NCBI GenBank assembly: GCA_023248745.1
Contig: JAHFDZ010000030.1
Location: 1 to 34,655, forward strand
Reading direction: 5' to 3'
Length of the DNA stretch: 34,655 nucleotides
Origin: Myxococcales bacterium
GTDB lineage: Bacteria > Myxococcota_A > Polyangia > Polyangiales > Polyangiaceae
The notes under the pieces were generated by a model. It was not told the origin of the DNA and made no database searches. It worked only from the letters and a program-made list of their open reading frames with translations. A program made the translations under genes and the position numbers. This document shows positions 1 to 34,655 of this stretch, piece by piece. Numbering within the stretch: the stretch's first letter is position 1; each line of letters opens with the position of its first letter.

Positions 1-2151
1 CGCACGCAACAACTGAAACTATTTTTGCTGAGCCCTCGGGCAAACTTGGCGCTCGCGTTCCTTCGGGCCGCGTTGTTGTTCGCGCTGATTTTGCGATTCA
101 TTCCGCGCGAGCTTTTTCGACCTCGCGCAATTGCAACGGCGGCGGCAATGCTCCTTCCGTTCCTGCTGACGATCGCGACTACGCAAGTCGCGCGCGCCGA
201 CATGCCGAGCAAAGAACTGCTCGACGAGCTTCGCTCACGCCTTTCGCCAACACCCACTTGCTTGCCCACCTGCGCTTCAAGCGCACGCATGCGAATCGAA
301 GCGCACCCTCACACGCTGCGTGCACGCATCGAGATCGATGTCGCGGCTTCGACGGCGGTGCCACTTCCGGGCAGCCCCGCGCAGTGGATGCCAGACACGA
401 TCACCGTCGATGGCAAACCTGCGATGGCACTCGTTCGCATCAACGACACGCTCTGGCTTCAACTGAGCCCAGGTCCGCACCAAGTCTTACTCGACGGGCC
501 GATTGCCGATCGCGAATCAGTGCAGCTTGCACTCAAATTGAAACCTCATCGCGTGGAGAGCAGCCTCGAAGGTTGGACGCTCGACGGCGTGCACGAAGAT
601 GCAATCGCAGACGACAACGTGCAGCTTACACGCGTCCACTTGGCAGCCCACACAGGCCCAACAAATTCCGCTTCGAAGACCGAACCCATTCAACCCACAA
701 CGCTGCCGCCTTTCGTTCGCGTCGAACGGACGATCAGCTTCGGCCTCACGCGACAAGCGACGACGCGCATCTTTCGCATCACGCCACCGGGAACTGCCAT
801 CGTGCTCGAGATTCCGCTCCTGCAAGGCGAAGCCGTACTTAATGCAGACGTTCATGTGAATTCGGGCAAAGCGCAAATCAACATGGCGCCCACCGCAACG
901 GAGGTGGAGTGGAAGTCTGCGCTCGACGAGAAGGCAACGAGCATCGTTCTTACCGCGCCTTCCGCGCTCACGTGGGTCGAGGTGTGGCGATACGATGCAA
1001 GCCCCATCTGGCACGTCGAGACTGCGGGGCCGCGTGTCGTTCATCCCGAGGCCTCGGCGACCTTGCCAGAGTGGCATCCTTGGCCAGGCGAGAAACTCAC
1101 GCTGAGCGTCACAAGGCCGAGCGGCGTCAGTGGGCAAACCATTACGATCGACTCAAGCATTCTGACCTTCACCCCAGGTGTTCGAACGACCGAAGCCTTG
1201 CTCGTGCTCAAAATCCGCGCAAGCCGGGGTGGCGACCACATTGTCAAGATTCCTGATGGTTCACGATTGGAATCATTAACGATATCCGGCAAGAAGGTGC
1301 CTCCCCTTCAAGAGGGACGCAACGTGACTTTGCCCCTTGTTCCAGGCCAGCAAGAGGTGACTTTGGCGCTTGGCATTCCCTCCGGAATCGCAAACTTCTA
1401 CCGCGCGCCTTCTATCGATCTCGGCCTCCCCAACGTAAACGTCGCGACGACGATTGTGCCCGGCAATCGCTGGGTGCTCTTTGCGTATGGTCCAACGCTG
1501 GGACCCGCGGTGTTGTTCTGGAGCCTCTTTCTGGTTCTGTTGGTGATGGCGGTTGGGCTTGGGCACGTCAAGTTCGCCCCCGTCCCGACGCACGAATGGT
1601 TCTTGCTCGGAGTGGGACTCTCGCAGCTTCACATCGCGGCTGCGGCGGTCGTTATCGGTTGGCTACTCGTGCTCGGATGGCGGAACGCAAAGCCCGAGCT
1701 TGGCCTTTGGTCATTCAATCTGCGTCAGCTCACAATCATCGGCTGGACGCTCGTTGCGGTCGTCGTGCTCATCGTCGGCGTGAGTCACGGATTGCTCGGC
1801 AATCCCGAGATGCAAATTCGCGGCAATCAATCGAGTGCGTACTCGCTCCAATGGTTTCAAGATCGCGCAGCAAACACGCCCGACGCACCTTGGGTCATTT
1901 CAGTCCCCATGATTGCCTATCGTGCTGTGATGCTTGCGTGGGCACTTTGGCTCGCGTTCGCGCTCTTGCGCTGGTTTGCGTGGGGATGGCGCGCACTCGG
2001 CACAGGCGGCTTCTGGAAACACCCACCGCCACGCCCGCGCCCGGCGCCGCCACCGTCGCGTGAGCAACAAGAAGCGGCGAAGGGGGCTGCGCAAACGCAA
2101 GGCGTTATTGTTTCGGCACCCGCCGCGAAACCGACGCCGAAAGAGCAATAG
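1..2151 (+). CDS. Large membrane protein with periplasmic beta-rich region, 5' end cut by window edge
   Basis: I do not recognise a named function. The reading frame is open from base 1. The first possible start is TTG at 25, but the upstream codons also read as protein, so the gene very probably begins outside the window. Counting from base 25, hydrophobic segments lie near residues 8-27 and 38-57, the second ending in an Ala-Arg-Ala that resembles a cleavage site. A long, polar, Pro- and Thr-rich region without hydrophobic spans follows (about 60-475) and looks like beta-sandwich material. Four predicted membrane spans come at about 479-515, 524-552, 568-590 and 632-653. The last 45 residues are Pro/Arg-rich and probably cytoplasmic. 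The topology suggests an inner-membrane protein with a large periplasmic domain. It converges on the HDOD gene across a strong hairpin. Confidence 0.7.
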   Translation, partial: RTQQLKLFLLSPRANLALAFLRAALLFALILRFIPRELFRPRAIATAAAMLLPFLLTIATTQVARADMPSKELLDELRSRLSPTPTCLPTCASSARMRIEAHPHTLRARIEIDVAASTAVPLPGSPAQWMPDTITVDGKPAMALVRINDTLWLQLSPGPHQVLLDGPIADRESVQLALKLKPHRVESSLEGWTLDGVHEDAIADDNVQLTRVHLAAHTGPTNSASKTEPIQPTTLPPFVRVERTISFGLTRQATTRIFRITPPGTAIVLEIPLLQGEAVLNADVHVNSGKAQINMAPTATEVEWKSALDEKATSIVLTAPSALTWVEVWRYDASPIWHVETAGPRVVHPEASATLPEWHPWPGEKLTLSVTRPSGVSGQTITIDSSILTFTPGVRTTEALLVLKIRASRGGDHIVKIPDGSRLESLTISGKKVPPLQEGRNVTLPLVPGQQEVTLALGIPSGIANFYRAPSIDLGLPNVNVATTIVPGNRWVLFAYGPTLGPAVLFWSLFLVLLVMAVGLGHVKFAPVPTHEWFLLGVGLSQLHIAAAAVVIGWLLVLGWRNAKPELGLWSFNLRQLTIIGWTLVAVVVLIVGVSHGLLGNPEMQIRGNQSSAYSLQWFQDRAANTPDAPWVISVPMIAYRAVMLAWALWLAFALLRWFAWGWRALGTGGFWKHPPPRPRPAPPPSREQQEAAKGAAQTQGVIVSAPAAKPTPKEQ

Positions 2152-2178
2152 TTCAGCACGTTGACCTTCGCTCAAGCG

Positions 2179-2207
2179 CTGCGGCGTGGACATCTCACAC
2201 GCCGCAG
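2179..2207. terminator. 10-bp-stem hairpin between convergent genes
   Basis: Arms CTGCGGCGTG (2179-2188) and CACGCCGCAG (2198-2207) are perfect reverse complements around a 9-nt loop. The site lies in the 65-bp gap between the ends of two convergent genes. Neither strand has a run of T after the stem, so it is not a textbook intrinsic terminator. Its position still suggests bidirectional termination or 3'-end protection. Confidence 0.5.
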
Positions 2208-2216
2208 GTCACTCGC

Positions 2217-3614
2217 TCACTTGGCCTTCACAGGAGACATCACCATTGCGATCGCGACTTGGTTCGCAAACGTTTGAAGCGAAATGAGCGCGTCGTCGGT
2301 CACCGGCCTCTTTGAAAAGCCATTGTCGACAACAAATGCGCCCACACCCCGGCCTCCCGAGACGACAGGCACGCATGCAAAGCTGCGACTCTCGACGGCC
2401 TTCACCGGATCGCTCGACTCCGCGGCCTGCGCGTGCTCATTTGTCACGCGTTCAGCCCGACGCTCTCTCACGCATTTGGCAACAACACCAATGTGCGCGG
2501 GAAAGTGAACGTTGAGCATGCCGTCGGAGCCAACGCCAGACGCATGATGAACGACAAGGTCCTTTCCTTTATCGTCGAGGAACATGAGGAGTACGCGATC
2601 GAAGCCGATGCCGCGAAACGCGCCTTCGCAAATCGTTGTCATCATGTGATCGCGCGTGGCTCCTGACACCATCGCGCGCGAAATGTCGGCGAGACAATCG
2701 AGCTCGAGCGCTTTCTGATCGGCGACCCGCTGTGCCTTCGCCGCAACGTCGTCCTCGAGTTCGCTCGCATCGGACTCGAAAATCTTCGCGTATTCCTTGA
2801 AGCGCGTTTGCAATTCTTCGCGCGCCCATTCGAGGTCCGTGGGGCGCAACGTCAGCACCTGGAGTGCAAAGTCAATGCTCTTGACCGATTGACTCTCGTC
2901 TGACCAAATCTCGTGGGCCATCACATTGGCAAGCTTCACAACGTTCGCAAGCACGTCCCGATGGCGCGTGAGCACGTGGTGATGCCCGGTGGCGTTCCGA
3001 AGACTCTCGGCAAGCTTCCACTCGCTCAAGATCTCTTCGCCAATTTGCGCGTGGTTCGCGCCAATCACGTCGAGCTCTACCTCGATCCGGCTCTTGCCGG
3101 TCGCGACGAGAGTCTCGATGCGCTTGTACTCCTCGGGAAAGTACTTCACCAAAACGAGACGGCCAATGTCGTGAATGAGGCCCGCGATGAGCGCCTCTTC
3201 GGGCTCAGGATAAGCAATGCGTTCGGCGAGAATGCGACTGAGCACCGCCACGGTGAGCGAGTGCCGATAGAGCATTGTGAGACTCTCGGACTTGCGATCC
3301 AGCATTCCATAGAGCGCAATCGAGATGGCCAGATTGCGAATCGCATCGAAACCGATCAGGATGACCGCTTGCGAGATCGTCGTCGCTTTGACGCGACGGT
3401 GATACGGAACGCTGTTGATCATCCGCAGAACGCGGGCGGTGAGTGTTTGATCCTTGAGGATGATGTTGGCGAGGTCTTCCGCCGCACTCTTGTCGTCGCG
3501 CGTGGCCTCGCTAATCTCCGACACAATTTTCGGCAAGACCGGGAGGTCTTCGCGAAGACGGGCGTTGATCGTAGCGATGCGCGCTCGCACGCGCTGGAGA
3601 GAGAGTTGCGACAT
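2217..3614 (-). CDS. HDOD domain signalling protein with C-terminal GAF domain
   Basis: 465 residues. Residues about 20-210 match the HDOD family (HD-related output domain). They show the typical opening LPVLPKIVSEI, the segment MINS near 65-68, and a GLIHDIGRL element at 145-153. HDOD proteins usually lack phosphodiesterase activity and act as signalling or scaffold modules. A helical, charged linker (about 265-300) leads to a GAF domain (about 300-455) with a small-molecule or redox-sensor fold. No membrane span or signal peptide is seen, so it is cytoplasmic. The ATG at 3614 has an AAGGAG-like site 3 nt upstream (3618-3623). A dyad at 3668-3682 and a TATAGT box on the minus strand at 3649-3644 lie upstream. 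Ligand and partner are unknown. Confidence 0.85.
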   Translation of the reverse strand: MSQLSLQRVRARIATINARLREDLPVLPKIVSEISEATRDDKSAAEDLANIILKDQTLTARVLRMINSVPYHRRVKATTISQAVILIGFDAIRNLAISIALYGMLDRKSESLTMLYRHSLTVAVLSRILAERIAYPEPEEALIAGLIHDIGRLVLVKYFPEEYKRIETLVATGKSRIEVELDVIGANHAQIGEEILSEWKLAESLRNATGHHHVLTRHRDVLANVVKLANVMAHEIWSDESQSVKSIDFALQVLTLRPTDLEWAREELQTRFKEYAKIFESDASELEDDVAAKAQRVADQKALELDCLADISRAMVSGATRDHMMTTICEGAFRGIGFDRVLLMFLDDKGKDLVVHHASGVGSDGMLNVHFPAHIGVVAKCVRERRAERVTNEHAQAAESSDPVKAVESRSFACVPVVSGGRGVGAFVVDNGFSKRPVTDDALISLQTFANQVAIAMVMSPVKAK

Positions 3615-3643
3615 GGGCTCCTTCGGGCTCTCGCCTACTCTTA

Positions 3644-3682
3644 ACTATATCGCTCTGTTCGGCGTCGGCACGATTCTCGTGC
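3644..3682 (-). promoter_or_regulatory. Candidate promoter and operator of the HDOD-GAF gene
   Basis: GCACGATTCTCGTGC at 3668-3682 is a perfect dyad (6-bp arms, 3-nt centre), 54-68 bp upstream of the start codon. A TATAGT hexamer on the minus strand (3649-3644) could be a -10 box. The dyad would then overlap the -35 position, where no TTGACA-like hexamer is visible. That arrangement would suit a regulator-dependent promoter. This is inferred from position only. Confidence 0.35.
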
Positions 3683-3750
3683 TTCTCGGCGCGTAGACGT
3701 GGCCCCGCTGCGGAAAGCTCAACCGTCCAAGTGCGCGGTCGCTTCAGTGG

Positions 3751-4890
3751 CTAGGGCGTCGCAAGCTCGTTAACGCGCGGCACAAAAAAGCGCTTGAGCG
3801 AAAGGAAATGCCGCTCAAACAGGTGCCACGACACAAACGCCACACCGTAGGACGCGATCGATACGCTCACCATGTATGCGAGAGCGACGGACAATCGCAC
3901 GCCGCCAGAAGCGTCTGCGAACATGTGCTCGACCCTCGCATGAAGCGGCGCGTTGATCAGCTGATGCGCGACGTAAATTGCGTAGCTGTACTTGCCCAGT
4001 TGCTGAAGCGGCTGCCACTCGAGCGCGGCCCTCAACTTGCGCGTCCAAGGTTGGTCAAGGTCGGTCGCGCCCACGAGAACGAGTGCTAACGACGCAAACG
4101 CCACGACAGAGTACCCGACGGTTTGCACGGCGAGGCTTGTCCGCGGGAGGCCACCCGTCGCGACAAATACGCCAGCCAACAATGCAAATGAACCGAGCGC
4201 AAAGCGACGGACGAGCGACGTCGTGAGCCAAGGCCTGCGCACTGCAACCGCACCCAGCGCACCGAGTGCAAGCGCGTCAATGCGTGAGACCGTCGCTTGA
4301 TAAGCCCATGCTGGCGGCAACCCCGCCATGCGCACATAAACGCGTGCGGCAAACGCGCCCACGATCAGCACTGCGCACAATCGCGCAAAGCCCTTGGCCC
4401 GAAATGCGAGCACGGCAAACGGCCACAAGAGATAAAACTGCTCCTCAACGGCGAGCGACCAGAGGTGCCCGAGCGGCGCAACACCGCGACCCATGAGTGA
4501 TGACCAGTTCGAAAGATACAGCCAATACCAAAGCTGCGTCCCTGAGTCGCTCACCTGAGGCGCGTGACTCACGTAAGGCATCAACACGAAGTAAGCAAAC
4601 AGCGCCAAGTAGTAGAGCGGGAAGATGCGCAACACGCGCCGCATGAAAAACGACCCGAGAAAATTAGGCGCACGCTTTGAATCGATGAGAATGCCGGTGA
4701 TGAGGAAACCCGACAGAACGAAGAAGAGCTGAACGCCCACCCAACCTGCACCGACCAAGCGATCGGCAAGCGTTCCGAGCGCGGTGGCGCCTTCGAAGTA
4801 CCCGAGGTTGTGCGCAAGCACGCACGCCAACGCGATGCCTCTCACTCCGTCGAGAGCGGGGAAATGCTTCTTTCCAGCTAACACCGTCAC
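3751..4890 (-). CDS. Integral membrane acyltransferase, OafA/YrhL-type (acyltransferase family 3)
   Basis: About 379 residues from the GTG at 4890. The frame is open up to a TTG at 4962, but the extra 24 residues are Cys/Arg-rich and unlike the family, which normally begins close to the FPALDGVRGIA motif. That motif sits about 10 residues after the GTG. The remainder has roughly ten hydrophobic spans. They include the FFVLSGFLI element, a basic FFMRRVLRIFPLYYL segment, the GHLWSLAVEEQFYLLWP motif with its conserved His and Glu, and a late Lys-Tyr-Ser-Tyr-Ala-Ile-Tyr-Val-Ala-His segment. These enzymes usually acetylate or otherwise acylate extracytoplasmic glycans such as O-antigen, peptidoglycan or exopolysaccharide. 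The acceptor here is unknown. The gene lies directly downstream of the short LysR-type gene and may share its transcript. Confidence 0.88.
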   Translation of the reverse strand: MTVLAGKKHFPALDGVRGIALACVLAHNLGYFEGATALGTLADRLVGAGWVGVQLFFVLSGFLITGILIDSKRAPNFLGSFFMRRVLRIFPLYYLALFAYFVLMPYVSHAPQVSDSGTQLWYWLYLSNWSSLMGRGVAPLGHLWSLAVEEQFYLLWPFAVLAFRAKGFARLCAVLIVGAFAARVYVRMAGLPPAWAYQATVSRIDALALGALGAVAVRRPWLTTSLVRRFALGSFALLAGVFVATGGLPRTSLAVQTVGYSVVAFASLALVLVGATDLDQPWTRKLRAALEWQPLQQLGKYSYAIYVAHQLINAPLHARVEHMFADASGGVRLSVALAYMVSVSIASYGVAFVSWHLFERHFLSLKRFFVPRVNELATP

Positions 4891-4987
4891 CTTGTGGCCC
4901 GATGTAGCACAATCGCGCCCCAATACGCACCTTACGCACACCGGGCCAACTTTTGGCGTCAATTACCTAAGGCTTTTCGCGCCTGCT

Positions 4988-5254
4988 CTACGATTTGGGG
5001 CGAATCGACTCCACGGCTTCGTCGACGGATGCGAGAATCTTGCGGGCGTGGGCGAGAAAGACTGCGCCTTGGGGAAGAAGCCGCATCCCACTGGCCGTCC
5101 GCGCAAACAGGTGCGTGCCCAATTCGTCCTCGAGAGCGCGAATTTGCCGGCTTAGCGGAGGCTGCGCGATGTGAAGCCGCTCGGCGGCGCGACTCACATT
5201 GCCTTCTTCGGCCACCGCGACGAAATACCGAACCTGCGACAAGCTCATCGCCAT
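4988..5254 (-). CDS. Short LysR-type protein: DNA-binding domain and linker helix only
   Basis: 88 residues. The whole protein matches the N-terminal part of LysR-family regulators: the opening [16 protein letters not shown], the helix-turn-helix with [18 protein letters not shown], and the wing segment ending in [12 protein letters not shown]. The linker or dimerisation helix runs to about residue 84. A stop codon follows directly. Neither the next bases nor the other frames on this strand resume a LysR effector-binding domain. Full family members are about 300 residues, so some 200 are missing. The downstream gene is the membrane acyltransferase. The upstream 88-bp gap is shared with the divergent methionine aminopeptidase gene, the classic place for a LysR site. 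It is either a genuine stand-alone DNA-binding protein or a truncated remnant. The start could also be the ATG at 5248. Confidence 0.75.
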
Positions 5255-5342
5255 TCATCTTAGCGCAAACTCGACGCATTCGCCCCTGCGCCAGATCGAA
5301 ACGGTATTGGCTCTCCCCACCCACCACGCGCCATCGTCAGCT

Positions 5343-6122
5343 ATGGCCATCGAGATCCACAGTCCTCTCGCAATTCACAAACTGCGACGCGCCGGACGAG
5401 CCGCAGCTGCAACCCTCGCGCACGTGGAGAACCTTCTTCGCCCCGGCGTCACAACAGCCTCAATCGACGCCTGGGTTCGCGAACACACCAAGAGCCTAGG
5501 TGGAAAACCGAGCCAACTTGGTTACAAGGGATTTCCCGCAGCGGTTTGCACGAGTCGCAACGAAGTGGTCTGCCACGGCATGCCGCGCGAAGGCGAGGTG
5601 GTCAACGAAGGCGACATCCTCAACGTCGATGTCACAACCGAACTAGACGGTTACCACGGCGATACGTCAAGAACATTTACGATAGGCACACCCTCTCCAG
5701 AAGCGCGTCACGTGGTCAGCATCGCAAGTCGCTGCCTTGATGCTGGCATCCGCGTCGTTCGAGAAGGAGCACGCCTTGGCGATATTGGCGCCGCGATCGA
5801 AGAGCTTGCGCACCGCGAAGGATGCTCCGTCGTCCGCGAATTCGGCGGCCATGGAATTGGACGCCGTATGCACATGGACCCCCATGTGTCGCACGTCGGC
5901 ACTCGCGGCGTCGGAGTGAAACTCGTCGCCGGAATGGTGTTTACGATCGAACCCATGATCAATCTTGGCTCTCCCGACGTTGTCGTCCTCGATGACGGAT
6001 GGACCGTCGTCACGAAGAGCCGGTGTCTCTCCGCCCAATTTGAACACACAGTTTTGGTCACACGAAAAGGCTGCGAAGTGCTCACGCGATCGGACGATCG
6101 ATCGCGACGAATGCCCGCTTAA
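5343..6122 (+). CDS. map: Methionine aminopeptidase, type I
   Basis: 259 residues. It removes the initiator Met from nascent cytoplasmic proteins. The five metal ligands of the family are recognisable: Asp96 and Asp107 in NVDVTTELDGYHGDTSRTF, His in the GGHGIGR motif, Glu in FTIEPMIN, and Glu in SAQFEHTVLV near the end. His78 in VVCHGMP corresponds to the substrate-contact His. There is no N-terminal zinc-finger extension, so it belongs to the short bacterial subtype. The ATG at 5343 is chosen because family members begin a few residues before the KLRRAGRAAAATL helix; the open frame further upstream is not family-like. No ribosomal-protein or secY genes are adjacent, so it may be a second, non-operon copy. 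Confidence 0.95.
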   Translation: MAIEIHSPLAIHKLRRAGRAAAATLAHVENLLRPGVTTASIDAWVREHTKSLGGKPSQLGYKGFPAAVCTSRNEVVCHGMPREGEVVNEGDILNVDVTTELDGYHGDTSRTFTIGTPSPEARHVVSIASRCLDAGIRVVREGARLGDIGAAIEELAHREGCSVVREFGGHGIGRRMHMDPHVSHVGTRGVGVKLVAGMVFTIEPMINLGSPDVVVLDDGWTVVTKSRCLSAQFEHTVLVTRKGCEVLTRSDDRSRRMPA

Positions 6123-6223
6123 GAGGGATGTGTTCATGCGCCTTTTCGTTTTCGCGCAACATCGATATCGCTGGCTGATCACGCCAAATTGTGGCGCCGT
6201 TGCTGCCTTGACAGTGGCCAAAG

Positions 6224-7345
6224 ATGAACCACTACGTACGAATGCATAGCTTCATTAACGATGATGTTTTTGTTGCCCAAGCGCATAGGGAGCCATCCGC
6301 GAAACTCAGTGGTCGGACTATCGGCACCGTTTTTGTTCGCCATATCTTGGAGTGCATGGTTGCAGCAGGCGCGCCTCGCGAAGACGTGCTCCGTGCGGCC
6401 AATCTATCGATCGAAGAGCTAGCCAACGATGAGGGTCGCGTCGCTGCCGAAGTCGATCTCTGCATGTGGAACGCAGCCATCGCCGCAACAGGTGATGAGA
6501 ACCTTGGCCTGCGCTGCGCAACCGTGTCGAGCGCCTTCGATGACGTTCTCATCCTCTACATCATGCGAACAAGCGAGACGTTGGGCGGCGCCATCGATCG
6601 AGCGATCCGCTATCAACGGCTCAACCAAGACGTTGCATCATCGACACTGGCGATAAGAGGATCGATCGCTCGGTTTTCTCATTCCGGTCGTGAAGCCGTG
6701 CCGCCCATCCCAGGCCCCGCGATCGAACTTGGATTCGGAGCCCTCCTTCGGTTCATTCGCGAAGTGGTCGGCCAGGACTTCGTTCCGCTTTCGGTTGCGC
6801 TCGAACATTCCGCACCGAAGGACCTATCGCTGCACCACACGATCTTTGGTCGCAACGTCGTTTTCAATGCGCCTGAGAACTCAATCGAATTCGAATCACG
6901 ATGGCTCGAGGCGCCACTCAAGACAACGGACTCGCCGTTGCGTCGCATTCTCGAACGATACGCAGACGAGGTGCTCGGACCATCGGCACTCGAGCCATCG
7001 ATCGTACGGATGCTCCGTCCCGCACTTGAACGCATGCTTCGCAATGGAGACGTTAGTCTTTCAAGCGCGGCGAAGGCGGTTGCGCTGTCGTCCCGTTCGC
7101 TTCAACGGAAGCTAAGAGACGCCGACACAACCTTCGTCGGTGTCCTCGACGACGTACGAAAGCAACTCCTGCAGGCGTACATTAGCGACGTAACATTGTC
7201 GCTTGCGCAAATTGCGTATCTCCTCGGATTTAGCAATCAAAGTGGATTTCACCGCGCATTTATCCGTTGGTTCGGCGTGACGCCAGGTCGATGGCGCGCG
7301 CAACAAAGCAAACTCGGTTCACGAAGTGGATTCCGAGGAAACTGA
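6224..7345 (+). CDS. AraC-family transcriptional regulator with N-terminal arabinose-operon-regulator-like sensor domain
   Basis: 373 residues. The N-terminal part (about 35-230) has the pattern of the family in which a ligand-binding domain of about 200 residues (Arabinose_bd type, as in OruR/ArgR-like regulators) precedes the DNA-binding region. The C-terminal 100 residues hold two helix-turn-helix motifs. The first is around SLSSAAKAVALSSRSLQRKL, and the second is around LSLAQIAYLLGFSNQSGFHR, followed by FIRWFGVTPGRWR, which is the AraC signature. The effector is unknown. The gene stands alone, about 100 bp after map and 45 bp before rmlB, so either gene is a possible target. The ATG at 6224 is used; a second ATG at 6242 is also possible. 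Confidence 0.88.
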   Translation: MNHYVRMHSFINDDVFVAQAHREPSAKLSGRTIGTVFVRHILECMVAAGAPREDVLRAANLSIEELANDEGRVAAEVDLCMWNAAIAATGDENLGLRCATVSSAFDDVLILYIMRTSETLGGAIDRAIRYQRLNQDVASSTLAIRGSIARFSHSGREAVPPIPGPAIELGFGALLRFIREVVGQDFVPLSVALEHSAPKDLSLHHTIFGRNVVFNAPENSIEFESRWLEAPLKTTDSPLRRILERYADEVLGPSALEPSIVRMLRPALERMLRNGDVSLSSAAKAVALSSRSLQRKLRDADTTFVGVLDDVRKQLLQAYISDVTLSLAQIAYLLGFSNQSGFHRAFIRWFGVTPGRWRAQQSKLGSRSGFRGN

Positions 7346-7390
7346 GCCGCGCAAATCGGCGTGGTCGATCTCTTCTGATACGTTCAATCG

Positions 7391-8416
7391 ATGCACACCC
7401 CAGCACGCGTGCTGATCACCGGCTGCGCAGGTTTCATTGGCTCAAACTTCGTGCGGCATCTGCTCGACGTCGATCGAACCGCTCACCTCGTTGGGCTCGA
7501 TCTGTTGACCTACGCCGGCTCGCTCGACAACTTAGTTGACCTTCCTGATCCTGCGCGATTCGCCTTTGAAAAGGGCAACATCTGCAACGCAGCCCTCGTC
7601 TCGCAGCTCTTGCGTGATCATCACATCGATACCGTCGTGCACTTTGCCGCAGAGAGCCACGTCGATCGATCCATCGAAGGTCCGGGAGCATTTGTCGACA
7701 CAAATGTGATGGGCACCTTTGTGCTCTTGCAAGAGGCACGTCGCTACTGGCTCGACGAGCGCGCTTTGGGTTCTCAGAGTGTGCGCTTCCATCACGTTTC
7801 AACGGATGAGGTATTCGGAAGCTTGAGCGCCGCGGCCCCCCACTCACGCGAAGGCGATCCGTACTTACCCAATTCTCCGTATGCCGCGTCGAAGGCAAGC
7901 TCAGACCACTTCGTGCGTGCGTACCAACAGACGTTTTCCTTGCCCACGACGATGACGCATTGCTCGAACAACTACGGGCCCTTCCAACATCAGGAAAAAT
8001 TCATTCCAACCGTGATTCGATCGGCGCTCGCGCGAAAGGCGATCCCGATTTACGGCGACGGCAGCAATGTCCGCGATTGGCTTCATGTCCACGATCACTG
8101 CATGGCGATCGAGCGCGTGATGCGCCAATCCGAGTCTGGACAGACGTACAACGTCGGCGGCAAGAATGCCTGGTCAAACAACGACGTCGCCAAACTCATT
8201 TGCAATTTTCTTGACGAATTGCAACCAAGCGGCGCGCCTCACAGCCAGCTGCTCACATTCGTGACCGACCGACTTGGTCACGACGCGCGGTACGCCGTTT
8301 GTGCGGACAAAATTGCGAACGACCTTGGCTGGCAACCCACCTTTGCATTTGAAAAGGCTCTTCGCGACGTGGTGCGCTGGTACGTAGACCGCATGACATC
8401 ATCTCAAGCCCGTTAG
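7391..8416 (+). CDS. rmlB: dTDP-glucose 4,6-dehydratase
   Basis: 341 residues, normal for the family. It converts dTDP-glucose to dTDP-4-keto-6-deoxyglucose, an early step towards dTDP-rhamnose and other deoxysugars of surface glycans. The NAD-binding motif TGCAGFIG is at residues 10-17. The catalytic Thr138-Asp139-Glu140 triplet lies in HHVSTDEVFGSL, and Tyr164-Lys168 is in SPYAASKAS. Further signatures are HCSNNYGPFQ and YGDGSNVRDWLHVHDH. This short-chain dehydrogenase is cytoplasmic and soluble. None of rmlA, rmlC or rmlD lies next to it, so the rest of the pathway must be encoded elsewhere. The upstream neighbour is the AraC-family regulator. Confidence 0.92.
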   Translation: MHTPARVLITGCAGFIGSNFVRHLLDVDRTAHLVGLDLLTYAGSLDNLVDLPDPARFAFEKGNICNAALVSQLLRDHHIDTVVHFAAESHVDRSIEGPGAFVDTNVMGTFVLLQEARRYWLDERALGSQSVRFHHVSTDEVFGSLSAAAPHSREGDPYLPNSPYAASKASSDHFVRAYQQTFSLPTTMTHCSNNYGPFQHQEKFIPTVIRSALARKAIPIYGDGSNVRDWLHVHDHCMAIERVMRQSESGQTYNVGGKNAWSNNDVAKLICNFLDELQPSGAPHSQLLTFVTDRLGHDARYAVCADKIANDLGWQPTFAFEKALRDVVRWYVDRMTSSQAR

Positions 8417-8438
8417 AAATTCGTTTATCCTCAACCTC

Positions 8439-9626
8439 GTGCGCGAGTCTCAACCTTTTTCCCTCGCCAAACGTCAACTCGAAATCGATCGCGCGCGCCT
8501 GCGCGAGTTCCCTTTTTTGCTCGCGCACAAGTGGGCACGCATGGCAGTTTCGCCGTTGGCCTTGCTGCGCGGAAGCGCGCCGCTTTACTACGAACTGATC
8601 GCAACGGATCCGCTTCTCAAAGACGGACCAAGCGGCCACGGATGGATCGTTGGTGACGCGCACATCGAGAATTTTGGTGCGTATCGGGTCGAAAGTCCTG
8701 GGGCAGCATCAACAGCAACCTTCGACGTCAATGACTTCGACGAAGCAACCCTAGGCATGTGGCACACAGACGTACTGCGTCTAGCAACCAGTGCGATTCT
8801 TGGCGCTCGATCGTTCGGCATCACTTCCGAAGAGGCAATCGGCCTCGCAAAAAATCTTCTCGACGCGTGGTCTCGCGCCGCATTCGATGGCGCGCGTCTC
8901 AAAGAACCGCCACCGTCCGTCGCACGCCTGATGAGGCAAGTTCAAGCGCGCACGCGCCTTCAATTTTTGACCGACCGCACCGAGCGCATGAGCAAGTCGC
9001 GACGGTTCGTTCGGGGCGAGCGGTATCGCAACCTCACGAAAGAGATCGTCAAGTCGGTGAACCATGTTTTGACGGACTACCAACAAGGCCTGCCAAAGAG
9101 TGAACGACCTGACGATGCTCAGCTCGAATTGCTCGATGCCGCGCTACGGATCGCGGGAACAGGGTCTCTCGGTGTGTTGCGCATCGCAGCGCTCACGCGA
9201 GGCAAGGGTGGCCATGGCGGTTCGTGGATCATCGACATCAAAGAGCAGCGCAATCCTTCTGCGCCAGGAGACGCACCGAAGCTTGCGCCGGCGGATCGCG
9301 TGATCTCCGCAATCAATGCGTGCCTTGTAAGGCCTCCGCGTCTGGTCGGAAGCGCGAAGCTACGCGACCGTTCGATGCTCGTGCGGAGGCTGGCGCCACA
9401 GGAAGACAAGCTCTCTTTTCGCAAGATCGAGCGCATTGAGTTGCCTGCGCTTGCGATGCATCTCGGCCGCCTTTTGGGTCGTGTGCACGCGCGAGGTCGC
9501 AAAGGGAAAGCCGCGCGCTGGAGCGAGAGTGATCATCGCGAAATTCTCGAACGCGCAATCTATCTCGCGGGCGTCCACGAGAGCATGTACCTGGCGCTCC
9601 CAACAACGCTTAGCCAAGTTCGTTAA
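8439..9626 (+). CDS. DUF2252 family protein
   Basis: 395 residues from a GTG at 8439, 22 bp after rmlB. The family signature is clear. GDAHIENFGAY is at about 72-82, and FDVNDFDEA at 95-103 is followed by DVLRL at 111-115. These resemble the phosphate-binding and catalytic loops of kinase-like (aminoglycoside phosphotransferase-type) folds. A late LGRLLGRVHARGR segment is also typical. The biochemical role of DUF2252 proteins is not established to my knowledge, so a phosphotransferase function is only an inference from the fold. No signal peptide is seen. The last codons overlap the end of the next gene, which lies on the other strand, and both stops share the palindrome TTAA at 9623-9626. 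Confidence 0.85.
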   Translation: MRESQPFSLAKRQLEIDRARLREFPFLLAHKWARMAVSPLALLRGSAPLYYELIATDPLLKDGPSGHGWIVGDAHIENFGAYRVESPGAASTATFDVNDFDEATLGMWHTDVLRLATSAILGARSFGITSEEAIGLAKNLLDAWSRAAFDGARLKEPPPSVARLMRQVQARTRLQFLTDRTERMSKSRRFVRGERYRNLTKEIVKSVNHVLTDYQQGLPKSERPDDAQLELLDAALRIAGTGSLGVLRIAALTRGKGGHGGSWIIDIKEQRNPSAPGDAPKLAPADRVISAINACLVRPPRLVGSAKLRDRSMLVRRLAPQEDKLSFRKIERIELPALAMHLGRLLGRVHARGRKGKAARWSESDHREILERAIYLAGVHESMYLALPTTLSQVR

Positions 9627-10066
9627 CTATCTTTACGATTGCGGCGGCGCGTAACCATCACACACGTCGCAAGAAGCAATGCGCTATCGGCGAATGTCAC
9701 GCTTGAACATCGACACCTTCCGGGTGGCGGATTTGGAGGAATGTCCGCAACAACGACGCTGCAGCCCCGCTTCGACGTCGGAGTTGCCGCGCTGGCACCG
9801 CCACCATCGCCCGACCCACTCACTCCCGGCACCACGCACTTCATGTACGAAGCCTCTCGCGTCTTGAGCTGACCGTCGGGACCGGCCGATCCAAGAATGA
9901 CCTTCTGATACGTCGTCTTTGCGCAAGTTCCCGAACCACCGGTGGGCAGCTTGCAAGAGTCTCCCTCTTGCGATTTGCCCATGCAGGCGTCCATGGGGGG
10001 AGAATCAGCGAAGGCGCGAGATCCCCATGCAAGCGAGGCGACGAATACAACGAGCGCGAGCTTCAT
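9623..10066 (-). CDS. Small exported Cys-rich protein with MYXO-CTERM-like tail
   Basis: 147 residues. A signal peptide covers residues 1-20, with Ala-Phe-Ala before the likely cut. The mature part has spaced cysteines in a pattern DACMGK..GDSCKLPTGGSGTC (residues 26-48), suggesting a small disulfide-bonded domain. A Gly/Ser linker follows (82-99). The C-terminus combines Gly-Cys at 101-102, further cysteines at 118 and 120, one hydrophobic span at about 126-139 and an Arg-Arg-Arg cluster at 140-142. This is the layout of the myxobacterial C-terminal sorting signal (Cys motif, membrane span, basic end), although the Cys-to-span spacing is longer than I would expect. It probably ends up on the cell surface or outer membrane. 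The function is unknown. Confidence 0.7.
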   Translation of the reverse strand: MKLALVVFVASLAWGSRAFADSPPMDACMGKSQEGDSCKLPTGGSGTCAKTTYQKVILGSAGPDGQLKTREASYMKCVVPGVSGSGDGGGASAATPTSKRGCSVVVADIPPNPPPGRCRCSSVTFADSALLLATCVMVTRRRNRKDS

Positions 10067-10180
10067 CCCGTCATCATCGCGCCTTCACTACGCGTGCGCA
10101 AAAACATTCACACGCTTGATGGTCAAATGCATTGACCTTGTCGCTCCGCGAGAGGTCATAGCTCTGGTAAGAAGCACGTC

Positions 10181-10660
10181 ATGCCGCTCGATCCCTATTT
10201 TGTGGCCGATTGTCCATACGGGCCTGAAGGCCTTCTTCTCGATGAAGTCTTGCGCATCGACCGCGACGAGAGCCTTGTGATCGCGCGCATGCCAACACAC
10301 GACGACTTGCCGCTCACACGAGAACAGCGCACCCATCCCATTCGCCATCCTCGCCACGTGTCAGGTGGCCTCATGGTGCACATGACCGGCATGGTGGCGT
10401 TCGTCCACGCCTTCTACGTGCTCGACCTTCGGCATCACGACGGCTGGATCGGCTACGGCGGACGAATTCACTCCGCACGCTTTCGCGCGCTCGCGAAGCC
10501 GGGGGAGCCTCTAACACTCGAATGCAAGGGGTCGCAAATTCGAAAAGGATCGCAGAGTGTGCTGGCGCGCTACGCGTTCCGATTTCTCCAAGGCGAGACT
10601 CTTGTCTACGAAGGCGACCAAACCGCAATGTGGTCGCTCGTGAAAAGAGACGACGTCTAA
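10181..10660 (+). CDS. Hotdog-fold protein, FabZ-like
   Basis: 159 residues, the size of a single hotdog domain. The segment HPRHVSGGLMVHMTGMVAFVH (residues 65-85) aligns by eye with the FabA/FabZ motif, in which a His precedes a Gly-rich turn and a long central helix. The end of the protein has the alternating pattern of a hotdog beta sheet. In FabZ the helix carries a catalytic acidic residue (Glu or Asp) in the Glu-Ala-x-Ala-Gln context. Here the equivalent stretch reads Met-Val-His-Met-Thr-Gly, so classic hydroxyacyl-ACP dehydratase activity is doubtful. It may act on an acyl-CoA or acyl-ACP in another way, or be a polyketide-type dehydratase relative. It is divergent from the small exported protein and probably monocistronic. 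Confidence 0.55.
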   Translation: MPLDPYFVADCPYGPEGLLLDEVLRIDRDESLVIARMPTHDDLPLTREQRTHPIRHPRHVSGGLMVHMTGMVAFVHAFYVLDLRHHDGWIGYGGRIHSARFRALAKPGEPLTLECKGSQIRKGSQSVLARYAFRFLQGETLVYEGDQTAMWSLVKRDDV

Positions 10661-10667
10661 GGCTCAA

Positions 10668-10737
10668 GCCCCAAGCAAGGGGCAATGCGCAAAAAATGAC
10701 GCGAGCGGGAACATTCCTGCGACATCCGCAACGCAGG
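10668..10737. terminator. Two short hairpins in a convergent gap
   Basis: GCCCC/GGGGC (10668-10672 and 10679-10683, 6-nt loop) and CCTGCG/CGCAGG (10716-10721 and 10732-10737, 10-nt loop) fall in the 84-bp space between two genes that end towards each other. Neither has a T run. They are possible weak terminators, supported only by position and pairing. Confidence 0.3.
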
Positions 10738-10744
10738 CGCCTCC

Positions 10745-11584
10745 TCAGGCTCGATAAGCGAGCGTGATGCGTCCCACTCCCTGAGGCTCGAGCTCCCACA
10801 AAGCCGCGCTCGTATTGAGTGCGTTACCAGGACAAGTCCACGGTTCAACGCATACGAAGTCGCGATCGGGCAACGTCCAAACGACCCAAGTCTTCATCAA
10901 GTCGGACTCGATCGTGATCGGTGCGTTGTCGCACTGAAATGTAACGCTCATTGATCCGTGATCGAGAAGATGCAAATCCACTTCGCGATCGCCGAGCACA
11001 AGGGCTTCTTTCGCAAACGGACCGGTGCGCTTGGTCACATTGTCAAACACGCGTGTCGCAGCGGTTTCGAGGGCGAACGTCTCCTTTTGCGCGATCGCAA
11101 AGTAAGGATGAAATCCGAGCCCAAAGGGCATGACGGTCTTCGAACGATTTTCGATTTCTGCCAATATGTGTAGCGCGCCCTCGCTCACGCTGTACGCAAG
11201 CGTGAGTCCAAAATCCCACGGGTAGGCGCCGCGCGTGGCGTCGCTCGATTCGAGTAGGAGCTTCACGGTGTCTTGTCGTTGCTCAGCAACTTGCCAAGGA
11301 AGATTGCGCGCGAAGCCATGTTGCTTCAACGCACCGCTTAGCGAACCGTAAACCCACTTGTCGTTCTCAAGCTTGCCCGGCGTCGGAAACAGTACCGGGT
11401 TGCCACCGCGCACGTTCTTCGTCGGATCATCGAACGATTCGCGATCGAGAAAGAAGATTGACCTCTTGCCTACGTCGAACGCAGTGGCCATCCCGCCGCG
11501 ATTGGGCGCGATGCGCGCTCGCGTGCCACTGGCAGGATGCACGATCTCAATTTCGTAGTTGTGAGCGGTCTTGTCGGTAGCCAT
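10745..11584 (-). CDS. Aldose 1-epimerase family protein (hexose or hexose-6-phosphate mutarotase-like)
   Basis: 279 residues from the ATG at 11584. The open frame upstream adds 50 basic, low-complexity residues that overlap the previous gene, so the internal ATG is preferred. Family features are GGNPVLFPTPGKLEND near the N-terminal third, KQHGFARNLPW with the substrate-binding His, FGLGFHPYF with the catalytic His, and Val-Glu-Pro-Trp-Thr near the end with the likely catalytic Glu. The beta-sandwich fold catalyses interconversion of alpha and beta anomers of a sugar. The exact sugar cannot be read from the sequence. It starts 7 bp after the glutathione-transferase gene ends, so the two are almost certainly co-transcribed. 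Confidence 0.85.
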   Translation of the reverse strand: MATDKTAHNYEIEIVHPASGTRARIAPNRGGMATAFDVGKRSIFFLDRESFDDPTKNVRGGNPVLFPTPGKLENDKWVYGSLSGALKQHGFARNLPWQVAEQRQDTVKLLLESSDATRGAYPWDFGLTLAYSVSEGALHILAEIENRSKTVMPFGLGFHPYFAIAQKETFALETAATRVFDNVTKRTGPFAKEALVLGDREVDLHLLDHGSMSVTFQCDNAPITIESDLMKTWVVWTLPDRDFVCVEPWTCPGNALNTSAALWELEPQGVGRITLAYRA

Positions 11585-11591
11585 GCGCCCA

Positions 11592-12329
11592 TCATACGAC
11601 AGGCGCGGCGACCCGCCGGTGCTTTGCGTAGAGGGCCGAACGCCACTCGAAGAGCGCTGGAAATGCGCGAACCAACTCGTGCCGCGTGAAGCGCGCTCGC
11701 ATCGCAGGCTCGAGCGGGATGTAGCGATCGTCAATGGGGTTTACAAACTGCATCGCGCTCGCACAGACGATGTCCGCGTACGTGAACGTATCGTGCACGT
11801 AATCACGACCTCCAAGCGTCGATTCGACCGACCGAAGCCCCGCGTGAAAGCGATCGTGAAGTTCCTCCGCGGTCGTGCCGTATTTGCTCGCGACAAACCG
11901 GGTGCCCAAGCGTGCGCTCATGGCCCCGAGCGGCACCCAACGAAGGGCCTTTGGGAGTGATGCGATGGCAGCGTCGTCGTGTTCTTTAATCGCGAGCAAA
12001 ATGGACGCCCGGCCGGTATCGATAACGGGTTCGAGCTGCGCGTCGAGCGAGGTGATCGCATCGCGCACGCTCGCGGGAAAAAGCGGAGGACCGCTACCGT
12101 GCGTTTCGGCGTACTCCGCAATTGCGAGCGACTCGCGCACGGGGCCGGCGCTCGTGCACAAGAGCGGCACCGATACCCTTCCCTTCCAAACGCCCGAGCG
12201 CAAACGAAGCGCGAACTCTCCGATGAGCGGAACGTGCTCGTGCTCGCGAAAGGCAAGTCGATGATGAAGAAGCGCCCACCGTGCACGCTCTGACCAAGGC
12301 GAATAGGGGAGAACGTGCAAGGTGTGCAT
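11592..12329 (-). CDS. Glutathione S-transferase-like protein
   Basis: 245 residues from the ATG at 12329. A longer frame to 12383 adds 18 residues before the beta strand that opens the thioredoxin-like domain. The N-terminal motif LPYSPWSERARWAL has Ser where many bacterial GSTs have the catalytic Ser or Cys. The segment VPLL...VRESLAIAEY is the usual glutathione-contact region with cis-Pro and Glu-Ser. The C-terminal half is an all-helical GST-C domain with FTYADIVCASAMQFV, the conserved N-capping/hydrophobic-staple region. It is cytoplasmic. It probably conjugates or reduces a small electrophile with glutathione or another thiol, but the substrate is unknown. It is the first gene of a two-gene unit with the epimerase. 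Confidence 0.85.
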   Translation of the reverse strand: MHTLHVLPYSPWSERARWALLHHRLAFREHEHVPLIGEFALRLRSGVWKGRVSVPLLCTSAGPVRESLAIAEYAETHGSGPPLFPASVRDAITSLDAQLEPVIDTGRASILLAIKEHDDAAIASLPKALRWVPLGAMSARLGTRFVASKYGTTAEELHDRFHAGLRSVESTLGGRDYVHDTFTYADIVCASAMQFVNPIDDRYIPLEPAMRARFTRHELVRAFPALFEWRSALYAKHRRVAAPVV

Positions 12330-12401
12330 ACGACTGTCTTTGTCACGCGACACCGGTCGTTTCAAACCGCGGACGTGCTTCATTACCTGAGACGTAAAGA
12401 A

Positions 12402-12656
12402 CTACATCTGCAGAACCGATTTGAACATCTCTTGGACAAACGACGTCCGCGGACGAATGAGCGTGACGCGCTGAGCATGAATGGGAATGAGCACTGTGCT
12501 CCCCGACGCTCCGAATCCGGGAGCGTTGAGTGGATCGTCGGGAAATTTGTAATACTGGTCGCTTTCGCTCGAAGACATCGGCGCCGATGTCTTTGTCTGC
12601 GCGAGGGCTGGAGCCGACACAAACAACGCGACCGCAAGAACACGGATCATCTTCAT
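12402..12656 (-). CDS. Small exported protein of unknown function
   Basis: 84 residues from the ATG at 12656. A signal peptide (about 1-19, cut after Ala-Leu-Ala) precedes a short polar stretch and then a compact C-terminal block starting at Asp-Gln-Tyr-Tyr-Lys-Phe. This block is rich in Pro, Phe and beta-branched residues, and the tail is amphipathic (Phe-Val-Gln-Glu-Met-Phe-Lys-Ser-Val). There is no Cys in the mature part and no second hydrophobic span, so the mature part is about 65 residues, probably periplasmic. The start is fixed by an AGGAGG site just upstream. I recognise no domain. It lies 72 bp upstream of the GST gene on the same strand but probably has its own promoter in the 300-bp divergent gap. 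Confidence 0.65.
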   Translation of the reverse strand: MKMIRVLAVALFVSAPALAQTKTSAPMSSSESDQYYKFPDDPLNAPGFGASGSTVLIPIHAQRVTLIRPRTSFVQEMFKSVLQM

Positions 12657-12956
12657 AAGACCTCCTGTTTCCCGCGTTGGACACGTGCGCCGCGTCAACC
12701 TTGGGTTTGACTTTGTTGGCGTGTAGATTCGCGTGCATGGTGCTCTTTGCTATTTTTGAAACCACAAAACATTTGGCGGCCACATCGTGAACCTGTCTAC
12801 GCGAGCGGGGAACTTCACCGACCGCGCGCCACGGCGAGCGACCATGCCGAAGGTAACCAGCCGTTCTCCACGGCTCAGCTGGCGCAAGGGCGAATTGCGA
12901 TCAATACATCCTAGCCCGCAGCAAGGCGCTCGCTGGGTAGTTGAGAGGGAGCCAGA
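12657..12956. other. 300-bp divergent intergenic region
   Basis: This is the longest gene-free stretch in the window. It separates the small exported protein (-) from the lysyl oxidase (+). It holds an imperfect dyad, GTCAACC/GGTTTGAC with one bulged base, at 12694-12711. It also has an AT-rich patch at about 12745-12775 that stands out from the surrounding GC-rich DNA. A purine-rich ribosome-binding sequence, GAGAGGGAG, lies at 12943-12951 before the lysyl oxidase start. I see no convincing -35/-10 pair and no RNA gene. Confidence 0.5.
12661..12666 (-). promoter_or_regulatory. Strong Shine-Dalgarno site of the 84-residue exported protein
   Basis: CCTCCT on the plus strand reads AGGAGG on the minus strand, 4 nt from the ATG at 12656 and 10 nt from a second ATG at 12650. 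Such a perfect site is rare in this window. It decides the start against the longer open frame to 12698. Confidence 0.7.
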
Positions 12957-14174
12957 ATGGTACTCGGAGCACACGTGTCGCGAAGCGCTGAACATCTTCG
13001 TCGTATCGCAGGAGGCTGTTGCCTACTCGTCACCGCAAGCGCATGTACTTACGGCTACGTCACCGACAGCCAAAGTGGCGATCCGATCGGCGGCGCGACG
13101 GTTAGTTTCGACGCCCTGAAGGTGTCGGAATCGCACAAATCGGCGACAACCTTTTCCGGCACAAGCAAGGCCGTCAAGACGTGGAGCGCGAGTGACCCGA
13201 ACAGCGGTGGGCACGACGGTCTCTACTACCTCAATCCCAACGGACAAAAGAACGATGGCGATACAACTTCGGTGAGTGTCGCCGCCGGATGGCAGCGCGT
13301 GAAGATATCCAAGAGTGGATTTGACACAGCAATTTTCTATCGCGACCATCAGTACTCGGACACCTGCGAGACGTACGGCTCGCTCCCCTACCCGGACGCC
13401 AAGTACCCGATTAACCTCGAGGCATCGAAGCCCACCGGTGCAAAAACGATCTGCGTTCAGCAGGATTTTTCGCTCTCACCGAACACCTCAAACTACGAAA
13501 AGCAGCCCGATATTTTGGTCGATCCGCGATCGCTCAACGACAATCAAATCGCCACCAATGGCGACTGCAAGTACAAGGACGACAACGGCAAAGAGAAGCA
13601 GTACTCAAAATGTCTTCGCATGAGCGTCGGCACACCCAACGTCGGCGCTGGCGATCTTCACGTTCTCGGCGAACTCAACTTCTGGGGACGCGTCATTAAC
13701 GTTCGGCAGCGCGTCTACAAGCGCAATAGCGGCTATGTGGACCGGGAGATCCCCAGTGACTTCACCTATGAAGATGCGCTCGGACACAAGCACTTTCACT
13801 TCATGAACTGGACGAAGCTCCGCTTGCGCAAGTACGACGCCGCATGTCCGACGCAGGGCTGGAGCGGCTGTCCCGAGCTGAAGACCGGGCGCAAGATCTC
13901 ATTCTGCCTCGAGGACATCTACACCTTCGAATCCGGCATCGCGACGGGCAAGAAGTACAACTGCGAGGTTGAGAGCGGCTCAAGGGATATCTCGCAGGGC
14001 ATTTCCGTTGGCATGCAGGACGTGTACGCCAAGAGCGTCTACGGACAGGTCATCGACATCTCTGGTCTGGCCGCCGGAACGTACTGGCTGGAGGCCGAGG
14101 TCAACCCCGAACACATCATGACGGAGCGCGACTATTCGAACAACACCGCGCGCGTCACTGTGCAGATTCCATAA
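12957..14174 (+). CDS. Exported lysyl oxidase family protein with N-terminal carboxypeptidase-regulatory-like domain
   Basis: 405 residues. The hydrophobic leader ends in Thr-Ala-Ser-Ala-Cys30, a weak lipobox, so this is probably a lipoprotein. Residues about 33-120 resemble a carboxypeptidase-regulatory-like beta sandwich (GYVTDSQSGDPIGGATVSF at 33-51). The C-terminal part (about 180-405) matches lysyl oxidase. The copper-binding block is GHKHFHFMNWTKLRL, with His277, His279 and His281. GRKISFCLED carries Lys313, and VGMQDVYAKSVYGQVIDIS carries Tyr357; these correspond to the Lys and Tyr that form the lysyl tyrosylquinone cofactor in animal enzymes. VNPEHIMTERDYSNNTARV matches the typical family end. 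Known members oxidise primary amines, classically peptidyl lysine, to aldehydes plus hydrogen peroxide and ammonia. The bacterial substrate is unknown. The ATG at 12957 is supported by GAGAGGGAG, 5 nt upstream. It is a single-gene unit. Confidence 0.88.
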   Translation: MVLGAHVSRSAEHLRRIAGGCCLLVTASACTYGYVTDSQSGDPIGGATVSFDALKVSESHKSATTFSGTSKAVKTWSASDPNSGGHDGLYYLNPNGQKNDGDTTSVSVAAGWQRVKISKSGFDTAIFYRDHQYSDTCETYGSLPYPDAKYPINLEASKPTGAKTICVQQDFSLSPNTSNYEKQPDILVDPRSLNDNQIATNGDCKYKDDNGKEKQYSKCLRMSVGTPNVGAGDLHVLGELNFWGRVINVRQRVYKRNSGYVDREIPSDFTYEDALGHKHFHFMNWTKLRLRKYDAACPTQGWSGCPELKTGRKISFCLEDIYTFESGIATGKKYNCEVESGSRDISQGISVGMQDVYAKSVYGQVIDISGLAAGTYWLEAEVNPEHIMTERDYSNNTARVTVQIP

Positions 14175-14224
14175 GGTACCTAAGTTCATGATCGTCACGG
14201 CAGACCCCGGGGCTCGCGCTTACG

Positions 14225-14764
14225 CTAGGCCTCTTGCGGTGCGACGACACGCGGCTCGTCCCACCCGAACACAAGCGACTCCCTTGCTTCTCCTGCAAGG
14301 CACCTCCGCTCCTCGAGCGTCATTCCAAGCTTCGCAAGAAGCGCAGCCGACGCTTCATTGTCGGGCGACGTGATCGCCACGATCCGCCGGAGCCCAATCA
14401 CATCACGGCCATACTTGAGCGTCGCAGCCGCGGCCTCGCCTGCGTATCCCTGTCCGCGATACGCGGGCAAAAACGCAAAGCCGACGTCGACATCGGCAAG
14501 CGAGTCGCGCTTGATGAGCCCGCAGATACCGATCGCGGATCCATCGCCACGCCGCTCGACGAGCCACAACCCAAACCCGAGCCTATGGCACATCGCCCGG
14601 CCGCGTTCGACATAACCACGCGCGTCCTCGAGCGTGCGAACCCCTCGATCGCCGATGAAGCGTAACCACGCAGGATCGTTCAGAAGCTCAAGGAAAAATG
14701 GAGCATCGGTCTCGGCGAAGAGGCGAAATTGCAAACGGTCGGTTAGCAGTACGTAAGATTGCAT
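14225..14764 (-). CDS. GNAT N-acetyltransferase, RimJ/RimL-like
   Basis: 179 residues from the ATG at 14764. An upstream open frame adds 45 Arg-rich residues unlike the family. The protein begins with LTDRLQFRLFAETDAPFF, the usual first strand and helix of the RimJ/RimL subgroup. Acetyl-CoA-binding motif A is LPAYRGQGYAGEAAAATL. The helix-strand end NEASAALLAKLGMTLE is also typical. It is cytoplasmic, with an N-terminal amine or small-molecule amine as acceptor, not deducible here. It is divergent from uppP with 120 bp between starts, and convergent with the lysyl oxidase gene. Confidence 0.88.
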   Translation of the reverse strand: MQSYVLLTDRLQFRLFAETDAPFFLELLNDPAWLRFIGDRGVRTLEDARGYVERGRAMCHRLGFGLWLVERRGDGSAIGICGLIKRDSLADVDVGFAFLPAYRGQGYAGEAAAATLKYGRDVIGLRRIVAITSPDNEASAALLAKLGMTLEERRCLAGEARESLVFGWDEPRVVAPQEA

Positions 14765-14884
14765 GCGAGCTCTTCGGTAGCGCGTGAAGAAGTATGCGTC
14801 ACGCGGGCGCGACGTCTTACGCGCGAATTGAACAAGTCGAACGTTCATCCAGAGCCGCCTGCCCCACTGATACACTCCCCCAAC

Positions 14885-15709
14885 ATGAGCCCGCTTCACG
14901 CGTTCCTTCTCGGTGTCCTCGAAGGCCTCACCGAGTTTCTTCCCGTCTCTTCAACCGGCCACTTGTTCCTCCTTGGCCTCTGGCTCGGGCATGAGGACGA
15001 GGCCACCAAGGCGCTCGACATCGTGATGCAGCTTGGTGCGGTAATCGCAGTCGTCGTCTACTACCGTGCGCGCTTAGGGTCGATCGTACGCGGAGTAGTC
15101 AAGCGCGATCCCGCAAGCCTTCGACTCCTCCTTGCGCTCCTCATCGGATTCTTCCCCGCGGCGCTCGCCGGACTCGCCTTTCATAAGCGCATCAAGGCAA
15201 CACTGATGAGTGCGTACCCAATCGCAGGCGCATTGATCGTCGGCGGCATCGTCATGATCGCGATCGAATCGTATCGATCACGCCGGGGTGAAGAAGGGTT
15301 GAACGGCCTAGAACACATCACACCCAAGCGCGCGCTCATCATCGGCGTCTCGCAGTGTTTCTCGTTATGGCCCGGCGCTTCGCGATCGATGAGCACGATC
15401 GTTGGTGGTCAACTTTCTGGACTTTCTACTGCAACCGCTGCAGAGTTCTCGTTTCTCTTGGCGATTCCGACGCTGGGTGCTGCGACGGTGTTCGATCTGA
15501 TCAAACATGGTCACGAAATTATGGCGGCGCCGGGAGGAACGATCGCGCTAGCCATCAGCATGGGCGTGTCATTCCTCGTCGCGCTGTTGGTCATCGCGGG
15601 GTTCATCTCGTACCTAAAACGCTTTGGCCTGGCGCCCTTTGGGTGGTACCGGATCGTGCTTGGTTTGCTTGTGATCGTGCTTGTGCTTCGAAGCGCTTCG
15701 CGCGCGTGA
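14885..15709 (+). CDS. uppP: Undecaprenyl-diphosphatase
   Basis: 274 residues, normal for UppP/BacA. The enzyme dephosphorylates undecaprenyl diphosphate at the membrane and so recycles the lipid carrier for peptidoglycan and surface-glycan synthesis. Overproduction in other species gives bacitracin resistance. Both family motifs are present: EGLTEFLPVSSTGH at 13-26 and the PGASRSMSTIV loop after SLW, near residue 165. About eight hydrophobic spans fit the known topology. The ATG at 14885 is chosen because family proteins start a few residues before the first helix; 42 upstream codons are not family-like. The next gene begins 27 bp downstream, so uppP may lead an operon with the exported-protein/ECF-sigma unit. 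Confidence 0.95.
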   Translation: MSPLHAFLLGVLEGLTEFLPVSSTGHLFLLGLWLGHEDEATKALDIVMQLGAVIAVVVYYRARLGSIVRGVVKRDPASLRLLLALLIGFFPAALAGLAFHKRIKATLMSAYPIAGALIVGGIVMIAIESYRSRRGEEGLNGLEHITPKRALIIGVSQCFSLWPGASRSMSTIVGGQLSGLSTATAAEFSFLLAIPTLGAATVFDLIKHGHEIMAAPGGTIALAISMGVSFLVALLVIAGFISYLKRFGLAPFGWYRIVLGLLVIVLVLRSASRA

Positions 15710-15736
15710 CCGTCAGCCCGTTTCCCGTCGCATCCG

Positions 15737-16669
15737 ATGCGTATCTTCTCGTTCTTGTTAATGTCTTGCGTCGGGATCTACGCGTCGATCGCGCATGCAA
15801 CCGACATCACCGTTGTGCGCCAAAAAGGGGCAGAGAGTTGCCCACAAACGCAAGCTCCTGCTGAGGCCGCGAGCACGATCGATCTTCACGTCGTCCTGAC
15901 GTATCAACGAACACGAGTCGGCTTTCGCGCGCGACTGACGAGTTCGGGAGCCTACGAAGGTGAGCGAACGCTCGAGACAACGAAGCAGTGTCGCGATCTC
16001 GGGCCGGCGATTGCGGTCGTGCTCGCGTTGCTCGAAGACGAGACTGTTCACGCCGTTCATGCGCAACCCGAAGCGCACGCCGTCTTGTTACCTGCGCGGA
16101 CGGGACCTGTCGTAACGCCTCCACCACCGCAACGTGCGGCGGAGTTCCCCAAGAGTCATATCTTTCAGTCCCGCTTGGGAATGGGCTTGCGGACGGGTTT
16201 TCTTCTCGGCCTCGAAGCAGAAGCAGCACTCCTCTTCTCAGCCGAAACACGGCTACGCCTCAGGCAATCCTGGAGCTGGTATGGTGGCGTTACCTGGGTT
16301 GCGCCCAAAACAAGCGCACTTGGATCGGGGCAAATCTCCTTTGAGGCTTGGGCATCGCACACGGGATTTTGCTTTCATTCGAACAACCCGCGCATTGAAG
16401 CGAATCTTTGCACCGGCATTTTTATCGGCCGTCGCACAGGCGAAGCGCGAGGATTCGAGAGCGCTCGCTCGGCCCATCTTCCATGGCTTGGTGCATCGCT
16501 AAGCGCCGGACTCGGAATTCGCTTGGCCAAACCTCTTTCGGTAGACTTACGCGCGCGCGCGCTCGTTCCATTTCGACGTGATGTGTTCGTCCTCGAAGGC
16601 GCCTCTAACGTCGACGCTTCTTGGCCGGTTGGGCTCGAAAACACAATTGGGCTTAATTGGACGCCGTGA
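15737..16669 (+). CDS. Exported protein with outer-membrane-barrel-like C-terminal half
   Basis: 310 residues. The signal peptide ends in Ala-His-Ala at residues 19-21. The first half of the mature part (about 22-115) is a mixed domain with two cysteines and a helix containing a run of Val, Leu and Ala. A short Pro-rich linker follows (about 125-135). The second half alternates hydrophobic and polar residues with many aromatic and Gly residues and ends in Gly-Leu-Asn-Trp-Thr-Pro, which fits a small outer-membrane beta barrel. No named family was recognised. Its stop codon overlaps the start of the ECF sigma gene (GTGA at 16666-16669), implying translational coupling. It may be the target or the sensor of that sigma factor. 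Confidence 0.7.
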   Translation: MRIFSFLLMSCVGIYASIAHATDITVVRQKGAESCPQTQAPAEAASTIDLHVVLTYQRTRVGFRARLTSSGAYEGERTLETTKQCRDLGPAIAVVLALLEDETVHAVHAQPEAHAVLLPARTGPVVTPPPPQRAAEFPKSHIFQSRLGMGLRTGFLLGLEAEAALLFSAETRLRLRQSWSWYGGVTWVAPKTSALGSGQISFEAWASHTGFCFHSNNPRIEANLCTGIFIGRRTGEARGFESARSAHLPWLGASLSAGLGIRLAKPLSVDLRARALVPFRRDVFVLEGASNVDASWPVGLENTIGLNWTP

Positions 16670-17214
16670 GTGATCGAAACGACCCGCTGCGTCCACTGAC
16701 TGGTTTTGTGGACTTCCGTGCCGTCTACGACGCCCATTTCGCCTTCGTTTGGCGAAACTTACGACGGCTGGGCGTGCGCGAAGTCGATCTTCCCGATGCG
16801 ACGCAAGACGCCTTCGTGGTCGTACACCGCAAGCTTGCCGAGTTCGAGGGGAGAGCAAAAATCACGACGTGGCTGTTCGCCATTTGCCTTCGCGTCGCTT
16901 CCGATCGCCGCAAAACGACGCGATACGCAACGCGTGAAGATCCATTTTGTGATCAATCGCATGCACCGACATCAACCTCGAGTCGACCCGAAACAGCACA
17001 GCTGATCGAACACCTTCTCGGAGCCCTTCCCGTCGAGCAACGGATCGTCTTTGTCATGTTTGAACTCGAAGGATTCTCAGGCGAAGAGATCGCCGATGCC
17101 CTTGCCATTCCCGTCGGCACAGTTCGCTCGCGCCTTCGTTTGGCGCGCGACGCGTTCCGCACTTCGACTGCCCAGTTGACCGAGTCTTTGCGACTCGCCG
17201 CGAGCCCACCATGA
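16666..17214 (+). CDS. ECF-type RNA polymerase sigma factor
   Basis: 182 residues from the GTG at 16666; a TTG at 16657 is less likely. Region 2 spans about 17-85 (DFRAVYDAHFAFVWRNLRRLG, then DATQDAFVVVHRKL and TTWLFAICLRVASD, the core-binding and -10 recognition helices). After a variable linker, region 4 covers about 120-170 with LPVEQRIVFVMFELEGFSGEEIADAL and VGTVRSRLRLARDAF, the -35 recognition helix-turn-helix. There is no region 1 or 3, as expected for the extracytoplasmic-function group. It overlaps the gene before (GTGA) and the gene after (ATGA), so all three are one translational unit. Regulation by the downstream membrane protein is inferred from this layout. Confidence 0.92.
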   Translation: MSDRNDPLRPLTGFVDFRAVYDAHFAFVWRNLRRLGVREVDLPDATQDAFVVVHRKLAEFEGRAKITTWLFAICLRVASDRRKTTRYATREDPFCDQSHAPTSTSSRPETAQLIEHLLGALPVEQRIVFVMFELEGFSGEEIADALAIPVGTVRSRLRLARDAFRTSTAQLTESLRLAASPP

Positions 17215-17924
17215 CGCACGACCCCACACGCCTTTTGAGCGACCCAAACGAGAGCGAAACTTTACGCCATTTCTTAAGGGACGAAGCCCACCTGCCGATT
17301 CCGCACGGCATGGACGCCGCCATCTTGGCAAAGCTATCCGAGGCGCCGATCCCCTCGACAAGCACCTCAACAACAATCACAACGGCGCCTTGGCTCAAAT
17401 TCATCATCGTGATTGGCAGTGGTGCCCTCGTGGCGTTCATCGCGTATCGAACGACAACTCGCACTTCGTCAACTTTGTTGCCCATGCCTTCCGCCACGCA
17501 GGTATCCACTGTGGTCGCTTCCGCAGCGTTCCCTGTCGCGGTCCCGACGGTCGGAGTTCCTGTCATCCCCACCGCACCCCTTCAACGTCAGGAACAAGCA
17601 GCTCCGATAGCTCCGCAAGTCATACCGACGCCGTTGCCATCGCAAGGGACCGGCGACCTCAGTCGAGAGGCCGCGCTCTTGAATCGTGCGCGGGTTTCGC
17701 TTCGCGCCGGTGAGCCTGCGGTGGCGCTCGCAACGCTCGCGACCCATGCCAAGGAATTTCCGAACGGAACGTTAGCGCAAGAACGCGCGATACTTGAGAT
17801 TCAAGCGCGAAAAGCGGCAGGGCAGACGGATCAAGCACGTACGCAATCGGAGCAGTTTGTGCGCGAGCACCCAGAGAGTCCCCACGCCAAAGTTCTCAAG
17901 AGCGAAGAAGGGAAAGCCGATTGA
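17211..17924 (+). CDS. Single-span membrane protein with C-terminal TPR-like helices; putative anti-sigma factor
   Basis: 237 residues. The start ATG overlaps the sigma stop (ATGA at 17211-17214). The N-terminal 55 residues are cytoplasmic and acidic/polar, suitable for sigma binding, but show no zinc-binding His-x3-Cys-x2-Cys motif. One membrane span lies at about 60-82. A Ser/Thr/Val/Pro-rich linker follows (about 83-150). The C-terminal 80 residues form paired helices of the type found in TPR or YbgF/BamD-like proteins (LLNRARVSLRAGEPAVALATL; EFPNGTLAQERAILEIQARKAAG; EHPESPHAKVL). The topology matches myxobacterial anti-sigma or regulatory partners. The family is not certain, and the assignment rests mainly on gene order. 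Confidence 0.65.
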   Translation: MTHDPTRLLSDPNESETLRHFLRDEAHLPIPHGMDAAILAKLSEAPIPSTSTSTTITTAPWLKFIIVIGSGALVAFIAYRTTTRTSSTLLPMPSATQVSTVVASAAFPVAVPTVGVPVIPTAPLQRQEQAAPIAPQVIPTPLPSQGTGDLSREAALLNRARVSLRAGEPAVALATLATHAKEFPNGTLAQERAILEIQARKAAGQTDQARTQSEQFVREHPESPHAKVLKSEEGKAD

Positions 17925-18012
17925 CAAAAAGGACGCGAGCAGTGATCGATTGTTGGTGGTTCGTCCACACACGTGACGGTTGGGCAGAAACGAGAAAGCA
18001 GAAAGGCACTCC

Positions 18013-19719
18013 ATGAACGCCAGACACCCGCACGTCATGATGATCATCGCAAGCGCCATCGGAATCGATTGCGCTTCGCGCGAAGCCAGCCTCGGCGTTG
18101 TGGGAAAGGTGAATGAGGATCCCGCGCGCCTCACGATCGCAGACAAGGTCGACGTCTTACTTGTGGTGGATGACTCGGCATCCATGGACGACAAGCGTGA
18201 ATTGCTCGCCAAGACCATTCCCGACTTCGTCGATCGACTGCTTCATCCCAACTGCCTTGACGCAAACGGCAAGAGCGTGGGCCGGGTTGCCGACGGCCTT
18301 TGCACGATCGGCACGCCGGAGTTTCGTCCCGTTGGCGATTTGCACATCGGCATCACGGGTACATCTTTGCCAATACCCAACAGCTCCAGTTGCGATGAAC
18401 GGGTTGCGAGGGGTGGCCGCTTCAACACGATCGGCAAGGACTACTTGCCCAATGCACGCGCTGCGACCTCGGGCTTTCTTTCGTGGAAGCGTGGGGACAG
18501 CGAGTCGCAGTTGAAGAGCGATACTCAAGATATCGTCTCAGGCATGGCCCGTACCGACTACGGCTGCGGCTACGAAGCTCCACTGGAGAGTTGGTATCGC
18601 TTGCTCGTCGAGCCCGATCCGTACCTATCGGTAAGTGCGGGTGGACCTTTGCAATACGACGGCGTTGACGAAGAACTTCTTGCAGCCCGCAAGGCCTTCA
18701 TGCGACCCGATTCGTTGTTGGTGATCGCCAGCTTCGGTGACGAAGACGACGTCAGTCTCAACATCGGAGCCTTCGGCGGATCCGGTTGGCGAATCACTGC
18801 CCGCCCACACACGAACTATCCACCGACCGCAACGTGTGCGACCGACCCATTCGGGCCGGCATGCACGAGCTGCTGGCTAGCGTCGCAAAATTGCGAGGCG
18901 ATCGAAATGAACGTGCCGAACACGTTGCTTTTCGAACCCAAGCGCTACCTTGGCGTAAATCCTCTCTTTCCGATCTCCCGCTACGCAGGCGCACTCACGT
19001 CATTCACCGTGCCGAGCCTCGCCCGAACGTTTGATCCCAATACCGGCAACCCAATTCAGGCCACCGACTGTGTCAACCCAATCTTCGCGGGCGAACTTCC
19101 ATCCGACGCGAGCGGCGACCTTTGCCATCTCAAAGCCGGCGTCAGGAGCCCAAGCCTCGTGCGCTTCGCTGTGATCGGCGGCATTCCAAGAGCGCTTATC
19201 GCGAACGACAAGGCCGATCCAAACAGCCTCGAAAAGGGACGCCTCAGCACCGCCGAATGGCTGCAGCTGACCGGTCAAGATCCAGAGCACTACAACTACG
19301 CAGGCGCCGATCCCCACATGATTCCCTCTCGCACGGCGCGCGCAGGTCTTGCGGTACCGACATCATCCAACGTCGCTGATCCCATGCATGGTCGCGAACA
19401 CGATCTGCCCGATCAGCTCCAAGCAGCATGCGCGTATACGTTGCCAACACCACTCTCCGACCAGTACGCACTCTGGAGGTGCAACCCTTCCTACAATAAC
19501 CCGTTGTGCGAAGGTGGCGAGCAAGTTCGCGCGAGCGCAGAGCCACCAACACGACTTCTCACGGTCGCAAGAACCTTGGGCGACAGAAGCATCGTATCGT
19601 CGATCTGTCCCGCCGCTAATCTCACCTCACCCCAGTATCCCGAAGAGAGCGCTGCACTCGGATTCCGCCCGCTTTTCAAGAACATCGGCGATTCGATGGC
19701 AACCAACTTGGCGAAATGA
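18013..19719 (+). CDS. Large exported protein with von Willebrand factor A-like domain
   Basis: 568 residues from the ATG at 18013; a TTG at 17980 is possible. The leader is hydrophobic up to Cys20, but the preceding Ile-Asp is a poor lipobox, so lipid attachment is uncertain. The segment KVDVLLVVDDSASMDDKREL (45-64) carries the metal-ion-dependent adhesion motif Asp-x-Ser-x-Ser at Asp53, Ser55 and Ser57. A second conserved-looking strand, SLLVIASFGDEDDVSL, lies about 185 residues later. Many paired cysteines (for example Cys-x2-Cys-Trp and several in PDQLQ...CAYTLP) suggest disulfides outside the cytoplasm. Long exported proteins with a divergent vWA core are common in myxobacteria. Binding partner unknown. 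No obvious operon partner. Confidence 0.75.
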   Translation: MNARHPHVMMIIASAIGIDCASREASLGVVGKVNEDPARLTIADKVDVLLVVDDSASMDDKRELLAKTIPDFVDRLLHPNCLDANGKSVGRVADGLCTIGTPEFRPVGDLHIGITGTSLPIPNSSSCDERVARGGRFNTIGKDYLPNARAATSGFLSWKRGDSESQLKSDTQDIVSGMARTDYGCGYEAPLESWYRLLVEPDPYLSVSAGGPLQYDGVDEELLAARKAFMRPDSLLVIASFGDEDDVSLNIGAFGGSGWRITARPHTNYPPTATCATDPFGPACTSCWLASQNCEAIEMNVPNTLLFEPKRYLGVNPLFPISRYAGALTSFTVPSLARTFDPNTGNPIQATDCVNPIFAGELPSDASGDLCHLKAGVRSPSLVRFAVIGGIPRALIANDKADPNSLEKGRLSTAEWLQLTGQDPEHYNYAGADPHMIPSRTARAGLAVPTSSNVADPMHGREHDLPDQLQAACAYTLPTPLSDQYALWRCNPSYNNPLCEGGEQVRASAEPPTRLLTVARTLGDRSIVSSICPAANLTSPQYPEESAALGFRPLFKNIGDSMATNLAK

Positions 19720-19730
19720 ACTCACGTCGC

Positions 19731-19771
19731 AATTAGTCTACACAGTTGACAGTTCTGCACGTTGACTAATT
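19731..19771. promoter_or_regulatory. Inverted repeat upstream of the ferritin-like gene
   Basis: AATTAGTC (19731-19738) and GACTAATT (19764-19771) are perfect 8-bp inverted arms separated by 25 bp. Within the site lie CAGTTGAC and ACGTTGAC, two near-identical direct copies. The first contains TTGACA (19746-19751), with TAATTC 15 bp downstream as a possible -10. The site lies 38 bp before the ATG of the ferritin-like gene and 12 bp after the previous stop. It may be an operator over a promoter, or a hairpin ending the upstream transcript. Confidence 0.4.
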
Positions 19772-19808
19772 CGGATGCGCTTCGTCGATCTGCGATAGCC
19801 TCAGCGAC

Positions 19809-20984
19809 ATGAACGCTCCCGCTCCAGCGAACGGACCGCCGCGCATCGTCGCTGTCATCTGCAACGTTGGCCTCGTGCTGATGACCGCCGTCTCATTCGG
19901 TACTTGTTGCAAGTACGGGTGCCAGTCGAACCATATTTCGCAAGATGCAGGGTACGGACTCGCATTGGTCTCGGGCCTCCTCGGCCTTTTCATGACCCTC
20001 GTTGCCACGGTCATCTTCATTATGCACCTGCGAAAGAGCAGTTCTGCGACCAATATTTTAGGCCTCATCGCATCGCTCGGCATCGGCCTCGCAAGCTCAC
20101 TTGCAACGCCGTTTTTCTGGATCGCCGCAGCGTCGTCGTCCGGAATCGGAGTCATGGGTGGTTGGGGACGGCCTCTTCGGATCGGACGGCGCGCGGTCAC
20201 GCCAGGCGTCAAGGCAAGTTCAGAATGGGCAAAAGGACCTCGCCCGATCGTCAATTCGCTTGATGAAGAGGTCCGCGGCGTTCTTCGCGATCTTTGGCTG
20301 CATGACGCGCGCAAAGAGCACGCCAGCGTTCCGGCATTTGGCCAAGTCGCATGGCAACTCGTTGCGCTCGGTGCACCGTCTGACCTTGTTCGCCGCGCCC
20401 ACATCTCGTGCCTGCAAGAAATTGATCACGCAGAGCGCTGTTTTGCACTCGCCTCCACTTACGCGGGCCACGATCTCGGCGTGCAGGCGATGCCTGCGCT
20501 CTCAGTCGGTACCGCCTCTTTGCCAAAAGACCGAACGCGCGCGCTCGTGAAAGTTGCAATCGAAGCCCTCATCGATGGCGCACTCCTCGAAGACTACAAT
20601 GCCGAACTTGCACGAACGGCGCTCGCCGATGTTCGCGACACAGCGGCACGCGAAGCCCTCGTTCGCATCGTGCACGACGAGGCCGAACACGCGGCGCTTG
20701 CCTGGGACATCATCGCGTTCTGCCTGACCGAAGGCGGCGCGCCCGTTGCGAACGCACTTTCAAGCACGTTTTCGAAGTTCGGCGACCACGCCGAATCGCT
20801 CTACGATCCCGACCTCGTGCGCCGCATCGATGCGCTTTCCGACAAGACGCCACTTTACGCACACGGACGCGTTCGGTTCGAAATGGCGCAGCCCGTGTTT
20901 CAGTCGCGCAAGGCGGCAGCAGCAGAGAAGCTGGCGACCCTTCTGCGTACGCAAGAGATCGAACGCAACCGCGTCGCTGCCTAA
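19809..20984 (+). CDS. Membrane-anchored ferritin-like di-iron protein
   Basis: 391 residues. The N-terminal part has three to four hydrophobic spans (about 11-31, 48-72, 82-107, and a weaker Gly-rich stretch at 108-118) plus Cys33-Cys34 and Cys38. A basic linker ([12 protein letters not shown], 119-130) leads to a soluble four-helix domain from about 150 to 310. The expected di-iron ligands are present: Glu170 on helix 1, Glu204-x-x-His207 on helix 2, Glu252 on helix 3, and Glu291-x-x-His294 on helix 4. This pattern fits the ferritin/rubrerythrin superfamily. The reaction could be iron oxidation, peroxide removal or substrate oxygenation and cannot be decided. sthA begins 55 bp downstream, so NADPH-linked redox work is a possible context. 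No signal peptide cut is evident. Confidence 0.75.
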
Positions 20985-21039
20985 GTTTCGATCGCCACTT
21001 ACTCGTTCACAACCCCGCTCCGATCATACGCTAGCCAAC

Positions 21040-22461
21040 ATGACCATCATTCTCCGCGAGAGCCTTTGGCCCTTCGAGAAGGAACACGACCTCGTCGTCA
21101 TTGGCAGCGGACCCGGCGGTGAAGGCGCGAGCATGAAAGCCGCGAAAGATGGGGCGAGCGTCGTGATGATCGAGCGCTATCGCGAAGTCGGAGGCGGCTG
21201 CACGCACTGGGCAACGATTCCGAGCAAGGCGCTGCGCCATCAAGTGAGCCAAGTGCTCGAGATGCGAAGGAACCCATTTTTTGGGCCCGTCGTCTCTCAA
21301 CTCCCTGTCACCTTCCCGCAGCTCTTGCGCGCCGCAGAAGGCGTCATCGCGAAGCAAGTGGCAATGCGGCGCGACTTCTATCAACGCAACCACGTAAAGG
21401 TCGTCTTCGGCGAGGCGCGCTTTGTCGGGCCAAACGAACTCGAAATCGCAACCTCGAGCGGAAAGCGCAGACTCACAAGCAAAAAGTTCGTCGTTGCTGT
21501 TGGGTCGCGACCTTATCGTCCTAAAGAAATCGATTTCACCCATCCGCTCGTGCGCGACAGCGACACGATTCTCAATCTGGATCAGTCTCCAGGTTCGATC
21601 ACGATCTACGGCGCCGGCGTCGTCGGATGCGAGTACGCGTCGATCTTTCGCAACCTCGGGTTGAAGGTCAACTTGATTCACAATCGAGAGAAGCTGCTCT
21701 CGTTTCTCGACGACGAGATCGTTGACGCGCTCGCCTATCACTTGCGCGACCAAGGCATCCTTATTCGTCACAACGAGGAGTACGAACGGGTCGACACATT
21801 CGGAGACCACGTCGTCCTTCACCTAAAGAGCGGCAAGCGCATCAAGAGCGATTTGCTCCTTTGGGCCCAAGGACGCACCGGCAACACCGAAGGTCTCGGA
21901 CTCGACACGGTCGGGGTTACGCCGGACTCTCGTGGCCAACTCAAGGTGGACGATCACTTCCGCACCGAAGCCCAACATGTCTACGCCGTAGGTGATGTTA
22001 TCGGGTACCCAAGCCTCGCTTCAGCAAGCTACGACCAAGGCAGATTCGCTTCGCATCACGCGGTGCACGGACAGACCGTCAACCATCTTGTCGAGCAAAT
22101 TCCAACCGGAATCTACACATCGCCCGAGATTAGCTCACTCGGAAAAACCGAACGCGAACTCACCTCGGCGGGCATCCCGTATGAAGTCGGCCACACCCTC
22201 TTTCGCTCGCTCGCTCGCGCCCAAATTACGGGTAACACCGTCGGAATGCTCAAGTTGCTCTTCCATCGCGACACGCTCGAGCTGCTCGGCATTCACTGCT
22301 TCGGGGATCAAGCCGCAGAGATCGTGCACATCGGCCAGGCCATCATGTCCCAACCCGCCGGCGCAAATACGATCGAGTACTTTATCAACACGACGTTCAA
22401 CTACCCAACGATGGCCGAGGCTTATCGTGTCGCCGCACTCAACGGCGTGAATCGACTGTAA
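21040..22461 (+). CDS. sthA: Soluble pyridine nucleotide transhydrogenase
   Basis: 473 residues, close to the E. coli enzyme. It is an FAD flavoprotein that transfers hydride between NADPH and NAD and so balances the two pools in the cytoplasm. The FAD-binding GSGPGGEG motif is at 22-29. The active-site stretch is [15 protein letters not shown], with Cys54, but the position of the second redox Cys of dihydrolipoamide dehydrogenases is Thr59, which is diagnostic for SthA. Further matches are [14 protein letters not shown] for NAD(P) binding, [21 protein letters not shown], and the family ending [20 protein letters not shown]. The start is ATG 21040; 98 codons of open frame upstream lie inside the previous gene. 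It converges with the LRR lipoprotein gene, leaving 11 bp. Confidence 0.95.
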
Positions 22462-22472
22462 CTTTCGAAAAA

Positions 22473-23264
22473 TCAGTGACTCACAATCTTGAGTCCCTTG
22501 CCCGTGAGGCCGCTCAGCGAATCGAGATTCGTGATCGGGCACTCTTCTACGTAGAGCACCTTCAACTTTGCAAGGTCTTTGAGCGCGCTCACGTCTGTTA
22601 CTTTCGTTCGCTTGATGCTCAGCTTTTCGAGGCTCTTTAGTTTTGCAAGTGGCGCAAGATCGACAACCTCGGTGTCATCAAGAGTGAGTTCTGTCAGCTT
22701 CGCAAGATTCGCAAGTGGACTCACGTCTTTCACCTTGGTCTTTGCGAGCTCGAGGCGATCGAGCGCGGTCAATTTCTCGAGCGGCTTTATGTCATCAACT
22801 TCGTTGACCGAAATCCGAAGTGACTCCAATTGAGTGAGCTTTGCGATCGGCGACAGATCTCGGAACTTTCCGGGCGGCAGCGAAAGGCTCTTTAGGCCGG
22901 TCATCTTTGGAAAGACGCAGACGTCGATCTCGTCGAGCGATCGCTTCTTGAGGTTGATCGCGCGAACACCCGCAAGGTCCGCAGCCCTGAGAATACCGGT
23001 TGGCTTATTGAGCTTCACGCGAATCTCCGATTCGAGATCGGAATCGCTCAACGTAAGCTCTGGCCCAGGTGCGCATTCCTTAGGCCGAGTAGGCTCTGCC
23101 CTCGCGGGTGCTGGCGGAGCGGCGGACATAACCGGAGCGGCAGAAGGCGCCAATGCAGCTGATGCAGTCGCCGTGGGTGCAGCCGTGGGCTCTTTCTTGT
23201 CGTCGCAGCCAAGGACAACGAAAGAGAATGCCAGAGAAGCAAGGATGGTAGCTCGGACTTTCAT
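22473..23264 (-). CDS. Leucine-rich-repeat lipoprotein
   Basis: 263 residues. The lipoprotein signal ends in Val-Leu-Gly-Cys20. A low-complexity Ala/Pro/Thr tether (about 25-60) holds the domain off the membrane. After a short cap region (about 65-115) come six tandem leucine-rich repeats of 22 residues with the consensus L..L..L.L....V.D.SPLA, as in internalins. The first is degenerate. This family makes protein-protein contacts on the cell surface or in the periplasm. The ligand is unknown. The start is 12 bp after the FkbM gene ends, so the two are co-transcribed. Confidence 0.88.
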   Translation of the reverse strand: MKVRATILASLAFSFVVLGCDDKKEPTAAPTATASAALAPSAAPVMSAAPPAPARAEPTRPKECAPGPELTLSDSDLESEIRVKLNKPTGILRAADLAGVRAINLKKRSLDEIDVCVFPKMTGLKSLSLPPGKFRDLSPIAKLTQLESLRISVNEVDDIKPLEKLTALDRLELAKTKVKDVSPLANLAKLTELTLDDTEVVDLAPLAKLKSLEKLSIKRTKVTDVSALKDLAKLKVLYVEECPITNLDSLSGLTGKGLKIVSH

Positions 23265-23276
23265 GCGCCCGCGAGA

Positions 23277-24095
23277 CTACGGCAAGACCCTCTCGAAGGC
23301 ATCAAACACATCGCCTAGTTGAGGAGGAACGCAGATCATGTTGTGCGAAACGATCTCTCCGAACACATTCTCGCTATTGCCAAGAAAGTTGTTTGCATTG
23401 AACAACGCTGGGCGGTGCCAATACATCTGATAGTTGAGCGAATGGATATATCGAACGAGGCTCGCCGCCTTTGCGGGTCGATCGTTTTCAACGTAGAGGA
23501 TGGGCGCGCATCGCGCGATGAGAGCGGACGCGCCACGAAGCACTTCCTCCTCCATACCCTCAACGTCGACCTTGATGAGGGCGCATTGCTGCAGGTTGAA
23601 CGCGTCGAGCGGGGAGACCATGACTGCCTCGCCGACGCCACCCGATGCGAGCGAAACGCCGCCAAAATTGTATCTCTTCCCATAGTCCATCGAGGGAAGA
23701 TTCATCGATCCGTCTTTTTCGGCTAGACCCCTTGCCATTGCCATCACGTTTGGAATGCTGTTCAAGGCCACGTTCGCGCACAGCGTTTGGTACAGCACCC
23801 GCTGCGGCTCAAACGCGAGCACCAGTCCCTCGACGCCAACACGTTGCGCGAAGAAGACAGTGTGAGCCCCGATGTTGGCCCCCGCGTCCACGACAACGTC
23901 GCCGCGGCGTAGGAGCAACCGAAACAGGTCCACTTCGCCCTCAGAGAACTCACCATACACGTCGAGCGATCGACCAATGTACATGTCGTGCATGTTGTAG
24001 AGCATCTGTCCGTAGCGGCAGGCTCGCAGTCGGTTGAACGCCGGGAACGGAGAGACTTGAGAGGGGTCGTCAGTCATTTTCGAGGAGCGTTTCAC
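23277..24095 (-). CDS. FkbM family methyltransferase
   Basis: 272 residues; the ATG at 24077 is an alternative start. The SAM-binding motif I is VVVDAGANIGAHTVFFA, followed by the acidic post-I residue in LVLAFEPQR. The signature CALIKVDVEGMEEEVLRGA is the FkbM hallmark. Family members are O-methyltransferases, many acting on sugars or polyketides, a number of them in surface-glycan synthesis. The acceptor is not evident. No secretion signal is present. It precedes the LRR lipoprotein gene by 12 bp and follows the pectinacetylesterase-like gene after a 60-bp gap. Confidence 0.9.
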   Translation of the reverse strand: MKRSSKMTDDPSQVSPFPAFNRLRACRYGQMLYNMHDMYIGRSLDVYGEFSEGEVDLFRLLLRRGDVVVDAGANIGAHTVFFAQRVGVEGLVLAFEPQRVLYQTLCANVALNSIPNVMAMARGLAEKDGSMNLPSMDYGKRYNFGGVSLASGGVGEAVMVSPLDAFNLQQCALIKVDVEGMEEEVLRGASALIARCAPILYVENDRPAKAASLVRYIHSLNYQMYWHRPALFNANNFLGNSENVFGEIVSHNMICVPPQLGDVFDAFERVLP

Positions 24096-24131
24096 GCAGC
24101 TTCAAACATGCCAAGAAAGTTCTTTTTGACA

Positions 24132-24157
24132 CGAGCGTGCATTCAGCGGCGCTCGTT
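24132..24157 (-). terminator. 7-bp-stem hairpin at the end of the pectinacetylesterase gene
   Basis: ACGAGCG (24132-24138) and CGCTCGT (24151-24157) are perfect complements around a 12-nt loop. The stem begins in the stop codon of the upstream gene on the minus strand. An A-rich stretch, not a T run, follows, so efficient intrinsic termination is uncertain. Confidence 0.35.
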
Positions 24158-25628
24158 ACTTGGTGCAGACACTTGACGTTCCACTAAGGTCGCCAGCGTA
24201 GAACGCCGGTTCACCTTTCAGCCATCGCGTCACCGCATCGTTCATCGAAACTTCTGCGCCGGAGATCTTCACCTGGTGTTGATAGTACGAGTCTTTGTGA
24301 AACACGATGTGCGCTCCGCAATTGGGTGCAAAAAAACTCGGCGCTCGGGCGATCCGTTCTGGCTCGTGATCAAAGTCAACGCGATTGACAAGTGTTTGGA
24401 AGTACTCGTTTTGGACCGCGATCCACTGCTCCAGCGTGATGCCTGCAAGCTTAGGGAGTGAGACCGCCTTGGGGTCCGTCAAATCGTGACGGAGCAACAG
24501 CGGTGTCGTGATGTGGTGATGCAAAACATGGTGTGTGTCGAAACACCGCCATGCGTCGCCAGTGGGCTCGTGCGCAGCTTTGCACGACTCGTCGAAAGCA
24601 GTGAGGTGGCTATTGGGGCGTTCGCGTTCCGCGTAGTCATTGCGCGCGGAGCATTCATCGAACTCGATACCTCGCGCGCCTCCGTAGCGACCCGCGGGCG
24701 TCGTTACCGTCGCTTCAGCGATCGCCGTGTAATTGACCGAGGGGTTGAACTTCGTCGCGAGCCAGTCGACATTCCTTCGCACCGCGGCGGCTCCCGCCGA
24801 CGAGCCAGCGAGAATCACGGTCTCAGCGTCCTTGAGCGCAGGCATGTTGTATGCGACCACGCCCGGCGAATCTTTGAGCGTTGCAGCAGCACCATTCTTT
24901 AGCTGCTCAATCGCGCCCTCGAGAATGCGACGTCCGAGAAATCGAAGACTGAATGGCTTGGCAGCCGAGTTCGTGGGATCGAACAAGATCGCGTTCGCAT
25001 TCGTGCCGCTAAAAGCGTCCGACGAGCAGTAGTAGAAATAAACCTGATTCCACCCACCAACTGGGTTGCGCGCACTGCGTTCGAACATTCCCTCTGCGAG
25101 CGCAGTATCGGGGTTGTAGCGCGTACTCATCTTTGTGGCGTCGTACCCACCGTCTTGAGTGCCCTGCCAGCGCGCTGAACACTCCGCGTGCCCGACGCAC
25201 CCGCCTCCGCCTTGCAAGTAGAGCACCCACTTCTTTTCGTTGCCGGGAGTCGCGGGACGTACGTACAGCTGCGCGTGAGTCCCATCGTTGCAAAGGGCAT
25301 CTGGCGCGGAGAGCTCGAGGCGCTGGAGGTCCGTGCCCTTTTCGAGTTCGTTGTGATACTTGCCAGTGCCCGCAACCGGATTGTAGACCTGTGCGAGGTG
25401 TGGCGGCGCAGGACCGTCCCAAGCCGGCAATGTGGCCGTGGGCACAAGCTGACACGCGCCGTCATTCGCATCCGCGGCATCCCCTGCAGCGTCCGAAATC
25501 GACCCGTCCATCGCGCCAGCATCCAAACGCTCAGTTACTGAGAAATCAGACGCGCAGGCGCTCAGGCACCCCGCGCATACGACTATCAACATCCTTAACG
25601 AAGCCGCGCGGCGCCCTGGCATCAGCAT
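24156..25628 (-). CDS. Pectinacetylesterase-family lipoprotein
   Basis: 490 residues from the ATG at 25628. The frame is open to 25739, but the longer form lacks an export signal at its start and overlaps the previous gene by 77 bp. The lipobox Leu-Ser-Ala-Cys (Cys25) follows a hydrophobic leader, and an Asp/Ala-rich tether comes next. The alpha/beta-hydrolase core shows the oxyanion segment YLQGGGGC (137-144) and the nucleophile elbow AGSSAGA (Ser277), as in the pectinacetylesterase/Notum family. HIVFHKDSYY near the end may carry the catalytic His. Numerous cysteines suggest disulfides. Family members remove ester groups, such as acetyl groups from pectin in plants or palmitoleate from Wnt (Notum). 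The bacterial substrate is unknown. It lies 34 bp after the PRMT-like gene. Confidence 0.82.
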   Translation of the reverse strand: MLMPGRRAASLRMLIVVCAGCLSACASDFSVTERLDAGAMDGSISDAAGDAADANDGACQLVPTATLPAWDGPAPPHLAQVYNPVAGTGKYHNELEKGTDLQRLELSAPDALCNDGTHAQLYVRPATPGNEKKWVLYLQGGGGCVGHAECSARWQGTQDGGYDATKMSTRYNPDTALAEGMFERSARNPVGGWNQVYFYYCSSDAFSGTNANAILFDPTNSAAKPFSLRFLGRRILEGAIEQLKNGAAATLKDSPGVVAYNMPALKDAETVILAGSSAGAAAVRRNVDWLATKFNPSVNYTAIAEATVTTPAGRYGGARGIEFDECSARNDYAERERPNSHLTAFDESCKAAHEPTGDAWRCFDTHHVLHHHITTPLLLRHDLTDPKAVSLPKLAGITLEQWIAVQNEYFQTLVNRVDFDHEPERIARAPSFFAPNCGAHIVFHKDSYYQHQVKISGAEVSMNDAVTRWLKGEPAFYAGDLSGTSSVCTK

Positions 25629-25662
25629 GGAGAGTCTTACGCTTGCAGTCGGGCGATCTTCC

Positions 25663-26565
25663 TCACGTCGAAACAATCTGAACGCGGAACGAATCGGTAA
25701 GCGCGTGAATGGGTCCTCCGGCTGCATATTCAAATGCAATTTCGACCACTTGGCCCCGCTCTACCCGCAAGGGCGTTGGCACTGGAAGAATCAGATATTG
25801 CATGAGCCAGTCGACCGTTCGTTGTTCGTCGACGAGGATAGCGAGCACGTTCTTCGTTACGAATCGAAGTGCGTTGAGGATGCCTGAGCCGGCAATCGTA
25901 AACTTTCCTGACCAAGAATATTGTTCAGGGTACTGATTGCGATATTCGAAGCCCGCATAATTTTGAGGGCTCGCGAGCTCTTTGGCAGCGTTGCCTTCGG
26001 GCTGTGTGGCAAAACCGTCGGCGAACATCGGCAACGGAACTTCGTAGCCGAAAAAGTCGAAGCCTTGCTCGAGCGGCTGCACGGCCATGATAATCGCCTC
26101 AGGAATGAACCGAGGGAGCGGCGGACCGAAACGGCTCAGGTACCGCTCTTTGAAGCGCGCAATCACTTCGGCCTGATGCTCTCGCAAGAGCGCAGTGTGC
26201 AGCAGTTCACAAATCACGACGTCGACGCGTGATGTCGGCAAGAACTCATACGCATCCGCTTGCACAACCGTGACGCGATCACCCACGCCGTTGTTCTTCA
26301 GGAAGTTGCGGGCGGCATCCACATTCTCTGGGAGACGCTCCACCGCAATCACATGAGCGGCTCTTTGAGCTGCAAAGAACGACATGACCCCAGTGCCCGC
26401 TCCAAGCTCGAGCACGGTGCTACCTGCGGGAACGACGGCCCCAATCGCTTCTTTGAAGCCAAGCATCCGCAGGGGGTTCGCCAACATCGGAAAGTGATAG
26501 TGCAGCGGAATGAACGCGCCCAACATGTGGTCGCCATCACGCGCCAACTCAGCTTTGGTCCCCAT
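25663..26565 (-). CDS. PRMT-like SAM-dependent methyltransferase
   Basis: 300 residues from the ATG at 26565, chosen because of the GCTCCT/AGGAGC site 6 nt upstream; the frame runs back to 26631. Residues about 20-75 align by eye with the start of protein arginine methyltransferases: FPMLANPLRMLGFKEAI, then motif I LELGAGTG (52-59) and AAQRAAHVIAVE with acidic Glu76. ICELLHTALLREH carries Glu120 and Glu129, nine residues apart, the same spacing as the double-Glu loop that binds the substrate arginine in PRMTs. The C-terminal 130 residues are beta-rich, like the PRMT barrel. The enzyme is cytoplasmic. Arginine methylation is an inference; the target may be another small amine or protein. It lies between the GH13 lipoprotein and the pectinacetylesterase-like gene. 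Confidence 0.75.
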   Translation of the reverse strand: MGTKAELARDGDHMLGAFIPLHYHFPMLANPLRMLGFKEAIGAVVPAGSTVLELGAGTGVMSFFAAQRAAHVIAVERLPENVDAARNFLKNNGVGDRVTVVQADAYEFLPTSRVDVVICELLHTALLREHQAEVIARFKERYLSRFGPPLPRFIPEAIIMAVQPLEQGFDFFGYEVPLPMFADGFATQPEGNAAKELASPQNYAGFEYRNQYPEQYSWSGKFTIAGSGILNALRFVTKNVLAILVDEQRTVDWLMQYLILPVPTPLRVERGQVVEIAFEYAAGGPIHALTDSFRVQIVST

Positions 26566-26571
26566 AGCGTC

Positions 26572-26577
26572 GCTCCT
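26572..26577 (-). promoter_or_regulatory. Ribosome-binding site that fixes the PRMT-like start
   Basis: GCTCCT on the plus strand reads AGGAGC on the minus strand, 6 nt from the ATG at 26565. No comparable site precedes the longer open frame at 26631. Confidence 0.55.
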
Positions 26578-26646
26578 ATCGCTTTCGCGAAGATGAACGA
26601 CTCCATACCCCCAACTTGAGAGGCTACTCAAACATACTCAGGCCGC

Positions 26647-28536
26647 TCAGTGGGTGATGACCATCGCACCGTATGCTCCAAGCTGTACGGAAAGCGTGTA
26701 CGGCTTGCCGTCCTTCGAGGCTTTCGTTGCCGCAATTGCGCCGGTTTGGCCCGCAACGAAGTCGTCGCCATACAGGGTTGAGTCTGTGTTGAGCCGAATA
26801 CGCCACGGCCCTGCGTCGGCGACGCCAATGTCGTAAGACGTGTACGATTTGTTCCGCAAGTTGACGATCACGACGACATCCTCACCTGACGAACCGTAGC
26901 GTCGATACGCAAGCACTTTTGCGGAATCGTTTTGGTGAAACACGTCGACTGACGCGTCGAGCAAGCCGCCCGCAAGGCCATCGAGATTGCGCCTGAGTCT
27001 CAGAAGATCCTTGTAGAATGCTCTTATCTTCAAACCCGTCGCCGACGGTGCCAAGAGCGGCGCAGGCGAAGCGGAGAAGGTGCCAGTCGCGAGCGACTCT
27101 TGTCCCTGAAACAACATGGGCACGCCGGGAGCGGTCATGAGCAACGTACTCGCGAGCATCGACCGTTTGCGCGCTGTCCAGCTTGTTGGATTGTTCGCGT
27201 CGATGCGGCTCGATGCGCGAGCGCCTCCATTGCCGACGATGTCGTGATTCTCGGTGAAGAGAACGCGAGCGAACGAATCGTTGTTGTACGTTCCCTTCAA
27301 ATCCCAAGCGATCGCCGCAAGATCGCGAACCGCATCATCGGCGGGAACAATCGCATTCATCACCGTGTACCCGAAGCCGTCCCACTGCGCGTCGAAGCCA
27401 AAGCCCCCACTCGTCGACGCCGCTGTGAGCGGTTGGTACCCTTTGAGATCCTCGGCGACACTGAGGCCCCCTCGGGCATGAATGTGATCATTGGCAGTAA
27501 CAAGAAGCTCTCGACCTAGAGGCGTCGTCCCAACCCCGTCGATAGCTCGAATGTTCGAGACCGAATCAAACCGAAATCCATCACCGTGAAACTCGTCCAT
27601 CCACGCATCAACCGCTGCCACCAGCATCGCCGCGACTTGAGGTTCGGCATAGTTTGGACGCGGCCCCCAAGGCGTCATGGCGTATGCGCCTTCTGGAAAG
27701 AAGTACAGGCCTGCGCTCTTGCCCGTGCACGGTGCCTCAAAGCAGTTGAGCGGAGCTCGCTTCGATCCGTCAGCATGGTTGACGACCGTGTCGAGCCAAA
27801 CGGCGATGCCTTGCTTGTGCGCTTGGTCGACGAAGGCTCTCAGATCGTCTGGTGTCCCATAACTTGTGTTGGGCGCAAGATAGAGGTGCGGGTTGTAGCC
27901 CCACCCGTTGGTGCCAGCGAAGTGCTGCGTCGGCATCAACTCGATCACGTTGACGCCCAACTCCGCGAGCTCGGGAAGTTTCGCGCGAGCGGATGAAAAT
28001 GTGCCCACAGACGTGCTGGACGTTCCGGCCGCAAAGCTGCCGACATGAAGCTCGTATACGATCGATGCCGCGCGTGTTGGTGCGACAAATGAGGCGTCGC
28101 CCCAAACGTAACGAGCGGGATCGACGACCACGCACTCAGCCCCTTTGAGCTCACGACAATAGGGATCGGTCCGCGTGTAGTTGCCGCTCGGAGTGGTGAT
28201 TTCGAAGTGATACTGCGACCCCATCTTGGCCTCGCCAACGCGAGCTTCAAAGATCCCTTCGACCGCTGTCATCGCAACCTTTTCGGTGGCGAAATCGCCA
28301 ATCACCGAAGCCGCCGAAGCGTGAGGCGCCCACAAGCGAAACACAACGCCCGCGGATTCGATGTTGGCACCGAGCTTGGTCGTACGACTTGGCGACGCGT
28401 CCACGACAACCGGAGCACCGTCGCTCGGAGGAGGCGTTACGCTTCCGTCAACTTGATTAATTATTTCAGGACCCGCGGGACCTTCACAACCCGCAAGCGC
28501 GCAGAGCGCAATCCACGCAATGCTCCGCTGTCCCAC
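26647..28536 (-). CDS. Lipoprotein glycoside hydrolase family 13 enzyme (alpha-amylase/branching-enzyme type)
   Basis: 629 residues from a GTG at 28536. The lipobox Leu-Ala-Gly-Cys17 means lipid anchoring outside the cytoplasm. An Asp/Pro-rich tether (about 20-55) precedes a CBM48-like beta sandwich (about 58-145, VVFRLWAPHASAASVIGDF). The (beta/alpha)8 barrel follows. Its conserved regions are I, LDTVVNHA (249-255), with II, GDGFRFDSVSNI, carrying nucleophile Asp324; III, VAEDL, carrying acid/base Glu362; and IV, FTENHDI, with His431-Asp432. A C-terminal beta domain ends the protein. The CBM48 plus GWGYNPHLYLAPNTSYG resembles glycogen branching enzymes and trehalohydrolases, which are normally cytoplasmic, so a surface version is unusual. 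It could hydrolyse or remodel alpha-glucans outside the cell. It follows the preceding gene by 4 bp. Confidence 0.88.
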   Translation of the reverse strand: MGQRSIAWIALCALAGCEGPAGPEIINQVDGSVTPPPSDGAPVVVDASPSRTTKLGANIESAGVVFRLWAPHASAASVIGDFATEKVAMTAVEGIFEARVGEAKMGSQYHFEITTPSGNYTRTDPYCRELKGAECVVVDPARYVWGDASFVAPTRAASIVYELHVGSFAAGTSSTSVGTFSSARAKLPELAELGVNVIELMPTQHFAGTNGWGYNPHLYLAPNTSYGTPDDLRAFVDQAHKQGIAVWLDTVVNHADGSKRAPLNCFEAPCTGKSAGLYFFPEGAYAMTPWGPRPNYAEPQVAAMLVAAVDAWMDEFHGDGFRFDSVSNIRAIDGVGTTPLGRELLVTANDHIHARGGLSVAEDLKGYQPLTAASTSGGFGFDAQWDGFGYTVMNAIVPADDAVRDLAAIAWDLKGTYNNDSFARVLFTENHDIVGNGGARASSRIDANNPTSWTARKRSMLASTLLMTAPGVPMLFQGQESLATGTFSASPAPLLAPSATGLKIRAFYKDLLRLRRNLDGLAGGLLDASVDVFHQNDSAKVLAYRRYGSSGEDVVVIVNLRNKSYTSYDIGVADAGPWRIRLNTDSTLYGDDFVAGQTGAIAATKASKDGKPYTLSVQLGAYGAMVITH

Positions 28537-28540
28537 GCGG

Positions 28541-29707
28541 CTATAGCCCGCTCAGACGATAGATCAGGCCTTCGTGAACTTTCTTGACGTCTCGTTCTTG
28601 GCTCACCGCGATAAAGGTGCCGACTTTTCCAGCGGTGAAGTCTGTGAACAAGCCATCGTGAACGTCAAGCAACTTGCCGAGCGGAACGTCTACGACGTGC
28701 TTTTTGCCATCGGTGGACCAAACGCTCACCAAGCGGGCGCTTGCGTCGAGAACGCAAATGCCACCCTTGCAAAGAGACAAAGCAGTGACCGACGTGAAGC
28801 CATCGCGAGGCGCAACTGGCGCGGTGCCAAATCGAAACTTCTCTTTGCCCGCCTTCGTGAACGCCAAAACGACTTTCTTGCCGCCTTCGCCGAGGGGACC
28901 TCCGATCAACGCAAGCTCACCGCTGAAGGCAAGCGTGTCGATGCTTGAGAAGGGCCCGACGTGATTCTGCGCGTCGAGAAACGCAGACTCGCTCCTGCAG
29001 TCCGCCGCGCCAAAGTCGACGTTCGCGAGAGGCCCCGTAGGTGAGTACGCGAAGCCCCAATTGCCGGCGCCGTGCGGGACAAAGTGGCCGCCAGGATCGG
29101 CGGAGCATTTGTAGTCGATTGCAAAATCTTTCTTGAAGCGAAGCGTGCCCGTCCCGGTGCTCGTTCCGTATAGACGGCCCTGAGAATCTGCCGAGAGCTT
29201 CTCGACGCTCTCGTGATTGAGCTTGATGGTTCCTGCGTCACCTGCCGAAGTGTCGAGCGTGAGCGCGCATCCCGCGCCGGCCTCAACTTTGTAAATTTTG
29301 ATTTGCGTCGGCGCGCCGAAGAGGACGGCGACGCGGTCGCCTGCAACACGAATTGCCGAGTACAGCTCGGTAGGGTTGGGTCCGACAAAGCGGCCATCGC
29401 TTACGGTGCACAACTCGGCAGACACCTTAACCTTGTCGGCTTCGAACGCGACTGGCTTTGGTGCGAGCGGCTTACTTTGCCCAAGCGCTTCTGAATAGAC
29501 CGTCGCCGCATTGACTTCGGGAGCCGCGACTTTGGGAGAACTCTCATGCGACCCCGCGGGAGCCGCCGTTGGCGCAACAGGCGGTTGGTCAACCTTTGGA
29601 ACATCTTGAGCGAGAGCACCAGGACCGCAACCCGCCGCGTAGCCAAGTCCCCATCCAAACGCGACAAGTAAGCCAATTGACGAATGAGACTTCCTCATAG
29701 GGAGCAC
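28541..29707 (-). CDS. Exported lipoprotein, possibly beta-propeller
   Basis: 388 residues from the GTG at 29707; the ATG at 29698 is equally plausible. The leader ends in Ala-Ala-Gly-Cys, a lipobox-like site. A Pro/Ala/Lys linker follows (about 35-85). The body (about 95-385) has repeated short beta patterns such as RVAVLFG, KIYKVE, GRLYGTS, LALIGG and ICVLDA, with loop Gly and Asp residues, which would suit a propeller-type repeat protein. No catalytic motif is seen and I do not recognise the family. Only 4 bp separate it from the GH13 gene, so both are co-expressed and may act together on the surface. The short repeats are inferred by eye, not by alignment. Confidence 0.6.
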   Translation of the reverse strand: MLPMRKSHSSIGLLVAFGWGLGYAAGCGPGALAQDVPKVDQPPVAPTAAPAGSHESSPKVAAPEVNAATVYSEALGQSKPLAPKPVAFEADKVKVSAELCTVSDGRFVGPNPTELYSAIRVAGDRVAVLFGAPTQIKIYKVEAGAGCALTLDTSAGDAGTIKLNHESVEKLSADSQGRLYGTSTGTGTLRFKKDFAIDYKCSADPGGHFVPHGAGNWGFAYSPTGPLANVDFGAADCRSESAFLDAQNHVGPFSSIDTLAFSGELALIGGPLGEGGKKVVLAFTKAGKEKFRFGTAPVAPRDGFTSVTALSLCKGGICVLDASARLVSVWSTDGKKHVVDVPLGKLLDVHDGLFTDFTAGKVGTFIAVSQERDVKKVHEGLIYRLSGL

Positions 29708-29777
29708 TTGCTACTCTTGATGCCCGCCGTGCGCGAGGCAATTTCGAGCCCCCCCTGTTGCCGCAAGCGAACGGTAG

Positions 29778-31550
29778 CTACTTACTTGGCGAGTCGTGCA
29801 GCGCCTCTCGCAGAAACACCAGAAGCACGCGCTTTTCCTCCGAACTGAGCGAGAGCGAACGAATATCCGGGTCCTGATTCGGCACCGCAAGACCGAGCGC
29901 TCGTCCGCCACCCTTGTCGTAAAACGCAAGAACAGACTCGAGCGTCGCAAAAGCGCCATGGTGAAAGTACGGAGCCGTCGCCTCAGCGTTGCGCAGCGTC
30001 GGGGTCCGAAATGCGTGCCGGTCAACTTCGCGTTGGGTGACCGCGAACCGTCCAACGTCGCGATCGAGAACCTTTGCGTTCGGCTTTGTTGGAACACCAA
30101 GCGCCGCGTAAATCGGTGCCGTAAAGTCCGGCGCGCGCGCGCCACCAAACGTGGGAGGTGCATGGCATCTGGCGCAGCGACCCTTACCCGAATACACATC
30201 GAGTCCTGCGCGTTGGTCAGCAGAAAGGGCCGACGCGTCGCCTTGCGCAAAGCGATCGATCGGCGCGTTCGCAGGCACGAGTGCGAACGCTTCGTACATC
30301 GCTAGCGCGCGGCCAACGTTGCGTTCGGTCAAACCGTCGGGGAACGCTTCTGCAAATTCTTTTTCGTATGAACCGCGAAGGACTGTGAGCAACTGCTCCG
30401 TCGAGAGGCCCATTTCTGCTTTCGCATGGATCACGTGCAGCGCTTGCGCGTCAGCAGTGCGAATGCGCCCATCCCAATGAAGAGCGGCTGCAACGGGCGA
30501 GTAAAGCAGCGAAGGCGTATTGCGCGTGAGCGGCGACGATGGATCGAGCGACGATGGAACGATACGCCCATCGGACCACGCTCGCCGCGGATCGTGACAA
30601 CCCGTGCACGCGCGTGCACTGCCGCGCGAGAGTCTGCGATCGGCAAAGAGGCGCGCGCCGAGGGCGACACTCTTCTGTTCGGGATCAAAGTGGGGCTTCG
30701 GCAAGGTAAGCGCGTTGACGTTATCGGTCGCCACCAGCGGCGCATACGGAGGGGCCACTTCAGCGCCCGATGCGTGTCCGAGTGCACGGATTGCAGATCC
30801 CAGTTTGCCCGTCACAACAACGAAGCCGCCGCGATCGAGCGACGTCTGCGTCGTCCGCAGAGCCGGCGGCCCGAAGGAGCCCCGCCCATCGTCCAGTTTC
30901 TTAACTAACTCGGCAACAAGGTTCTCGACGTCACGGCTCGAACCTTTCACGTCAAGGGCATACGCGCGCGCACCACGCGCGATGCCTTCGAGCATGCCCT
31001 GCAGATCCGCGAGAACGGCATCGGAACTGTCCGGCGTACCCGCAGTTGATTCAAGGGCCTCCGCTCCGAGCGCATAGGCAGCGTCGGAGAGCCCGTGCAC
31101 GATAGCGTGACGCGCGGGTGGCTTTCGCGAGAGCTCGAAATCGATGAGCTCGAGTGCGCGCGAAATTTGAAACACGTGGGACGAAACTTCGCCGCATGCG
31201 CGCGTTGTCAGCGCGACATCGAGCGCTGCGAGCCTTCCGGCCGATTCATCCATGATCACCTGGGGCCCTAGGATCACCTCAGTTGCCGCCGGTACGACGA
31301 AGCGCAACAACGCCATCGAAGCCGCAACCGATTTTCGGAGTGCCAAGTAGCGATCGCGATCGATGCATGCCGCGTCGCTCTGCCCTACGCGCTCCGAAGC
31401 TTCGTGTACGATGGCACGTCCTTCGTGTTGCAGCGATGATGAAGGTTGCGATGCGTCCACATGCACGCCAGCCTTTGCATCCGGCTGCGGGGAGTCAGAC
31501 TTGCACGCCACAAGCAGCGCAACGGCTGCTAGCGAAAGATGGTGCTGCAC
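29778..31550 (-). CDS. Di-haem cytochrome c peroxidase (MauG/CcpA-like) lipoprotein with N-terminal helical domain
   Basis: 590 residues from a GTG at 31550, which lies within the end of the previous gene. The open frame to 31637 adds 29 basic residues without a signal. The lipobox is Leu-Val-Ala-Cys16. Residues about 50-250 are all-helical and belong to no family I can name with confidence; comparable peroxidases in other phyla also carry a helical extension. The C-terminal part is a bacterial di-haem peroxidase. It has haem sites CTGCH (315-319) and CARCH (459-463), the motif RNTPSLLYSP, HWDGR, and FRTPTLRNAEATAPYFHHGAF with the usual distal ligands. These enzymes reduce hydrogen peroxide with electrons from c-type cytochromes, or, as in MauG, oxidise protein residues. 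Partner unknown. Confidence 0.88.
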   Translation of the reverse strand: MQHHLSLAAVALLVACKSDSPQPDAKAGVHVDASQPSSSLQHEGRAIVHEASERVGQSDAACIDRDRYLALRKSVAASMALLRFVVPAATEVILGPQVIMDESAGRLAALDVALTTRACGEVSSHVFQISRALELIDFELSRKPPARHAIVHGLSDAAYALGAEALESTAGTPDSSDAVLADLQGMLEGIARGARAYALDVKGSSRDVENLVAELVKKLDDGRGSFGPPALRTTQTSLDRGGFVVVTGKLGSAIRALGHASGAEVAPPYAPLVATDNVNALTLPKPHFDPEQKSVALGARLFADRRLSRGSARACTGCHDPRRAWSDGRIVPSSLDPSSPLTRNTPSLLYSPVAAALHWDGRIRTADAQALHVIHAKAEMGLSTEQLLTVLRGSYEKEFAEAFPDGLTERNVGRALAMYEAFALVPANAPIDRFAQGDASALSADQRAGLDVYSGKGRCARCHAPPTFGGARAPDFTAPIYAALGVPTKPNAKVLDRDVGRFAVTQREVDRHAFRTPTLRNAEATAPYFHHGAFATLESVLAFYDKGGGRALGLAVPNQDPDIRSLSLSSEEKRVLLVFLREALHDSPSK

Positions 31551-32965
31551 TCGGAGAACGTCTTGTCGTCGACGGCCACATCGGGCGGCGATGACGGCGA
31601 AAGGTTCGGTGGGGCAGCGAAATCGAAAACGTCCCATGGTCCTTCTGCGTTCGCATCACGACCACTGAGCGCCGGCAAGGTGAACCGCGACTCAACAAAC
31701 CTCAAGATGGAGGTGTGATCGTACACGCGATGGCTCACAAACTTTTTCTTCGCGTATGGAGAGATCACGACGAACGGCACACGAATGCCGTACTGATCGA
31801 ACTTTTGCTCAGGCGTCGCCGGCGCTTCGAGGGCAATGGTATCGGGCACGCACGCTTTGGGCGGAACGACGTGGTCGTAAAATCCGCCGTGTTCATCGTA
31901 TGTAATGAACATCGCCGACCTTGACCATTGCGGGCTTGCGATCATCGCTTTCGTAACCCCCGCGAGCCACTTTTGACCGATCTGCATAATGGCGGGTGGA
32001 TGCTCATCGGTCTTGCTGAAACCTTCGGACGCGATTTGTGGATCGAGAAAGACCACTTGAGGAAGCGTTCCGGACTTGGCAGCTTCGTAGAAGTTGGCCT
32101 CGGACGTGATGTGCTCTCGATACTTGATCACGCGATCGATGAAGACACTCGCACCAGGCGTCGTGGATGCATAAATGCCCCATGATACGCCTCGTTTTTC
32201 GAGCAATTCGAAAATCGTTGTGCCGACCGTCGCTGGAAACGAATTGCCAACAGACCCAAACGACGACGCTCCATAGAGGTACATCCGATTGGGCCATGTG
32301 GGTCCGAGCAGCGAAGAGAAGTAACGATCGCCAAGTGAGAATTGCTCGGCAGCCCAATACATGAACGGCAAGTCTGCCTTCTCGTAATAGGTAAGACTGC
32401 GATCGCCGCTCAGAAGCTCTGGTTTGTCTTTGCCACCGGCAGGAAGTTCGTGGTGACCGTCGTTGGTCCTGAAGAAGCCGTCCATCTTCGAGTCCTTGCC
32501 AACTTGGTCGTGCACGTCGGTCCAGCCGTGTGCGGTGTCAACTAAGCAAAGGCGGTTGTCGCGATGAATGGTGACCGGCGTTCCGCCCGTGCCGAGATTC
32601 GAAAAGTCAGCAGGCGCGACGTCGACATCGAGGCCCGCCTCTTTTCCTTTTTGGAAGTAATGATCAAACGAGCGATTCTCCATCATGACGATCACGATGG
32701 TGTCGATCGGCAGGCTCTTGCCCGTCGGATGCGAAGCGCCCTGCGTCTCGGCAGGCAGCGCGCCTTGGGCATAGGTGCATGATGCACGATTTGTATTCGC
32801 GGCGTCATCGGAAGGCGCCGTGATTGGCTTGTCCCACTCTGGGACGTCGTTCCACGTGAGCGCTGCATCGACTCCGCCGTCGGGTAACGGCTCTACCTTT
32901 GCGGTCTGAGAGCAAGCGAGCAACGTCGTCGTTGAGGCGCAGAGCGCGAGGGACCGCAGGAGCAT
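31529..32965 (-). CDS. LPLC-type phosphoesterase (phospholipase C/acid phosphatase family) lipoprotein
   Basis: 478 residues. The signal ends in Leu-Leu-Ala-Cys18, a good lipobox, so the protein is membrane-tethered. The phosphoesterase family (Phosphoesterase, PF04185 type) is shown by IVIVMMENRSFDHYF (90-104), SLLGPTWPNRMYLY, and ITYDEHGGFYDHVVPPKAC (about 354-372), with HTSILRFVESRF towards the end. The Glu/Asn/Arg/His cluster binds the catalytic metal or phosphate. Characterised relatives cleave phosphatidylcholine or sphingomyelin, or act as acid phosphatases. The exact substrate cannot be read. Its last 22 bases contain the start of the cytochrome c peroxidase gene, indicating translational coupling. 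Confidence 0.9.
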   Translation of the reverse strand: MLLRSLALCASTTTLLACSQTAKVEPLPDGGVDAALTWNDVPEWDKPITAPSDDAANTNRASCTYAQGALPAETQGASHPTGKSLPIDTIVIVMMENRSFDHYFQKGKEAGLDVDVAPADFSNLGTGGTPVTIHRDNRLCLVDTAHGWTDVHDQVGKDSKMDGFFRTNDGHHELPAGGKDKPELLSGDRSLTYYEKADLPFMYWAAEQFSLGDRYFSSLLGPTWPNRMYLYGASSFGSVGNSFPATVGTTIFELLEKRGVSWGIYASTTPGASVFIDRVIKYREHITSEANFYEAAKSGTLPQVVFLDPQIASEGFSKTDEHPPAIMQIGQKWLAGVTKAMIASPQWSRSAMFITYDEHGGFYDHVVPPKACVPDTIALEAPATPEQKFDQYGIRVPFVVISPYAKKKFVSHRVYDHTSILRFVESRFTLPALSGRDANAEGPWDVFDFAAPPNLSPSSPPDVAVDDKTFSECSTIFR

Positions 32966-33051
32966 GGGCGGTAGTCTAGCGCAAGCGAAGCCGATCGATC
33001 AGGCAAGGACGAATAAACGCGACCGCTAAGATTTCCGGTTAGCGCATCCCG

Positions 33052-34655
33052 CTAAAGGAACCCGCTCGGTCCCAACGTCGACTCAACCGTTTGCCGCGAT
33101 CCAATGGGCCCGAACGTGAACGCATCAAGTTTCCCGTTACGCCACACCAAGAAGCTGTGCTTCGGATCTTCGATCGAGGCGTCGAGTCTCACAGCAACGC
33201 GTACGGGGCGTCCGTCCTTTGTCGCGAGCACCCTAAATGTAGCCCCACATTGCACAATTTCGTCGCCCTCGTGAAAGGGTAGTCGTGACGTACGAAAAAG
33301 CCCTTCGAATGGACCCTCAAGAAGCGTTCGACCGATGGGCTCGATCACGAACTCACGTTCAGCCGTACGCGTGAGTTGATGAGGTGCCTTTGCAGCCGAC
33401 AGCGTGGAGACGCACCCAAGCGAAGTGCGGTCACGCACCACCGAGATGATCGGCGCGTACATGAACACCATCGGGTCTGAGGTGATCATGAATGTTTGCG
33501 TCCCTGGACCGTGTCCGTGCTTGAGGGGAGCAGCTGCAGCCTCTGTTGCGCGCGACAATTGAGCCGTCGAAACCGTGCTCGCAAGCAAGGTCAGCGGAGC
33601 GAGCACAACATGAAGAAATGCGACAACAGCAACGCCGAAACGACGAAACGAGACGCCTAAGCTCTTTTCGGTCGCCTCAAAACCGCGAAGCACAATCGAC
33701 GCAAAGAGCACCGAGAACATGACGTTGGGGATAAGGAGCTGCCGCGCACCGGCCAAGGCACCCGAGCTGGCAACAATGATCGCAAGTGCGGCCGGCGCAA
33801 GCCATCGCAACGCCCCGCGCTCGCGCGTGTCCATGAACCGACGGCACGCAAAAAAAAACGCCGCCATGAGGATCGTCGCCACGATGCCAATCGCCGGTAC
33901 GGGTCCATTTGGAAATGCGATGAGCAACTCCGCAGGCAGCGTTGTGAATGCGTTGAAGAAGACGGCAGGGACGCGCGTCAATAGCGCGAGCGCAAACGGC
34001 AACGGAGCCGTGAGCGGCTCAATGTAACCATCACTGTTGCGAACGCCGCCATCGAAGGCCTTGTAAAGCGCAAGGTACCCGAGCGCCACGCAGGCAGGCC
34101 CGATCGCTCGCACGATGCGCGCACGCAAGCTGCCGTCTTCACCGTCGCCGGCGCGGCGAAACATCTCGTACGAAGTTACAAATATGGGTCCGGCGAGACC
34201 CGCTTCACTTGCGAGCAACGCGATCAAAAAAAGGCCGAACGCGATCGGAAGGCCCGGCTTCCAGTCGTCTTCGCGAAATCGAATGTAGCAAAGAAGGCCA
34301 AACACCGTTGGCACCGCGGCGACGATCAAGTGCCTCGCGGAGATCCATCCGAACGGCATGACATGCGCCGCACTGATCACAAAAATCAGCAGTGCGAGCG
34401 TCGCGGTCTTCGGCGGCAAGATGCGTCGAAAGAGCATCCCAACCCCCGCGCACAAGGCAACGTACCAGAGGCTCGAATGCAGGTGATAGCCGAGCGAGTG
34501 ATCACTAAAGAGCCGATTGTCCAGCGCGAAAAGCATGCCCGAGAGCGGCCGAATCAGGCGCAGCTTCAGGTCGGCGGCACACCACCAAGGCGCTTGACCA
34601 ACGGCGATGCAAGCCTTTCCGCTTACGGCATCTCCGGGGGCGAACTCATAGAGAT
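33052..34655 (-). CDS. Polytopic inner-membrane protein, 5' end cut by window edge
   Basis: The frame is open to the right edge, and the codons upstream of the ATG at 34536 (positions 34537-34653) also read as protein in the same frame, including a Leu-Arg-Leu-Ile-Arg-Pro-Leu-Ser motif. The gene therefore starts beyond the window. At least 534 residues are visible. There are about nine hydrophobic spans, with Tyr-His-Leu-His-Ser-Ser-Leu-Trp-Tyr near the visible start. A soluble C-terminal domain of about 170 residues follows and is rich in beta strands. Membrane proteins of this layout are seen among glycosyltransferase/O-antigen-processing types (PMT-like folds). No DxD or other catalytic motif was recognised, so the function stays open. 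It leads the minus-strand stretch. Confidence 0.65.
   Translation of the reverse strand, partial: LYEFAPGDAVSGKACIAVGQAPWWCAADLKLRLIRPLSGMLFALDNRLFSDHSLGYHLHSSLWYVALCAGVGMLFRRILPPKTATLALLIFVISAAHVMPFGWISARHLIVAAVPTVFGLLCYIRFREDDWKPGLPIAFGLFLIALLASEAGLAGPIFVTSYEMFRRAGDGEDGSLRARIVRAIGPACVALGYLALYKAFDGGVRNSDGYIEPLTAPLPFALALLTRVPAVFFNAFTTLPAELLIAFPNGPVPAIGIVATILMAAFFFACRRFMDTRERGALRWLAPAALAIIVASSGALAGARQLLIPNVMFSVLFASIVLRGFEATEKSLGVSFRRFGVAVVAFLHVVLAPLTLLASTVSTAQLSRATEAAAAPLKHGHGPGTQTFMITSDPMVFMYAPIISVVRDRTSLGCVSTLSAAKAPHQLTRTAEREFVIEPIGRTLLEGPFEGLFRTSRLPFHEGDEIVQCGATFRVLATKDGRPVRVAVRLDASIEDPKHSFLVWRNGKLDAFTFGPIGSRQTVESTLGPSGFL

Follow-up and report, generated by a model that had tools for sequence, protein, structure and literature searches.

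The window, a 34,655-nucleotide stretch of DNA from a Myxococcales bacterium, carries on its forward strand an intact open reading frame (positions 12,957–14,174) encoding a 405-residue protein of the lysyl oxidase (LOX) family; in animals this copper enzyme forms the cross-links of connective tissue. The protein matches the Pfam family PF01186 (Lysyl_oxidase) over residues 276–402 with an E value of 2.2e-18. Its score of 67.1 bits is well over the cut-off (20.4) but below that of most LOX proteins of the phylum, which reach 142 bits. No match was returned by NCBIfam or PHROGs, and a scan for promoters and terminators gave signals at or below chance. The gene is the sole PF01186 match in its own genome; it has a 68%-identical orthologue (L001), with a dN/dS of about 0.1.

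The catalytic domain (residues 184–405; 13,506–14,171, forward strand) opens with PDILVDPRSL, where other bacterial LOX domains start with PDL, and when aligned with the phylum's other LOX domains it proved to be entire, from PDILVDP at residue 184 through the C-terminus. The only solved relative found by phmmer among all PDB structures is human LOXL2 (5ZE3, E = 5.7e-07), which, together with a Pfam score well over the cut-off, upholds the first-pass annotation of the gene as a bacterial lysyl oxidase. In the phmmer alignment K313 (13,893–13,895) and Y357 (14,025–14,027), the residues on which that annotation had staked its cofactor prediction, fall on 5ZE3 chain positions 336 and 372. If numbering of the 457-residue chain begins at 318 (an inferred offset of 317 that fits both residues), these positions correspond to Lys653 and Tyr689, the precursors of lysine tyrosylquinone in LOXL2 (PMC9180022), and K313 and Y357 are the predicted quinone precursors here. 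The misalignment that would have refuted the first-pass annotation was looked for in this way and not seen. A profile built from six subfamily members matches LOXL2 at an E value of 3.5e-15 and also aligns the copper motif H277-K-H279-F-H281 (13,785–13,799) with that of LOXL2, as had been proposed for these histidines. The ending D392-Y-S-N-N396 (14,130–14,144), common to animal LOX and rightly read as animal-like, lies in RDYSNN, which corresponds to SDYSNN in LOXL2. By alignment, C317 (13,905–13,907) and C336 (13,962–13,964) are equivalent to Cys657 of LOXL2 and its partner Cys673.

The cofactor residues are retained in about 94% of 94 LOX domains across the phylum, within surrounding sequence that diverges: among 11 relatives sharing the architecture, 10 keep HxHxH and all keep Lys and Tyr, and among the 83 other domains compared the counts for HxHxH, Lys and Tyr are 78, 78 and 79. 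Structure models, built from 2 alignment rows for the full protein and from 3 for the LOX domain, reached pLDDT values of 34 and 41, too low to locate the cofactor residues in space, and a Foldseek search with the low-confidence model ranked 5ZE3 at the top with an E value of 0.56, which is not significant.

The N-terminal half of the protein begins with a predicted signal peptide of the lipoprotein type (residues 1–29; 12,957–13,043, forward strand), ending in the lipobox TASA-C30. The Cys column of this lipobox is shared with the orthologue, in which the sequence is canonical (ALSG-C), and with two relatives (AVSG-C and HLSA-C) from the distant taxonomic family f26. The export signal noted earlier is supported and can be refined to a putative lipoprotein signal; its sequence suggests that the protein, instead of being released, is probably anchored in the periplasm or on the cell surface. 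Next comes an N-terminal domain (residues 30–183; 13,044–13,505, forward strand), in which resemblance to CarboxypepD_reg (PF13620) is confined to residues 33–68 and scores 22.6 bits against a gathering score of 32.3; such sub-threshold resemblance was found in two of six subfamily members. Five residues of this half, W112, Y128 and R129 (of the FYR motif), C137 and C166, are invariant in the six aligned members, and so are the His, Lys and Tyr cofactor residues of the other half. Judged by this alignment, the region is a conserved domain in its own right, of roughly 150 residues and weakly CarboxypepD_reg-like. The carboxypeptidase-regulatory-like domain proposed for this region accordingly stands as an added domain; its Pfam match lies below the cut-off and a regulatory role found no support.

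Within the phylum, relatives carrying the N-terminal domain were found in three families: f1, which contains the organism's own genus, f26 and f30. The N-terminal stretch used alone as a query led to proteins of f26 in which LOX domains follow it, and a profile of the domain, run on the set of loci examined, picked out 14 different proteins with LOX and, at an E value of 0.1, no LOX protein outside that group. A full-length profile recovered the whole order in f1, in f26 (complete in ten genomes, fragmented in one) and in f30 (genome G271), whereas other LOX proteins of the phylum match it in the LOX part only. The full architecture, a lipobox or signal followed by the N-terminal domain and LOX, thereby extends over three families and about a dozen genomes. 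The f26 (for example, L069 and L068) and f30 (L086) proteins share this order and the motifs with the window protein but are only about 30% identical to it, and L086 has no Cys at the lipobox column. In a tree of LOX domains, the 13 rows with the N-terminal domain lie on one side of a single branch with a support of 66, rising to 77 without the long-branched L086, and none of 500 shuffles was as clustered as these 13 rows. The full-length order shared by three families and the grouping of the LOX domains in the tree together define a real subfamily with an old architecture. The nearest relatives lie in f26 and most of f1 does not have the architecture, a distribution that could mean transfer between lineages. 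The first-pass annotation had remarked on a domain order unfamiliar from animal enzymes; the N-terminal domain does differ from that of LOXL2, and the order recurs within the phylum. Searches of the literature (open-licence papers) returned no account of a lipoprotein LOX subfamily with this N-terminal domain.

Members of the subfamily vary around this common core. The f26 proteins (L069, L068, L070 and L072) have an additional conserved C-terminal tail with cysteines (DC...CPDYL), and L070, L072 and L077 carry Cys-rich repeats ahead of the N-terminal domain. In L077 (genome G073, contig 307) the His motif is lost (SGQPRF) and the quinone Lys and Tyr are kept, which suggests that the family can lose copper binding.

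The orthologue L001 belongs to the metagenome-assembled genome Myxococcales bacterium nzgw255, which is probably the same-genus genome G380, where the match sits at the same contig coordinates give or take a few bases. Identity to it is 76% in the LOX half and 61% in the remainder of the protein. The dN values against it are 0.17 for the LOX domain and 0.29 for the N-terminal domain, and the dS values, which are close to saturation, are 1.7 and 2.5, giving dN/dS ratios of about 0.10 and 0.12. With dN this low relative to dS, purifying selection acts on both halves. Two of the four genomes of the genus do not contain the gene, and those two are the less complete.

A 2015 paper reported LOX genes from both bacteria and archaea (PMC4448552), and one from 2018 noted that the Lys and Tyr are conserved in LOX of myxobacteria (PMC6508830); PF01186 matches occur in 83 of the 379 genomes of our phylum sample. 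Bacterial lysyl oxidases are therefore already known, and the novelty here is a variant with an extra domain, not the kind of enzyme. The prokaryotic LOX proteins described previously are, in all but three cases, LOX-only (PMC4448552). The window protein shares the catalytic residues with those of Plesiocystis, Stigmatella and other bacteria (PMC4448552, PMC6508830) but belongs to a clade that has the N-terminal domain and in which other residues stand in for the Cys ahead of the His motif and for the CQW Cys. From LOXL2, with which it shares the copper His motif, the Lys653/Tyr689 and Cys657–Cys673 equivalents and the DYSNN ending, it differs in its lipoprotein-type signal and in having an N-terminal domain of another kind; Pfam found no SRCR domains, as present in animal LOXL2/3/4. 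The disulfide bonds of LOXL2 join Cys573–625, 579–695, 657–673, 663–685 and 732–746 (PMC9180022), and four of the five are not preserved: both partners exist only for 657–673 (C317 and C336), and the positions of Cys625 and Cys695 are occupied by residues other than Cys. Like other bacterial sequences, the protein has no counterpart of His289 of LOX, which comes first in the animal copper talon and is reported to be dispensable (PMC4448552).

A characterized prokaryotic relative with identical His, Lys and Tyr residues is HTU-LOX of Haloterrigena turkmenica, an active amine oxidase after refolding with copper that is inhibited by 3-aminopropionitrile and oxidizes many small primary amines, aminoglycosides and polymyxin, as well as protein lysines (PMC6452851). 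It differs from the window protein in being archaeal and 308 residues long, with an N-terminal part described as an autoinhibitory propeptide, not a folded domain (PMC6452851).

Other arrangements of the LOX domain were encountered in the course of these comparisons. Four proteins (L053, L054, L055 and L062) contain two tandem LOX domains each, the first without the His, Lys and Tyr residues (ESV or AQL, L and Q, respectively, where aligned) and the second retaining them, so that each protein pairs a catalytic domain with a pseudo-enzyme. A large phage genome encodes a lysyl oxidase of 209 residues that begins like a lipoprotein and has HxHxH, Lys and Tyr all present (PF01186, E = 4.6e-28). 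The gene lies at positions 2,860–3,489 of locus L105 (IMG/VR contig IMGVR_UViG_3300022562_001652, 113,815 bases), and also at 10,001–10,627 of L110. On the same strand lie genes for a DNA polymerase, a UvsX-like recombinase, SbcC/SbcD, a RusA resolvase, which overlaps the end of the LOX gene, and the terminase large subunit. This protein had no match among 50,697 phage records, and a lysyl oxidase carried by a phage may be unreported. A search of Viral_contigs with the alignment of the N-terminal-domain subfamily found no relative.

In the window, the LOX gene is preceded by a gene for a GST-like protein and followed by genes for a GNAT acetyltransferase and a BacA/UppP phosphatase. These neighbours are functionally unrelated to LOX and differ from those on the orthologue's contig, so they provide no operon or guilt-by-association clue. 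Just upstream, in divergent orientation, lies a gene for a small, putatively exported protein with no Pfam match (12,402–12,698, reverse strand). Also on the reverse strand are a lipoprotein-like gene of the pectinacetylesterase family (24,156–25,739), a phosphoesterase-family gene of the phospholipase C/acid phosphatase type (31,529–32,965) and a CCP_MauG di-haem peroxidase gene (29,778–31,637), 16 kb from the LOX gene and with no evidence of a link to it. Members of the CCP_MauG family include an enzyme that makes a different protein-derived quinone, as well as enzymes that use peroxide. Collagen-like repeats, considered as a clue to the substrate, were uninformative, since 55 of the 60 family genomes gave matches, many of them in frames of GC-rich DNA. 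Neither the neighbourhood nor any other source yielded a substrate clue, which leaves the roles suggested in the first-pass annotation, that the bacterium cross-links proteins of its own or attacks the matrix of a host or of prey, without support.

With all of the cofactor residues present and HTU-LOX as a characterized prokaryotic precedent, the best reading of the protein is a copper- and quinone-dependent amine oxidase; we consider it quite likely, from its sequence, to be an exported, lipid-anchored member of the lysyl oxidase family. Once outside, the protein would bind Cu2+ through H277, H279 and H281, and Y357 would be oxidized and then cross-linked to K313, forming lysine tyrosylquinone. 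The enzyme would convert primary amines to aldehydes, ammonia and hydrogen peroxide, its substrates probably being lysines whose side chains are exposed on proteins or peptides, and possibly small amines too. The N-terminal domain, presumably β-rich, would most likely position the catalytic domain or bind a partner at the cell surface.

The range of amines acted on by HTU-LOX (PMC6452851), and nearby genes that encode no substrate-like matrix protein, would both suit a scavenging or detoxifying oxidase for small amines or amine-bearing antibiotics in place of a protein cross-linker. This is a possibility to be taken seriously, if still an improbable one: HTU-LOX acts on protein lysines as well, surface anchoring is compatible with small-amine and protein substrates alike, and sequence does not separate the two options. 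That the protein retains the LOX fold and acts without catalysis, as a structural or binding lipoprotein, appears unlikely. Degenerate LOX domains do exist in the phylum, in the first copies of the four tandem proteins and in L077 and L097, but all five cofactor residues are kept both in the window protein and in its 68%-identical orthologue, and constraint is stronger in the LOX half than elsewhere. An enzyme directed at prey or host matrix, put forward in the first-pass annotation for a phylum in which many members are predators, is very doubtful, since genes for secretion, predation or adhesion are not linked to this one, the predicted lipid anchor speaks against release, and two of the four genus genomes, though the less complete ones, do not contain it.

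For the lipid-anchored amine oxidase favoured here, one further role can be put forward tentatively, as a conjecture we would rate as rather improbable: that this surface-anchored subfamily with its own N-terminal domain, spread over at least three families of one phylum, uses aldehydes derived from lysine to link surface or matrix proteins of the bacterium itself covalently to one another. To our knowledge, such physiological cross-linking chemistry is so far known from animals. In prokaryotes, the natural function of LOX has been called cryptic (PMC6452851). With its fixed domain order, predicted surface anchor and reduced set of disulfide bonds, the subfamily offers a defined protein with which bacterial self-cross-linking may be tested.
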